52,425 bases of DNA, taken from IMG/VR virus record IMGVR_UViG_3300025000_000136, positions 1 through 52,425 of that record; one strand, given 5' to 3'. Both the position numbers and the translations under genes were made by a program. The notes beneath the pieces are model-generated. The model saw nothing but the letters and a program-made list of their open reading frames with translations. It was not told the DNA's origin and did no database searches. The DNA comes from a virus. How positions within the stretch are numbered: the stretch's first letter is position 1; each line of letters starts with the position of its first letter. Positions 1 through 52,425 of the stretch are shown here, one piece after another.

Positions 1-2
1 CT

Positions 3-1088
3 CAGTATGCTTCACTAACTTGTTCAGGAGCCGGCAGTTTCGCAGCCACCACATCAACTAACTATGGATATACCACTCTTCCTGCACTGTCCGGGTTCGG
101 TGGAGATATATCAAGCTATGGTGCTGGAGATGCTATGTTCCCAGCACTTGAATCTTATGCCGAGGGTGGACTGTATGTTCCGACTGTGATCAATTACGGC
201 TATGCCACCATGTCAAATCTGATCTCTGCTGGAATACTTGGCACAATCTCCTACATGGATGGAGACGCAGATTTGCCAGCTTTAATATCTAAGGGAGGAG
301 AAGGAGAATATGGAGAAGGAGAAGTTAATTTTCCAGCATTAGTTTCGTTGGGAATTTATGATGCTACTCCAGGAGAGAGAAAACTTTATAATACTTGTTT
401 TGTTCTAACTGGCCTGTCTCCCCGTCCAGATTATATTGTCTTTCTTAACTCATCTGGAGAAATAACTGGTGCTATCTCTGGCAACCAGGCATATATTGCA
501 GAGTTGTTAGCTTCATTAACATCCACAGATTCATATACAGTTATTGGATCATTCCTTGCTTCATTTGATACATCTCTGACAACGCTTGGAGATATAGTTG
601 CTGCTTCTGGTACTGGTCCAGCACTGGATAATACTTCACGAGTTTGGGTAGTAAATATTGATACAGGTACATCTAGTCAGTATGATAATTATGGATATAC
701 AGCTTTTTATACTCATGATGGAATAAGCTATGGAATTGCAGCAGATGGTATTTATGAACTTACTGGAAATACTGACAATGGAGTTGATATAGATGCTCTG
801 GTGGATTTTGGCCGGACTGATTTAGGATCAATATATAAGAAGCGAGTAACATCGGCTTATGTAGATGTAGGATCTGATGGCAAAATGGCCTTAGTAATTG
901 AAACTGATGGACAGACCAATACATTTGAGGCAAACAGTTCAAGTACGGCAGTTAGAAAGCATCGGATTAACATGGGAAGTGAATTGTCTGGATATTATTG
1001 GAACCCAGTTCTGACAAATAATGCTGGATATGATTTTGATCTCGCGAGTATTATGCTTGAAATCATTGAATTAAATAGGAGACTTTAA
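3..1088 (+). CDS. tail-associated structural protein, 5' end outside window
   Basis: The frame is open from the first in-frame codon at base 3, so the true start lies upstream. An ATG at 135 is internal. The first ~110 visible residues are Gly/Ala/Tyr-rich with a loosely repeated L/F-P-A-L motif (LPALSGFGG, FPALESYAEGG, LPALISKGG, FPALVSLG), typical of phage adhesin or tail-fibre repeats. The C-terminal half looks beta-rich and ends with a YYWNPVLTNN-type segment and an acidic Leu/Ile stretch, as seen in many podovirus tail proteins. It overlaps the next gene as TAATG. I infer a virion tail protein; the exact role is unknown. Confidence 0.6.
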   Translation, partial: QYASLTCSGAGSFAATTSTNYGYTTLPALSGFGGDISSYGAGDAMFPALESYAEGGLYVPTVINYGYATMSNLISAGILGTISYMDGDADLPALISKGGEGEYGEGEVNFPALVSLGIYDATPGERKLYNTCFVLTGLSPRPDYIVFLNSSGEITGAISGNQAYIAELLASLTSTDSYTVIGSFLASFDTSLTTLGDIVAASGTGPALDNTSRVWVVNIDTGTSSQYDNYGYTAFYTHDGISYGIAADGIYELTGNTDNGVDIDALVDFGRTDLGSIYKKRVTSAYVDVGSDGKMALVIETDGQTNTFEANSSSTAVRKHRINMGSELSGYYWNPVLTNNAGYDFDLASIMLEIIELNRRL

Positions 1089-2056
1089 TGTCTGATGCAT
1101 CTGATATCATAAATCAAATTATTGCGAATGCGATTGCGACTGCAAATGGATCAACTACAGCAGCACAAGATGCAGCTAATGATTTGATTAGTACTAATGC
1201 AGGATTTTATCTCACTCCACCATCAACTCTGACTGGATTTGATGTTGAGGCTGTAGAGCCAGATATTCCTACAGCAGCAGACTCTACATACAATTATGAA
1301 GCTGAGCGAGATGAGTTGATTGCTTTACTATCTGCGCAGCTAGCAAACTTTTTTACCCTTTATTATCCCCTGGCTAGTGATGCTTTTGACGAAGCAACTA
1401 ATTGGCTAGTCAATACAATTACTAATGGTGGAACTGGGATACCTGCTGCACTTGAGGATCAGATAGTTCAGCGAGCCAGAGACAGGATTATTCGGGATGG
1501 CCAAAGAATTGCAAGTGGCATCTCTGCTGGCTATGCTGCAAGAGGTTTTTCTCTTGTCCAAGGGCCGATGGTTTATGATTTGAACCAGGCAACCTTTGAA
1601 CAGGCCGGCAAGATTGGAGAAGCCTCGACAGCAGTTGCAACAAAACAAATTGAGATTGCCATTGAAACTATTAAGTTTGCAATCGGTAAGGCACTTGAAT
1701 CTCGGATTGCTGCAATGAATGCTGCTGTTGATTATATTCGTGCACTGTCTACAGCTCCTGATGCCGCAGCTAGAGTTGCTGCTCTTAACACAGACGTAGA
1801 AGCTAAGATGATGAGTGCAGCCGCGGATTGGTATAGAGCACGGCAATCTAGGGATCAGATGATATTGCAGTCTAAACTGGCTGAACTGACTGCTGGGGTT
1901 GATGTATATAAGCATAGAAGAGATAATGCGACTCAGAATAGCCAAGTTGATGTGCAGGCTTTGGCTGCTGCGGCTGATGTTTTTGCCAAGACTGCTCAGG
2001 CAGCCTTAGCATCGTTGAATAGTGTGGTATCGACAAGCGCGAATACTTTTGTATAA
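1088..2056 (+). CDS. alpha-helical virion-associated protein, unknown function
   Basis: 322 residues, start ATG in a TAATG overlap with the tail gene, preceded by AGGAGAC. It is Ala-rich and predicted largely helical, with long Ala/Glu/Lys/Arg helices from about residue 130 to the end and no recognisable catalytic motif. An N-terminal region rich in Asp, Pro and Thr may form a flexible anchor. Lying between a tail gene and the giant ejection-type protein, it is probably a tail or internal ejection component. This is inferred from position and composition only. Confidence 0.55.
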   Translation: MSDASDIINQIIANAIATANGSTTAAQDAANDLISTNAGFYLTPPSTLTGFDVEAVEPDIPTAADSTYNYEAERDELIALLSAQLANFFTLYYPLASDAFDEATNWLVNTITNGGTGIPAALEDQIVQRARDRIIRDGQRIASGISAGYAARGFSLVQGPMVYDLNQATFEQAGKIGEASTAVATKQIEIAIETIKFAIGKALESRIAAMNAAVDYIRALSTAPDAAARVAALNTDVEAKMMSAAADWYRARQSRDQMILQSKLAELTAGVDVYKHRRDNATQNSQVDVQALAAAADVFAKTAQAALASLNSVVSTSANTFV

Positions 2057-2070
2057 TTAAAGGAGATGAA

Positions 2071-3123
2071 ATGAATATATTTGATGTGGAAGAAAAAAAT
2101 AAACTTAAAGTTCAGCCATCAGATATTAATTTTGGACTTGCTCAGCCAGTAAAACCTATTTCACTTAAGTCTCCTTATAAAGCTGGAAATCCAGAAGATT
2201 CAGTAATGACTGGTGGTCTATTTTCACCTCAAGTAAATTCTCGTCCTGATAGAATTGGCACAGGAACTCGTGTAGTTGAAAGAAATATGTTGTCATCAAT
2301 AAATAATAATCAATTAATAAATACAAATGTTCCTAAACTGAAAGAACTTCCTAATGCTCAGAGAGATTCAGAGTTGGGTAAGATGAATGTTGGAACTGAT
2401 GGAAATATAGTTACTTATGACATTGGGGGAAACACTCTTTCATATGATGCAAGCAAGACAGATCCTAGCAAAATTAATTTAAGAAACATAAACAGAGCTT
2501 CTAGTAACGCTTCTGGTAATGCCACTACTTGGGATGATTATCACAGGCAGCAAAAAGAAAGATATAATGCATATATGGAATCTCCAAGAGGCAGATATTT
2601 TGGAGCAACTCCAATTGATACTGAAACTCCGAAGGATAATAGTTTAGGTGGATTGTTTGTGCAGGGGCTGCAAAATAGAAAAGCTCTTGCTGATGCAAAG
2701 ATGGAAAGTGAAATTGCAGGGCAGGATATTAATCGAGCAGAGCTAGGAACTCAGGCAGAACGTAATCGACTGATGGCTGATGCGAATCGGATAAGTGAAC
2801 TAGATGTGCAAGGACAAAATAGATTACGAGATATCCAAGGTCAGGTTGCACAGGAACCTCCGATTAAGGAAAGTGCATTGAAGCCTATGGTAATTGATGA
2901 ACCTGATCCGAATGATCCAACTGGAATGAGTAAGAGACAAAGGATCATGATTCCTAACGCAGAAGGTACTGGATATGTTGATGGAATGTCTGGACAGGCC
3001 CCAACAAGTACAGTACCTCAAGTTACACCGGAACAAAGAAGTAAGATTAACGCATTAATCAAGGCTAATCCAAACATTGATAGGGCAACTATTCTTCAGA
3101 AAATAGCTAATGGAGAAATTTAA
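2071..3123 (+). CDS. probable internal virion/ejection-associated protein
   Basis: 350 residues, with a good AAAGGAGATGAA leader before the ATG. The sequence is polar and low in hydrophobic segments, with Asn/Ser-rich stretches, a central basic/Tyr-rich patch (residues ~165-180) and a helical Arg/Gln/Glu-rich segment (~205-260). The C-terminus resembles a small helical bundle (EQRSKINALIKANPNIDRATI). It overlaps the 2372-residue gene by TAATG, suggesting coupled translation and a joint role. In short-tailed phages, genes just before the giant internal protein often encode small ejection proteins. I do not recognise the family. Confidence 0.5.
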   Translation: MNIFDVEEKNKLKVQPSDINFGLAQPVKPISLKSPYKAGNPEDSVMTGGLFSPQVNSRPDRIGTGTRVVERNMLSSINNNQLINTNVPKLKELPNAQRDSELGKMNVGTDGNIVTYDIGGNTLSYDASKTDPSKINLRNINRASSNASGNATTWDDYHRQQKERYNAYMESPRGRYFGATPIDTETPKDNSLGGLFVQGLQNRKALADAKMESEIAGQDINRAELGTQAERNRLMADANRISELDVQGQNRLRDIQGQVAQEPPIKESALKPMVIDEPDPNDPTGMSKRQRIMIPNAEGTGYVDGMSGQAPTSTVPQVTPEQRSKINALIKANPNIDRATILQKIANGEI

Positions 3124-6100
3124 TGGATGAGTTTGATAAGTTGTTTGGAGTTGCTGATAACGAACCGGATGAGTTTGACAAGATGTTTGGCATGAACAGC
3201 ACAGCTACTCCTACAGTTGATGATGAACGAACTGTTGGATCAACACTAAAGGATGTAGGAGTATCTCTGGCTAAGGGTGTTGTAGGTGCTGGCCAAGGAC
3301 TTGTTGGGCTGGCAGATATTCCGACTGGTGGTAGAGTTGGTAAGGGCCTTGAAAGTGTTGGCGTAAAACCAGGTGAATGGCAGCAAAGCTTGAATGAGGA
3401 ATATTCTCCTGCACAACAGGCAGCGAACCAGCAAGTAGATGCAGCGACTGGATTCGTAGATACTGCTAAGGCAATGATTTCGAATCCAAGCACAATTGCT
3501 CACGGAATAGTTGAGACGCTTCCGTCTGTAGCTGCTGGTGGTGTAATTGGTAAGGGTGCCCTAGCATTAGGAGCTAAGTTCGCTCCGCAAGCCATCAATG
3601 CTCTCGGTAAAACAGGATCTGCTATTGCTGCTGGAGCAGTTGGTGAAGGTACAATAGGTGCTGGCCAGACAGCGGAAGAGATAAGGAATGCTACTGACGA
3701 TAGACTGTTAACAGGAAAGCAGGCTGGCTTGGCAGTAGCAGCTGGCCTTGGCACTTCTATCTTTGGGGCTGTTGGTGGATCGTTAGCAAAGAAGCTTGGA
3801 TTTGCCGATATAGATACAATGGTAGTTAATGGGTTGAATCCAGCCAAGAAGGAAGGTTTTAAAGGAGTTGTCAAATCAATCCTTGGTGGGGGCATTACTG
3901 AAGGTGTGTTTGAAGAACTGCCGCAAACTGTCCAAGAGACTATCTTTACAAATGCTGCGCTTGATAAGCCATTGCTGGAAGGTGTGCCTGAAAGTTCTGC
4001 CCAGGCAATTATTCTTGGTGGCGCAATGGGTGGTGGTGCAAACTTGTTGCCAGGCAAAGATGTTGGCCCTGTAAAGACTGAGGCAGAGCTTGAACTGGAT
4101 AGGCGTGCAGGGAATATTCTTAGCCAGAAAGATGATCAGATTGCTCAGAGTGTACAGAAATTAAATGAAGATCTTAAAGCTGGACAGGAACTGCTGACTG
4201 ACCTTGATAAACTTGATCAGAAAGCAAGAGAACTGAATGTGTCTCCAGCTGAGTTAACTAGAAAAACTGTTTATGATAACAAAAATAATCAGGATCTTCT
4301 GGATCGAATTAAGTCAGAAATGACGAAGAAGGAAGAGATTGCTAAGAAAGAATATGAGGCGCTGTCGCCTGAAGAGAAGCAAGTAAAAGATATTGAAAAT
4401 AAACTAATTGCACAGCGTCAAGCTGAGGCTCAGAAGATCAATAGTGATCTTGAGGCAATTAAGAAGAGAGAAGAAATTGCACGTAAGCAATATAAGGATG
4501 AAAAAGATCCTGAGAAGAAAGCAGCAATTGCTGAACGGGCTATTAATCTGAGGAAGGAAAAGGATGCGTTGCTGAACCGTCAGTTACAAATTCAAGAAGT
4601 GAATCAAGCTAAAGAATTTGCTCCTGCAAAGAAAGCTGATGAACTTCGTCAGGAGAAAGAAAACTTTTATAATAGACTTTGGCTTGGGGTAACTAGTAAA
4701 GATGTAGCAGAATCTGCGCAAGTATTTAATGAAAAATCTACTGAACAGCAAGATATCTTAGATAGGCTTTCGAATCAAATTGCAGCTACTCAGGATCAGC
4801 AAAAGAAACAAGAGTTGCAAAAAGTCTATGACGGATTGTTTCAGACTTTTGAACGTGATGCTCAGGAGGCTGCTCAAACTTTTGAAAGTCAAGATCTTAG
4901 TCAGTTTGATCAATTGGTTAGGGCTAAAGATCAGGAACGCCTTAATAAAGTTCTTGAATCCATAGTTGTTGAGCCTGATCCTCAGGCAAGACAGAAACTC
5001 TATGAGCAGATGTTTATGCTGCCTGGAGTTAAAGATGCTGCTGCTTCAGCTGAAGTGTTTGCTCAGCAGGGTGAAGATGCAGACATGGTACAGAGACGTA
5101 AAGAGTTGAAGCAGATCATGAGTAGGATTACTCAAGAAAGTGATCCAGCAGTCAGGCAGAAACTTTATAATCAAATGTTTGTTCAGCCTGGAGTTAAGAG
5201 TGCTTGGGAGTCTGCGGAAGTATTCTTGACTCAGAACTTTACTGAACGTGAAAAAGCAATTATTGAAAACTACTGGCAAGAAGTTAAGAAAGAACTTAAT
5301 CTCCGCAATGAGGAAATGACTCCTGGAACTGAAGCATTTATGCGGAAGAAGTTCTTTGAGACACAACTGGATAAGATTGAAGGAAATGTTAAGCAGGATG
5401 CAGCAGCCAGCATTGAACCAAATAGAAATGTTGTACCGTCTTTAGCTGAACAGAACAAACGTCAGGCATGGTTTCAACAGATTGCGCAAGAACTTGGAGA
5501 TTTTGCAAAGACTAATCCACAAGCAGTCACACCTGAGATTCCTAGAAACTTGCCCGGAGGTTTGTCAAGTGCGTTCAATAATGAACAGCCAGTCGGTAAA
5601 GGTGCACAGTTTCAAACTAGTGAAGGTCAAAATTATATTAACAATGTAACTTTTGATGACATTGAAAAAGCATTCCCAGGTCAGACCATTATTCAGTTTA
5701 AAGATGGTACAATCTCTGTGCAGTTCAAGAATGGAAAAGGGCTTACAATTAATAGTATTCAAAAAGCTGGACAAAGTCATATAGCATTAGCAATTAAAAC
5801 TGGTCAAATGTCTAAAAGAGGAATAATTTTAGGCATTACTAGAGGAAACAAAATTCTACTTAATGAAAACTTTGCAGACAACAAAACTCTTTGGCATGAA
5901 AACAAGCATGTCCTTGACAATCTTGGATTGATTACAACAGAGGATGATGCTGCTCTTAATAAGGAGTTTAATAAACTTCGAAAGGCAGGCAAGCTGAAGT
6001 TTGCTCTCAGCAAGCATAAAGATCCACGCCAGGCGATGGTTGAAAACCGGGCAAATATGTTCGCTCAGATTATGACTGACAGAGATGCTTATCGAAACAC

Positions 6101-9100
6101 TGGGTTTGGTAAAGTCATTCAAAGGGTGATGGATTTCTTTCAGCAGTTGCTGGCTATGGGTAAGCAGACAGTTTATGGATTAGCTCGTGAGGTAGAAAGT
6201 GGGAAGATTTATGAACGCAAAGTTGGAAATCAAACAATTTCTACGACTGTTCCAATGGCAGAACAGGCAGCAGCTAAGTGGCACTCAGCCTTGGAGAATG
6301 CAGTCAATGGATTCACGCAAAAGATCGCTACGCCTGACCAATGGAAAGGAATGATCAAAGGTTATCCTGGCATCAAGCAGGAAGAACTAGATTGGATTGG
6401 CTTGGATGAATGGTTGGACAGTAAAGATGGGAAGGTTAGCAAGGATGAGTTGGTTAGCTTCATTAAAGATAATAATGTTCAGCTTGAAGAAGTTGTAAAT
6501 AATGATCTTAGTAATAATGTAGAATTAAATAAACAATTAAAAAACTTTGGCTATCAATATGAAGAATTAGATGGAGAATCTTTTTTAATGGATTCTTCTA
6601 ATAATGTTGTTGATTTTAATGCTGTACCAAAAGAAATTCAGGAAATTATTAAGTCTTTTGCATCACCCAAAAGTACAAGATATTCTAACTATCAACTTCC
6701 TGGAGGAAAGAATTATCAGGAACTTTTGATTACCTCTAAAGCAAAACAAACCTCTCCTGAAGAAGATGCTCAGGCAATGTTTGGAAAATCTTTTACTGAT
6801 TTAAATAATGAAGAACTTTTTACTCTTCATGGTAGCTATGCACATAATGATAAAGGTTATAAATCATCTCACTGGGACGAGCCAAATATCCTAACTCACA
6901 TCAGGTTTAATGAACGAACTGATGTTGATGGAAACAGAGTGTTGTTTCTTGAAGAGGTGCAGAGCGATTGGCATCAGGAGGGAAGAAAGAAAGGTTATAA
7001 TGAAGAACATGATAGAAAAGCTGTATTTAATAAAGATGCCTATGTCTGGGAAATTTATGAAGATGGAAAAATAGTAGAGGCTATTCCAGATGAAGGACAA
7101 ACTGCTGAGCAAGCATTAGAAACTGCTCAAATGACAAATCCTGAAAGTGTTCCAGACGCTCCATTCAAAAAATCCTGGCCATTGCTTGCAATGAAGCGCA
7201 TGATCAGGTATGCAGCAGAGAATGGATTTGATAAGATTGCCTGGACTACTGGGCAGCAGCAAGCGGATCGATATAAATTAACTAATTATATTAATGAAGT
7301 TCATTATTATAAGAAACCTAATGGTTTATATGCTTTAAAAACAAAAACAATTGGAGCAGTTGGCGCAAATGCAACTAGACTTGTTGGAAATGATTTAACT
7401 GAAGAACAATTGAAAGATCATGTTGGAGTAGAAATAGCAAATAAGATAATTAATAATGAAGGTACTGGTGGTAATGTTTTTAAAGTTCTTTCTGGAATAG
7501 ATCTGCAAGTTGGTGGTGAAGGCATGAAAGGCTTCTATGACCAGATGCTTCCTTCAATGCTGAATAAAGAGTTCAATCGAGGTAAGTGGGGGAATGCGAA
7601 AGTAGAGGAAACTACACTTGGAGAATATAAAACTGAATATGTTTTTCTTCTTAATGGCGAAGAGTTTTTTAGTTTTGACACTTTAAAAGAAGCTGAAGAA
7701 CAATTAGAGTTTTCTAAACAAAAGAATCCTGCTGACATAGTTGAAATTATTAGTAGAGAAAAGAACAATACAACACAACAATTGGCTTTACCCATTACTA
7801 ATCGCATGAAATCAAAGGCACTCCGTGAAGGTATGCCGATGTTTGAGGTGCGTGAAACTCCAAGCCAGAAGATCAGTGATGAGACTTACAACCAAATGTT
7901 CACTGAACGAAATAGTTTGGTTCGAACAATCGGGCAAACTCTTCGCATGCGTGGGCATGAAATCAAGCAACTGTTTGACAAAGGATTAGGATCAATCTCG
8001 ACTAGGCTAAAGAATGTCGATCCAATGCTTCGTTCAGAGATTAGAAACCTCGACTTCCGAACTGCTCAAAAGATTGTAACTGCCCTAAGAATTGCTCATC
8101 CACTTCTTGAGAAGACCAAGTCAATGTCTAAGGAAGATAAATTTATTTGGGATGCAGCAAGACGTAACTCAGACGAAGTAAAGATCAAACAGATTGCAGA
8201 AAAATATGGAATGGCTGCAGACCAAGAAAAGCTGCGAACAGTCTTGAATCAAATCAGACAAGATGCTCTTGATGTTGGTTATGATGTTGGCTTCATAGAA
8301 GAGTATTGGCCGCGCATAATTAAGGATCAAGAAGGATTTTTGCAGGCAACGAAAGGCATTTCTCAACGACCAGTTATCACTGATGCAATTAAGAAGTATG
8401 CAGATAAGTTAGGAATGAGCGTTGAGAAGTTTGAGGCAACGTATCCTGAGCAGGCAGCAGATATTGCAAGCAACACGATTCTTGGCCGTAATCTAGGTAT
8501 TGGTGGCCCAGGGAATATTCAAGCTCGTGTATATGAAACTGTCCCTCCTGAGTTGAATAAATACTACATGGATAGTGATGCAGCATTGATGCAATACATC
8601 TATAGTATGACCAAGAAGATTGAGGCTAGGCGTTTCTTTGGTAAGGTTCCAGAGAGGATAGCAAACCTAAAGTCTGAGAAGAAACGAAAGACTGCAATGC
8701 TCAAAGAGTATGAACTCACCAATAATACTGCACGCATAGATGATGTTGCTAGTGACCTGTTGAGAATTGAACAAGAGTTGGATAAGTACAAACTTCAGCG
8801 AGATTATACTGAGAATATCGGCACATATATTAATGACCTGCGAATGTCTGGAAGAATCCAGGCAGAAGATGAAAAGGTAGTTAGGGACATTCTAGATGCT
8901 AGGTTCCACGAGCATGGAACGACCGGCATAGTTAATGCCTATAAGAACATGTCATACATCGACGTAATGGGATCGCCATTGTCAGCACTGACGCAGATTG
9001 GAGATCTTGCCTGGGCGATGTATGTAGGTAGAGTATGGACGCCACGTGGCCTGGCTAGTACAGTTAAGAATATTTCTAAGGCCATAACTAAGAAGTCTGA

Positions 9101-10241
9101 AATAACTAAGGAAGATCTCGGAATTGAAAGAATAGCTCAGGAGTTTGCAGATGGAACGACGCTTGGCAATGCAGTAAGTTGGGTATTCAAAAAAGTTGGT
9201 CTTGAGCGCATTGATTCAATCGGAAAAGAGACGTTAATTAACAATGCGTTTGATAATTACAAAGTTATGGCTAGCAGCGAGGCTGGACGTACAGAACTGT
9301 TGAAGCAACTCAAACCGATATTTGGCACTCAATCGGAAAGTGTTATAAATGATTTGCTCGCTGGCAATCCAACTGACAATGTGAAGATGTTACTGTACCA
9401 TAGATTGTTAGACTTTCAGCCAGTTGCTTTGTCAGAAATGCCAGAACAATACCTTAAGTCTGGTAATGGTCGAGTGTTTTATATGCTCAAGACCTACACA
9501 ATCAAGCAGTTTGATGTATTCAGAAATGAAGCCTGGCACAAGATTAAGAGTGGAGAAAAGGATCAGGTTATTGAAGGAATTGGGAATATGATCAAGCTGG
9601 TGAGTTTACTTACATTAGCCAATGCTGGTGCGGATGAACTGAAAGACTTTTTGCTTGGCAAAGATGTGAAGTTTGAAGATCACGTAATTGAGAACTTTCT
9701 CACCATGGGTGGAGCATCAAAATATGTTCGTATGCAAACTACTCGAGAAGGTTTAGGATCTGGGCTGGCTGGGCAGATTTTGCCTCCATTTAGATTTGTT
9801 AATTCTATCAGTAAGGATCTTGGTCAAGCATACGGAGACTATGTTGCTGGAGACACCATGAATTTTGATCATGCAAGGATTGTTGAGTCCATTCCAATTG
9901 GGGGTAAGCTTTATTATTGGAACTATGGCAGAGGAGAGGATTACAAAAAGAGTAGTAACGAACAAGAATTTACTAAGGCTGGAAAGGAAGTAAAGCTCTT
10001 CAAGAGGCAGCTAGAGAATGTGGAAGATAAGCGAACTTTCTTGAACTCAAATATTGATAAGTTCAAACAAATGAAGCTGCATGAAAATTTTCAAAGTTCC
10101 CTGAATCGGAATCAGGCAGTAATTAATAAGTTGAAAGAAATTGAACAGACAACAAATGTTCGGGAAAGACTTGGACAATTGCAGCAGCAACGAGAGATGT
10201 TGTTCAATAAATATTTTGAAGTATCAAAGATGATACAGTAA
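3123..10241 (+). CDS. giant polyvalent internal virion/ejection protein
   Basis: 2372 residues. The N-terminus repeats D-E-F-D-K-L/M-F-G twice (residues ~2-24). Residues ~35-300 contain several Gly/Ala-rich hydrophobic stretches that could insert in membrane. About 320-800 is charged coiled coil with four degenerate repeats ending S-A-E-V-F (PGVKDAAASAEVF, PGVKSAWESAEVF and two weaker ones). At ~924 there is HENKH, an HExxH zinc-peptidase-like motif. Residues ~1190-1560 match a domain common in giant phage and polyvalent proteins (EEVQSDWHQEG, KRMIRYAAENGFDKIAWTTG, GMKGFYDQMLP). The C-terminal third resembles other large polyvalent proteins. It is last in the late operon. I infer a protein packaged in the head and ejected with DNA, as T7 gp16 is. 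Protease activity is unproven. Confidence 0.75.
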   Translation: MDEFDKLFGVADNEPDEFDKMFGMNSTATPTVDDERTVGSTLKDVGVSLAKGVVGAGQGLVGLADIPTGGRVGKGLESVGVKPGEWQQSLNEEYSPAQQAANQQVDAATGFVDTAKAMISNPSTIAHGIVETLPSVAAGGVIGKGALALGAKFAPQAINALGKTGSAIAAGAVGEGTIGAGQTAEEIRNATDDRLLTGKQAGLAVAAGLGTSIFGAVGGSLAKKLGFADIDTMVVNGLNPAKKEGFKGVVKSILGGGITEGVFEELPQTVQETIFTNAALDKPLLEGVPESSAQAIILGGAMGGGANLLPGKDVGPVKTEAELELDRRAGNILSQKDDQIAQSVQKLNEDLKAGQELLTDLDKLDQKARELNVSPAELTRKTVYDNKNNQDLLDRIKSEMTKKEEIAKKEYEALSPEEKQVKDIENKLIAQRQAEAQKINSDLEAIKKREEIARKQYKDEKDPEKKAAIAERAINLRKEKDALLNRQLQIQEVNQAKEFAPAKKADELRQEKENFYNRLWLGVTSKDVAESAQVFNEKSTEQQDILDRLSNQIAATQDQQKKQELQKVYDGLFQTFERDAQEAAQTFESQDLSQFDQLVRAKDQERLNKVLESIVVEPDPQARQKLYEQMFMLPGVKDAAASAEVFAQQGEDADMVQRRKELKQIMSRITQESDPAVRQKLYNQMFVQPGVKSAWESAEVFLTQNFTEREKAIIENYWQEVKKELNLRNEEMTPGTEAFMRKKFFETQLDKIEGNVKQDAAASIEPNRNVVPSLAEQNKRQAWFQQIAQELGDFAKTNPQAVTPEIPRNLPGGLSSAFNNEQPVGKGAQFQTSEGQNYINNVTFDDIEKAFPGQTIIQFKDGTISVQFKNGKGLTINSIQKAGQSHIALAIKTGQMSKRGIILGITRGNKILLNENFADNKTLWHENKHVLDNLGLITTEDDAALNKEFNKLRKAGKLKFALSKHKDPRQAMVENRANMFAQIMTDRDAYRNTGFGKVIQRVMDFFQQLLAMGKQTVYGLAREVESGKIYERKVGNQTISTTVPMAEQAAAKWHSALENAVNGFTQKIATPDQWKGMIKGYPGIKQEELDWIGLDEWLDSKDGKVSKDELVSFIKDNNVQLEEVVNNDLSNNVELNKQLKNFGYQYEELDGESFLMDSSNNVVDFNAVPKEIQEIIKSFASPKSTRYSNYQLPGGKNYQELLITSKAKQTSPEEDAQAMFGKSFTDLNNEELFTLHGSYAHNDKGYKSSHWDEPNILTHIRFNERTDVDGNRVLFLEEVQSDWHQEGRKKGYNEEHDRKAVFNKDAYVWEIYEDGKIVEAIPDEGQTAEQALETAQMTNPESVPDAPFKKSWPLLAMKRMIRYAAENGFDKIAWTTGQQQADRYKLTNYINEVHYYKKPNGLYALKTKTIGAVGANATRLVGNDLTEEQLKDHVGVEIANKIINNEGTGGNVFKVLSGIDLQVGGEGMKGFYDQMLPSMLNKEFNRGKWGNAKVEETTLGEYKTEYVFLLNGEEFFSFDTLKEAEEQLEFSKQKNPADIVEIISREKNNTTQQLALPITNRMKSKALREGMPMFEVRETPSQKISDETYNQMFTERNSLVRTIGQTLRMRGHEIKQLFDKGLGSISTRLKNVDPMLRSEIRNLDFRTAQKIVTALRIAHPLLEKTKSMSKEDKFIWDAARRNSDEVKIKQIAEKYGMAADQEKLRTVLNQIRQDALDVGYDVGFIEEYWPRIIKDQEGFLQATKGISQRPVITDAIKKYADKLGMSVEKFEATYPEQAADIASNTILGRNLGIGGPGNIQARVYETVPPELNKYYMDSDAALMQYIYSMTKKIEARRFFGKVPERIANLKSEKKRKTAMLKEYELTNNTARIDDVASDLLRIEQELDKYKLQRDYTENIGTYINDLRMSGRIQAEDEKVVRDILDARFHEHGTTGIVNAYKNMSYIDVMGSPLSALTQIGDLAWAMYVGRVWTPRGLASTVKNISKAITKKSEITKEDLGIERIAQEFADGTTLGNAVSWVFKKVGLERIDSIGKETLINNAFDNYKVMASSEAGRTELLKQLKPIFGTQSESVINDLLAGNPTDNVKMLLYHRLLDFQPVALSEMPEQYLKSGNGRVFYMLKTYTIKQFDVFRNEAWHKIKSGEKDQVIEGIGNMIKLVSLLTLANAGADELKDFLLGKDVKFEDHVIENFLTMGGASKYVRMQTTREGLGSGLAGQILPPFRFVNSISKDLGQAYGDYVAGDTMNFDHARIVESIPIGGKLYYWNYGRGEDYKKSSNEQEFTKAGKEVKLFKRQLENVEDKRTFLNSNIDKFKQMKLHENFQSSLNRNQAVINKLKEIEQTTNVRERLGQLQQQREMLFNKYFEVSKMIQ

Positions 10242-10251
10242 GCAAGTGATG

Positions 10252-10287
10252 ATGCCAGAACTTACGGTACATTGTAGGTTCTGGCAT
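10252..10287. terminator. hairpin between convergent operons
   Basis: A 14-bp stem with one mismatch (arms ATGCCAGAACTTAC and GTAGGTTCTGGCAT, 8-base loop) lies 10 bases after the giant gene's stop and just before the end of the minus-strand block. The tail after it is AT-rich but not a pure T-run. Its place between convergent genes suggests a bidirectional terminator. Confidence 0.75.
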
Positions 10288-10293
10288 TATTAA

Positions 10294-10455
10294 TTACTCT
10301 ACAGGCTCTATAAATATCTTTCCATCCTCAAATGGAGAGGTCCATTCAGCTTCACCACTTGACAAACTTTTGAAATATTCACTTAGAATTTCAAAAGCCT
10401 CATCTATGTTTTCTGCTCGAAAGGTTGTGTCAGCCTTCAGGCGGAATGTTTTCAT
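10294..10455 (-). CDS. small acidic protein coupled to thyX
   Basis: 53 residues (starts MKTFRLKADT). The start codon overlaps the thyX stop as ATGA, and GGAGG lies upstream inside the end of thyX, so translation is probably coupled. The pattern is beta-strand, helix, beta-strand: a strand of basic/Thr residues, an acidic helix (ENIDEAFEILSEYF) and a C-terminal strand. No family recognised. It is the last gene of the minus-strand block. Confidence 0.65.
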   Translation of the reverse strand: MKTFRLKADTTFRAENIDEAFEILSEYFKSLSSGEAEWTSPFEDGKIFIEPVE

Positions 10456-11327
10456 AAAAATTCCTCCCAAGGCATCATGCTCATAACTCGCTGCATATCA
10501 GGATGGGCTGCTGGTGATGTTCGTAGCTTACGAATGTGATTCCATTCAGCAGCATCAGCAGTTACTACAAGTTCAGTTTTAAGGGCATTAGGTAGAACTG
10601 CTCTGGCTACTTGTGGTGTTAATCCTTTGAGTAACAGTCCATTATATGCTGCTTCTGCCTCACTGCAAGCAATCATAAAACGTATTTGATTTTCTTCTGA
10701 CCATTCAGCAAATCCATCTGGCCTAATAAACTCCATTTCCTTTCCAGCATAATTCACATACCTTGTAGACTCTTGAGCAAACGAGCATGGGCGATGTCTC
10801 ACAAGTTCATGACTCACACCTCGGTCACAGATAAATTTGGCACTATAGCGATGAAGGCTAGGTGGAATCTCATCATGAGGACAGACTTGCCACGGAGTGT
10901 TTACTGGTGTCAGCATGACAATATCAAAAAGATCATCATACTCTCTAGCAAAAACTCTGAATATTGAATCATCCCAGCCAACTATATTTCCTCTTTGATA
11001 CCATGCAGTTAAACTTCCACCAATATAAATGTAATCTGCATCTTGAATTACATTAAGATACTTTCCAACTGTTGCTTCTATTACAGCAATTAAGTTTGGA
11101 ACTATTATTATTGGCTGGTGCATTCGTATTACAAAATTGCTATGTTCAACCATAGCCAGATGCCCAGCCGTAATCAACTTCCTCACAAACTTCTCTGTAC
11201 TATCAGGAGTGATTTTGTCTTCAGATTTGTAACAAGTCCGACCAGCCATTTCGATGAAACGAATTGAGGATTCATAATCTGTTGGAACTGCTCCAAAGAA
11301 CTCAACGTTTGGTTTGATTATTTTCAT
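10452..11327 (-). CDS. thyX: flavin-dependent thymidylate synthase ThyX
   Basis: 291 residues. ThyX methylates dUMP to dTMP using methylene-tetrahydrofolate, FAD and NADPH. The ThyX signature RHR-x7-S is present as RHRPCSFAQES (residues 177-187), followed by TRYVNY; an N-terminal E-H-S segment (residues 61-63) and an HRYSAKF segment just before the signature also fit the family. A typical ThyX is 210-260 residues, so this is slightly long. The start has AGGA 9 bases upstream and overlaps the end of the preceding 66-residue gene. It supplies dTMP for phage replication independently of a host ThyA. Confidence 0.93.
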   Translation of the reverse strand: MKIIKPNVEFFGAVPTDYESSIRFIEMAGRTCYKSEDKITPDSTEKFVRKLITAGHLAMVEHSNFVIRMHQPIIIVPNLIAVIEATVGKYLNVIQDADYIYIGGSLTAWYQRGNIVGWDDSIFRVFAREYDDLFDIVMLTPVNTPWQVCPHDEIPPSLHRYSAKFICDRGVSHELVRHRPCSFAQESTRYVNYAGKEMEFIRPDGFAEWSEENQIRFMIACSEAEAAYNGLLLKGLTPQVARAVLPNALKTELVVTADAAEWNHIRKLRTSPAAHPDMQRVMSMMPWEEFL

Positions 11328-11502
11328 GTTTGTTTTTCCTATAGAAGCCTCGAAGTTTTTTACCTAATTTAGTAAGATTTGTAATATTTGCATCTCCTGA
11401 AACATAGAATGAGAAATTAGTTCCCTCTAATTTTATTAATGTTCCAGGATCAAGTGCATGTGAGAGTTGTTTCAGGTTTTGAACAGTTGATATTGGAATC
11501 AT
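11302..11502 (-). CDS. small hypothetical protein upstream of thyX
   Basis: 66 residues with a strong GGAGGG ribosome site. It has alternating helix and strand segments and a basic C-terminal tail (GKKLRGFYRKNKHENN). Its last 26 bases overlap the start of thyX, so the two are cotranscribed. No known family; a small phage nucleic-acid-binding or regulatory protein is possible from the basic tail but unproven. Confidence 0.55.
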   Translation of the reverse strand: MIPISTVQNLKQLSHALDPGTLIKLEGTNFSFYVSGDANITNLTKLGKKLRGFYRKNKHENNQTKR

Positions 11503-11531
11503 CTTACACCCTCCAGGTGTAGTTAAGCACT

Positions 11532-11738
11532 TCAGCTTTTACACTCAGGTTCGACAGAATTGCCAGTAGTAATAACTAACTTCTTTGGCTTCTTAGAATG
11601 CAACTTAAAGCTAGAATGTCCTAACGCATCATTCAATCGTTTCACCATCCCAGCCAGCCAATCTCCATGAGTGGAAAACCGCATCACTTCGCATTCGTCC
11701 AGAGCATTCTGGAGATCTAGTTCAGTTAATTTTTTCAT
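11532..11738 (-). CDS. small basic hypothetical protein
   Basis: 68 residues. Its ATG sits inside the last codons of the upstream gene and has no clear ribosome site, so translation probably depends on coupling. A predicted helix (ELDLQNALDECEVMRF) is followed by a basic stretch (LHSKKPKKLVITTG). No family recognised, and the start is uncertain. Confidence 0.45.
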   Translation of the reverse strand: MKKLTELDLQNALDECEVMRFSTHGDWLAGMVKRLNDALGHSSFKLHSKKPKKLVITTGNSVEPECKS

Positions 11739-11922
11739 AGTCGATGCACATAGTTACACTATAACCATCTTTCGTTAATACACCTTCACCATTAAGGTTG
11801 TGGTCATTATCTTTCAGGCACCAATTAATTCCATTGAAACAACTACAGGTAGGGCAGATAAAGATTGATTCCTGAGATTCGGTAGTGAAGTCTATGTAAT
11901 CATCTTCGAAGATTTCGATCAT
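11722..11922 (-). CDS. small cysteine-containing protein, possible zinc binder
   Basis: 66 residues, preceded by GAGGAAAAAGC and overlapping the upstream gene's stop as ATGA. A CPTCSCF cluster (CxxCxC) near residue 23, another Cys after Trp at ~34, and a later Cys could form a zinc site. The N-terminus is strongly acidic. Function unknown. Confidence 0.55.
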   Translation of the reverse strand: MIEIFEDDYIDFTTESQESIFICPTCSCFNGINWCLKDNDHNLNGEGVLTKDGYSVTMCIDYEKIN

Positions 11923-12239
11923 GCTTTTTCCTCGTTAGTTAGTTTTGCATGGAGCATTCCTGCATAATGAGCAATCTTGAGCAAGTCTAACTTCTGTTGT
12001 CCTTCACGAGAATTCTTGCCATAGCGATTTAGATACTTTTTCATCTGGGTGATGAAATCGGATTCGGTGAACTCAGAGCATTGATCTTTACCCTTATCAC
12101 CATACTGCGGTACAGTGTAGAGTTCAATGTGATTGTAAACCTCTTTAGAGAAGTCAAGCCATTCAGTTGCGCGTAGCGAATAGTTGCGGGTTCTTTCATC
12201 AATTGATGGAAGCATCATTTTGATTTTATCATCTAACAT
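11919..12239 (-). CDS. conserved-type phage hypothetical protein
   Basis: 106 residues with a strong AAAGGAGACAAACA leader. It is mostly helical; the C-terminal half (QQKLDLLKIAHYAGMLHAKL) looks like a helical hairpin. It overlaps the wHTH gene upstream by 11 bases and the Cys-protein gene downstream by ATGA, so it belongs to the compact unit driven by the promoter at 12766-12794. No domain recognised. Confidence 0.6.
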   Translation of the reverse strand: MLDDKIKMMLPSIDERTRNYSLRATEWLDFSKEVYNHIELYTVPQYGDKGKDQCSEFTESDFITQMKKYLNRYGKNSREGQQKLDLLKIAHYAGMLHAKLTNEEKA

Positions 12240-12735
12240 TGTTTGTCTCCTTTGGCTCGATTAAGTCCCAGATTTGCTTTGCCAATTCATACTTCCATGG
12301 CTTTAATAGGTAGGGATTAATCATGTAGGAATGCATTTCAGGTATAGCTGGAATTGATTTTAGCATAGACAGATCCTCGTTTGGAAGTTCAAATGGAACA
12401 ACTTTTCTTATTAAGTCTTGCTCTTTTAATTCTACTAACCTTCGATAAGTTGTGCCCATTGTAGATTTATCCAAATCATTAAAGCTATGCATTACAGCGA
12501 TGTTGGTATCTTTATCAGAGTTTTCTTTGATCTCATTCCAAAGTTGTCCAGCTTTTTTGGATACAGCTAATAGACGATCAAAAATATCCATGTATTGTAT
12601 CCTTGTGTCTAGTCTTTTACATTTACCAATCATGCTATATGGGGAATACTTCTCAGTAAAGACTTGCTTCTTTTGAAGTGTCTCATTATGATTTAGCCAT
12701 ATAGCAATTGCTTTATTCTTTTCAGTTTCTTCCAT
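12229..12735 (-). CDS. winged-helix protein, RepL-like initiator or regulator
   Basis: 168 residues with AAGGATATTCT before the ATG. Residues ~50-140 fit a winged helix: a helix-turn-helix (FNDLDKSTMGTTYRRLVELKEQDLIRK) followed by a wing and a YMINPYLLKP segment. In RepL-type plasmid initiators a similar xINPxL sequence follows the DNA-binding domain. It is the first gene after a good sigma70-like promoter with its own terminator upstream, so it heads a separate unit running into thyX. A replication or transcription regulator is likely. RepL kinship is inferred from pattern only. Confidence 0.55.
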   Translation of the reverse strand: MEETEKNKAIAIWLNHNETLQKKQVFTEKYSPYSMIGKCKRLDTRIQYMDIFDRLLAVSKKAGQLWNEIKENSDKDTNIAVMHSFNDLDKSTMGTTYRRLVELKEQDLIRKVVPFELPNEDLSMLKSIPAIPEMHSYMINPYLLKPWKYELAKQIWDLIEPKETNNVR

Positions 12736-12765
12736 AGAATATCCTTATGTTGATTGAATGCTTCT

Positions 12766-12794
12766 ATGGTAACATACGGGTGGTAAAAAGTCAA
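12766..12794 (-). promoter_or_regulatory. sigma70-like promoter for the wHTH-thyX unit
   Basis: Read on the minus strand: TTGACT, 17-bp spacer, TACCAT, ending about 30 bases before the ATG of the wHTH gene. The -35 differs from consensus at one base and the -10 matches four of six. It lies directly after a terminator-like hairpin, so it probably starts a fresh transcript. Confidence 0.65.
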
Positions 12795-12830
12795 CCTTAA
12801 AAACAGCGTCGGGTGAAGATTTTTCAACCT

Positions 12831-12882
12831 TTTAAAACAGCCTAAACCTTTAATATTATTACAAAAATAACGATTTAGGCTG
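12831..12882 (-). terminator. intrinsic-terminator-like hairpin after exonuclease gene
   Basis: Perfect 9-bp stem (arms CAGCCTAAA and TTTAGGCTG, 27-base AT-rich loop) followed on the minus strand by TTTTAAA. It sits about 60 bases after the exonuclease stop and just before the next promoter. The long loop makes it a weaker terminator than usual. Confidence 0.55.
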
Positions 12883-12939
12883 GCCTAATAACTTCAACTA
12901 GGTATTAAAGGCGGGCCGTTAATAAATAAACAACCAGTT

Positions 12940-13569
12940 TTATTCACTAGAATTTAGGTTCGGCACAATAATTCCACGATCTACCAATTCAAAAAAGCAT
13001 CGCTTGGTTGCAGTTATGTCAGCATATGCATCATGCGCGCCATCGAAACCTTCTCCAAATAAGTGTTCATGCAGTTCGGTTAGCTTGGGCCATTTGGCAC
13101 GGCCAGCTTTATTTTTAAGTCCACACATTTTGACCACAGCTTTATCTTTCATGGTGCAATGGTTGGGAAGATCAAGATAGAATGCAGACCTAGCTTCATC
13201 TGACAAGTCATCCAAGTTGCGTTCCATCATCTGGTAAACATAGTTCCAATCAAAAGAGAAGTTATGGCAGACAATTAAGTCAGCCTGGCGAAGAAGTCTG
13301 CCAAATTGTTCAGCAGCTTCAAGTTCTTCAATGCCATCTTGGTCGGCTCGCTCAACCGTGATGCCATGTACTTCTTGGGCATAATAATTCATTGACCTGC
13401 CATTACTTTTGATGATGACATTAAGTTGATCAATGTCTTCTTGTTGACTGGCCAAAATCGCACCAATCTGCACAGTCCAAGCCTGCTCTGGATCATTGGC
13501 AGGCAGGGATTTTTTAATGAAGTCAGATGTTTCTGTGTCAAAGAATAGTACTTTTGTCTCAGGTGTCAT
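12940..13569 (-). CDS. DEDDh-family 3'-5' exonuclease (DnaQ-like)
   Basis: 209 residues. Exo I is FFDTETSDF (D11, E13), Exo II is VCHNFSFDWNY (~105-115) and Exo III is HDAYADI near residue 182, giving the D-E-D-D quartet plus the histidine of the DEDDh class. Size and order match the stand-alone epsilon-like exonucleases of many phages. It would degrade or proofread 3' ends during replication or recycle nucleotides. The start has TAAGGACTTCAT upstream. It follows two small genes and ends its transcript at the hairpin at 12831-12882. Confidence 0.88.
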   Translation of the reverse strand: MTPETKVLFFDTETSDFIKKSLPANDPEQAWTVQIGAILASQQEDIDQLNVIIKSNGRSMNYYAQEVHGITVERADQDGIEELEAAEQFGRLLRQADLIVCHNFSFDWNYVYQMMERNLDDLSDEARSAFYLDLPNHCTMKDKAVVKMCGLKNKAGRAKWPKLTELHEHLFGEGFDGAHDAYADITATKRCFFELVDRGIIVPNLNSSE

Positions 13570-13583
13570 ATGAAGTCCTTATG

Positions 13584-13763
13584 TTAAAATTGTGCAGAGT
13601 TGGAAAACCAGTTAGATATAGCAATTAAAATTTCTTTTTCGTTATATTTAAACTCAAGTTTATCAAGAGAGAATCTTATAGCTGCCCAGAATGATTCAGC
13701 TTCTTCTTTTGTCCCAAGAATAATAGTAATAGGTTTAAATTCTGTTGGTTGAGTAATCCTCAT
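13584..13763 (-). CDS. small hypothetical protein
   Basis: 59 residues (starts MRITQPTEFK), with AAAGGAATGATTAA before the ATG. A strand (ITIILGT) is followed by an acidic helix (KEEAESFWAAI) and a second helical region. It fits the 200-base gap between the exonuclease and a membrane protein, with a good ribosome site and same-strand spacing, so it is probably real. No family recognised. Confidence 0.65.
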   Translation of the reverse strand: MRITQPTEFKPITIILGTKEEAESFWAAIRFSLDKLEFKYNEKEILIAISNWFSNSAQF

Positions 13764-13778
13764 TTAATCATTCCTTTA

Positions 13779-13961
13779 TTAATTAAGATTTAATAAAATG
13801 TTTATTACAGATAATAAACAAAAGAAAAATCCATGATATTGAACTAGTGCAGAAACTTTTTTTCCATCCTGCTTTAAATATAAGGCAGCAAAATTGAAAA
13901 AGTTTGCATATAGTAAACAAATCCACATTATTAATATTTCATTATCCATTTCATTATTCAT
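13779..13961 (-). CDS. small two-helix membrane protein
   Basis: 60 residues with two hydrophobic segments (about residues 9-29 and 42-58) separated by a short polar loop containing KQDGKK. Its ATG directly follows the TAA of the P-loop protein, with GGAGAAGAACTAA as ribosome site. Such tiny membrane proteins in early regions can act in exclusion, membrane remodelling or holin-like roles. Nothing specific can be assigned. Confidence 0.55.
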   Translation of the reverse strand: MNNEMDNEILIMWICLLYANFFNFAALYLKQDGKKVSALVQYHGFFFCLLSVINILLNLN

Positions 13962-15233
13962 TTAGTTCTTCTCCATTTGATTTTTAATAACATTCCTATC
14001 CATTAACCTGAATACTGTTCGATCAAGATAAGTTGGGTCTCTTTCTTTGTGTGTCCTCTTAATCGTGTGATATTGGCTACTTGTGATGGAATGCTCTGAT
14101 TTGACCACACCTGCCTGTTCTGCCATTTCAAGATATCCACGAAGTTGCTGTGGGTTTTCTACATCCAGGTGAAAGTTCCGTATCACTTCGGTCCAATCGA
14201 ATATTTCTCGTGACTCGATGAAGGAAAGTAGCTTGGCATAAATGTTCGCATTGCTTGATAAGCCAAGTCCATAGAAGGCGTTTGGCATCTCTTGTTCTGT
14301 TACTTGCATTATTGCCAAGGCTTGCTCGAAATGTTCAGCCGTGATAATCATTTCATCCGATTCTGCGGCAGACACTAGCATACAGACCTTGTTCAAATGC
14401 AAGGGTCGCCGATGATTATAACCTAAGAAGCGCTCACTTGGCACACCAGAGTCATCATACTCTTGTTCATACCAGCGTACATAGGTTTTGAGAAAATCTT
14501 TACTTAGGGTGAACTGCCCAGACATATTTGCAATTTCTTGCAGGTCATTTTCTAACTTCTTTTGTATGTCTTCCTCTTCTTCTGTCAAAAACTGCAATGC
14601 TCTTCGCTGCTTAGGGCCTTGACCAACTACAAAGATAATCCGTGATATCAGGCCCCCACCAACTGCATCTTGACTCAGCTTAGATTGCAACAAACTAGGA
14701 GTAATGCAGCCAAAGATTGTGAGAAAACAATTGGATATGTCCTCTGTCTTTCTGGCTAAGGTCTTATACTTCCAAACGTCTGCACAATCAAACAGGTCAG
14801 TAAGACTTGCGAGTAACATCTGATCTCTATCGTTCAAGAAGACTTGAAATTCTTCTGACCAGATTGACACGCTCTTATGTTTGCGAGTAAACCCAGCGTG
14901 ATCAACATAAGTATCTTCGCTGTCCATGAGTTCTTTGTACAACGCCTGAGTTGATCCTAGCGAATCTGCACCAATATTAACATCTAGTTTTTGCACAAAG
15001 CTCTTTGCTATCTTCATTGCTGTGCCTTTCCTTCCTCCAGGTGGACCGACTAATGCAATGAACAAATTTGGATAAACATAACCTCGAAGTGCTCCCCAAT
15101 TGCAGTAGCATTTCCGACGAAGGGCAGAACTAATTGCAGTTAAGCCGCTCCACAGATGGTATAGTTCTGGAGGTTCTGTTCGCTGGGTGTACTTCATATA
15201 GTATGACAGCCAATTATCTAATTGCCTCGACAT
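13962..15233 (-). CDS. DUF3987-like P-loop ATPase, likely replication protein
   Basis: 423 residues. A Walker A motif GPPGGRKGT lies at residues ~63-71 after an N-terminal segment (ELYHLWSGLTAISSALRR) typical of DUF3987/YfjI-type proteins, which are often primase-helicase partners. ASLTDLFDCAD and LTIFGCITP fit later strands of the ATPase fold. The C-terminal 100 residues look like a winged-helix region. It lies between polymerase and exonuclease genes, and no other DnaB-like helicase is seen. I infer a replicative helicase or loader; helicase activity is unproven. Confidence 0.65.
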   Translation of the reverse strand: MSRQLDNWLSYYMKYTQRTEPPELYHLWSGLTAISSALRRKCYCNWGALRGYVYPNLFIALVGPPGGRKGTAMKIAKSFVQKLDVNIGADSLGSTQALYKELMDSEDTYVDHAGFTRKHKSVSIWSEEFQVFLNDRDQMLLASLTDLFDCADVWKYKTLARKTEDISNCFLTIFGCITPSLLQSKLSQDAVGGGLISRIIFVVGQGPKQRRALQFLTEEEEDIQKKLENDLQEIANMSGQFTLSKDFLKTYVRWYEQEYDDSGVPSERFLGYNHRRPLHLNKVCMLVSAAESDEMIITAEHFEQALAIMQVTEQEMPNAFYGLGLSSNANIYAKLLSFIESREIFDWTEVIRNFHLDVENPQQLRGYLEMAEQAGVVKSEHSITSSQYHTIKRTHKERDPTYLDRTVFRLMDRNVIKNQMEKN

Positions 15234-15289
15234 GGTAAAAGATTGTCCTTATCAAGATGCTCTATGATTGCTATGGATTGCTGTCCATT

Positions 15290-15586
15290 TTATCTACTTA
15301 ATTTCATATCTATAATTAGATTTAATAAATAATCTAACTTTTCATTCACAGTCATTTCTCTGTAATAGATAACATCTTTCTTTCCATCACATCTTTGACA
15401 AGGTTCATATTGAGGAGAACCATGGTACGAAACATCCTCAAGACCATCTCCACCACAAGTATTACATTTATGTGATATCTTTGGAAATTCTTTCATAGTC
15501 TGCTCACACTGTTTTTTAAGGATTTCATTTACTTCATTCAATTTCTGTGGGATACTTTTACCATAAGTTTTATATTCAATTTTCAT
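15290..15586 (-). CDS. DnaJ-type zinc-finger small protein
   Basis: 98 residues with AGGATTTTAATT before the ATG. Two motifs, CNTCGGDG and CQRCDGKK (residues ~41-48 and ~63-70), resemble half of the DnaJ cysteine-rich domain (CxxCxGxG). There is no J domain, so it is not a co-chaperone proper. Such fragments often occur in phage replication regions and may bind protein or nucleic acid through one zinc ion. It lies 2 bases downstream of the polymerase gene. Confidence 0.65.
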   Translation of the reverse strand: MKIEYKTYGKSIPQKLNEVNEILKKQCEQTMKEFPKISHKCNTCGGDGLEDVSYHGSPQYEPCQRCDGKKDVIYYREMTVNEKLDYLLNLIIDMKLSR

Positions 15587-15588
15587 AA

Positions 15589-18111
15589 TTAAAATCCTAT
15601 CTTTTCAATTGCCTTGTCTACAGACTCTTGATTGAAAGTACTTATATCTGCCGTGTTTCCAGCCCATTGAGTGCCGATCTTAGCATCTAAGCCGATGGTA
15701 AAACTTTTTCCTTTATAAGTAAATGTGTGGGTTAAATGATCTTTAATGATTAGTAAGATTTGAACCAAGTTTGGGATTTGGCTTTTGTGAAACTGAAATA
15801 CAAACGAATCGTGGACTGTTGTCATGCAGCGAATGTCAAAGCCATCTTTGCCCATCCGAGGATCATTAACTACTTTAATCATTCCGCGGTTCAGCAGTTC
15901 TGCTACAGTGGATTGAGGTTTATAGCTATAGGCATTTCTGAATAAGGCTGCATTCATTTCACCTAAGAACCTGCGAGGTCGTCCGAATAGATTATATAAG
16001 ACCCTGTTCTTCTGAACCTCTTCTTCGATTGAACGATGCCAGCGTTTCAGTCCAGGAAAGCGATCAGAGTACATGTCTAGCAATCTCTTACATTCTGATT
16101 GGCTTTTGAAAATTTCCTCCGCCGCAAGATTGTCTGAAAATGTCTGTGGCCCCATTGCATAATTGGATGCATGAACTACCTTCTTGCCCATGTAACGCAT
16201 GGTTGATTTCTGGTCAGACTTTTTAGTCTTGGCCTCATGAATTACTTCTTCAATTGGAACTCCAAATATCTTACTAGCATTAAAGGAATGAACGTCTATG
16301 CCTGACTCAAATGACTGAATCATATTGGCATCTTGAGTGAGGTAAGCGACTACATGCGCCTCAGCCTTGGCAAGGTCACATTCGCACATAATCCAATCAG
16401 GATCAGCGATCAAATAGTATTTAAAAACATATGGCTGATTCTGTAAATTGCTGCCGGTTCCAAAATAGGTTTTCTCCGTAGCGATTCGACCACTAACAGT
16501 GCCTGAAATTTTATGATTACATCGAAGTCTCTTATCATCATCTACTTGAATATTGAAGTAAGTTGAGACTAGCTTTTGGTACTTACGAATCTTGATAATA
16601 ATCCTAGCTTCTTCGGAACCCTTAACATCCTTTTTAGCAATTCGATGTAAGGCAACCGTATCACAGGTGACTGCACCAGTCTTGCGATTTACATATGGCT
16701 TGATCATACAAATGCCATAGAAATATGCGACCATTTGCTTGGCAGAACCTGGGTTAAGCTCTCTGCCTGCGATCTTGTTCAACTCTGCCTGAAGCTCGAT
16801 CAGCTTGAGTTCATACTCAGATTTGATCTTAGCAATACCGTCTGTGTCTGTAAGTATGCCGTTGAATTCCATTTCCATTAATGGCTTATGAAGGTTCATG
16901 GTATAATCCATGGCATCCATAGACTCAAACTCGCCTAACTCTTCAAGAAGCTTCTCAGTTATTGGCAAGAGGTATGCAGAGTCTTTGGCATTGTATGTCC
17001 AGTATTGTGGCCAGTTTTTAATCGCTTTAAGGTGTGATTGCTTTCCTTCATCCTTATAGTAGGGGAAGTATGTGTAAGTTGAAGTTAGGTAATCCAATCC
17101 CTTGGGAAGTTCTGTATAGCATATATGCTGCGCCAGCATGGTGTCGAAGTAGAAATTATCTGTTTTAATGTTCATTGTTCTGAACGTAAACATGATATCG
17201 AACATTCCATTCTGGCATATCTTACCGATCTTATCGTCATTCAGGATTTCTGCAAGTCCAATCCAGATCTTTACCTCTTCCTCGGGGGACCAATAATTCC
17301 CTTGATTGTTCATGAGAGGAACAGACATAGAGATTATTCGATTCTCGTTATATACTGCGAGCGAATAGCAGGTGATGAATTCTGGAGTTGCCTCAATGTC
17401 AAAACCTACATACTGCTTGGTCTTAATGAGAGCATAGAACTGCATTATCTCTTCAAAGCTGGGCTTGATCTTGACATCTACGTTATCAGTCAGCAGGCTT
17501 GGGTCTTCAATGATTCGCAAGGCTTTCGTAAAGTCCGCGATCATCGTATAGAAGTGGATGGGCTTGCCATACGGGAGGGTGAAAGATGGGTGATAGCTCA
17601 GGCCGATTATTTTTCCAGCCAGCTTTTCTTTCAAATGAGGGAAGTCTTCGGCATGATAAAAACTTCCACGATATTTTGTAATTGAATCAAATTTAGGCTC
17701 ATCCAGCAAGAGCCTCATTGGAGTAGCTCCGAGCAACATTATTACTTTTCCAGGGAATTGGGCAAGTTCATCAATTAGGGTTGCTTGCAATTTGGACCAG
17801 TTTGGATGACGATAGCCCTTGTCTGTCCAGAGAACTGCTGTATTGTTCTTTGGAAATTTAGCTTTGCACGCATTGGTGAGATATATTCTATGTCTTGCAA
17901 TTCTGACTGCTGCACAGATGCGATTGAACTGAGAGCCTGTCTGACCAACAAATGGTTCGTTTTTAATTACTTCAATCTCACCTGGAGCTTCGCCAACCAT
18001 GGCAATCTCTGCTGTGAGTATATTGTCTGTCGCTGGGCAATCTACAGCCATGCAATCGAAAGAACCTTCTTTCTGCTTTGGTGCTGTAGCTGATATGCTA
18101 GGGATTATCAT
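15589..18111 (-). CDS. DNA polymerase family A fused to uracil-DNA glycosylase domain
   Basis: 840 residues in three parts. Residues 1-200 are a family-4/5-like uracil-DNA glycosylase: GEAPG (40-44), EPFVG (52-56), NACKAKFP and YHPSF (173-177). Two N-terminal cysteines (20, 25) and C82 recall the Fe-S ligands, but the usual fourth Cys is not evident. From ~235 comes a 3'-5' exonuclease with DIEAT, QNGMFDIMF and YNAKDSAYL. The polymerase has motif A CDLAKAEAHVVAYL (~573), motif B with RYMGKKVVHASNYAMG, and motif C TVHDSF (~766). It copies the phage genome; the fused domain could recognise or remove uracil. The start is supported by AGGATACCTC. Confidence 0.92.
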   Translation of the reverse strand: MIIPSISATAPKQKEGSFDCMAVDCPATDNILTAEIAMVGEAPGEIEVIKNEPFVGQTGSQFNRICAAVRIARHRIYLTNACKAKFPKNNTAVLWTDKGYRHPNWSKLQATLIDELAQFPGKVIMLLGATPMRLLLDEPKFDSITKYRGSFYHAEDFPHLKEKLAGKIIGLSYHPSFTLPYGKPIHFYTMIADFTKALRIIEDPSLLTDNVDVKIKPSFEEIMQFYALIKTKQYVGFDIEATPEFITCYSLAVYNENRIISMSVPLMNNQGNYWSPEEEVKIWIGLAEILNDDKIGKICQNGMFDIMFTFRTMNIKTDNFYFDTMLAQHICYTELPKGLDYLTSTYTYFPYYKDEGKQSHLKAIKNWPQYWTYNAKDSAYLLPITEKLLEELGEFESMDAMDYTMNLHKPLMEMEFNGILTDTDGIAKIKSEYELKLIELQAELNKIAGRELNPGSAKQMVAYFYGICMIKPYVNRKTGAVTCDTVALHRIAKKDVKGSEEARIIIKIRKYQKLVSTYFNIQVDDDKRLRCNHKISGTVSGRIATEKTYFGTGSNLQNQPYVFKYYLIADPDWIMCECDLAKAEAHVVAYLTQDANMIQSFESGIDVHSFNASKIFGVPIEEVIHEAKTKKSDQKSTMRYMGKKVVHASNYAMGPQTFSDNLAAEEIFKSQSECKRLLDMYSDRFPGLKRWHRSIEEEVQKNRVLYNLFGRPRRFLGEMNAALFRNAYSYKPQSTVAELLNRGMIKVVNDPRMGKDGFDIRCMTTVHDSFVFQFHKSQIPNLVQILLIIKDHLTHTFTYKGKSFTIGLDAKIGTQWAGNTADISTFNQESVDKAIEKIGF

Positions 18112-18119
18112 GAGGTATC

Positions 18120-18359
18120 CTATTTGTTTTCTGTAAGAAAACTGTTATAATATCTATTAAACTTTTTCCTCATACGAATAACTTCTTTATGATAAGCATT
18201 AATTTCTTTTCTTCTTTCAATAGGGGCTACTTTTAAATACTTTAATAATTGCTCTTCTAATTTATTAAAAGAATAAGTTACCTCATATGCTTTATCATGA
18301 ATTTTAAAGCCTATTTCAAATGTATCAGTACTTTGTCCTTTATAACAATATCGACACAT
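18120..18359 (-). CDS. small basic helical protein
   Basis: 79 residues, AGGATATGATTT upstream. It begins MCRYCYKG, a CxxC pair that might bind metal, and ends with a basic helix (RRKEINAYHKEVIRMRKKF). It lies directly upstream of the polymerase gene and is more AT-rich than it. No family recognised. Confidence 0.55.
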   Translation of the reverse strand: MCRYCYKGQSTDTFEIGFKIHDKAYEVTYSFNKLEEQLLKYLKVAPIERRKEINAYHKEVIRMRKKFNRYYNSFLTENK

Positions 18360-18362
18360 AAA

Positions 18363-18635
18363 TCATATCCTATCTTTCGTTAATGCTCCTGGGTTTGGAG
18401 CTTTAATCTCTTGCTTACAGTCAAGACAAAGATAAGATCGAACCCGGATAACATTTGCACTAATAATATTAATGGCAAAGTTATAATTAGGTTCGTTCTT
18501 ATATCCATTTGGCCAGCTCTTGGATGCAAATCCTATCTCAAGAGGTACAATGTTCTTGTGCAGGCAACAGTTAGATCCAGGTTCAGCCGGAACAGCTTTA
18601 TCAGATCGTAACTGCTCTACGGAATATTTTGGCAT
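18363..18635 (-). CDS. small cysteine-containing phage protein
   Basis: 90 residues, AAGGACTGTGAT before the ATG. A CC pair near residue 23, CLHKN, and a C-terminal CLDCKQE form a potential zinc-ribbon arrangement (CC...CxxC). The middle is predicted beta-strand (YNFAINIISANVIRVRSYLCL). It follows the ParB-methyltransferase gene by one base. Unknown function. Confidence 0.6.
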   Translation of the reverse strand: MPKYSVEQLRSDKAVPAEPGSNCCLHKNIVPLEIGFASKSWPNGYKNEPNYNFAINIISANVIRVRSYLCLDCKQEIKAPNPGALTKDRI

Positions 18636-18636
18636 A

Positions 18637-20067
18637 TCACAGTCCTTCTACTTCAGCAGTTATCCCAAGATAGTTTTCAAGCCGCTGGTAAAATTCAGGA
18701 ATATATTTCTGTGCCTTATCACATCCAAGCGGTGTCATTCTTGCTTTCGCTGCACTGATTAAGCAATTGCCAGAGCCAGCGAACAGAGACATAAATATAG
18801 TGCCTGGCTTACCGAGAGCTTTTACAAAGTGGTCATACAGCTCAATCGGTTTTTCCCATTGATGGATTCGTTGAGCAGAACTGACTGTGTTAATGTTAAT
18901 TGCTGATGGAAAACTAGGAGTGTTGAACTGTGCATTGCCCTTACGGAGCAGCAAGAACATTTCCCAATTACTTACCATATTAGTCTTAGGCTTGTTAGTG
19001 CTGCCGCCAGTTTTAACCCAAGAACCTGGAGACTGAACTGAGAATCCAATGTCTTTTGCAATATTGTTGATCTGTATGAAGTGTTCCTTGCCTGTCCAGA
19101 CTAAGCACCAACTACAGTCGAGCATCTTCTCATATACTAAGGGTAGGTAATTGAAATAGAAGTCATAGAGTTCTTTCTCATCCCAATCAGTTGCTTTACA
19201 TTCGATCTTGTTTGTCTTACCATAATTGTCGTTGAAATCAATGGCGTATGGTGGATCGAGTTCAACCATCCCTACAGAGTTGTTAGGAATCTTATCGAGG
19301 AAGGTTTTATAGTTTTCGGCTACATAAATTACACGGATGTTAGAATCAATAAGGTCATTCTCAGATTCGTCTTCCTGCTCCTCTTCATCAATGTCTTCCA
19401 GCTTTTCTTTCGCCTGCTTGGTTTTGTCAAAGACTGCTTTCTTGACTGTGTTCTTTTTTGGGGCTGTCATCTGACCACTTTGCAGTGCAGCCAAGCGTTC
19501 TTTTTCAGTATCACTAAAGCTGCCCATTCGCTGAAGTGCCTTAGCTTGCTCTCCAAGAGCTTTGTAGGCTTCCCTAGCGCGGCCTTTGGTAGTCTGGAGC
19601 TTGAGGATTGGAAAGACTTTTAAGGCTTCTGCGAAAGCAAGGTCAGTAGATAATCCACCAAGACTGCACTTAAGTCTCTTGGCTGTTTCTCTGTAGCCCC
19701 AAGATTTATTTTCCTTAGCTGCGGCTTCAAGCCAATAGTTGTGCAGCTTATACTTGAGGTCTATCTCTTCATGCCACAAGAATTCCTTGCGGTCCATATT
19801 GCTCAGGAGTTCGATCAGGAAGTGATCGTCCTCAGTAATGCCGTCGAAGACTCGAACTTCGATTGTTTCTCTACCGAGTTTCTTAAGAGCTTCGATGCGA
19901 TGCAAGCCGTCGATTAGGACGTTATTTGAATCTATGAGGATCGGGTGGAGCTGGCCGACCATAGAGATGGAATCGGCAAGACTTGAGATGTCGCCAACAT
20001 CCATGCGAGCACGGTCTTTGATGATGATCTCTGAAATGTTACGTTCTTCTATTTGAAATAATTGCAT
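18637..20067 (-). CDS. ParB-domain DNA methyltransferase (DPPY type)
   Basis: 476 residues. Residues ~5-100 form a ParB/Srx-like domain (SSLADSISMVGQLHPILI and DGLHRIEAL at ~53-61). A helical and acidic linker follows (~100-240, including EDIDEEEQEDESEND). The C-terminal domain is an amino-methyltransferase with DPPY at 271-274 (motif IV) and SLFAGSGN (motif I) towards the C-terminus, the order of a beta-class N4-cytosine/N6-adenine enzyme. It would transfer methyl from S-adenosylmethionine to bases, probably for self-protection. The Mom-like gene upstream suggests a shared modification role. Confidence 0.85.
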   Translation of the reverse strand: MQLFQIEERNISEIIIKDRARMDVGDISSLADSISMVGQLHPILIDSNNVLIDGLHRIEALKKLGRETIEVRVFDGITEDDHFLIELLSNMDRKEFLWHEEIDLKYKLHNYWLEAAAKENKSWGYRETAKRLKCSLGGLSTDLAFAEALKVFPILKLQTTKGRAREAYKALGEQAKALQRMGSFSDTEKERLAALQSGQMTAPKKNTVKKAVFDKTKQAKEKLEDIDEEEQEDESENDLIDSNIRVIYVAENYKTFLDKIPNNSVGMVELDPPYAIDFNDNYGKTNKIECKATDWDEKELYDFYFNYLPLVYEKMLDCSWCLVWTGKEHFIQINNIAKDIGFSVQSPGSWVKTGGSTNKPKTNMVSNWEMFLLLRKGNAQFNTPSFPSAININTVSSAQRIHQWEKPIELYDHFVKALGKPGTIFMSLFAGSGNCLISAAKARMTPLGCDKAQKYIPEFYQRLENYLGITAEVEGL

Positions 20068-20087
20068 AGCTTTACCTAGTGTAAAAT

Positions 20088-20663
20088 TTATAATTTAAAA
20101 CATAAAACATTCTTTGGCCTCAAACTATCTTCATCCATATTCCATACTCTACGTCCTGACCAACTATCTTTTGATACAGTCCAATCATTTACATCATTAA
20201 CTCTTTTACAAGTAAACCCTTTTGTTACCCCTACTTGTTTCCAACCTGCTCGAAGATATAAATCTCCTTTACGTGGTAATTCTACAAGAGTTTCGAATCC
20301 TATACAATGATCTCCATATTTATTAAACCAATCAGTAGAAGATCTTTTTATGAATACTTTTAATACAGATGAAGTAAAATTCCTAATAGGATAAGAACCA
20401 TTAATTGGAGAAATATTATAAAAGATATTATTTATTACTTTGTTTATATCTTTTAAGCTTACTCCTAAAAAACTGTTTCTCCCAGGAAGATATCGAGTTG
20501 CAGATCCGGCTACAATATGCCCATAATATAAATCATTATAATATATTGCATAGCAAATATTTCTTCCAACAAATCCTTTAGGTTGAGAATAATGATTTTT
20601 CATTCGTTCTAAGAGTCTTTTATCAGTTCTCTTAGTTTTCTTTAAAATGATTTCATTCTCCAT
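20088..20663 (-). CDS. Mom-like DNA-modification protein (GNAT-type fold)
   Basis: 191 residues. The pattern resembles the Mom/DUF4338-like group: GFVGRNICYAIYYND, then a G-A/S segment, INKVINNIFYNI, SSVLKVFIKRSSTDWFNKYGD, GFETLVE, LYLRAGWKQVG and a final TKGFTCKR with GRRVWN and RPKNVL. In phage Mu, Mom converts adenine to N6-methylcarbamoyl-adenine and blocks restriction. The gene is clearly more AT-rich than the neighbouring methyltransferase, suggesting separate acquisition. No ribosome site is evident; its ATG is 7 bases after the upstream stop. The function is inferred by pattern and is not certain. Confidence 0.65.
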   Translation of the reverse strand: MENEIILKKTKRTDKRLLERMKNHYSQPKGFVGRNICYAIYYNDLYYGHIVAGSATRYLPGRNSFLGVSLKDINKVINNIFYNISPINGSYPIRNFTSSVLKVFIKRSSTDWFNKYGDHCIGFETLVELPRKGDLYLRAGWKQVGVTKGFTCKRVNDVNDWTVSKDSWSGRRVWNMDEDSLRPKNVLCFKL

Positions 20664-20669
20664 AATAAT

Positions 20670-20960
20670 CTAATTTAAGTTTTGAAACTGCATTCTGATT
20701 GCCTCTATTTGATCTGCCGAAAGCTTGCCAAGCATTTCTGTAGCAGCCTTAGTCGGATCAGCTAGCATCTTCTTGCCTCGCTTTGTCCCTGAGTTCTTGG
20801 AAATGTTTTTCATTGCAGACTTGGTTATCTGCTGAGATTTTACTAAAGCTGCATTCAGTGCGCTTGTTCTCATGGTGCGGACTTTTTCAATTATTCTTGC
20901 TTGCTCTGGGTAAGACATTTCTAAGAAGGAACGAGTATAAATGCGATCCATTAGTGGCAT
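20670..20960 (-). CDS. small basic helical protein with shared C-terminal motif
   Basis: 96 residues, GGAGCCTAACC before ATG; a second Met at position 4 is an alternative start. It is mostly helical with a lysine-rich centre (SGTKRGKKMLADPTKAAT). It ends in LGKLSADQIEAIRMQF, a short helical motif that recurs at the C-terminus of three other early proteins in this window (ending at 27361, 34961 and 39300). No enzyme motif. Confidence 0.6.
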   Translation of the reverse strand: MPLMDRIYTRSFLEMSYPEQARIIEKVRTMRTSALNAALVKSQQITKSAMKNISKNSGTKRGKKMLADPTKAATEMLGKLSADQIEAIRMQFQNLN

Positions 20961-20962
20961 GG

Positions 20963-21349
20963 TTAGGCTCCGTCATTAGATGTGTATTTTACTTCTCCAT
21001 TATCTTTATTTTGATTCCAATCTCTTTTTAAAACTTGTTGAATAGTTTGATTAATGGCACTAGATACTGTAACTTTATTAAGAGTCATTAATTGAGATCC
21101 ATAAATAAAAACATCTCCGAAACCATCAGCTATGAGATCTTTATCAATACCATCTTTACCTTCACGTATTCTTTGAGTACCCTTTAAGATTGCATGAGCT
21201 ATCTCTCCAACTTCTTCACACATACCTAAAGCCATTTGAAGATTACATATCATTATGACTAAATCTTCTTTAGATAGTTTTAATAAGTCTTCAGTTGGAA
21301 AGTTCTTATTTTGCCAATCTGCTAGTTCTCGTTGTTTTGTAATGATCAT
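20963..21349 (-). CDS. MazG-like nucleoside triphosphate pyrophosphohydrolase
   Basis: 128 residues. The helical all-alpha NTP-PPase pattern is visible: EEVGEIAHAIL (ExxE type) around residue 44 and DGFGDVFIYG around 74 supply the metal-binding Glu/Asp residues. Such phage enzymes hydrolyse (d)NTPs or lower ppGpp to suit phage replication. The start has TGAGGAATAGAT. It lies between two small genes upstream of the ParB-methyltransferase and is AT-rich. The exact substrate cannot be deduced. Confidence 0.75.
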   Translation of the reverse strand: MIITKQRELADWQNKNFPTEDLLKLSKEDLVIMICNLQMALGMCEEVGEIAHAILKGTQRIREGKDGIDKDLIADGFGDVFIYGSQLMTLNKVTVSSAINQTIQQVLKRDWNQNKDNGEVKYTSNDGA

Positions 21350-21351
21350 AT

Positions 21352-21561
21352 CTATTCCTCAATTCCAGGCAGAGTTAATGGTTTGCCCTTATACATATAG
21401 TCCAGGACTTCATTGAACTTTCCTCCCAAGATTATGCTTTTCAGCGAGAGAAAGATTTGCCGAAATAGCTTTGTCTGCTGCCCATGGTGAAAGTGTTCCT
21501 GGACTTGATCATACAAGTCTTTGTCAATACGAGCTGTTACTTTACATTCAAATGGTTCCAT
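21352..21561 (-). CDS. ribbon-helix-helix-like small protein
   Basis: 69 residues, starting at the ATG preceded by AAGGAACTAAA; a TTG further upstream (21600) would overlap the ligase gene and lacks a ribosome site. A strand (KVTARID) is followed by two helices (KDLYDQVQEHF and TKLFRQIFLSLKSI), as in Arc/MetJ-type repressors. It could regulate early transcription. It lies 16 bases downstream of the ligase gene. Confidence 0.6.
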   Translation of the reverse strand: MEPFECKVTARIDKDLYDQVQEHFHHGQQTKLFRQIFLSLKSIILGGKFNEVLDYMYKGKPLTLPGIEE

Positions 21562-21577
21562 TTTAGTTCCTTGAGGG

Positions 21578-23419
21578 TTAATTGTTATTATCTCTAGCAA
21601 ATAATTCTTTTTCTAATAATGCAAAAAGTTGTTCCTCAGTTATTTGAGGAATGTTATAGCGTATGGCTTTTTCGATCTTGTTTCTACCAGGATCGTCTCC
21701 GACTACAAGATAGTTTGTTTCTCTCGTTACTCCAGCAGAAAATTCATAGCCGTAACCGTTTAAGATTTCGATCATAGCTTCTCTGGATTGGCTTAATGAT
21801 CCGGTTATGCAATAAATGGCTTTTGCCTCAGTAGGGAGTGGAGCAAATGAAAAGTTTTTCATCTCCGTAATAGCGTTAGTGTAAATACTCGCTGCGGTTA
21901 CAAAACTTTGTTTGGCCCGCTCGGTTATGTGGATGTTGATTTCGCCAGTCTTAAGATATTGGCACAGCCGAAGAGCTGACTTATATGCTAATCCTGGCAA
22001 GCCTAATCCTGAAACAAAGTGTGCCATGTGGCATTGATTGTTCATTGAGAATACTTGCTCAGCGATGTTGCTATAAATGGTTACTCCAATCTCATTTATT
22101 ATGTCCGGTACGATGTCGTAGCTAAGTGGATCGAGTAAGGCCCAGGGCTTGGTTGATAACACAGAATAACATTTCTCATTCTGAAGAAGTTTTTCTATAA
22201 TACCTTCACCAACACCGTCGATCTTGATGCCTTTTTGAGAGTAGAAATATGCAATGGATACTATGAGTTTGGCGATGCAAGTCGGTCCATTACAGACTAA
22301 GTGAACACCTTCCCATTGAAGAGGCTCATGACATTTTGGACAATGTTCAGGTAAATGACCATAAACAAATGGTTTATCCTCAGGAATATTTATTCCATCA
22401 TTTCTTAATTTAATTTTAAGTTTATTAAGCCATTCATCATTATCAACATCAATTATCTTTGGTATAATTTCTCCTGCTTTACCAATAGTTATTATAGAAT
22501 CAATAACAATCTGTTTATCTTTAATCCATTGAGCATTATTTCCAGTTACACGGTTATTAGTAGTGCCACAAAGTTCAATTGGTTCATATACAACTGTAGG
22601 TATTGCCCTGCCGAGCCTACTTATATTCCATTCAATATCAACCACTTTGGTTTCTTTAACTTGGATTGGTGGTTTCCAGGCGATGCTCCAGTTATTGGTC
22701 TGTCCATTATTACCTGCAACTAGGCGAACTTTCTCATCAGCCACCTTAATCATCAGTCCATCCATCGGATAGATTTTTGACCAGTTGCTGTATGTCTCAA
22801 GCAAAAATTCTCCCATAGCTTCAAGGCTACCGGAGTAGGTATAGTCAGTGAATAGTTCGCCATAATTATGTGGTATGGCTGTCATCATGGCACTTGGCTT
22901 ATCATATTTGCGAGCTAACCATCCTGCCACTACATTGCGAGGATTGGCTCCATAGTCTGGATTCCACTCGTTCAAAGGTATGAGAATTTCTACTGCTTGA
23001 AAGTGCCTCAGCTGAAAGGGAAACTTGATGTATGGAATCATGTGAGATATGTCAGCTCCACATCGTCCATCTCCTTCAAGGGTTAGTGCAATTCCCGAGT
23101 CTGTGAGGGTTACAACTGCTGCACAGCCATCATATTTTGGCTCGATCTTAAGCACGTAAGAGCCAAACCTTGTAAGGAATGGCTTGAGGTCGATCATATT
23201 GAAGGCTTTGTTTGTCCCAAATATTGGATGTTTGTGCCAGGTTTTGCCTGTCAAGGCTGCTCGGTTTTGAGCGGTATGGTAAAGGAGATTGTTATGTGGA
23301 TCAATAGCGTACAGTTGTTGCCAAAGCAAATCATATTCACTGTCTGTCATGAATGGTATGCCAGAAGCATAGGCCATATTTGCCTGGATGATTTCTTTGA
23401 TTAGTTGGCCTCTTGTCAT
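21578..23419 (-). CDS. ligA: NAD+-dependent DNA ligase with C-terminal BRCT
   Basis: 613 residues, slightly shorter than bacterial LigA (~670). The adenylation motif is KYDG with K95. A four-Cys zinc finger follows the OB region (CPKCHEPL and later CNGPTC). Helix-hairpin-helix residues come next (GVGEGIIEKLLQ, SGLGLPGLAYKSA), and a BRCT domain ends the protein (YCITGSLSQSREAM, TNYLVVGDDPG). It seals nicks using NAD+. The start has AAGGAGATTAAA. A 150-nt structured element lies 54 bases upstream. Phages more often carry ATP-dependent ligases, so this is notable but not rare. Confidence 0.93.
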   Translation of the reverse strand: MTRGQLIKEIIQANMAYASGIPFMTDSEYDLLWQQLYAIDPHNNLLYHTAQNRAALTGKTWHKHPIFGTNKAFNMIDLKPFLTRFGSYVLKIEPKYDGCAAVVTLTDSGIALTLEGDGRCGADISHMIPYIKFPFQLRHFQAVEILIPLNEWNPDYGANPRNVVAGWLARKYDKPSAMMTAIPHNYGELFTDYTYSGSLEAMGEFLLETYSNWSKIYPMDGLMIKVADEKVRLVAGNNGQTNNWSIAWKPPIQVKETKVVDIEWNISRLGRAIPTVVYEPIELCGTTNNRVTGNNAQWIKDKQIVIDSIITIGKAGEIIPKIIDVDNDEWLNKLKIKLRNDGINIPEDKPFVYGHLPEHCPKCHEPLQWEGVHLVCNGPTCIAKLIVSIAYFYSQKGIKIDGVGEGIIEKLLQNEKCYSVLSTKPWALLDPLSYDIVPDIINEIGVTIYSNIAEQVFSMNNQCHMAHFVSGLGLPGLAYKSALRLCQYLKTGEINIHITERAKQSFVTAASIYTNAITEMKNFSFAPLPTEAKAIYCITGSLSQSREAMIEILNGYGYEFSAGVTRETNYLVVGDDPGRNKIEKAIRYNIPQITEEQLFALLEKELFARDNNN

Positions 23420-23472
23420 TTTAATCTCCTTGAGATTGGAAAACTCTTTCCTAATTACTCTATGTTACAAAG

Positions 23473-23622
23473 TTATTAACTTAAATCAGGATGGCCAGGT
23501 CGCTCATTAGATGTCATTTCCATGGATATTACCACCTCTTAGGCTACGGTCCCGCTGTCATCCGTTACTAAAGGTTATTAGCCTTTTAAATGCCCTCGCT
23601 GCATCCTGATTTAAGGTAATAA
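23473..23622 (-). ncRNA. long-stem structured element in ligA leader
   Basis: Arms at 23473-23493 and 23602-23622 pair over 21 bp with one mismatch, including an uninterrupted 14 bp (cores CTTAAATCAGGATG and CATCCTGATTTAAG). They enclose 108 bases with smaller complementary pieces (AGGCTA/TAGCCT, AAAGG/CCTTT). The element lies between the SSB stop and the ligase ATG and would be in the minus-strand transcript 54 bases before the ligase start. No known ribozyme or riboswitch consensus is recognised. It could be a cis-regulatory RNA, a DNA structure such as an origin, or a small mobile element. Confidence 0.5.
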
Positions 23623-23628
23623 TTAAAG

Positions 23629-23683
23629 TTGCCGTTCACTAATGGGGAACCTTTTAGTTTGGTTGTTCAATAGTGAACGGCAA
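23629..23683. terminator. 13-bp hairpin after ssb gene
   Basis: Perfect 13-bp arms (TTGCCGTTCACTA and TAGTGAACGGCAA) with a 29-base loop, 20 bases after the SSB stop. On the minus strand it is followed by CTTTAATTATTA. It contains the palindrome GTTCAATAGTGAAC (23665-23678), which recurs elsewhere in the window. It may be a weak terminator or a protein site. Confidence 0.5.
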
Positions 23684-23702
23684 GTTTTGCTTAATTAACT
23701 CT

Positions 23703-24125
23703 TTATACTACACGAACTATTTCATTCCTCGGTGCTCCAATCTTAATCGGATTACCTTCATCGTCAGTACTCATGCCATCGTTATAATTGAGTTCTGCAG
23801 TAAACTCCAGGCCAACCAGATCAGACTCGTCAGTTTCCTGGTCTGGATCTAAGCCAAGTGCGCGAAGGAAATCTTTCACCATCCTCCACATGAGGTTGTT
23901 CTTCTCTTCATCATCGCCCTGATAGTCTTTGTAATTGCCATACCAGAGAGTATGAAAGATCGTAGATGCGTTGTCTTCGCCATCGATGTTGATAATGAGC
24001 TGGCATCCATATCGACCAGTTCGCTGAGACTTGGTTTCTTTGACCTTGGTGATGCGGAGGTCATATTCGCCAGCTTCTACGGGTGCCTTGTCAGGGATTT
24101 CGGAAAGATTAGGAATCATTGCCAT
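23703..24125 (-). CDS. DUF669-like single-stranded DNA-binding protein
   Basis: 140 residues. It begins PNLSEIPDKAPVEAGEYDLRITKVKE and continues with OB-fold-like strands (GCQLIINIDGE, STIFHTLWYGN) and an acidic helical region, matching the phage DUF669 SSB group found near Sak4-type recombinases. It ends PRNEIVRVV without the acidic tip of bacterial SSB. It coats ssDNA during replication and recombination. The start has CAAGGAGCAATACC, behind a 100-base A/C-rich leader. Confidence 0.75.
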   Translation of the reverse strand: MAMIPNLSEIPDKAPVEAGEYDLRITKVKETKSQRTGRYGCQLIINIDGEDNASTIFHTLWYGNYKDYQGDDEEKNNLMWRMVKDFLRALGLDPDQETDESDLVGLEFTAELNYNDGMSTDDEGNPIKIGAPRNEIVRVV

Positions 24126-24233
24126 GGTATTGCTCCTTGTTTAGTTTGTTTTGGTTTGGTTCGATTGATTTGTTTTAGTTTGATTTGGTTTATTTGTTTG
24201 TTTGTTTGTTTTTGTTTTCCTCCTTGACTTTGA
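24126..24233 (-). promoter_or_regulatory. unstructured CAAA-repeat leader of ssb
   Basis: On the minus strand this 108-base stretch is almost only A and C with few T and G, built from CAAA, CAAAT and ACAAA units. There is no stable stem. It lies between the stop of a 59-residue gene and the SSB ribosome site. A single-stranded mRNA tract like this could be bound by the SSB itself for autoregulation, as gp32 does in T4, or could enhance translation. Both are inferences. Confidence 0.45.
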
Positions 24234-24413
24234 TTATTCAGCATCAGTAATGCTTTTACTCTTAACAGTTACTACAAGATCAAGATCATTTTCTGGTCTT
24301 GATGAGGCAGAGCTAAGAAGTTCATTTATAAACCGCTCAGGGTCTATATGATTATCATCAATTTCAAAACAGATAATGTAAGGATAACTTTTTGGTTTGA
24401 ATCCGATCTTCAT
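24234..24413 (-). CDS. small acidic protein upstream of ssb
   Basis: 59 residues (starts MKIGFKPKSYPYIICFEIDD), with a strong AAAGGAG site 8 bases before the ATG. A strand, an acidic helix (DPERFINELLSSASS) and a final strand (DLDLVVTVKSKS) suggest a small alpha/beta fold. Its ribosome site starts right after the displaced end of the ATPase gene (stop at 24431), so before the HNH insertion the two genes were adjacent. No family recognised. Confidence 0.7.
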   Translation of the reverse strand: MKIGFKPKSYPYIICFEIDDNHIDPERFINELLSSASSRPENDLDLVVTVKSKSITDAE

Positions 24414-24430
24414 AATTAAAACTCCTTTAA

Positions 24431-24487
24431 TTACGCTGAGATTGATTGTGGAATAACAGTTTTGCCAGCCAAATATGCTGTGGCAAG
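24431..24487 (-). pseudogene. displaced native 3' end of the Sak4-like ATPase gene
   Basis: Translates as LATAYLAGKTVIPQSISA then stop. The ATPase gene now ends LAKAYLAGKTIIPQGI before its stop at 25005. The peptides match at nearly every position, but synonymous codon positions differ widely (for example CTT GCC GGA against TTG GCT GGC). The fragment has no start codon of its own and sits just after the HNH gene. I read it as the original gene end, cut off when the HNH gene arrived with a replacement end. Confidence 0.85.
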
Positions 24488-24505
24488 CTACTTAAAAACA
24501 ATAAT

Positions 24506-25003
24506 TTACACTTCAACCCAGCCCCATTGATCTCCTTTTTTAATATGGGTAATAGTTGAGGCATCTACATCGTATAAAATAGATAACTTTTTTGTTAATC
24601 CTCTTTTATTTTTGTACTTTAACATCCATTTAATTACTTTTACTGCTTCTATATTTAATTTTTGGTGCCCTTGCCTATTATTTTTTACTGAGTCAATAGA
24701 ATTATCATAATGAGTACCAAGAATTAAATGCTTAGGATTTATACATGAAGGATTGTCACATGTATGACGAACTATCTTATTTAAAGGAATGAGTCCATTG
24801 AAAATTAAATAAGATAGTCTATGAACTAAATACATCTTACCACCCCATTTAAGCTGTCGATAATCTGGATTTTTATTTTCTGCTCTCCAATACCAACATT
24901 TATCATTATAAGAAGTGGTAAAGTACTTCTTTGGCACTCTAGATAAAAAACGTTTCTTTAACTCTATAAAACTATCAAAACTTCTAATATCTAGATTTTT
25001 CAT
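24506..25003 (-). CDS. HNH homing endonuclease inserted at ATPase gene end
   Basis: 165 residues, AT-rich. The HNH core is VHRLSYLIFNG, then RHTCDNPSCINPKHLILGTH with the catalytic His, a CxNPxHL zinc-like motif and the Asn-His pair; a C-terminal helix-turn-helix region (TKKLSILYDVDASTITHIKKG) probably gives DNA specificity. The ATG lies one base after the ATPase stop (TAGTATG). Flanking duplicated ATPase coding sequence marks it as a mobile endonuclease. It would cleave phages that lack the insertion. Confidence 0.88.
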   Translation of the reverse strand: MKNLDIRSFDSFIELKKRFLSRVPKKYFTTSYNDKCWYWRAENKNPDYRQLKWGGKMYLVHRLSYLIFNGLIPLNKIVRHTCDNPSCINPKHLILGTHYDNSIDSVKNNRQGHQKLNIEAVKVIKWMLKYKNKRGLTKKLSILYDVDASTITHIKKGDQWGWVEV

Positions 25004-25004
25004 A

Positions 25005-25823
25005 CTAAATTCCTTGAGGAATTATTGTTTTTCCGGCAAGATATGCTTTGGCTAAATCATCCATTGTAACTCCTTCAACCTTTGGCATATCAAAAACCCT
25101 GGACTTAGCCTCGAATGCTAGTTTTTCTGTAAAGAAGATTTGCCTCTTAGTGCCTTGAGTTGTCAACAGGTAGGCTTCATCAAAATCTGCTGCAAGCAAC
25201 TGACGAAATTGACCGTTGACTGCTGGATACCTTGCAACTACTTCTTGATCAGAATTCATAAGTGTATGAAGATGGACAGTTACAGATACAGCGCATGGAA
25301 GTTCCTGGAGAGAACTAACAAGAGTTGTCATCCAGTTCAGCAGTTGGCCCCAATGAGCAGGTGCCATACCCAGTTTCATGTCAATCTTCTTTCCAATACC
25401 AGACGGTGTAATGCCTGACTTTTTCTCAATCTCATGAATCGCTTTCTTGTTAGCGTTAGTCAAGCTGTCCAACACTAACATTCCGCTTTGTTCCTTCAGC
25501 CATTCAAAAAGCCCATTCTTTTCATCTTCCTGGAAAGTGCGCCAGAAATCTGAAAATAACATATCATCATGAGAAAAGTTATCCAGAGTAATATCACTTC
25601 GATTCTTAGATATCTTCTCAATGGTCTTTTCACCTCCTTTGTCAAACATGTAGTAGTGCAAAGGTCCCTTGGTATAGGTGGCTGTGAGGTGGGTCTTGCC
25701 AGATCCGGAATTACCCGCAAGCAGAAATTTTAGATCAAAGATTCGCTTACGTTCAATTAGTTTTGCTTTGTGAAACTTTGTTGTATCAACAGATGGTGTT
25801 GATGCTGGGTCAGGTATGCTCAT
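25005..25823 (-). CDS. Sak4-like P-loop ATPase of phage recombination
   Basis: 272 residues. Walker A is AGNSGSGKT (36-44) and Walker B is MLVLDS (115-120); a SVTVHLHTLM segment (~190) fits sensor regions of RecA-fold phage ATPases. Such Sak4-like proteins load on ssDNA with a DUF669 SSB and anneal or exchange strands. The start has TTAAAGGAG. The last 16 residues appear to be a replacement brought in with the HNH gene. Its neighbour upstream is a RecB-like nuclease, consistent with a recombination module. Confidence 0.8.
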   Translation of the reverse strand: MSIPDPASTPSVDTTKFHKAKLIERKRIFDLKFLLAGNSGSGKTHLTATYTKGPLHYYMFDKGGEKTIEKISKNRSDITLDNFSHDDMLFSDFWRTFQEDEKNGLFEWLKEQSGMLVLDSLTNANKKAIHEIEKKSGITPSGIGKKIDMKLGMAPAHWGQLLNWMTTLVSSLQELPCAVSVTVHLHTLMNSDQEVVARYPAVNGQFRQLLAADFDEAYLLTTQGTKRQIFFTEKLAFEAKSRVFDMPKVEGVTMDDLAKAYLAGKTIIPQGI

Positions 25824-25849
25824 TTAAAACTCCTTTAAATGAATTAATC

Positions 25850-26821
25850 TTAGACTTCAGTCAGTCTCTTCTTTGTTCTTTCCTCGTGAAGCTCCGGGTC
25901 CCATTCGGAATGCATGAAACCTTGAGGAGCCTTTTCCAGCCAGTGCAACGGATTATTGCGAAGTCTGCAAAGATCGTAATAAGAACAAATTGAGCTGAAC
26001 GTAGTGCAGGCATAGCCTGGATTGCGGTGAAAAGATTGCAAGATGTCTGTTCGTTCAGTACAGTTAATCTTGTCTTCTTCGAGAAGGTTTAGGTTAGTCT
26101 GAATTTCTGCTGCATAATGACAAAGATTAGACAGGAAGTGTTCGATTGCAGCAGAGCGTTTAGTGATAGTTATTGGTACAAAATCAATTTTGCTTTTCTG
26201 ACAAAGAGCTATTCGGTATGTAATTGTGGGGATTTTATCATAAAAAATTCGTCCAGCAGTTAAGTAACCATCGGATTGGAATGACATTTCAAAGGTTTGG
26301 GGTGTAGTAGAGTAGATAGCTTTCGCTGTTTTGTGGTCAAGAATATCAATCCCGTCTGCTCCATTGGAAAAGATCAGGTCTATGCGACCAATATAATTTG
26401 GAAGCTTTGCATCTTTGGTTGATAGATCAATAGAGAAAGGTGCTTCAACTGCAAGGATCGAACGATCTTTTATGTCACTGGTAAGGAAGCGGTCCCAATA
26501 TGCTTTATACATATTAGCAGCATGGCCTGGACTCTTGGGGAAGATTGCATCCTCGTTTTTCCAGTAAGGCTCGCCGTCGAGCTTCCAGAGTTTGTTAAAG
26601 CTCTTGATTGAATGTTCTGTTGCTTCGAGAACAGACAGAGATTGTTTGTCTTTCAGAAGGTTGTACGTAGATTCCAGCCCGTAATGCCAACATGAGCCGA
26701 AGACAAGATGGATTGATTGGCCCGCAGGCTTGAGGTTCAGCACATACTGAAACAAGAATCGCCTGGGGCAAGTTAGATAAGTTGATAAGGCTGAGTAATC
26801 GATCTTTTCATGAAAATTCAT
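25850..26821 (-). CDS. PD-(D/E)XK nuclease, Cas4/AddB-like with Fe-S cysteines
   Basis: 323 residues. Nuclease residues appear as D148 (YIGRIDLIF) and D162-x-K164 (ILDHKTAK), with an upstream HYGLE at 46-50. One Cys at 18 (TYLTCPRRF) and three in the C-terminal region (ACTTFSSIC, YYDLC) form the C-(n)-Cx(6)CxxxxC-type set that binds an Fe-S cluster in Cas4, AddB and related enzymes. It would resect DNA ends to give ssDNA for the ATPase and SSB. The start is supported by GAGGTTTCTCAA. Its leader resembles that of the next upstream gene. Confidence 0.85.
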   Translation of the reverse strand: MNFHEKIDYSALSTYLTCPRRFLFQYVLNLKPAGQSIHLVFGSCWHYGLESTYNLLKDKQSLSVLEATEHSIKSFNKLWKLDGEPYWKNEDAIFPKSPGHAANMYKAYWDRFLTSDIKDRSILAVEAPFSIDLSTKDAKLPNYIGRIDLIFSNGADGIDILDHKTAKAIYSTTPQTFEMSFQSDGYLTAGRIFYDKIPTITYRIALCQKSKIDFVPITITKRSAAIEHFLSNLCHYAAEIQTNLNLLEEDKINCTERTDILQSFHRNPGYACTTFSSICSYYDLCRLRNNPLHWLEKAPQGFMHSEWDPELHEERTKKRLTEV

Positions 26822-26861
26822 TTGAGAAACCTCTCGTTGAATTTTATTCAGGTTGATTTAA

Positions 26862-27155
26862 CTAAATGCGCGTATCTTTATAATGCTTTCTTAATGTTTC
26901 ACAAGCTTTTTTGAGTTCACTAGGGGTGAAATAGCCTGTCACACCAGCAGCCTTCATGAGTTTACTAGAATCAGTTAAGTTATTAATTAATCTATATCCA
27001 AGTTTTATAATATATAATGCTATACATGACCAAATAAAACCAAACAAATAAGTAGCTCCATAAGTTACTGCGAGCCACCACATAAATGCTTCCTTGGAGT
27101 TTGTTCCAAGTTCATTTAGTGTACTGATAATGAGATTAAGATTTTCAATATCCAT
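26862..27155 (-). CDS. small membrane protein, single hydrophobic hairpin
   Basis: 97 residues. An N-terminal helix is followed by a long hydrophobic region (residues ~24-52, WWLAVTYGATYLFGFIWSCI) that could be one long or two short membrane helices. The C-terminus is soluble and basic (ELKKACETLRKHYKD). Its leader (AGAGGCTTTCTCAA) resembles that of the nuclease gene downstream. A holin-like or exclusion role is possible but unsupported. Confidence 0.6.
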   Translation of the reverse strand: MDIENLNLIISTLNELGTNSKEAFMWWLAVTYGATYLFGFIWSCIALYIIKLGYRLINNLTDSSKLMKAAGVTGYFTPSELKKACETLRKHYKDTRI

Positions 27156-27194
27156 TTGAGAAAGCCTCTTATGGAATTTAACAAGGCGCCGATT

Positions 27195-27225
27195 CTAACA
27201 TCGTCATGTTAGCGATACCTGTCAA
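27195..27225 (-). promoter_or_regulatory. palindromic operator with TTGACA
   Basis: On the minus strand TTGACA (27225-27220) is followed by a perfect inverted repeat, 7-bp arms CTAACAT and ATGTTAG with 4 central bases (27195-27212), in the -10 zone. The -10 itself is poor (GATGTT at 17 bp), as expected if an activator or repressor works here. It precedes the membrane protein, nuclease and ATPase genes. Confidence 0.4.
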
Positions 27226-27289
27226 TTCAGGTCAGATGGTGCGCATGGAACTTCTATCCAATGCGTTCCCGGCATAAAAGAGTTGAAGG

Positions 27290-27361
27290 TTAAAAGAATT
27301 GCTGGGCTTCCACCAGCTCCCACTTCGCTTTATCGTCTGCGTGTCCAAGACGTTCAGGCAT
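27290..27361 (-). CDS. possible 23-residue peptide
   Basis: Starts in a TAATG overlap with the stop of the upstream 120-residue gene and ends at TAA; begins MPERLGHADDKAKW. Translational coupling would be the only support, since there is no separate ribosome site. GC-rich like its neighbour. Could be chance. Confidence 0.35.
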   Translation of the reverse strand: MPERLGHADDKAKWELVEAQQFF

Positions 27362-27723
27362 TACCGATTGTTGAACTGCGCCAGAATTGCATCCCTGACT
27401 TCCGGAGGCAGATTGCCGAGGGCTTCAAGAGCTTTCTCTTCAGGCGTCTTCGTGATCCTCAGGGTCGGTTTCCAATCGCTGAAGTCCTCAGCCAAGATAG
27501 CGTCATCGGCATTGCTGAATTCGCCGTTATCGTCTTTTTCTTCCAACTTACGGCGAACAACTGCGCGGAAGCTGACCTTGAGTTGGTTCTTGATCATGTT
27601 GAGGGCCAGGTCGTCTCCAAGGGACTGGACCATCTCTTCAACAGTGCCGAGGTTCAAAACTGCCGGCTCGGTAACGGTGATCTCACGATTTGCCTGATTG
27701 GACACTACTTTGATCATGGACAT
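27361..27723 (-). CDS. conserved-type early protein with shared C-terminal motif
   Basis: 120 residues with ATTAGGAGAATCAAAC upstream. It starts MSMIKVVSNQ and is rich in Val, Glu and Asp. The end (KALEALGNLPPEVRDAILAQF) matches the L-x-x-L-x-x-x-x-x-x-A-I-x-x-x-F motif found at the ends of three other early proteins. It is GC-richer than the genes around it, hinting at a different origin. It is transcribed from the promoter at 27949-27977 through a 225-base leader. No domain recognised. Confidence 0.65.
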   Translation of the reverse strand: MSMIKVVSNQANREITVTEPAVLNLGTVEEMVQSLGDDLALNMIKNQLKVSFRAVVRRKLEEKDDNGEFSNADDAILAEDFSDWKPTLRITKTPEEKALEALGNLPPEVRDAILAQFNNR

Positions 27724-27948
27724 GTTTGATTCTCCTAATTAGGGTGGTTGGTAAATGGGCCTTATGCCCAACAAGTGATACAACTAAAACTGATTTTGAT
27801 CTTACTAACAGGTACAAAAAGTTTCAGGTAGCTTACAGATAAGTTTTGGTTTCCTTGGCCTCCTTTGGTATGTTTAGTAGTTTGAGCCTATCTACTGATA
27901 GATGGCTTTTTTGGGCTTTTCATGGCTTTTGCCGTTGAATGTCCCCCC
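27724..27948 (-). promoter_or_regulatory. long structured 5' leader with three 10-bp repeats
   Basis: About 225 bases separate the promoter's -10 from the ATG. On the + strand 27901-27930 reads three 10-base units (GATGGCTTTT, TTGGGCTTTT, CATGGCTTTT), one helical turn apart. Two small hairpins (TGGGC/GCCCA at ~27755-27770 and a TCTAT/AGATA stem at ~27885-27905) are also present. A regulatory leader or protein-binding site is likely. Confidence 0.45.
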
Positions 27949-27977
27949 ACTATAGACGAAAAAGGCCCCGTTGTCAA
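27949..27977 (-). promoter_or_regulatory. strong sigma70-like promoter
   Basis: Minus-strand TTGACA, 17-bp spacer, TATAGT: a perfect -35 and a five-of-six -10. It starts about 230 bases before the 120-residue gene and probably drives the recombination genes. Confidence 0.8.
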
Positions 27978-27994
27978 CAACTCTTTTCACTTTT

Positions 27995-28177
27995 TTAGCC
28001 TTTTTTACCCTTTAGATATGGCAACACAAACACATGCATCATTGCCTTTTTACCTTTGCAATCATATCCTTCTTTGCGAAGTTCTTTCTTAGTTCGGCCT
28101 GACGCATAGGCATCATGCGAATAATTCCAAAGCACATCAATGGCATGTTTTACCTCAGCTGGATAGTGCTTGAACAT
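27995..28177 (-). CDS. small basic protein
   Basis: 60 residues, GGAGCCTAGCCA before the ATG. It is Lys/Arg-rich with a helix (VKHAIDVLWNYSHDAYASG) and a C-terminal basic stretch (GKKAMMHVFVLPYLKGKKG). It ends just upstream of the promoter for the recombination genes. No family recognised. Confidence 0.55.
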   Translation of the reverse strand: MFKHYPAEVKHAIDVLWNYSHDAYASGRTKKELRKEGYDCKGKKAMMHVFVLPYLKGKKG

Positions 28178-28203
28178 TGGCTAGGCTCCTAAATAGTTAA
28201 TAG

Positions 28204-28311
28204 TTATAATACTCCGATGATGCAAATGATGAGTAAGATAGCTACATAAAACCAGCCGACTTTGTCTTTAAAGGATGTTTCTGCTGAAAAGTCTACTTTG
28301 TAGTTGTTCAT
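28204..28311 (-). CDS. 35-residue single-span membrane peptide
   Basis: Starts MNNYKVDFSAETSF and has one hydrophobic helix (WFYVAILLIICIIGVL) running to the C-terminus. AAGGAGCTCACT is the ribosome site. It fits neatly between two same-strand genes. Function unknown. Confidence 0.6.
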   Translation of the reverse strand: MNNYKVDFSAETSFKDKVGWFYVAILLIICIIGVL

Positions 28312-28321
28312 AGTGAGCTCC

Positions 28322-28492
28322 TTATTTGTTAACAATTAAGATTCTCTTGTCAGCATTAGTGATGAAATAGATTAGTTCGTTTGGCCGCTTGGTGATAGCA
28401 TGTTTATGGCTCCAAGCATAAAAAGATTCGCCTCGGCCAGTTTGGTAAAGATTCATTCCGATTAGTTCTGGCAAGAATTTACGTGGAATCAA
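28322..28492 (-). CDS. small hypothetical protein with TTG start
   Basis: 56 residues starting IPRKFLPELIG after the first codon. The strong AAAGGAGG site 7 bases before TTG at 28492 decides the start; the only in-frame ATG (residue 13) has no ribosome site. Basic, with the aromatic GESFYAWSHKHAI segment and a C-terminal strand. Unknown function. Confidence 0.55.
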   Translation of the reverse strand: MIPRKFLPELIGMNLYQTGRGESFYAWSHKHAITKRPNELIYFITNADKRILIVNK

Positions 28493-28522
28493 GATTTGCA
28501 CCTCCTTTACTTAGATATTTAA

Positions 28523-28702
28523 TTATCCTTTATTCCATTCTTCCAAAGAATATTCTGGATCATATCCACAATCAAGACATACAAGTGGATTTGTTTCACA
28601 AGCTCTACATGGTGGATTGATATGGCAGCTACAATTTTCTACTTTTTCATATCCAAATATACCACCACAATTTAAACATTTATCGCCTTCTTGAATTTCC
28701 AT
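28523..28702 (-). CDS. small cysteine-rich zinc-binding protein
   Basis: 59 residues, AAAGGAAAACTAA before the ATG. It has four Cys pairs or clusters (KCLNC, CSC, CRAC, CLDC), enough for two zinc sites. Such mini zinc-ribbons are common in phage early regions and may bind nucleic acid or host proteins. AT-rich. No family assigned. Confidence 0.65.
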   Translation of the reverse strand: MEIQEGDKCLNCGGIFGYEKVENCSCHINPPCRACETNPLVCLDCGYDPEYSLEEWNKG

Positions 28703-28713
28703 TTAGTTTTCCT

Positions 28714-29025
28714 TTATTTAGATTGCTCTTCTGCTGCAATTTCTTGTTCAGTTGCTCGATAAGATTCGTCGATTTCTTCAATGCCTCGGAGTTCTTCAGT
28801 AACGTCGATGAGCATGAAGCTCTTTCCACCAGTAGTTACTTTACAAATGCCTAAAGCATCAATGGTTATGACTGGCTTGAATTTTGCTTCAGCCTCAAGA
28901 TTTGCAATAATCTTATCCTGGGCAAGCAAGTCACCTCGATCAGCAAGAAACATTCCTCCTATACCAATAACTGAACCAATAACTAAGCCCATGGAAAATG
29001 ATACTAGACTAAAAGGTTCTTCCAT
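28714..29025 (-). CDS. N-terminally anchored membrane protein
   Basis: 103 residues, GGAGAAAGCATA leader; overlaps the upstream gene as TAATG. Residues ~5-27 form a Gly-rich hydrophobic helix, followed by a soluble domain with a coil, strands (FKPVITIDALGICKVTT) and an acidic C-terminal helix. Topology suggests a cytoplasmic or periplasmic domain on a single anchor. Unknown function. Confidence 0.6.
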   Translation of the reverse strand: MEEPFSLVSFSMGLVIGSVIGIGGMFLADRGDLLAQDKIIANLEAEAKFKPVITIDALGICKVTTGGKSFMLIDVTEELRGIEEIDESYRATEQEIAAEEQSK

Positions 29026-29300
29026 TATGCTTTCTCCTTATTAATAACTTCTTCATAAAACTTATGAATCCAGCTTGCACGAGCAAGAGGACTTAGCTCT
29101 TTGGTCAGGTCCATGATTATGGCGATACATACCTCGCTTGATACACCTTCTTGGTAAAGATTTACTATTTTGGCTAGTTGACGATTGTACATGGCATTTC
29201 TCCAGTAAAGGTTGAGAAGATGGGCTACAAGTGAGCTTGAGATGGTGTAATGTCCAGGTGGAAGAAGATTGAATTCTGATTGAGTTGTTATAGTTGTCAT
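29025..29300 (-). CDS. helical hypothetical protein following helicase gene
   Basis: 91 residues. It starts 9 bases after the helicase stop, with GAGGAATGATCCTAGGCA upstream. It is mainly helical (SSLVAHLLNLYWRN, SSEVCIAIIMDLTKEL). No family recognised; cotranscribed with the helicase. Confidence 0.55.
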   Translation of the reverse strand: MTTITTQSEFNLLPPGHYTISSSLVAHLLNLYWRNAMYNRQLAKIVNLYQEGVSSEVCIAIIMDLTKELSPLARASWIHKFYEEVINKEKA

Positions 29301-29309
29301 TGCCTAGGA

Positions 29310-31658
29310 TCATTCCTCATTTTCAATCATCTGATCTACTTGCCATTGTTCGTAAGCAACCTTGCGAGCACGGTCAAAGGTAGAAGGCCAACATGCTTCG
29401 CATTTGCTCAGATCGAGTTGATGCAGCGCTCGACTGGCAGCAACGTACAATATGTTAGTTTCCTCAGTTGTGGGGTTGCCGTTATCGCTTGGGACTTTGA
29501 AATCATTTGCTAGGCGAACCTTTGACCATTCTAGCCCTTTTGCCTTATGCGCGGTAGTTATGGTCACATCGGCTTCGGATGGATCTTCTACAGTTGATTC
29601 AAGAATGTTGAGTAACCGTTCCCTGCCATAAGTTTCGATTAACTTGAGGATTGGCTTAATATCTCCGCCCATCGGAGAATCGGCATATTCAATAAGATCT
29701 GGAAAGTTCTTAAAGAGGAAGAGGTCTGGATGATTGGTATATCCTTTTAGCTTAAGTTGGATTATTGAATTGATCAAGTATGTTAGCTGTTGAGTTCCTC
29801 CGAGAATGTGGACTGACAAGCCTTTGTCAAGAGCATTAATGGTTTCAGCTATAATGCCTTTGTTTGTCCGGCAGAGAATTGCATCTACAGCAGGTAAGGG
29901 TTCATAATGGATTGAAGATTGCACATCGTCGTTACCATGAAATGGCACATACTCGAAACCATATGGATAGTAGCCAGAGATTATGGTGTTTGACATGTTA
30001 GCTATGTCTTCACCAAAACGAAAACTTCTAGTAATGTAGAGCTTTGTAAGATTGTCGTCTTGTAGGGCATTGACCGCGCCTCTCCAACTGTTATGAGTTA
30101 ATAAACCATCTGCATAATATGTATGATGATCATCTACTTCTAAAGAATACACTTTACCATCATAATGTTCTTCTCTTACATATATAGGGACCCAACATTT
30201 ATCAGTTGCCGAATAGTCTCTTTTTCCTTCATGTTGAATAGTATTCTCTAATGGCAACATCATCATACCATCATGTAAATTTGATGCTGCTGTTATAAAT
30301 GGTCTACGGACACCTACAAGAGAATCTGTACCAGATTTCCATAAAGGCATATCTAAAAATAAGCCAAAATGTTTTAAGCAATCTTGTCCTCTAATAGAAT
30401 TATCTCCAATAAGTTCCCAGAAAAAAGAAAGTTCTATTTTATGTTTATCCTGTTCTCTAAAACAAGTTCCTGGAATACCAAACATTGCTTGATAATAAGA
30501 CTCAAATAAATGAGCGTTTTCTGTTGTATCGTGTACAGATAAAATCCATGCAGAATCTGCTTGTTCTACACTAGCTCTTAAACCAAGCCCAAATTGATTT
30601 CGTTGACTCTCATAAAAATAAGGAACTTTTCCAATTCGATACTGATTTCCTTTTTTCATAAGGTAAACAATATGTTTCTTTTTAAGTTTAGTACTTATTT
30701 TTATTATACATTGATGTCTTGGAATATATTTAGATTCATGCATTTGATCAGTAACCACAACAATTAATCTCCCAGAATAATCAACCTCTGTAATACTTGT
30801 AACTTTTCTTCCATTTTTAAATACATGGCTATTATCATATGTTATTATTTTTTCTCCAATTTTTATTTTTTCTATTGGTTTATCGGTAGTAGATTTATAC
30901 CAATGCGCTCTATTTGCAACAGCAATAATTGTTCCAGCAGGTTGACAGTAAATTTGCTGAAACTGGTCACCAACAAAAATCTTTTGACAACTCTGGTTCT
31001 TGATTACCTGAGCGATTACTGGGTTGCTATCCTGGTATTCGTCAAAGAAGATGAAGTCTTTGTTGATGATTGGGTTGGTAAGTGCCCATATTTTCAAGTA
31101 AACATCATGGGTTATTGGCATAGGTTTGGTTACATCTGCCATTTCGTTAAACACAAGATTTGCGTGTTGAATCAAATCTTCTCGCATAACATCCAGATCT
31201 GCGTCTTGTAAGATGGTTAGTTTTGGCAAATGTTTGTACTGCATAACTTCGTCGCTAGAATAACAGTACTTGCGGATCGTATTTAGGATAAGATATCCCT
31301 TGTTGGCTGGACTGTTATAAAGCTGCCAGTCTCCGATATCAAAAGTATCCGCTAGTTGTTTTCCTGTCAATTTGGATAGCTTCTTCCTGTATTTGAATCC
31401 AACTGATCCGTAGGCCAGAGCATGGCCGGTCTTGCAAGTTACAGTGCTGGCGAATTTAGTTGCAGCTTCTTGAGCAAGTAGTTTGTTGAAAGAGATTGAA
31501 AGGCCAAGACCTGGCATTTTACGTGCCATGGCCAGGAGCAAAAAAGTTTTGCCACTGCCTGGAGGCGCCTGAATAGCATAATCGTTGCCGTCAAGGATTT
31601 TGTTTACGTGAGATTCTTGTTCGGCTGTGAGAGTTTTTCCTTTATATTTCATTACCAT
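29310..31658 (-). CDS. UvrD/Rep-type helicase interrupted by an intein
   Basis: 782 residues, of which about 496 are helicase. Walker A is APPGSGKT (31-38) and motif II is FFDEYQDSN (~204-212). Motif III, VGDQFQQIY|SWRGA, is split by an intein at 238-523. Motif V is TTAHKAKGLEW and motif VI EETNILYVAASRA. This places it in superfamily 1A with small phage UvrD/Rep-like helicases. It would unwind DNA in replication or recombination once spliced. GGAGCCTAAGTT supports the first ATG. The unspliced protein would lack a functional QxxR region. Confidence 0.92.
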   Translation of the reverse strand: MVMKYKGKTLTAEQESHVNKILDGNDYAIQAPPGSGKTFLLLAMARKMPGLGLSISFNKLLAQEAATKFASTVTCKTGHALAYGSVGFKYRKKLSKLTGKQLADTFDIGDWQLYNSPANKGYLILNTIRKYCYSSDEVMQYKHLPKLTILQDADLDVMREDLIQHANLVFNEMADVTKPMPITHDVYLKIWALTNPIINKDFIFFDEYQDSNPVIAQVIKNQSCQKIFVGDQFQQIYCQPAGTIIAVANRAHWYKSTTDKPIEKIKIGEKIITYDNSHVFKNGRKVTSITEVDYSGRLIVVVTDQMHESKYIPRHQCIIKISTKLKKKHIVYLMKKGNQYRIGKVPYFYESQRNQFGLGLRASVEQADSAWILSVHDTTENAHLFESYYQAMFGIPGTCFREQDKHKIELSFFWELIGDNSIRGQDCLKHFGLFLDMPLWKSGTDSLVGVRRPFITAASNLHDGMMMLPLENTIQHEGKRDYSATDKCWVPIYVREEHYDGKVYSLEVDDHHTYYADGLLTHNSWRGAVNALQDDNLTKLYITRSFRFGEDIANMSNTIISGYYPYGFEYVPFHGNDDVQSSIHYEPLPAVDAILCRTNKGIIAETINALDKGLSVHILGGTQQLTYLINSIIQLKLKGYTNHPDLFLFKNFPDLIEYADSPMGGDIKPILKLIETYGRERLLNILESTVEDPSEADVTITTAHKAKGLEWSKVRLANDFKVPSDNGNPTTEETNILYVAASRALHQLDLSKCEACWPSTFDRARKVAYEQWQVDQMIENEE
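30090..30947 (-). other. intein in helicase motif III
   Basis: 286 residues, from C238 (CQPAGTIIAV) to the final THN before Ser524, with the splicing block VYSLEVDDHHTYYADGLL near the end. Cys1, the penultimate His-Asn and Ser+1 make a class 1 intein likely to splice. Its centre (about residues 90-160 of the intein) reads IVYLMKKGNQYRIG, then a conserved R, then AHLFE and YGIP, resembling a degenerate GIY-YIG/T5orf172-type nuclease. It is more AT-rich than the flanking helicase. Homing through that domain is inferred. Confidence 0.9.
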
Positions 31659-31671
31659 AACTTAGGCTCCG

Positions 31672-32091
31672 TTAAATATCTTGTAAGAGATCTTCCCATT
31701 CTTCTTCAGAAACATTTTGTCCAAAAACGCCACCATAAAAAGTATCTCCAGGCCAACATAACTCACCTCCATAATATCCATTTGATTCATTACGATAATC
31801 AATGATGATATCTCCTTTATCTGTAGTAATTTTACATCCATAAAATTCTAAACACTCATAATTATTATCTCTTTGAGGTTCTTTATTTAATTCAAGCTCT
31901 TCTACAGAAATAACTTTAGCTGGAAAACCTAATGATGGTAATTCTACATGTTCAATCCATGTTTCTGAGCAACAATCTCCATCAGTTTTAGCAATGACTT
32001 CTTCATTTTCAGTAATAAATAAAATTGCTTTTTTATCTTTAGCAATCATTATTTTACTTATCGTTTTTTCAACTAAATAATTGTTCATCAT
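31672..32091 (-). CDS. DUF7448-like hypothetical protein
   Basis: 139 residues, AAAGGAGAATA leader with two adjacent Met codons (the second is better spaced). The DCCSETWIEH and DYRNESNGYYGG segments match a widespread small phage/bacterial family (DUF7448-like). Acidic and predicted beta-rich; ends in an acidic helix. Function of the family is unknown. It lies just upstream of the helicase. Confidence 0.65.
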   Translation of the reverse strand: MMNNYLVEKTISKIMIAKDKKAILFITENEEVIAKTDGDCCSETWIEHVELPSLGFPAKVISVEELELNKEPQRDNNYECLEFYGCKITTDKGDIIIDYRNESNGYYGGELCWPGDTFYGGVFGQNVSEEEWEDLLQDI

Positions 32092-32100
32092 TATTCTCCT

Positions 32101-32328
32101 TTAATAATCATAATCTGGTTCATCCAGCTCAGCATCTGGCACGTCAGCTTCGCAACAGTTAGTGACTGGTTCGCCATAACCAGATGGATAATGGACTCCA
32201 GACTGGCCATGGGTGCAATGAGTGCCTGAGTAGCTGAATGAATTGTCTAGGCCAATTATTGTGCATGGCTGATTGCAGGATGGACACTTAAAATCTGGAG
32301 GCGTTTTATAAGTTTGAAGTCTTCTCAT
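32101..32328 (-). CDS. small zinc-ribbon protein
   Basis: 75 residues. It has CPSCNQPC near the start, then SYSGTHCTHGQSG and NCCEADV, giving six cysteines and a His, and ends in an acidic DEPDYDY tail. The pattern CPxC...THC...CC occurs in many phage zinc-binding proteins of unknown role. Its start overlaps the preceding 52-residue gene. Confidence 0.65.
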   Translation of the reverse strand: MRRLQTYKTPPDFKCPSCNQPCTIIGLDNSFSYSGTHCTHGQSGVHYPSGYGEPVTNCCEADVPDAELDEPDYDY

Positions 32329-32464
32329 TAGTTGATGCCTCGATCTTGGTTATCTGATTCCAGTCTGCTGGATCAGGTTCTGTTGATAGAAGAATGCCGA
32401 TTAGGATTGAAGTAGATATGATACCAATTACAATGCCACAAAGAAATATTGGTATGTGTTTCAT
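32306..32464 (-). CDS. small membrane-anchored peptide
   Basis: 52 residues. AAAGGAATAACA before ATG. Residues 4-26 (IPIFLCGIVIGIISTSILIG) form a membrane helix, with a Cys at 9 and a short polar C-terminus. It overlaps the start of the zinc-ribbon gene by 23 bases. It could be a small inner-membrane protein. The Cys is too buried in the helix for a typical lipobox. Confidence 0.55.
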   Translation of the reverse strand: MKHIPIFLCGIVIGIISTSILIGILLSTEPDPADWNQITKIEASTNEKTSNL

Positions 32465-32466
32465 TG

Positions 32467-32871
32467 TTATTCCTTTATATTATAAAAACGTGTTACATAA
32501 TAATTAAGAGCTTCAATAATCTTAACTAATGGCTTAAGCTGATCTGCGGACGCTCCCTGAACATCAACTATGCCGATTTCTTCAAGAATTTCTCTTGCAC
32601 GAATAACTGCTGGAGATTCTTTTGGAAGTTCGAACTTTACCAATTGGTTATTAATAATTCGATGCAAAGATTCATGCCAATTGGTAAGATGTGGAAAACC
32701 TCTTACGATACTGGAGACTGTTATATATTGCTTGCCTGGGATAGATTCTCCAGCAGATATTGTTGGTTGCCATTCATGGCCCTCTATTCCAGGCTTATCA
32801 GCATAGAAAGTCCAGGCTCCATCGGAATCCATGGCTGCCCATTTCCAGTGACTATCAATATGTAGGTTCAT
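32467..32871 (-). CDS. phage hypothetical protein with WTFY motif
   Basis: 134 residues, AAGGAGCCCTAA leader. The N-terminus (MDSDGAWTFYADKP) matches a small phage family that opens with a DG-W-x-x-Y strand pair. The C-terminal half is helical (RAREILEEIGI, KPLVKIIEALNYYV). No function known. Two bases separate it from the membrane peptide gene. Confidence 0.6.
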   Translation of the reverse strand: MNLHIDSHWKWAAMDSDGAWTFYADKPGIEGHEWQPTISAGESIPGKQYITVSSIVRGFPHLTNWHESLHRIINNQLVKFELPKESPAVIRAREILEEIGIVDVQGASADQLKPLVKIIEALNYYVTRFYNIKE

Positions 32872-32935
32872 TTAGGGCTCCTTATTAAATTAATATTCTA
32901 TTTTGATAATTTTTGATTTGAAATTTTACTTATTT

Positions 32936-33604
32936 TTATCTTGAAGCTTCGTTTTTTGATGTAACTTCTAATACTGGATTATATCTTCCAAGAATATAAT
33001 CAGGCCGTCGTTGATTAGGTTGAACACAAACAGCAATAATTCTCCAGCCATTATTAAGTTCAGTTTGAAGAATATCAGTGCAAATGTCTTCTTTTAAAGA
33101 AAGCTCATTATAAGTTGTTATTAATCCACCACCTACATGAACATTTACTTTTTGATTGAATGTTGAGGATTGTAAAAGATCAACTATTTTTTCAATTTTT
33201 GCTGCCTTATCCTCTATTTCAGATAAAATAAGCTGGATATTTTGTACTGTTGGTTCTTCTGATTTGATTGTTTTTTGAATATAGAATTTATATCTGCAAG
33301 ATAAAGAAAATTTTATTAAGTCTACAAGATGATTTTCTTTCTCTACCCAAACTAATCCATGATTATTTGGTAATTTTGTGCAGACATAATAATATTCTAT
33401 TTGTCTTCCTTCTAAGTAAAACTTTGTTTTTTCTTCTTCTTGTTTTTGGACTAAATCATCTTTATAATGGTCATATGGGCCTTTAGGCTTAATTCTGTCA
33501 TTATAATCTTTACAGAGATCTACAGTTGTATAGTTTAGCTTAAGGATTTTTGCCTCTTCTTCAGGTAATGCAAAAGAATCTTCAAAAGAGATTAAAGATA
33601 TCAT
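32936..33604 (-). CDS. hypothetical protein with C-terminal DUF4177-like segment
   Basis: 222 residues, starting at the ATG preceded by AAGGAGAAAACT; an upstream Met at 33625 lacks such a site and overlaps the RHH gene. A charged N-terminal half with aromatic strands is followed by coiled coil (~residues 125-155). The end (TELNNGWRIIAVCVQP, DYILGRYNP) resembles small DUF4177-type domains. AT-rich. Unknown role. Confidence 0.55.
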   Translation of the reverse strand: MISLISFEDSFALPEEEAKILKLNYTTVDLCKDYNDRIKPKGPYDHYKDDLVQKQEEEKTKFYLEGRQIEYYYVCTKLPNNHGLVWVEKENHLVDLIKFSLSCRYKFYIQKTIKSEEPTVQNIQLILSEIEDKAAKIEKIVDLLQSSTFNQKVNVHVGGGLITTYNELSLKEDICTDILQTELNNGWRIIAVCVQPNQRRPDYILGRYNPVLEVTSKNEASR

Positions 33605-33617
33605 AGTTTTCTCCTTG

Positions 33618-33878
33618 TTATTCAAGATCAGTTATGGTTAATGCTTTAGTTACTTTGGTTTGACTGAACTTTTGCCTTATAAAGTTGATGGATTCCTGAG
33701 TTGGAGGATCTTTCGGATCATCACAGAGATAAATGATTCCGTAGTAAATACTTAGTCTGAGAATCTGACTAACTGTGGAGATTTCAGCCTGATTGATGCC
33801 CTTGGAGATTAGGCCATCTCTAGCTTTGGCAAGATCATTTACTGTCATTCTGGTTGAAACTACGCGAGATTTGCTCAT
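33618..33878 (-). CDS. ribbon-helix-helix DNA-binding protein candidate
   Basis: 86 residues, AAAGGAATCTAACC leader. The N-terminal VVSTRMTVND strand, a helix (LAKARDGLISKG) and a second helix (STVSQILRLSIYYG) make an RHH fold. The second-helix sequence is close to that of the protein encoded at 34553-34948 (LTSLSQLVKIIY), so the two look paralogous. Probably a dimeric transcription repressor of early genes. Target sites are unknown. Confidence 0.65.
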   Translation of the reverse strand: MSKSRVVSTRMTVNDLAKARDGLISKGINQAEISTVSQILRLSIYYGIIYLCDDPKDPPTQESINFIRQKFSQTKVTKALTITDLE

Positions 33879-33899
33879 GGTTAGATTCCTTTAAAGTTA

Positions 33900-34124
33900 T
33901 TAATAAGGCCCAATGATTCCAGTGGATATGTTTTCAAACTCTTCTCGTAAGCGACGAAGTTCTTTAGCTTTTTTCTGGCCATCTGCGATAATGGAATCCA
34001 TTTTGTCAGGATCACTGCTTGGAGTGTATTGTTCATACGCTGCACTTAAAAGATGTGCAGTAATAAGAGATGAAAGATGTTTTATAACGAGTTTGTTTGC
34101 TCTTTCAATGGATGTTCTATTCAT
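33900..34124 (-). CDS. small helical protein between NADAR and RHH genes
   Basis: 74 residues, AAGGAGACCTGTC leader; its start overlaps the NADAR gene end by 8 bases. Mostly helical and charged (IADGQKKAKELRRLREEFENI). It lies in a tightly packed block (RHH, NADAR, this gene, RHH), so it may work with NADAR. No family recognised. Confidence 0.55.
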   Translation of the reverse strand: MNRTSIERANKLVIKHLSSLITAHLLSAAYEQYTPSSDPDKMDSIIADGQKKAKELRRLREEFENISTGIIGPY

Positions 34125-34560
34125 GACAGGTCTCCTTATTTAATTCATCTCTAATCTTCATAATTAATCGACCAAGGTGATTTTCTCCCATGCCAGTCTT
34201 TAGACAGATACCAAAAAATTTATCATTCCAATAATTACCTTCTTGAATATTTTGATTTCCTGTTGCTAAAAGATTACTTTTGTAAGGTTCTTGATTGAAC
34301 TTTACTCTTATAAGATCTTCCATGAGTTTGAGTCTGAATGAATCGTTCCAATCTTCTATAAGTTTGATCTTTCTTGAAGTCATTTTTACTTTTCCTGCAG
34401 AGTTGTTTTCATTAGCACAAAAGTCTTTCCAGGTAGATTCATCAGACTTAAAAGACATATAAGCATGTTCTACTGAAGGATAATTACGATTTTCTATGCT
34501 AATTGTTACTGGTGCAAAGTTGCTGAGCCATCTATAGTTTCCTTGAAAATCTTTAATCAT
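34117..34560 (-). CDS. NADAR-family N-glycosidase/ADP-ribosylation reverser
   Basis: 147 residues from the ATG 8 bases inside the upstream gene's end, preceded by AAGGAGATGAAGAAG; an earlier Met at 34590 has no site. NADAR marks are clear: YRWLSNFAP, YPSVEHAYMSFK, LLATGNQNIQEGNYWNDKFFG and GENHLGRLIMKIRDEL. Some NADAR proteins remove ADP-ribose from guanine in DNA placed there by DarT2 toxins; others (YbiA) hydrolyse riboflavin intermediates. In a phage, an anti-toxin or anti-defence use is likely but unproven. Confidence 0.88.
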   Translation of the reverse strand: MIKDFQGNYRWLSNFAPVTISIENRNYPSVEHAYMSFKSDESTWKDFCANENNSAGKVKMTSRKIKLIEDWNDSFRLKLMEDLIRVKFNQEPYKSNLLATGNQNIQEGNYWNDKFFGICLKTGMGENHLGRLIMKIRDELNKETCHE

Positions 34561-34948
34561 CTTCTTCATCTCCTTCGTCCATCCAATCACTCGGAGGACT
34601 GAAATCAGTTACAGTGCCTATGGAAGATTCGGATATCTCATCTGGCAATGGCATGAAAAGAGTTGACTTATTCAAACTTACTAGGTTTTCTTCATCATCT
34701 GCCAGGCTAGAGAGATTGATTTCCCTTTTCTTTGGACTGATGATGAAATTCTTAATTTCGTTCATGATTTTTGGGTCTACTTGATCTGTTTGGCCAAGTG
34801 ACATTTTGGCTAAATAATCAGTATAGATGATTTTGACTAGTTGGCTAAGACTAGTGAGGTGGAAGTCTGGCTCAAGTGCGCGAACAATTTGCAGGCCACG
34901 GGCTAGCTGATAGGGAGATAGACGGAAAGTTATGACTGGATTTGACAT
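34553..34948 (-). CDS. ribbon-helix-helix protein with acidic C-terminus
   Basis: 131 residues, AAGGAACCAAGCTC leader. VITFRLSPYQLARG, then a helix, then LTSLSQLVKIIYTDYLAKM form an RHH domain in residues 1-48. A linker and a strongly acidic C-terminus follow (SDWMDEGDEEDD). It partly overlaps NADAR. Probably a DNA-binding repressor; the acidic tail may contact protein or mimic DNA. Confidence 0.65.
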   Translation of the reverse strand: MSNPVITFRLSPYQLARGLQIVRALEPDFHLTSLSQLVKIIYTDYLAKMSLGQTDQVDPKIMNEIKNFIISPKKREINLSSLADDEENLVSLNKSTLFMPLPDEISESSIGTVTDFSPPSDWMDEGDEEDD

Positions 34949-34960
34949 GAGCTTGGTTCC

Positions 34961-35419
34961 TTATAATGATTGCTGGTTAATAGTTTGTGTTTGCCTAAAA
35001 GTTCGCAAGATTGCTTCTTGCTGTTCTTGGTTCAAAGATGCAAGAATCTGTTTTGCCAAGACTTCAATATTGATAGGTTCCTTGGCTGTGGGAATCTTTG
35101 CAATTTTGGCTGTTTCCCTCTTTTGGATATTGAACTTACTTATACTGATGTTATAATCTATGATGCGATACAAATCGGCTTTTTCTTTCCAGGCCATAGC
35201 CGCTTCTTGGTAGGCAAGTTGTGTCTCTTCTTTCTTCTTGTTCAGGGGAACTAGCTCAGATTTTGTAGCTGTTGCCAAGTTGCTGAGTGCTTTATGATAG
35301 CAGGTCTTGCAAAGATGCTCATGCAAGCCCAGTTGGTGGAGGTTATGAAGTTCTCGCTGACTCAAATCAAAGCCGACTGCATTATTGAGGGTTTGGCAAA
35401 CTGGGCATAGTTTCTGCAT
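34961..35419 (-). CDS. zinc-finger and coiled-coil early protein
   Basis: 152 residues, AAGGAAAGGAAAATAACC leader. CPVCQTL at residue 5 and CKTCYHKAL at ~37 form a four-Cys zinc site. A coiled coil follows (~residues 55-90), then a basic/Pro linker. The end LNQEQQEAILRTF belongs to the C-terminal motif also seen in the proteins ending at 20670, 27361 and 39300. Possibly a nucleic-acid-binding adapter. Confidence 0.6.
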   Translation of the reverse strand: MQKLCPVCQTLNNAVGFDLSQRELHNLHQLGLHEHLCKTCYHKALSNLATATKSELVPLNKKKEETQLAYQEAAMAWKEKADLYRIIDYNISISKFNIQKRETAKIAKIPTAKEPINIEVLAKQILASLNQEQQEAILRTFRQTQTINQQSL

Positions 35420-35421
35420 GG

Positions 35422-35637
35422 TTATTTTCCTTTCCTTAATAGGGAGAAAATTTGACTGCTGGGAGACCTTGAATCTATGATCTGATCATTATGCTTGAGG
35501 TAATTGCCACTCTTGAGCCAGTTTGTAAGTTCGAAGTAAGTAACTTCGGTAAGGAATTTAAATCCGCAATAAGTATCGCTGGATGAGAAGAACCTGATTG
35601 TGGGACGCTTAACTTTGGAGCGTTTCTTAATTGACAT
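35422..35637 (-). CDS. small basic hypothetical protein
   Basis: 71 residues. It opens with a basic segment (KKRSKVKRPTIRFF) and ends two bases before the zinc-finger gene. The ribosome site is weak (AGG 10 bases upstream). A shifted reading frame at 35475-35675 was rejected. No family recognised. Confidence 0.5.
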   Translation of the reverse strand: MSIKKRSKVKRPTIRFFSSSDTYCGFKFLTEVTYFELTNWLKSGNYLKHNDQIIDSRSPSSQIFSLLRKGK

Positions 35638-35658
35638 GAGCTTAACCTGGGTTGATTT

Positions 35659-35979
35659 TTAGAATGGGCAGCCAAAGAAAAACCTCAATTTACCTTTTAA
35701 TTCAGGGCGAAACTTTCCAGTAGTTTTTATTTGGTTAATTAAGGAAATGATTCCATCTAAGGAGTTTTCATAAGCTACACAACAAGCAGCTTCGGCTTCT
35801 TCTTCATCATTTAAAGGCTTAAACTTATATCCTTGATCTGTGACTAAGGAAAAGCTCCAACAGGTTATTAAGTTCTTATCTAGGTCTATCTTCTTAATAT
35901 ATGCTGGCATTGTATCACCATCGCTGTAACAATAGGTAAATTCATGCCCTTGGAAAGCCATAATCTCTTGTGAGGTCAT
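35659..35979 (-). CDS. hypothetical phage protein
   Basis: 106 residues, AGGAGATTACA leader. It has alternating strands at the N-terminus (EFTYCYSDGD, AYIKKIDLDKNLITCW), then an acidic helical part with a CC pair, and ends in FFFGCPF. No family function known. Upstream lies the palindrome GTTCATAAATGAAC. Confidence 0.55.
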   Translation of the reverse strand: MTSQEIMAFQGHEFTYCYSDGDTMPAYIKKIDLDKNLITCWSFSLVTDQGYKFKPLNDEEEAEAACCVAYENSLDGIISLINQIKTTGKFRPELKGKLRFFFGCPF

Positions 35980-36023
35980 TGTAATCTCCTGTTAGTTTGT
36001 CTTGTGAATGGCTCTGCCTGGTC

Positions 36024-36037
36024 GTTCATAAATGAAC
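36024..36037. repeat. palindrome GTTCATAAATGAAC (intergenic copy)
   Basis: 6-bp arms around AA in the 80-base gap between two minus-strand genes. It is one of four copies of GTTCA-N4-TGAAC in the window (others at 23665, 40537 and 49697). Flanks GGTC and AGCC extend it imperfectly. Possibly an operator for a dimeric protein. Confidence 0.6.
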
Positions 36038-36060
36038 AGCCAAACTAATTATTTGCCCAG

Positions 36061-36618
36061 TTAGTTTATTTTAACTCTTGTTTGAATAAGAATTTCTTTA
36101 ATGCAATCAAGTTGTTCTGCAAGCAATTTACATTCATTTTTTACATAAGACAAAGAACGTACTTCATCTTTGTCTGCATATCCATATTTGTCCTCATAGT
36201 CAAGAATCCATTTCATTCTATTTAAGCCAAAATACTTAACAGCTGTTTTCAAATCTTTACCATCTCCATAATGCCCACAATCAAAACCAAAGTACCAAAC
36301 CTTATCAAATTGGTTTGTTGGAAAATTGGACAAATGTGATAATCCTGAATAAGTAATTCCTCCATGAACATTTACTAATAATGATAATCTTGCCTCTTTT
36401 CCATCCCAACAAAAGATGTCAATAAGAGATTTTTTACCAATAGTTGAGTTTGATATTTCTTGTAAAAGTTCTGGTGATTTTATATCTTGACTATAAGCAA
36501 TTCCGAACAGTGGATGATCTGGAGTGACCGCTACATATCCGCAGCGATGCCCAATTTTAGTGAAAACAACTACACATTTATACCCTTGATAAAAGAAAAC
36601 TGATTCTGTTCTAAACAT
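36061..36618 (-). CDS. conserved phage hypothetical protein
   Basis: 185 residues, CTAAGGAGTCTTAATT leader. The Cys/Trp motif KVWYFGFDCGHYGDGKD and a C-terminal helical part (YVKNECKLLAEQLDCI) match a protein family common in unrelated phages, with no known function. Predicted alpha/beta; no catalytic motif is apparent beyond several His/Asp/Cys residues in the conserved segment. AT-rich. Confidence 0.65.
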   Translation of the reverse strand: MFRTESVFFYQGYKCVVVFTKIGHRCGYVAVTPDHPLFGIAYSQDIKSPELLQEISNSTIGKKSLIDIFCWDGKEARLSLLVNVHGGITYSGLSHLSNFPTNQFDKVWYFGFDCGHYGDGKDLKTAVKYFGLNRMKWILDYEDKYGYADKDEVRSLSYVKNECKLLAEQLDCIKEILIQTRVKIN

Positions 36619-36684
36619 AATTAAGACTCCTTAGATTGAGATTGCGCTTGTTAAGAGTAGGCGATTTTGTCGCTTGCTTAGATG

Positions 36685-36786
36685 CTATCTAAGGTGTTCA
36701 ATGTAACTAATTAATCCGTAGGTAATGATGATGAATGTTGCAATGATTACTAATCGCTGAAAGAAGGATAGTTTTTCAGTTTTCAT
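36685..36786 (-). CDS. 33-residue membrane peptide
   Basis: Starts MKTEKLSFFQRLVIIATF, with AAGGAGACAGCC as ribosome site. One hydrophobic helix (residues 12-28) is preceded by a basic N-terminus. It fills the gap between two same-strand genes. Unknown role. Confidence 0.55.
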   Translation of the reverse strand: MKTEKLSFFQRLVIIATFIIITYGLISYIEHLR

Positions 36787-36828
36787 GGCTGTCTCCTTGG
36801 TTGAGGTTATCAATCTTGCTAACTCAAC

Positions 36829-36869
36829 AACAGGTTAGAATCCTTAAATTTGATTGTTTCTAACCTGTT
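36829..36869. terminator. 12-bp hairpin between small genes
   Basis: Perfect 12-bp arms AACAGGTTAGAA and TTCTAACCTGTT with a 17-base loop. No T-run on either strand, so it may act as an RNA stabiliser or processing site rather than a terminator. Confidence 0.4.
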
Positions 36870-36884
36870 ATTCAGTCAGCGAGG

Positions 36885-37097
36885 TTATTTAATGCTTACC
36901 AGAACGCCATCCTTCAATTGGCCTTGGCCATACCATTTATGTGGCTCTGGATAATGTGGGCCTTCCAAATAGATAGTGCCATTGGCAGGTACTGACGGTC
37001 CGAATGGCCCTGGCTGGTAGCAAGTTATTTTCTCTCCGGCTGCCAGGGCAAGTTTAATTTCTTTCTTTGTCTTAAAGTTTTTGATTGTATAGGCCAT
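36885..37097 (-). CDS. small proline/glycine-rich protein
   Basis: 70 residues, AAGGAGAACTCAGC leader. A basic N-terminus (MAYTIKNFKTKKEIKLAL) is followed by a Pro/Gly-rich beta region (GPFGPSVPANGTIYL). No family known. Confidence 0.55.
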   Translation of the reverse strand: MAYTIKNFKTKKEIKLALAAGEKITCYQPGPFGPSVPANGTIYLEGPHYPEPHKWYGQGQLKDGVLVSIK

Positions 37098-37109
37098 GCT
37101 GAGTTCTCC

Positions 37110-37337
37110 TTACTTTATGATTGTTTTGTCAGTTACTTGCCATCCAAATGAATTCCATCTGCCTGCTGTTGGGTCTGTAATCATAGTTGAGATTAAAGTT
37201 ACTTTCCGAGAATCCTTAGCTGCTAGGTTAATTGCATCTTCACTTGTGGCCGGATAACATGCATCATACCGCAGCATGTCAAGGGGGAAATCTTTGCTGC
37301 CTTGTACTGTAAACTTGCACCAGCTGTTCTTTGCCAT
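37110..37337 (-). CDS. small hypothetical protein
   Basis: 75 residues, AAAGGAGCTAAC leader. It has an alpha/beta mix; residues YPATSEDAINLAAKDSRKVTLI suggest a small helix-strand unit. The C-terminus ends GWQVTDKTIIK. Adjacent to a similar-sized gene on the same strand. Unknown. Confidence 0.55.
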   Translation of the reverse strand: MAKNSWCKFTVQGSKDFPLDMLRYDACYPATSEDAINLAAKDSRKVTLISTMITDPTAGRWNSFGWQVTDKTIIK

Positions 37338-37390
37338 GTTAGCTCCTTTGACTGTTGGTTACAGGCAGGCACTTGCGATGCTCTGTTAGG

Positions 37391-37681
37391 TTAGGCAACT
37401 CTGAAAAAGGTCATAATCTGGCCATTAGTTCCAAATATGTGGCCCGTGGCTGTTTTGTTCTTGACTGTAATCCAGATGACTTCCTCAGGTGTCATAAGGC
37501 CAGCTTGTATGCGATTCCTAATAATGAAGAGATAATTCGGATCACAGGTGGCTATGACTTGAATGGATGTCCAAATCTTTGGCTTTTCTGCCTGTTGTTC
37601 AGGCATCCAAATAGTGCATTGATCCTTCAGGTATAGTAGTTCTTCCTGCTCTAGGGCATAGTAAAATTTGATGTCGTTCAT
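37391..37681 (-). CDS. hypothetical protein, coupled to upstream Cys protein
   Basis: 96 residues. I chose the ATG at 37681, which overlaps the upstream stop as ATGA; an earlier Met at 37801 lies inside that gene. Strands and helices alternate (FYYALEQEELLYLKDQC, YLFIIRNRIQAG, IWITVKNKTATG). No family recognised. Confidence 0.5.
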   Translation of the reverse strand: MNDIKFYYALEQEELLYLKDQCTIWMPEQQAEKPKIWTSIQVIATCDPNYLFIIRNRIQAGLMTPEEVIWITVKNKTATGHIFGTNGQIMTFFRVA

Positions 37682-37941
37682 ATCTTGGCCTTGGCCTTCT
37701 TTATGGCTTGTCTCAAACTTTCTGCTATTGCCAGCTTTGGATTGTTCTTGCTGATTATGAGAGCTTCCAGCCTGAGCTTTAGGTTCTCTATTTTGGTCCA
37801 TGAAAAGTCATGGTTTCTTGCAATGTAGATTAGGCTAGCTTTACATGGATCACAGACATTTGATCGACCTTTAATTATGGTGATTGCCTGCCTGCAAATG
37901 CTGCAATGAGTTTGAACTTTTTCAATCTTGGTTGATTGCAT
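37678..37941 (-). CDS. small zinc-finger protein
   Basis: 87 residues. CSICRQA and CDPCKAS (CxxC pairs ~17 residues apart) make one zinc site at residues ~13-33, and the C-terminal half is a basic helix (ESLRQAIKKAKAKI). The ribosome site is weak. Probably nucleic-acid binding. Confidence 0.6.
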   Translation of the reverse strand: MQSTKIEKVQTHCSICRQAITIIKGRSNVCDPCKASLIYIARNHDFSWTKIENLKLRLEALIISKNNPKLAIAESLRQAIKKAKAKI

Positions 37942-37983
37942 GGCTGCTCTTGGTTGTAATTCAGGTTAAGGGTTGTAATTCAG

Positions 37984-38148
37984 TTAGTAGTCCAAACTTG
38001 CCGATGCTAACCTATCACTGACAATGCTGACTGTTTGGCTAAGGCTGATCATTTCTCGTTCGTGTAAATCTTTGATTTGCCATACCAATTCATTGAACAA
38101 TTCATTCGCTTCGTTCCATCGAATATCTTTCCAGTCATTCTGCTGCAT
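37984..38148 (-). CDS. first gene after the main early promoter
   Basis: 54 residues (starts MQQNDWKDIRWNEANELF), with GGAGGTCACC before the ATG. It is an amphipathic coiled-coil-like helix and acidic overall. It lies about 60 bases below the TTGACA/TACAAT promoter, so it should be among the earliest proteins made. No family recognised. A different frame (38049-38234) was rejected. Confidence 0.65.
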   Translation of the reverse strand: MQQNDWKDIRWNEANELFNELVWQIKDLHEREMISLSQTVSIVSDRLASASLDY

Positions 38149-38205
38149 GGTGACCTCCAGGTAATGGTTGTTGGATGGTGAGATAACATAGCTATATCAT
38201 GGTAG

Positions 38206-38234
38206 ATTGTACCGTATACGTGTGGCGGTGTCAA
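38206..38234 (-). promoter_or_regulatory. main early promoter TTGACA-17-TACAAT
   Basis: Minus strand: perfect -35 TTGACA, 17-bp spacer, -10 TACAAT (five of six). It points into the long minus-strand early block. A copy of GTATACGT lies within the spacer, so a bound protein there would block polymerase. Confidence 0.85.
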
Positions 38235-38642
38235 CCTGTTTTTTCGTAAACGGTGCTACCGGTTGGGCGTGGCTATGTTGTAGCTATTTTGTGGAACCTA
38301 TATAGTACGTGGGTGGCGGGTGGCGTAGCCATGCCGGAAAAGCGGTCAGGATGGCCGGCGGTTGCGTCCGGCGATGCCGGTGGCTATGTGGGTATGGCTG
38401 TGGGTGAACGTAGCGTGGTGGGTACGTGTCGGGCATGTAGTGGGATAGTATACGTGTTGGCGGGTATACGTATAAAATCTCCCCCCCCTTTGGCCCTCGT
38501 ATTTAAGTATTTAATAAAAAAATTATATACTAACATAGACCTCCCCCCTCCTCCATTCTGTTTTCTGTATACGTTTACACCTATACAGCTTCCTTGAAAG
38601 GGGGGGAGGTTAGAGTTTACGTTGCCCTTAGTACACGTATAC
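38214..38642. repeat. five copies of GTATACGT
   Basis: Copies at 38214, 38448, 38464 and 38567 on the + strand and at 38635-38642 on the minus strand. The core GTATAC is palindromic. One copy is in the early promoter spacer. Two are 16 bases apart at 38448/38464. This is a likely operator or iteron array. Confidence 0.7.
38478..38612. repeat. polypyrimidine and polypurine tracts
   Basis: TCTCCCCCCCCTTT (~38479), ACCTCCCCCCTCCTCC (~38540) and AAAGGGGGGGAGGT (~38598). The first and third are inverted complements and the second is a direct relative of the first. They could form a hairpin or triplex. Confidence 0.45.
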
Positions 38643-38886
38643 AACCAGTCTAATAATTCCAACCACTTACCTAGTATCTTTTGATATTGTTTGTTAGGTG
38701 CACTACCTATGATAGCTGTTAGGCTACTACAGCGTAGTATATAATGTTCCTAGCAAAGACCGTGCCAGGGGCGCGAAATATCTGCATCTACGTAACCATT
38801 TCATTAAATACTTACATGATCTATGTAAGCAAACTCTTAACCTAACACGCATCGTAAGTGGCACCTAACACGATGTAGCAAACATA

Positions 38887-38914
38887 AGTATAAGCAAAAT
38901 TGATATATTGACAA
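38887..38914 (-). promoter_or_regulatory. possible second minus-strand promoter
   Basis: TTGTCA, 16-bp spacer, TATACT on the minus strand, pointing to the GTATACGT region. It overlaps a + strand TTGACA. The first gene downstream is ~740 bases away, so it may make a leader or small RNA. Confidence 0.35.
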
Positions 38915-38944
38915 CCTCTTCAACAGGCATAACTTGCCCGAAAT

Positions 38945-38980
38945 GCAAAAAGGCTAGCAAGAATTAATCTCACTAGCCTT
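38945..38980 (-). terminator. intrinsic terminator after 39021-39236 gene
   Basis: 8-bp stem (AAGGCTAG and CTAGCCTT, 15-base loop) followed on the minus strand by TTTTTGC. It lies 40 bases after the 71-residue gene and ends the small upstream operon. Confidence 0.65.
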
Positions 38981-39020
38981 GCAAGTTTTTGCTAAACAGC
39001 AAAGGTTGTTAGGCATTAAC

Positions 39021-39236
39021 TCACTTGATCAATTCAATTAGTATACCCGTTCCAATTGCTTTATTGTACCTTGCCGGAAAATCCCCGATAAACTTTAACA
39101 CTCCAGGCACGTTATTTAAATCTTTTCCCAAGATGCAACGAATTACTGCCATATCATCTTTCGAAGATGTACTTTTTATTGCTTTCCCGAACCATTGCCC
39201 ATATTCAAGGTCTTTTCGTAAACGATTAATCTTCAT
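39021..39236 (-). CDS. small hypothetical protein
   Basis: 71 residues, AATAGGAATCATT before ATG. A basic N-terminus (MKINRLRKDLEYGQW) is followed by an alpha/beta part. It ends in LIELIK. It is the last gene of the operon from the promoters at 39837-40199. Unknown. Confidence 0.55.
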   Translation of the reverse strand: MKINRLRKDLEYGQWFGKAIKSTSSKDDMAVIRCILGKDLNNVPGVLKFIGDFPARYNKAIGTGILIELIK

Positions 39237-39299
39237 AATGATTCCTATTAAGTGCCGGACATAATCGCATGGACTATGCCCGGTATTGAATGGTTAAAG

Positions 39300-39758
39300 T
39301 TATTCAGGTTGTGCAAATTGTGCCGCTTGCATCTTTGCGATAAGTTCCGCAAGTTCCGTCGGGGACAATTTGGACATTGCATCAATCGCTTTTTGCTGGT
39401 CACTTTTGGCATTCTCAGGACGTTTAGAGATAGTCCATTCTCGCTTATCAACATTGGCTTGACCAGTTTCTGGGGACCATTCGCCCTTTACCGGAGCTTT
39501 GAAAATTGCCCGATCATCAATCAAGTCTGCACTAATGCCATTCTGTAACAGGTGCAACAATGCACCCCGTTCCCTGGCCCATGCCAAGAACATCTCTTCA
39601 TTGTCAAAGATTTCCGGCGTTGGGTAATTACTTCTCGGCAAAGTATGCTTGACCGATCCATAACTCTTGCGAATCACTTTCCCGTCTTTGTCCTTGATTT
39701 CCGGGACAGAAGTTTCTGTATTCAAAGTTTCCAGTGTGACATAAATTGATTGTGCCAT
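39300..39758 (-). CDS. early protein with shared C-terminal helix
   Basis: 152 residues, ACCGGAGGTATTACC leader. N-terminal strands (SIYVTLETLN), then a charged region, a helix (EEMFLAWARERGALLHLL) and a linker rich in Lys/Glu. The C-terminus KAIDAMSKLSPTELAELIAKM carries a variant of the L-x-x-L-S motif seen in three other proteins. It has its own TTGACA/TATATA promoter, so it is probably made early and in quantity. No family recognised. Confidence 0.65.
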   Translation of the reverse strand: MAQSIYVTLETLNTETSVPEIKDKDGKVIRKSYGSVKHTLPRSNYPTPEIFDNEEMFLAWARERGALLHLLQNGISADLIDDRAIFKAPVKGEWSPETGQANVDKREWTISKRPENAKSDQQKAIDAMSKLSPTELAELIAKMQAAQFAQPE

Positions 39759-39836
39759 GGTAATACCTCCGGTTTCTCTTTTGTGGACGATTCCACATTT
39801 TCAGGATACAAAACTATTTTGTTCCTGATGATTACT

Positions 39837-39864
39837 TATATACTACTTATTTCGTGACTGTCAA
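39837..39864 (-). promoter_or_regulatory. promoter TTGACA-16-TATATA
   Basis: Perfect -35, 16-bp spacer, -10 TATATA on the minus strand. The ~80-base leader contains a perfect hairpin TGTGGA-ATCG-TCCACA. It drives the 152- and 71-residue genes. Confidence 0.75.
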
Positions 39865-39867
39865 GTT

Positions 39868-40050
39868 TTATTTCTTCCCCTCTCGAATAGAAATAATTTC
39901 TTTGACTGTATTATTCTGCATAATCTTAACAGTCTGAAAAATTACAACCAATTCTTTCGTGCTAAGTTTATGCAAGTTTTCCATTACTCCGAAATAACCT
40001 TCGATCTGTTCAATTAATTTTTCTCTCTGTACCAATTCTTTCTCTTCCAT
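39868..40050 (-). CDS. small helical early protein
   Basis: 60 residues, a lysine/glutamate-rich coiled-coil-like helix (EKELVQREKLIEQIEG, KIMQNNTVKEIISI). The ribosome site is weak (AAAGGCC). It lies below two tandem TTGACA promoters. No family known. Confidence 0.55.
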   Translation of the reverse strand: MEEKELVQREKLIEQIEGYFGVMENLHKLSTKELVVIFQTVKIMQNNTVKEIISIREGKK

Positions 40051-40090
40051 GGCCTTTTACTTCCCTACTCTTGGCACCATTGCCAATTCC

Positions 40091-40119
40091 TGTTTATCAA
40101 ACTTCGCAAGGTTTGTCAA
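40091..40119 (-). promoter_or_regulatory. promoter TTGACA-17-TAAACA
   Basis: Minus strand, perfect -35, 17-bp spacer, weak -10. It lies about 40 bases before the 60-residue gene. Confidence 0.5.
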
Positions 40120-40170
40120 GAATTATTTTTCACCTTGTTTCATTCTCTACTTGTCTCACCTTTCACCAGT

Positions 40171-40199
40171 ACAATACTTCCCCATTCTTGCTTTGTCAA
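40171..40199 (-). promoter_or_regulatory. promoter TTGACA-17-TATTGT
   Basis: Minus strand, perfect -35, 17-bp spacer, -10 matching four of six. It sits 80 bases upstream of the promoter at 40091-40119, forming a tandem pair. Confidence 0.6.
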
Positions 40200-40536
40200 C
40201 AGTTTTTCTATTCCCCATTTCGCCTGGTGCTACTTTTCTATTTCTTGCCAATATTGTCAGGCCCATATCTATATGATGCTATCCCGTTTAGCCTGGATCA
40301 TCTTGTTTGCTGCATAACCTGCTCGCCTGGATTATCACGTAGCGAGTGGGAACAATCTTTTGCGTGCGTGACCTGCCTGGAGCTTGATGCCTCGGTTTCT
40401 CTGTAGTGAATTAGGGTTTCTATATAGAGTTACGAAAATAACACAATTTGAACTGCCTCCATTTAACTCCATCAACTAACTCACTTCAATTCAAGCAAAT
40501 TTGAACTGCCGTCAATTAGCACCACTCGCAAGTTTT

Positions 40537-40550
40537 GTTCACAAATGAAC
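40537..40550. repeat. palindrome GTTCACAAATGAAC (control region copy)
   Basis: Third copy of GTTCA-N4-TGAAC, preceded by GCAAGTTTT, a string also found beside the copy at 23665. It lies between the minus-strand promoters and the terminase promoter. Confidence 0.6.
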
Positions 40551-40734
40551 ACCAAGTAGGCTGGCGAAGTCAGTTAACATCATCCACCTCGGGAACAATT
40601 TTCAATTAGCAACCTTGCAACTTTGCAGCATAGAAACTGAACTAGCATCCTTATCAGTCAGGCGGCCTTCATATTATTGCCGGGCAACCAGAAGTGCCGG
40701 CATTTGGTGGAGATAGACGCTGAAAAAGGTCATC

Positions 40735-40743
40735 TGCTATAAT
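40735..40743 (+). promoter_or_regulatory. extended -10 promoter for late operon
   Basis: TGCTATAAT: a TGn extended -10 with a perfect TATAAT, about 120 bases before the terminase ATG. No good -35 is seen, typical of extended -10 or activator-dependent promoters. Confidence 0.5.
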
Positions 40744-40861
40744 TAAGGAATCATTCACTTTTTATTTGACCTTTCCCTAAGAATATGTTTCTATAAAGTA
40801 GGACACGTCCACCAGGTTCATACCATCCATCTTAACCGCTTCACCAGTCAGGACACCAGCT

Positions 40862-41566
40862 ATGCTCAAGGAGTTAAAAAGTCAGCATCGCAACATTATT
40901 CAAATGTCCTTTAATGGGTATTCGAATAACGAGATAGCTGAACGCCTTGGGATGGCTCATACGTCTGTATCTACAATTCTTCGTTCCCCTCTGGGGCAAG
41001 CCTACTTGAACGGCCTTCAAGACCGCGCACACGAAGCAACTCTTGATGTCCGCAAAAAGTTAGTCAGCCTCAATCGCGCTGCACTCGATACCTTCGAGCA
41101 CCTTCTCGACTCTAGGTCACGCAAAGTTGTGCCGGCCGCAGTTCAGTTCAATGCAGCAAAAGATGTGCTGGATCGCAATGGTTATAAGGCTCCAGATCGT
41201 CTGAGTGTTGACATGACTTTCCAGACCAAGACTGATGAAGAGCTAGATGCTGAAATTGCAGCAATCGAAGCCTCGATCGACAAAACTCACGGTAAAAATC
41301 TTCCAGAGATTAAGAAATCCTTAAAGTCTACTTTAACTGAATCAACTGCACAAACTCTCTCTTCCCCCAAACCTTTCACAGTTGTTCCAAGTTTTACGGA
41401 TTCCAAAATCGAGGATGACTTAACTCTGGAAGATTTATTCCCTGATGACAATGACCCGTCTTATCTGTTCAGCGAAACTGATTTTGAAGAACCCATCTTG
41501 GTGGAAGACCCAACTGTTCTGGAAGACCTATCTTTTGATCCATTCCACAATATCAAGAGGCCATAA
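40862..41566 (+). CDS. terminase small subunit
   Basis: 234 residues, AGGACACCAGCT before the ATG. Residues 5-45 form a helix-turn-helix (HRNIIQMSFNGYSNNEIAERLGMAHTSVSTIL) typical of small terminases that recognise packaging sites. A helical middle (ALDTFEHLLDSRSRKVVPAAVQF) and an acidic C-terminus follow. It overlaps the large subunit by TAATG. It is the first gene of the late operon. The family match is by motif and position. Confidence 0.85.
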   Translation: MLKELKSQHRNIIQMSFNGYSNNEIAERLGMAHTSVSTILRSPLGQAYLNGLQDRAHEATLDVRKKLVSLNRAALDTFEHLLDSRSRKVVPAAVQFNAAKDVLDRNGYKAPDRLSVDMTFQTKTDEELDAEIAAIEASIDKTHGKNLPEIKKSLKSTLTESTAQTLSSPKPFTVVPSFTDSKIEDDLTLEDLFPDDNDPSYLFSETDFEEPILVEDPTVLEDLSFDPFHNIKRP

Positions 41567-43035
41567 TGGTTGATCTGGCAACTCTTGATCGAGATCAAAA
41601 AGAGCAATACTTAAAACTTCTTCAGGCAAAGAATGTTCGGCTGCGCCAAAATAAGATAGCCCAATATTATCCCGAAGACGGTTTATTAAGTCGGCACGCT
41701 TACCCTAAGCACATGGCATTTTTTGCAGCCGGAAGTCAGTATTCTGAACGCTGCATTATGGCTGCAAACCGCGTGGGTAAGTCTGAAGGCATTGGAGCAT
41801 ATGAGACTACTCTGCATGCTACTGGTCGTTATCCAAGTTGGTGGGTTGGCAAGAGATTCACAAAGCCAATTACTGCCTGGGCTTGTGGAACGACCAGTAC
41901 GACTGCCAGAGACATAGTTCAGTTTAAACTCATTGGAAATCCCGAGGACTTCGGTACTGGCCTGATTCCAGAAAAATACATAATCAAAACTACTCCTAAA
42001 GCCGGCGGAGTTCCAAACGCAGTAGATACTATCCTTGTTAAGCACATCTCTGGTGGCATATCCAGAATTAAGATCAAATCTTATGCTGAAGGCCGGAAGT
42101 CATTCGAAGGTACTGAGCAAGATTTGATTTGGCTGGACGAAGAATGTCCGATGCCGATCTATACTGAATGTATCACCAGGACCATGACTACGAACGGTCT
42201 AATCATGCTGACCTTCACGCCACTAGAGGGACTAACTGATACTGTTCTTCAGTTCATGCCAAATGGAAAGATAGAAGATGTTCAAGACGGCAGCAAGTAT
42301 CTAATCCAGGCGACTTGGGATGATGCACCACATCTAACCACTGAACAGAAGGAAAAACTCTGGGCAGCCTTACCACCTCATCAACGTGATGCCAGGTCGA
42401 AAGGCGTTCCCCAGTTAGGGGCTGGAGCAATTTATCCAATCCTAGAATCGAACATAACTGTCGAAGACTTTCCCATTCCAGATCATTGGCTCCGCTGCTA
42501 TGCGTTGGATGTAGGATGGAAAAAGACTGCCTGTCTTTGGGCAGCAACTGATCCGACCAGTCAGATAACTTATTTGTATTCCGAATATTATCAGGGCCAG
42601 CAAGAACCAATCATCCATGCTGATGGAATCAAGGCCAGGGGAGTATGGATTCCCGGTGTGATTGATTCAGCTGCACATGGCCGTTCGCAAGAAGATGGCA
42701 AGCAGCTTTATGAGATTTACACTACGCTGGGGCTTGACATTGAAAATGCCAACAAATCAATCGAAGCTGGCTTATATCTTGTTTGGCAAATGCTTAGTAC
42801 CAACAGACTAAAGGTGTTTGGTTCGCTGGTTAATTGGTTTTCAGAGTTTAGGATTTACAGGCGGGATGAGAACGGGCAGATTGTTAAGGACCGGGACCAT
42901 CTCATGGACTGCATGAGATATTTGGTTATGTCTGGATTAAAGCGAGCAATCGCCAAGCCGTACTGGGAATTTGCAGCGTGGGAAGAATCTGAGCTGTACA
43001 GTCAGCAAGAAACAAACCTTGTTACAGGATACTAA
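41566..43035 (+). CDS. terminase large subunit
   Basis: 489 residues. The ATPase has AANRVGKS (Walker A, ~64-71) and LIWLDEECP (Walker B, ~187-195), followed by the LTFTPLEG coupling motif. The nuclease domain has YALDVGWKKTA (~310), GVIDSAAHGR and DRDHLMDCMRYL near the C-terminus, with three acidic metal ligands. It cuts concatemers and pumps DNA into the prohead. The length is normal. A small hairpin (43041-43053) follows. Confidence 0.93.
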   Translation: MVDLATLDRDQKEQYLKLLQAKNVRLRQNKIAQYYPEDGLLSRHAYPKHMAFFAAGSQYSERCIMAANRVGKSEGIGAYETTLHATGRYPSWWVGKRFTKPITAWACGTTSTTARDIVQFKLIGNPEDFGTGLIPEKYIIKTTPKAGGVPNAVDTILVKHISGGISRIKIKSYAEGRKSFEGTEQDLIWLDEECPMPIYTECITRTMTTNGLIMLTFTPLEGLTDTVLQFMPNGKIEDVQDGSKYLIQATWDDAPHLTTEQKEKLWAALPPHQRDARSKGVPQLGAGAIYPILESNITVEDFPIPDHWLRCYALDVGWKKTACLWAATDPTSQITYLYSEYYQGQQEPIIHADGIKARGVWIPGVIDSAAHGRSQEDGKQLYEIYTTLGLDIENANKSIEAGLYLVWQMLSTNRLKVFGSLVNWFSEFRIYRRDENGQIVKDRDHLMDCMRYLVMSGLKRAIAKPYWEFAAWEESELYSQQETNLVTGY

Positions 43036-43040
43036 AGATA

Positions 43041-43053
43041 CCGACGAAGTCGG
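43041..43053 (+). terminator. small hairpin after terminase
   Basis: 5-bp stem CCGAC-GAA-GTCGG, followed 10 bases later by TTTT. A weak terminator or mRNA processing signal. Confidence 0.35.
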
Positions 43054-43091
43054 CTACACGTAGTTTTAATTCTAGCATATTGATTATAAAA

Positions 43092-43322
43092 ATGAGAGCA
43101 AAATTAAAGATTGATTCAATTGTTAGACATGCTACATGTGAAGAGATTCTTTTTTCTGCTGTATGTGCAGCTAAGTTTCCTTCAGATGGCACTGATGAGA
43201 ATAATTCATTTGCAAAGTGGACTCCCTCAGCAAGTCTTAAAATGATGATTACAAATCCAGATCTCATTGGAACTTTTAATCCTGGGCAGGAATTCTATCT
43301 TGATTTTACTTCTTGTAAATAA
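43092..43322 (+). CDS. small conserved phage protein between terminase and portal
   Basis: 76 residues from the ATG at 43092; a TTG at 43080 in the same frame is less likely. The ribosome site is unclear. The sequence RAKLKIDSIVRH, then DENNSFAKWTPSASLKM and NPGQEFYLDFT, matches a small phage family of unknown role, probably a beta-barrel structural or accessory protein. AT-rich compared with the neighbours. Confidence 0.6.
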   Translation: MRAKLKIDSIVRHATCEEILFSAVCAAKFPSDGTDENNSFAKWTPSASLKMMITNPDLIGTFNPGQEFYLDFTSCK

Positions 43323-43334
43323 GAGATATTAAGC

Positions 43335-45545
43335 ATGGCAACTAATTACGAATTTCCTGTAGAGGAACTTGTTAATCCTGGCAATCCAGCGACGCCGATG
43401 GCGAATGCAATAGTTGCTACCCAAGCAGCGCAGCTGCCTGCACGTACGGGCGCTACTCTTCCTGATGATGAAATCACTTCTCTAAGTGGCGAAGTTCCAT
43501 TCTGGGCAACTGAAGAGCCGGTCGAAGACATCATTGCTCCCATATCATCTGATCCAGTTGTAACTGCCCTGGTTGAAAAGGAAGCTCTGCGTGCAGAAGC
43601 AGTTGTACTGATCACAAATCTGGCAGATAAGCAGCCTAAGGAAGTTCTTGCAGATCTGACGACTAAAGTACTTGAAGGTTACAAGATCGATCTGGCTAGC
43701 CGTTCTGAGTGGGAAAAGCTCAATGAGCAAATCATAGACTTGGCAAAGTTGCTAGTAAAGAAGAAAGTCTATGCAGGCGAAGTTGTTGCGAATGTTAAGT
43801 ATCCGCTAATCATTAATGCCTGTATCCAGTTTGCTGCTCGCGCATATCCTGAGCTTATCAAAGGTAACGAAGTTGTCAAGGGCAAGGTAGTAGGGACTGA
43901 TCCAGACAATCTTAAGTTCGACAAGGCTCAGCGAATTTCTCGATTCATGTCTTTTCAGCTTCTGTCAATGATGGAAGATTGGGAAGAGGGAGTTGATCAG
44001 CTGCTCTTTACCTTGCCTGCAATTGGTTGCGTGTTCAAAAAGTCTTACTTTGATTCGATTGAAAGGAAGTCAGTATCGCAGATAGTCTTTGCAGATGATT
44101 TGGTTGTAAATTATTTTGCTGAATCACTAGAGCGGGCTCCACGAGTTACTCACAAGATCTATTTGTACCATAACGAAATTGTTGAGAGGATCAACTCTGG
44201 AGTGTTCATCAAGTTTGATGTTGCAGAACTTGGACAGGCTACCAGCGATAAGACTGCCGATGTAGATGATGACACGCCACATTTGTTTCTAGAACAACAT
44301 CGTTGGTATGATCTGGATGGTGATGGGTATCAAGAACCGTATGTAGTTACCATTCATGAACAATCACAGAAACTCGTTCGCATCTCACCTCGATTTGCCA
44401 CAGATGGCATTATTCGCAAGTCTGATGAAGCTGGCGTAGTTGATCCGAACGGACCGATTGTTAAGATCATTCCTGAACAGTACTTTACGCGATTCTTGTT
44501 CATGCCAGCCATTGATGGAGGCTTCTATGGCATGGGCTTTGGCTCTCTTCTGATGAGCAGCAACTCCGCCATAAACACAGTTATTAATCAGTTGCTTGAT
44601 GCAGGGACATTATCAAATCGTCAATCTGGCTTCCTAGGAAGAGGTCTTAAGCTCGGACGGGGCAAATCAATTCAAGTTAAGTCTGGAGAATGGAAGCCGG
44701 TCGATGCTACTGGAGATGATCTGCGCAAGAACATCTTTCCCATGCCAGTGCGTGAGCCAAGTAATGTTTTGTTCCAATTGCTTGGCTTGCTGATCGAAAG
44801 TGGTAAAGAACTCGCCGGGATGACAGAGATTCTTGCTGGCAACTCTCCTGGTGCGAATGTTCCGGCTGAGTCAGTTCTTGCCTTAATTGAACAAGGATTG
44901 CAAGTCTATAGTGCTATTCACAAGCGGCTGTACCGTAGCCAGTATAAAGAGTTCATAAAGTTACGGAGGCTGAATGCTCTTTATTTAGACCAGATGACGT
45001 ATGGTGCTGTACTGGATGATCAGGCAGCAATTGTTCAGGCTGACTTTTCTAGTGCAGACTTTGATGTGGTGCCAGTTGCTGATCCGAACAGCACCACAAT
45101 GATGCAAAGGTTGCTCAAGGCTAAGGCCATGCTAGAGTTGAGGGGCCAAGGATTAAATGATCAAGAGATCTTACGAAGTTATTTACTGGCGTTAGACATT
45201 GAAGATGTTGAAAGATTCATGCCGAGTGAAGATCAATCTGATCCGGAAGAAGAACTGACGGTTCAGAAGCTCCAGGCGGAGATAGCAGAACTGAATGCGA
45301 AGATTGAAAAGTTAGGTGCAGAAACTCAGAAGATATTGGCAGAAGTGCCAAAGGTTCAGATCGAGCAAGAAGAAACAATTGCAGGTATGCAGAATGATGC
45401 GGTTAAGCTGGCTCTTCAGGATAAGCAAATCTCTGGGCAACTTGAACTTGGACGAAGTCAGCAATCGCTAGGTAAGGCGCCTGGTGGACTGAAAGAATCT
45501 ACGATGAAGCGCGAATATGGAATGAGGAGTAATAATCAAGAGTAA
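43335..45545 (+). CDS. portal protein (P22-like)
   Basis: 736 residues, AGAGATATTAAGC leader. A long N-terminal linker is followed by the portal core. The region FFMPAIDGGFYGMGFG-like (about residues 385-415: RFLFMPAIDGGFYGMGFGSLL), the wing and stem helices (RSQYKEFIKLRRLNALYLDQ) and a C-terminal coiled coil (LQAEIAELNAKIEKLGAETQKI) fit P22-type portals, which are long with a helical barrel. It forms the dodecameric ring for DNA passage and tail attachment. Large-size portals are common in podoviruses. Confidence 0.88.
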   Translation: MATNYEFPVEELVNPGNPATPMANAIVATQAAQLPARTGATLPDDEITSLSGEVPFWATEEPVEDIIAPISSDPVVTALVEKEALRAEAVVLITNLADKQPKEVLADLTTKVLEGYKIDLASRSEWEKLNEQIIDLAKLLVKKKVYAGEVVANVKYPLIINACIQFAARAYPELIKGNEVVKGKVVGTDPDNLKFDKAQRISRFMSFQLLSMMEDWEEGVDQLLFTLPAIGCVFKKSYFDSIERKSVSQIVFADDLVVNYFAESLERAPRVTHKIYLYHNEIVERINSGVFIKFDVAELGQATSDKTADVDDDTPHLFLEQHRWYDLDGDGYQEPYVVTIHEQSQKLVRISPRFATDGIIRKSDEAGVVDPNGPIVKIIPEQYFTRFLFMPAIDGGFYGMGFGSLLMSSNSAINTVINQLLDAGTLSNRQSGFLGRGLKLGRGKSIQVKSGEWKPVDATGDDLRKNIFPMPVREPSNVLFQLLGLLIESGKELAGMTEILAGNSPGANVPAESVLALIEQGLQVYSAIHKRLYRSQYKEFIKLRRLNALYLDQMTYGAVLDDQAAIVQADFSSADFDVVPVADPNSTTMMQRLLKAKAMLELRGQGLNDQEILRSYLLALDIEDVERFMPSEDQSDPEEELTVQKLQAEIAELNAKIEKLGAETQKILAEVPKVQIEQEETIAGMQNDAVKLALQDKQISGQLELGRSQQSLGKAPGGLKESTMKREYGMRSNNQE

Positions 45546-45552
45546 TAATCAA
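45527..45552 (+). repeat. 13-bp tandem duplication at the portal stop codon
   Basis: GAGTAATAATCAA occurs twice in direct succession (45527-45539, 45540-45552). The second copy holds the portal stop TAA. It looks like a recent slippage duplication that reshaped the gene end and the leader of the next gene. Confidence 0.6.
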
Positions 45553-45562
45553 GGAGATTAAA

Positions 45563-45856
45563 ATGGACTTCGGAGATGCTATAAGAGCTGCCAAGCAGGG
45601 CAAAAAGATTGCAAGATCTAAATGGAATGGAAAGAATATGTTTGTAGTATATATGGAACCTATGCAGCTTCCTCCATTTAATACACAAGGAACTGCTCGT
45701 AAGGTCAATGATCGGACTGCAAAATTCATTGGCGAGGATAAGCCACTTAATTGTCAGCCTTACTTTGCAATGTATAATGCTCAGGAAGAATGGATTCCTG
45801 GTTGGGTAGCTTCTCAATCTGATATGCTTGATGAAGATTGGTTTATTGTTGATTAA
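45563..45856 (+). CDS. Tad2-like DUF2829 protein (candidate anti-Thoeris)
   Basis: 97 residues, CAAGGAGATTAAA leader. MDFGDAIRAAKQGKKIARSKWNGKNMF, then PYFAMYNAQEEWIPGWVASQSDMLDEDWF, matches the DUF2829 pattern (FGxAIxAxKxGxxVxRxxWNGKxM ... WxxSQxDxLxxDW). DUF2829 includes Tad2, which sequesters gcADPR signals of Thoeris defence. It has ~10 extra residues in the middle loop compared with the 89-residue SPO1 Tad2. Embedded in the head operon, so expressed late or from a local promoter. Confidence 0.85.
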   Translation: MDFGDAIRAAKQGKKIARSKWNGKNMFVVYMEPMQLPPFNTQGTARKVNDRTAKFIGEDKPLNCQPYFAMYNAQEEWIPGWVASQSDMLDEDWFIVD

Positions 45857-45867
45857 GGAGTACTAAT

Positions 45868-46035
45868 ATGGACGAGTTGGAAAAAAAGAAGAAAGGTGCA
45901 TTTTCTTTCTTGCGTGCAATCGGTTTGGGTAAAAACAAGAAAGACACTCCAGATAAGAATGTGTTCTACGCAGGCAATGTAACAACAAATGCTAATAAGC
46001 GAAAGAAGATGTTGGATGAGGCAGCAGGGAAATAG
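45868..46035 (+). CDS. small basic late protein
   Basis: 55 residues (starts MDELEKKKKGAFSF), with TTAAGGAGTACTAAT upstream. Lys-rich at both ends, with an amphipathic helix in between. It lies between the Tad2-like gene and a helical gene. Unknown; possibly a minor head component. Confidence 0.6.
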   Translation: MDELEKKKKGAFSFLRAIGLGKNKKDTPDKNVFYAGNVTTNANKRKKMLDEAAGK

Positions 46036-46057
46036 AGCAACTTAAAAGGATAACCAA

Positions 46058-46312
46058 ATGATTTCAGCAGAACAATTCCAAGAATGGAAAAATCATCCAG
46101 TGACGAAAGAATTATTTGTAGAACTTAAAAAGACTAAGCAATCAATAATTGATCAACTTGCTAATGGCAATAGCATAGGTGCAGATGCACAGGCAACGCA
46201 TGGATTTACTAGCCGAGCAGTTGGCCAAATAGATGGCCTTAATCAGATTTTGAATATTTCGTTTGAAGGTGATTCTGTAGCTAGCGAAGTTGACGAACGA
46301 AGCGGTTACTAA
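46058..46312 (+). CDS. small conserved-type head-operon protein
   Basis: 84 residues, AAAAGGATAACCAA leader. It is helical (EQFQEWKNHPVTKELFVELKKTKQSIIDQL) with a TSRAVGQIDGLNQIL segment, a combination seen in small proteins of several podovirus head operons. Function unknown, possibly an assembly factor. Confidence 0.55.
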   Translation: MISAEQFQEWKNHPVTKELFVELKKTKQSIIDQLANGNSIGADAQATHGFTSRAVGQIDGLNQILNISFEGDSVASEVDERSGY

Positions 46313-46348
46313 GGTAACTGATAATAATTATTTAAAAGGGTAATAATT

Positions 46349-46681
46349 ATGAGCACAGACATTATGGATATTAATCAATCTGGCATTCTTCCAACTGGCG
46401 GGCACTTGTTGGTACTTCCTGAGAAAGTAGAAGAGAAAACGAAAGGTGGGATCATTATTCCAGAGTCTACTCGGGAAAAGGAACAGCAGGCAGCTACGAT
46501 AGGCAAGTTGATTGCTATCGGACCTACGGCTTGGAAAGACCTCGATGATGGTTCTGCCTGGGCAGAGGCCGGAGATAAGATTAGTTATTCTCGATATGCT
46601 GGCGTGACCATGACTGGCAAGGATGATGAATCTTATGTATTGATTAATGACAATGATGTTTTGGCTCGGTTACTCTTTTAA
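46349..46681 (+). CDS. GroES-like co-chaperonin (Cpn10)
   Basis: 110 residues, AAAAGGGTAATAATT leader. Cpn10 marks are clear: ILPTGGHLLVLPEKVEEKTKGG, then IIIPESTREKEQQAATIGKLIAIGP, GDKISYSRYAG and LINDNDVLARLL. The mobile loop (EKTKGGIIIP) that binds GroEL is present. T4 gp31 and other phage GroES homologues form cages for capsid folding; the position next to scaffold and capsid fits that. No GroEL is seen, so the host GroEL would be used. Confidence 0.92.
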   Translation: MSTDIMDINQSGILPTGGHLLVLPEKVEEKTKGGIIIPESTREKEQQAATIGKLIAIGPTAWKDLDDGSAWAEAGDKISYSRYAGVTMTGKDDESYVLINDNDVLARLLF

Positions 46682-46693
46682 ATAGGTGTTATT

Positions 46694-47653
46694 ATGTCCG
46701 AAGAATTTGTACAAGACATTATTGCGAGTGCAGAGAATAAAAGTTCTTCTACAGAAGCAACAGATCTCATTAGCACGCTTACTAATGCTGCTATTGATTC
46801 CGCTGTTGTGGCAGCTAAATCTGGTGATGACGGATCTTCCAATCAAACCAAAACCCCTAACGGTAATGCTGATTCCGGTCAATCCAAATCTACGCCATCT
46901 GTAGAAGAACTTGCTGCACAACTTGGTTGGAGAGCTGACCATGTGGGTGAAGACGCTGTTGATGCTGCCACGTATATTCTGAGATCGAAAGATATTCAGA
47001 AGTCCATGAGTAAGCATAACAAGGACCTGAAAGAGAACCTGAGCACAGTTCAGGCATCTATTAATGCACTCAAAGAACACAATGAAAGGGTGTATCAAGC
47101 TGATGTAAAACGTCTCCAAGGTGAGATCGCTGCTCTTAAGAAGGAACGCAAATCTGCAATTGAGCTGGCTGATGTAGATAAGGTCGAAGAGCTGGATGCC
47201 CAGATTGAAGAGAAGCAAAAAGATATTGCTGCTCCAAAAATGGATACAGGTTCCAAGCCTGATGAGGTTGTCAATCCGGTGTTTGATGAATGGATTCAGG
47301 ACAACCAATGGTATTTGGAAGATCCTGAGATGGCGCAGTTCGCTGATAGTGTGGCACAGAATTATGTAGGTGCTCCGCTGGAAAGGATCTACTCAGTTGT
47401 GCGGCAGAAAGTTCAGGAGATTTTTCCAGAGAAGTTTAGTTCACCTCAGTCTGCTACGGTTGCTAAGGTGGCAAGTAAGCCCATTGGACCGGTATCTCCA
47501 GTTGATAAAGGATCAAATGGTAAAGGTTCAGCCTCTACTTTTACTAAGGCCGATCTTACACCAGATCAGGTTAGTATAATGAATCAATTTGTTCGCGGAG
47601 GCATTATGACCGAAGAACAATACATTAATGATATTGCAAGAATGCAAGAATAA
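46694..47653 (+). CDS. scaffolding protein candidate
   Basis: 319 residues, AATAGGTGTTATT leader. The N-terminus is Ser/Thr/Asn-rich and acidic; residues ~95-180 form a charged coiled coil (KHNKDLKENLSTVQASINALK); the C-terminus ends in a Lys-containing helix-loop (SASTFTKADLTPDQVSIMNQF). Coiled coil, charge, and position just before capsid genes match head scaffolds such as P22 gp8. It should leave or degrade during maturation. Confidence 0.7.
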   Translation: MSEEFVQDIIASAENKSSSTEATDLISTLTNAAIDSAVVAAKSGDDGSSNQTKTPNGNADSGQSKSTPSVEELAAQLGWRADHVGEDAVDAATYILRSKDIQKSMSKHNKDLKENLSTVQASINALKEHNERVYQADVKRLQGEIAALKKERKSAIELADVDKVEELDAQIEEKQKDIAAPKMDTGSKPDEVVNPVFDEWIQDNQWYLEDPEMAQFADSVAQNYVGAPLERIYSVVRQKVQEIFPEKFSSPQSATVAKVASKPIGPVSPVDKGSNGKGSASTFTKADLTPDQVSIMNQFVRGGIMTEEQYINDIARMQE

Positions 47654-47668
47654 GAATTGGAGATTAGT

Positions 47669-48085
47669 ATGTCTGAGCAAAATACAACCAATAGTACATC
47701 TAAGCCTGTGGAACAAGTCCGCAAAAGAATTCCTCTTGGATCACGTAACATTTTGACTGCACCGCAAAAGCCGGGATTCGTGCGCCGGTTTGTGAATGAT
47801 ACTGGAGATCGAGTTCAGATGTTCAAGGATGCTGGATGGAACGCTGTTGACGATGGATCACCTGTTGGGGATGCTAAGTTGGGAAGGCCGACCAATATTG
47901 GGAGTGCTTCCAATCCTCATGTGGGTGGTGGTAAAAGGGCAGTTCTAATGGAGATTCCAGAAGAGATTTATGAGGCAGACCGCGCCGAATCACAAGCCAA
48001 GATTAGTGCCGTAGAAAGTCAGATTAAGCGAAACTCTCGTAGCGAGGGTAAAGATGGTTTGTCAGGAAGTGTGACAATTTCGTAA
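47669..48085 (+). CDS. head-operon structural or assembly protein
   Basis: 138 residues, starting at the ATG preceded by GGAGATTAGT; a TTG at 47657 was rejected. RKRIPLGSRNILTAPQKPGFVRRFVND followed by VQMFKDAGWNAV is a segment found in podovirus head genes. Basic, with a C-terminal Ala/Glu helix. It lies between scaffold and a decoration-type gene; its exact role is unknown. Confidence 0.6.
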   Translation: MSEQNTTNSTSKPVEQVRKRIPLGSRNILTAPQKPGFVRRFVNDTGDRVQMFKDAGWNAVDDGSPVGDAKLGRPTNIGSASNPHVGGGKRAVLMEIPEEIYEADRAESQAKISAVESQIKRNSRSEGKDGLSGSVTIS

Positions 48086-48115
48086 AATTTAAATCTTTTT
48101 TGTTGAGGTAAAGAT

Positions 48116-48712
48116 ATGGCTAATACAGATACTCCTTTCGGCTTTAAGCCGGTTAAGCATTTGAATGGTTCTCCTTGGAATGGCAAGATAAGTGTTTATT
48201 ATATTCCCGCTACTGATAACGTAGCAACTTTTGTTGGTGATGCGGTTAAGGGTGCCGGGTCTGCTGATGCTACTGGCAAGTATCCGACTGTAACTCAGGC
48301 TACTGCTGGTGCAGCTGTGCGAGGTGTAGTAATTGGTTTCGGAGATAATCCGTATGTAATGAATCATCCGGATACACCGAATCGCACTTATCGCCCGGCA
48401 TCTACGGCAATGTATGCATTTGTGGTGGATGATCCTCAGGTTATCTTTGAAGTGCAGGAAGACAGCGATGCAAACTCTATCACTGCTGCAATGGTTGGTC
48501 TTTCGACGAACTTTGTAGTTGGCACTGGTTCGACTGTAACTGGTAAGTCTGCGATGGAGCTTGATTCCAGCGATACTGCAACTGACACTACTGGAAATTG
48601 TCGAATTCTGCGCTTGGCTAACCGGGAAGATAATGATCTTGGTGATTATGCCAAGTGGGAAATTCTTTTCGGCGAGCATGAACTTGGTCTTACCATTTCG
48701 ACTGATGTTTAA
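48116..48712 (+). CDS. head decoration-type structural protein
   Basis: 198 residues, TTGAGGTAAAGAT leader. It is beta-rich (DTPFGFKPVKHLNGSPW, ATFVGDAVKGAGSAD, RTYRPASTAMYAFVVDDPQVIFEVQED). This order and style are typical of small head decoration or cement proteins placed just before the major capsid gene in podoviruses. No clear domain name; inferred from position. Confidence 0.6.
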   Translation: MANTDTPFGFKPVKHLNGSPWNGKISVYYIPATDNVATFVGDAVKGAGSADATGKYPTVTQATAGAAVRGVVIGFGDNPYVMNHPDTPNRTYRPASTAMYAFVVDDPQVIFEVQEDSDANSITAAMVGLSTNFVVGTGSTVTGKSAMELDSSDTATDTTGNCRILRLANREDNDLGDYAKWEILFGEHELGLTISTDV

Positions 48713-48763
48713 TTAGTTGAACATTAACTATAACTATTTAATCATCATTTAAAGGAGCTTATA

Positions 48764-49687
48764 ATGGGTATTATTACTACTAGTAATTTTGCAAAAGATC
48801 TGGTGCCTGGTGTAAAGACTTGGTTCGGGCAGAAGTATAAAGAGTATCCGATTGAATATTTGGACATATTTGAAAAGGGTACTTCGAGTAAGGCTTTCGA
48901 AGAGGAAGCTGGTGTAACTGGGTTTGGGCTGGCTGCAGTGAAGACTGAAGGCGCCGGGGTTGCATATGACGAGCAAGAGCAGGGATTTGTAAGTCGCTAC
49001 ACTCATGTAACGTACGGCCTGGGATTTATTATTACTCGGGAAATGTATGAAGATGGGATCGCGGTCACTGTTGCTCTGCGGCGAGCCAATGCTTTGGCCT
49101 TCTCAATTCGGCAGACTAAAGAGATTATTGCTGCTAACGTATTGAATCGGGCGTTTACTGCTGCGTATACTATGGGAACTAATTCTGATGGCAAGGAGCT
49201 TTGTGCTACTGATCATCCTAACAAGTCTGGTGGTACATGGCGGAATGAGCTGAGTGTTGCTGCAGATCTTAGTGAAGCAGCTTTGGAACAGGCTTGCATT
49301 GACATCGCTGCCTTTACAACTGATCGTGGCCTGAAGATCGCGATTATGCCTCAGAAGTTGATCATTCCCACGGCTCTTGAGTTTGACGCCATGAGGATTC
49401 TCGAATCCATCGGGCAGTCTGGCTCAGCGAACAATGATATCAATGCGTTGAAGGCTTCGAAGAAGTTCCCTCAGGGAATCTCGGTAAATCATTATCTCAC
49501 GGATACCGATGCTTGGTTCATTAAGACAAACTGCCCGGATGGTCTGAAGTATATGGAGCGTCGTCCTGATGCCTTTGGGACTGAGAATGACTTTGATACT
49601 GAGAATGCCAAGTTCAAAGCAACTTTCCGGGGTTCGTTTGGTTGGTCCGATCCGCGAGGGATTTTTGGTTCGCCTGGTGCAGCATGA
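48764..49687 (+). CDS. major capsid protein (HK97/Mu gpT-like)
   Basis: 307 residues, AAAGGAGCTTATA leader. FAKDLVPGVKTWFGQKYKEYP at the N-terminus, then a long helical spine (REMYEDGIAVTVALRRANALAFSIRQTKE), CATDHPNKSGGTWRNEL and AKFKATFRGSFGWSDPRGIFGS at the end are typical of Mu gpT-type HK97-fold capsids. It should form the icosahedral head shell. No delta domain of large size is present, in keeping with a separate scaffold gene. Confidence 0.85.
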   Translation: MGIITTSNFAKDLVPGVKTWFGQKYKEYPIEYLDIFEKGTSSKAFEEEAGVTGFGLAAVKTEGAGVAYDEQEQGFVSRYTHVTYGLGFIITREMYEDGIAVTVALRRANALAFSIRQTKEIIAANVLNRAFTAAYTMGTNSDGKELCATDHPNKSGGTWRNELSVAADLSEAALEQACIDIAAFTTDRGLKIAIMPQKLIIPTALEFDAMRILESIGQSGSANNDINALKASKKFPQGISVNHYLTDTDAWFIKTNCPDGLKYMERRPDAFGTENDFDTENAKFKATFRGSFGWSDPRGIFGSPGAA

Positions 49688-49696
49688 TAACTTGCT

Positions 49697-49710
49697 GTTC
49701 ATAAGTGAAC
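49697..49710. repeat. palindrome GTTCATAAGTGAAC after capsid gene
   Basis: Fourth copy of GTTCA-N4-TGAAC. Downstream GCAAATTAATTATTT resembles the sequence beside the copy at 36024 (CCAAACTAATTATTT), so the repeat unit extends beyond the palindrome. Confidence 0.6.
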
Positions 49711-49733
49711 GCAAATTAATTATTTCATTACTG

Positions 49734-49763
49734 GCACTGGTAGAAGCCAATATCTACCAGTGC
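49734..49763 (+). terminator. 11-bp hairpin after capsid gene
   Basis: Perfect arms GCACTGGTAGA and TCTACCAGTGC with an 8-base loop, followed by TACTCTTAAAGG. It lies between capsid and the next gene and may end part of the capsid transcripts. Confidence 0.6.
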
Positions 49764-49784
49764 TACTCTTAAAGGAGTGGTAAA

Positions 49785-50210
49785 ATGGGAAAGTATTCGT
49801 TTGGGAAGAACGGCCCGACATTTAATGATATTTCAATGCTTCCTGCAACTGGAACTGTAGTAACTGCCTTTAACTCTGTAACAACTACTGCAACTCCAGC
49901 AGTAGGATCATGTGCTGTTCAATTTGTTTTTAAAGATGCTGCAGGTAATGCTCTTACTGCTCCTGTGAGTGGGCTACTTTATTTGAGTGAGGTAGCTACG
50001 GGGCTTACTAATGATCTGGCTGATACAACTCTTGCAGTGCTCACCAATGGGGCTTTGAAGAATCTCGGAAGTGCCGGACCAAGTTTGTTTACCACAACTG
50101 CTGCTGGCCTACTTGGATTGACGATTACTGCTCTTGCTGATAACTACTGGGTAGTGTTTGTCAAACCGGATGGGACGCTGCTAATTTCTGATGTTTGCAC
50201 AGTTAGTTAA
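49785..50210 (+). CDS. beta-rich late structural protein
   Basis: 141 residues, TTAAAGGAGTGGTAAA leader. It is Ala/Thr/Val-rich with strands typical of a small Ig-like or decoration fold (SCAVQFVFKDAAGNALTAPVSG, DNYWVVFVKPDGTLLISDV). Between two hairpins it forms its own unit. Probably a decoration or head-to-tail protein. Confidence 0.55.
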   Translation: MGKYSFGKNGPTFNDISMLPATGTVVTAFNSVTTTATPAVGSCAVQFVFKDAAGNALTAPVSGLLYLSEVATGLTNDLADTTLAVLTNGALKNLGSAGPSLFTTTAAGLLGLTITALADNYWVVFVKPDGTLLISDVCTVS

Positions 50211-50225
50211 TTAAGTAACTTTAAC

Positions 50226-50261
50226 TTTCCATAGAAACGTATGTATTTGTTTCTGTGGAAA
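50226..50261 (+). terminator. 13-bp hairpin after late gene
   Basis: Arms TTTCCATAGAAAC and GTTTCTGTGGAAA pair with one G-U; loop GTATGTATTT. It is followed by CTTAAGTTTATTTG, a fair T-rich tail. A probable terminator or attenuator. Confidence 0.65.
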
Positions 50262-50310
50262 CTTAAGTTTATTTGTAAGATCAACATCATAATTACTATG
50301 AGGTATTAAT

Positions 50311-50574
50311 ATGATTGGTGTAACTGGAAGATTACCTAAAGATGACGGAAATATATCTGTACAAGTTTTTACTCCATATAAGATTATAGCAGCTGAAGCT
50401 GGTGTTGCAGTTACATTTGCAAGTACTGATATTGCTTTCAGAGTTCCTGATCTAAATACTCTTGCAATTTCTGGATCTACTCCAACTACAACTTTGCAAG
50501 CTGGAAGTATTACTGGAATTATCGCTGGATTAACTTATACATTTACGACGGCAGCTTCTGTTGAGGTAATGTAA
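50311..50574 (+). CDS. small beta-rich late protein
   Basis: 87 residues, GAGGTATTAAT leader; ends in a TAATG overlap with the next gene. Strand-rich (AGVAVTFASTDIAFRV, ITGIIAGLTYTFTTA). Resembles small phage surface or decoration proteins. Unknown specific role. Confidence 0.55.
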   Translation: MIGVTGRLPKDDGNISVQVFTPYKIIAAEAGVAVTFASTDIAFRVPDLNTLAISGSTPTTTLQAGSITGIIAGLTYTFTTAASVEVM

Positions 50575-51902
50575 TGCAGTTAATGAATTTTGGCATGGGA
50601 CTTGGTTCTAATGGAGGTAATGCTCCCTGGATAACCGACATCCACAATGGCATCGTCAACCCGAACTTCACCTACACCGGCGGCCAGGCCATAGTCCCCG
50701 ACGAGGACGGTATCCTCCGTCGCACACCAGCGGGGTATCCTGCCGTGGAAGGTGGGGCATGGAGTGGTACGAATTGGCTTCCGCCCACAGCAGGCACCAC
50801 CCGCACCATCAGCACCCGCAAAGGCTCACGCCAGATCCAGACCGCTGACACCTTCGAGGGGATGCTGGTTGAGCCTGCGATGACGAATAAGCTGACTTGC
50901 ATGAAGTCGAATCCCACAGCTACTACGAACATCACTCTGACCGGCGATGGAGCAGCTGTGCTGTCTGTGGTGACTGATCCAGCTACTTATCTCTCAGGGG
51001 CTGGATTGGCTGATATATGCACCACGAATAAGATTTACAAGTGGGACAACTCGCTCGGAGTCGGAGCAGCCATTGCTGTCCTTGGCGGGACTACTAACAA
51101 TGTCAATGTTCACAGTTATTCGATGTACATCATTGCTGCTGTAGGTGCAGGTACGGTCTATCTCAGAACAGATGCAGCGGATGCCGTAGCGATCCCGGCT
51201 ACCTTCCAGCGGCTGAAGAAAGAGAACGTCACTCCAGACACCACGGCAAGACAGGTAAGGATTGCCATTGATGCAGGGGCGATTGTCTACTTCATCCTCC
51301 CCCAGTTAGAAGAGTCCCCATTCTGCACCTCCCCAATAGCCCCAGCAGCCGACACAGCAGCAGCACAGACACGGACAGCGCGTGTGGTGAGTGCGAGCAC
51401 TGCCGGGGTGTTTCCGAGTAGTGGGCAGGATTTTGCTGTGTTTATGAGGGTGATTCCGGAGGGTAGTTTGCAGGCAGCCATTACTACAAAAGATCTTTTT
51501 TCTACAGCCATTGATGGTGATAACTACTGGGAAATCTTCATAGACTCAGCAAGCATTTATCAGAGAGCAAGGGTATCAGGAGTTAATACTTTGATAAGTA
51601 TAGGTTATACTCATGCTGTTGGCATATCTGCGGATATTCTCTCAATAAGAACTGCTATGGGGATGGCTATTAAAGTCAGAATTGGCGCGGGTGAGTGGTC
51701 TGCTTGGACAATAAACGAAGCTGCTGCGGCAAAAGTCGCAGCGATTATTGGCTCTACGTATCAGGTAGGGGCAAAACTTAACATATCTCAATTCGCAGCC
51801 AACTTCTCCCGCACAGCCATCATAGCCATGCCACCCAAGGCAACCCTGGCAGAGTATCAGAGCTGGATTGAGGATGAGCTTACACTGAGGGGGCTGATAT
51901 GA
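50574..51902 (+). CDS. head/tail fibre or spike-like protein
   Basis: 442 residues. Early in the protein is EGMLVEPAMTNKL, the G-x-L-x-E-P-x-x-T-N motif common in phage spike/fibre proteins. The C-terminal half resembles a LamG/concanavalin-like beta sandwich (DGDNYWEIFIDSASIYQRA, VRIGAGEWSAW). A GC-rich segment (50640-51470) with C/G-ending codons differs sharply from the AT-rich 3' third and from the capsid genes, indicating recombination. It probably binds a receptor or decorates the head. Confidence 0.65.
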   Translation: MQLMNFGMGLGSNGGNAPWITDIHNGIVNPNFTYTGGQAIVPDEDGILRRTPAGYPAVEGGAWSGTNWLPPTAGTTRTISTRKGSRQIQTADTFEGMLVEPAMTNKLTCMKSNPTATTNITLTGDGAAVLSVVTDPATYLSGAGLADICTTNKIYKWDNSLGVGAAIAVLGGTTNNVNVHSYSMYIIAAVGAGTVYLRTDAADAVAIPATFQRLKKENVTPDTTARQVRIAIDAGAIVYFILPQLEESPFCTSPIAPAADTAAAQTRTARVVSASTAGVFPSSGQDFAVFMRVIPEGSLQAAITTKDLFSTAIDGDNYWEIFIDSASIYQRARVSGVNTLISIGYTHAVGISADILSIRTAMGMAIKVRIGAGEWSAWTINEAAAAKVAAIIGSTYQVGAKLNISQFAANFSRTAIIAMPPKATLAEYQSWIEDELTLRGLI

Positions 51903-52264
51903 GCTATCTGGATAACATGCGAACAGTAATCCTCCGCATCAAGACCACGAAAGAGAAGGTCAAGGATGCTGAGTTGGGCCTCAAGAACGCAAAGTACTTT
52001 GAAGATAAGATCAACAAGGATGCTGAGAGGGATGAAGACCTCTTCAAGCATAACTGTACGAGGGTTCAGGAAGGGTATATCAGGGTTCCTTTTGATCTTG
52101 ATACCATTGAGAAGTTGAAGCTCTACCTGAGGGATACCATTTCAGATAACTTTGAGTTAGTCTTGGTGGAAGAGAACGGGCAGACTGAGTTTATGCTGCC
52201 TAGTGGGGAGTTACTTGGTTATATGAGTGGGTATCCTGTTTATACACCAACTATTAAGGAGTGA
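51899..52264 (+). CDS. small coiled-coil late protein
   Basis: 121 residues, start ATG overlapping the upstream stop (ATATGA). N-terminal coiled coil (KTTKEKVKDAELGLKNAK), an alpha/beta middle and a C-terminal strand region (QTEFMLPSGELLGYMSGYP). It may accompany the fibre protein as a chaperone or adaptor. No family recognised. Confidence 0.55.
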   Translation: MSYLDNMRTVILRIKTTKEKVKDAELGLKNAKYFEDKINKDAERDEDLFKHNCTRVQEGYIRVPFDLDTIEKLKLYLRDTISDNFELVLVEENGQTEFMLPSGELLGYMSGYPVYTPTIKE

Positions 52265-52265
52265 T

Positions 52266-52425
52266 ATGAAAAGATTATTGATCACACTGATGTTGTGCCT
52301 GTGTCCTGTAGCGGCTATGGCTGCGCCTGGATGGGAAAGATCTATCACCGCCGAATGGGGCTATGACGCTCCAGCCGATCTGGTCCTCACCGGCTTTCGG
52401 ATGTATCAAGAAGGCGTTGCAGTCT
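52266..52425 (+). CDS. secreted fibronectin-like protein, 3' end outside window
   Basis: The first ~53 residues are visible, with TTAAGGAGTGAT upstream. A signal peptide (MKRLLITLMLCLCPVAAMA) is followed by a mature start APGW. The EWGYDAPADLVLTGFRMYQEG stretch resembles the beginning of a fibronectin type III domain. Phage proteins of this kind can be exported tail or surface components. The Cys residues in the signal make a lipoprotein conceivable, but no clear lipobox is seen. Confidence 0.6.
   Translation, partial: MKRLLITLMLCLCPVAAMAAPGWERSITAEWGYDAPADLVLTGFRMYQEGVAV

Follow-up and report, generated by a model that had tools for sequence, protein, structure and literature searches.

Two versions of an ATPase 3' end flank a free-standing HNH gene in a viral genome

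How can an endonuclease gene settle inside the end of another gene and leave that gene whole? The question is raised by a locus in which an ATPase gene runs to a complete 3' end, is followed at once by an HNH gene, and is followed again, beyond the HNH gene, by a second version of the same 3' end. We analysed this locus in the 52,425-base IMG/VR virus record that contains it (the window), where all of its features lie on the minus strand. The reading that we favour, with a probability of about 0.8, is that a free-standing HNH homing-endonuclease gene inserted in the ATPase gene, bringing a 3' end from a diverged lineage and stranding the native tail.

Layout of the locus

The features of the locus are collected in Table 1. 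A single base separates the TAG of the ATPase from the ATG of the HNH gene, and a Shine-Dalgarno-like AAGGA can be read inside the replacement tail, 7 nt before that ATG. The tail ends in the residues PQGI where the remnant has PQSISA, and it is the PQGI form that places AAGGA before the HNH start; judged from the sequence, the replacement tail probably doubles as the HNH ribosome-binding region. On the other side of the HNH gene, the 3' junction of the insertion falls at the native site between ..ATGGATC and AGCTTGCC.. and the spacer measures 18 bases, with an in-frame TAG immediately 5' of the first codon of the remnant (..TTT AAG TAG CTT GCC..). Since the remnant has no start codon and this TAG directly precedes it, it is not translatable as part of the ATPase. 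An earlier note on this DNA, made from the sequence alone, had described a second, start-less ATPase-like tail after the HNH gene, and that description is accurate.

Table 1. Features of the ATPase-HNH locus in the window
Feature	Coordinates	Strand	Evidence
AAA_24 / Sak4-like ATPase CDS, 272 aa, host gene of the element	25005..25823	-	Pfam AAA_24 E=2.5e-14; phrog_124 Sak4-like; 36 viral relatives
Replacement 3' end, LAKAYLAGKTIIPQGI + TAG, foreign allele carried by the element	25005..25055, 5' edge approximate	-	Identity drop against the nearest relative
Free-standing HNH endonuclease gene, 165 aa	24506..25003	-	Pfam HNH_3 41.4 bits (curated cut-off 24.8); phrog_1872 E=8.7e-26
Short spacer from HNH stop to remnant, 3' junction of the insertion	24488..24505	-	Comparison with native ends of L014 and L007
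Stranded native ATPase 3' end, LATAYLAGKTVIPQSISA + TAA, untranslated remnant	24431..24487	-	Match to HNH-less relatives
Native leader TTAAAGGAGTTTTAATT and next gene (59 aa, MKIGFKPKSY..)	24234..24430	-	Directly 3' of the ATPase in HNH-less relatives

The HNH gene is the sole HNH_3 match in the record. Residues H80, C82, C87, N89 and H92, which make up the H..N..H pattern with its paired cysteines, are invariant in the HNH alignment (A1); an HNH profile compared with solved structures gave no match. Searches for group I intron RNA in window positions 24100-25900 returned nothing from Rfam at E<=1, five related loci gave no match at the gathering score, and from its sequence the element does not appear recognisable as an intron-borne endonuclease of the group I type.

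T4 gene 60 uses ribosome bypassing, and a remnant could in principle be functional if it supplied an alternative C-terminus through such bypassing or through intron splicing. HNH genes can be linked with recoding, an example being T4 mobA, which is located within a split topoisomerase gene (PMC2988022). In our locus, such a role is opposed by the lack of an Rfam intron match, by the in-frame stop before the remnant, and by the attached tail, which already completes the ATPase gene; we regard it as highly improbable.

Two further features of the window were recorded. A UvrD/SF1 helicase gene (29310-31658, minus strand) appears to carry an intein: a weak Intein_splicing match, below the cut-off, covers residues 265-523 and lies within a helicase match that spans the insertion. 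A 191-aa open reading frame (20088-20663, minus strand) had no Pfam or PHROGs match.

Native and foreign ends of the ATPase

We compared 36 viral relatives of the ATPase, 35 of which were covered at the 3' end. Eight loci, all without an HNH gene (L002, L005-L008, L014, L016 and L034), finish with ..GKTVIPQSISA and a stop, and then run into the leader seen in the window and a relative of the window's next gene. Several HNH-less loci read ..YLAGKTVIPQSISA, a stop and then TTAAAGGAGTTTTAATTATGAAAATTGGA, the same as the window's remnant; the AGCTTGCCACAGCATAT of the remnant is identical to that of L014, and the uninterrupted native end in L014 and L007 reads ..ATGGATCAGCTTGCC.. HNH-less relatives thus end in the remnant form with the same downstream context, which identifies the remnant as native and the attached tail as foreign. 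The earlier note had predicted that close relatives lacking the HNH gene would end directly in the remnant form, and had named two observations that would speak against its reading: relatives carrying both ends, and a remnant belonging to another gene. None of the 35 related loci had two tails, and nothing in the comparison assigned the remnant to another gene.

The tail and the remnant share 13 of 16 residues, 7 of these 13 being encoded by different codons, and 14 of 48 nucleotides differ. Their local alignment score of 65 lies above every score among 1500 control pairings of mismatched upstream and downstream parts of HNH loci (maximum, 53), which excludes chance; the few control scores of 51-53 probably arise where L037-L039 are paired with one another, these three being identical copies of a single element with the double-tail architecture itself.

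The foreignness of the attached tail is also seen in the identity between the window's ATPase and its nearest relative, which falls from 92% over codons 226-250 to 70% over codons 251-272. Nucleotide identities to the near and outer clades of relatives are 0.77 and 0.69 for the ATPase body, 0.82 and 0.71 for the remnant, and 0.73 and 0.71 for the tail, while native tails of the near clade average 0.84 identity to each other. By this comparison, the remnant and the ATPase body both group with the near clade, unlike the attached tail. An outer-clade origin of the tail was considered and rejected, the tail being nearly equidistant from both clades; it is so short that its donor cannot be placed.

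These data bear on the suggestion in the earlier note that the replacement end is recoded and thereby escapes the enzyme. Its underlying observation, near-identical peptides with widely different synonymous positions, holds at 13 of 16 residues and 7 of 13 codons, but the level of difference is ordinary between lineages. Against 12 near relatives, same-residue codons differ at 83 of 152 positions for the tail, at 74 of 172 for the remnant and at 32-56% of positions for the ATPase body; the range given for the body against relatives in general is 32-59%. Recoding of the tail in excess of lineage divergence was tested for and not found. The tail thus looks like an ordinary foreign allele, with no need for special recoding.

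The same divergence weighs on the idea that insertion of the HNH gene simply duplicated the tail in place, through repair or a tandem duplication, and that the attached copy drifted afterwards. This would be a simple by-product of break repair, yet in the window it is the attached, translated copy that has diverged, and the untranslated remnant that keeps the native form.

The ATPase-type arrangement is represented by one example in a single IMG/VR record, as might be expected of an assembly error or chimera in a metagenomic virus contig. The phage isolate collection searched contained neither DNA relatives nor ATPase-protein relatives of the locus, and no double tail was seen at 12 HNH loci of phage isolates (T3/T7-like, Vibrio, Citrobacter, Salmonella and others). 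Against an assembly artefact, both flanks of the insertion are collinear with native relatives and the architecture recurs in other contigs, although some of these are identical copies of one another (L037-L039, and likewise L152 and L153), and an artefact strikes us as very improbable.

Recurrence in DNA polymerase and NinB genes

Among 97 homologous HNH loci screened for doubled tails, the architecture was found also in L037-L039 and L095; L108 is uncertain, since the stretch around its HNH gene is doubled but the copy 3' of it is a long one, perhaps a paralogous gene. In L037, the HNH gene lies 3' of a family A DNA polymerase gene that ends in ISNFNQESIDQAINKIGVL and a stop, and the native ISKFTQEDCDKAIEKIGF with its stop follows the HNH gene. 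The HNH proteins of L037-L039 are 48-49% identical to that of the window. L095 has a more distant HNH gene and the same architecture at NinB; close empty sites for this NinB were not found, all relatives being below 60% identity.

A second HNH, 43% identical to the window's, occupies the same polymerase site in L152, L153 and L169, where it is accompanied by a substitute tail of its own and by the native remnant. These proteins score below the Pfam HNH_3 threshold, yet the H, N, H and cysteine positions are kept in the alignment. The two different HNHs share the 3' junction in the polymerase gene to within a few bases. Most of 34 further polymerase relatives have the native end and no HNH gene, and L143 and L165 provide empty sites with the same downstream gene. 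Compared with its relatives L138, L140, L144 and L145, L037 has an identity of 0.89 in the polymerase body and 0.90-0.94 in the remnant, but only 0.67-0.69 in the tail.

Between L152 and L169, identity is 81% over the polymerase body, rises to 98% across the tail and 99% across the HNH gene, and then falls to 92% immediately downstream and ~73% beyond that. With tail and HNH at 98-99% and the polymerases at 81%, tail and HNH travel as a unit. An identity profile of this kind is what homing with co-conversion of the flanks would leave.

In these polymerase loci, too, duplication in place fits poorly: the L037 tail is far more diverged from its relatives than the body is, and the L152/L169 tail is conserved with the HNH and not with the polymerase. 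A point in its favour comes from L150 and L151, where a near-exact copy of the polymerase tail occurs with no HNH gene. We consider in-place duplication improbable overall. The L150/L151 copy was noted in its own right: a 64-aa open reading frame just after the polymerase stop ends in KECDKAIEKIGF, matching the native polymerase tail at 11 of 12 residues, and is possibly another kind of tail-copying insertion. In L166, the polymerase match takes 3450 bases for 839 residues, so that the gene contains ~930 extra bases, which may be an intein; the L166 tail, DISIFNQESVDKAIEKIGF, is similar to the substitute tails, and there is no HNH gene 3' of it.

Ordinary modular exchange, in which illegitimate recombination would have joined a block of distant ATPase tail and HNH gene without any site-specific endonuclease, has somewhat more to recommend it, though we still hold it to be unlikely. 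Many unrelated small genes lie just after the polymerase and ATPase stops of relatives, so that these places may exchange genes anyway. Such exchange does not readily account for one polymerase junction, within a few bases, for two different HNHs, for the tail and HNH forming an island of identity in L152/L169, or for members of the HNH subfamily at one repeated site in a ligase gene of three viruses. As to the small genes themselves, unrelated ones start a few bases after the ATPase stop in L010, L011, L015, L017, L027 and L030 and after the polymerase stop in L147-L162, and both places look like exchange hotspots.

The ligase site emerged from an alignment-based scan, which located relatives of the window HNH, at 49-57% identity, in split genes or between genes. 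In L173, L176 and L180, from three viruses, an NAD ligase gene is split at one repeated place, the N-terminal part reaching residue 327-328 and the C-terminal part starting from ~356 (numbering of the window's intact ligase). In L175, a polymerase gene is split by an HNH gene into residues 1-230 and 235-839. A new start for the second half of the gene is visible in L173, L176 and L175; in L174, the HNH relative appears to sit between genes. In related viruses, one HNH subfamily thus shows tail replacement, gene splitting and apparent residence between genes.

Given the native remnant, the foreign tail, the empty polymerase sites and the joint movement of tail and HNH, the central proposal of the earlier note, that an HNH element inserted near the end of the ATPase gene and brought a substitute end, is supported; its reading as a whole is supported in part, special recoding of the tail not being borne out.

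Proposed mechanism and known systems

We propose that the HNH gene inserted ~19 codons before the native ATPase stop and carried with it a version of the 3' end that had been acquired from, or had evolved in, a diverged lineage. Translation of the ATPase would then run through the foreign tail, keeping the host protein whole, and the Shine-Dalgarno-like sequence of the tail would allow the HNH gene to be translated by coupling. The native tail would stay behind as an untranslated remnant before the next gene, whose own leader is retained. In co-infecting relatives, the HNH protein would nick or cut the uninterrupted native end, and repair would copy tail and HNH into the cut relative. The element itself should be immune, as the site copies that it carries are split on the remnant side, where insertion would have destroyed the target, and diverged on the tail side.

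The closest parallel is with mobile ORFs of fungal mitochondria that carry a C-terminal duplication, known from atp6, atp9, cox2 and nad3 of Glomus sp. and from atp6 of Allomyces macrogynus (PMC3630166). There, as in the window, an endonuclease ORF lies near the 3' end of a gene with a diverged in-frame C-terminus, and the native C-terminus follows downstream (PMC3630166); in Glomus atp6, the two versions of the C-terminus share 63.5% of their DNA sequence and 91% of their protein sequence (PMC3630166). The window likewise has a substitute C-terminus and a native one downstream, and ORF-less relatives have the native end only, as they do for the polymerase. The inserted fungal C-terminus is transcribed with the gene (PMC3630166), while the window arrangement is known from DNA. 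The fungal elements are mitochondrial, with a LAGLIDADG enzyme in Glomus atp6, whereas the window has a phage setting, an HNH enzyme and a tail of ~17 codons that probably serves HNH translation as well. The phage record and the HNH enzyme mean that the element works like the fungal class but is not a member of it by descent.

In mixed infections, free-standing HNH genes of the T4 type pass to the progeny at high frequency, with no intron involved (PMC2988022). Among them, mobE and mobA resemble the window gene in being free-standing and in having a start that abuts the upstream stop (UAAUGA for mobE) (PMC2988022). The T4 enzymes, however, sit between genes or split them, and according to the review of these genes they cleave at least hundreds of bases away from where they are inserted (PMC2988022); we found no case of tail replacement leaving a remnant in that review (PMC2988022). 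The ligase splits of L173, L176 and L180 and the polymerase split of L175 resemble those of Aeh1 nrdA-mobE and T4 gene 60/39-mobA (PMC2988022). Unlike the Aeh1 and T4 split genes (PMC2988022), the window's host protein stays in one piece.

An analogy, and only that, may be drawn with engineered HomeR home-and-rescue drives, in which a homing nuclease inserted in an important gene comes with a replacement for the coding end that it interrupts (PMC7968924). HomeR relies on Cas9 and a guide RNA (PMC7968924), whereas the window element is natural, uses an HNH enzyme and has no guide RNA. We see an even chance that the HNH subfamily constitutes a natural home-and-rescue drive that targets ends and domain joints of replication and recombination genes, persisting by a substitute end or by splitting at a tolerant joint, with neither intron nor intein, and that this is new to phages. 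No description of phage tail replacement was found in the literature searched, a search that reached few subscription papers.

Replacing the interrupted gene end would be a further way for phage homing endonucleases to inhabit important genes, alongside introns, inteins, gene splitting and intergenic residence, which are already known. The varied habits of the subfamily in related viruses allow natural comparisons of the ways in which such elements come to be tolerated, and the locus offers clear empty-site, donor and recipient sequences. The phage element is the counterpart of the fungal mitochondrial mobile ORFs, with the same working principle in a different enzyme family and host, and it extends to phages a mechanism known from fungal mitochondria.
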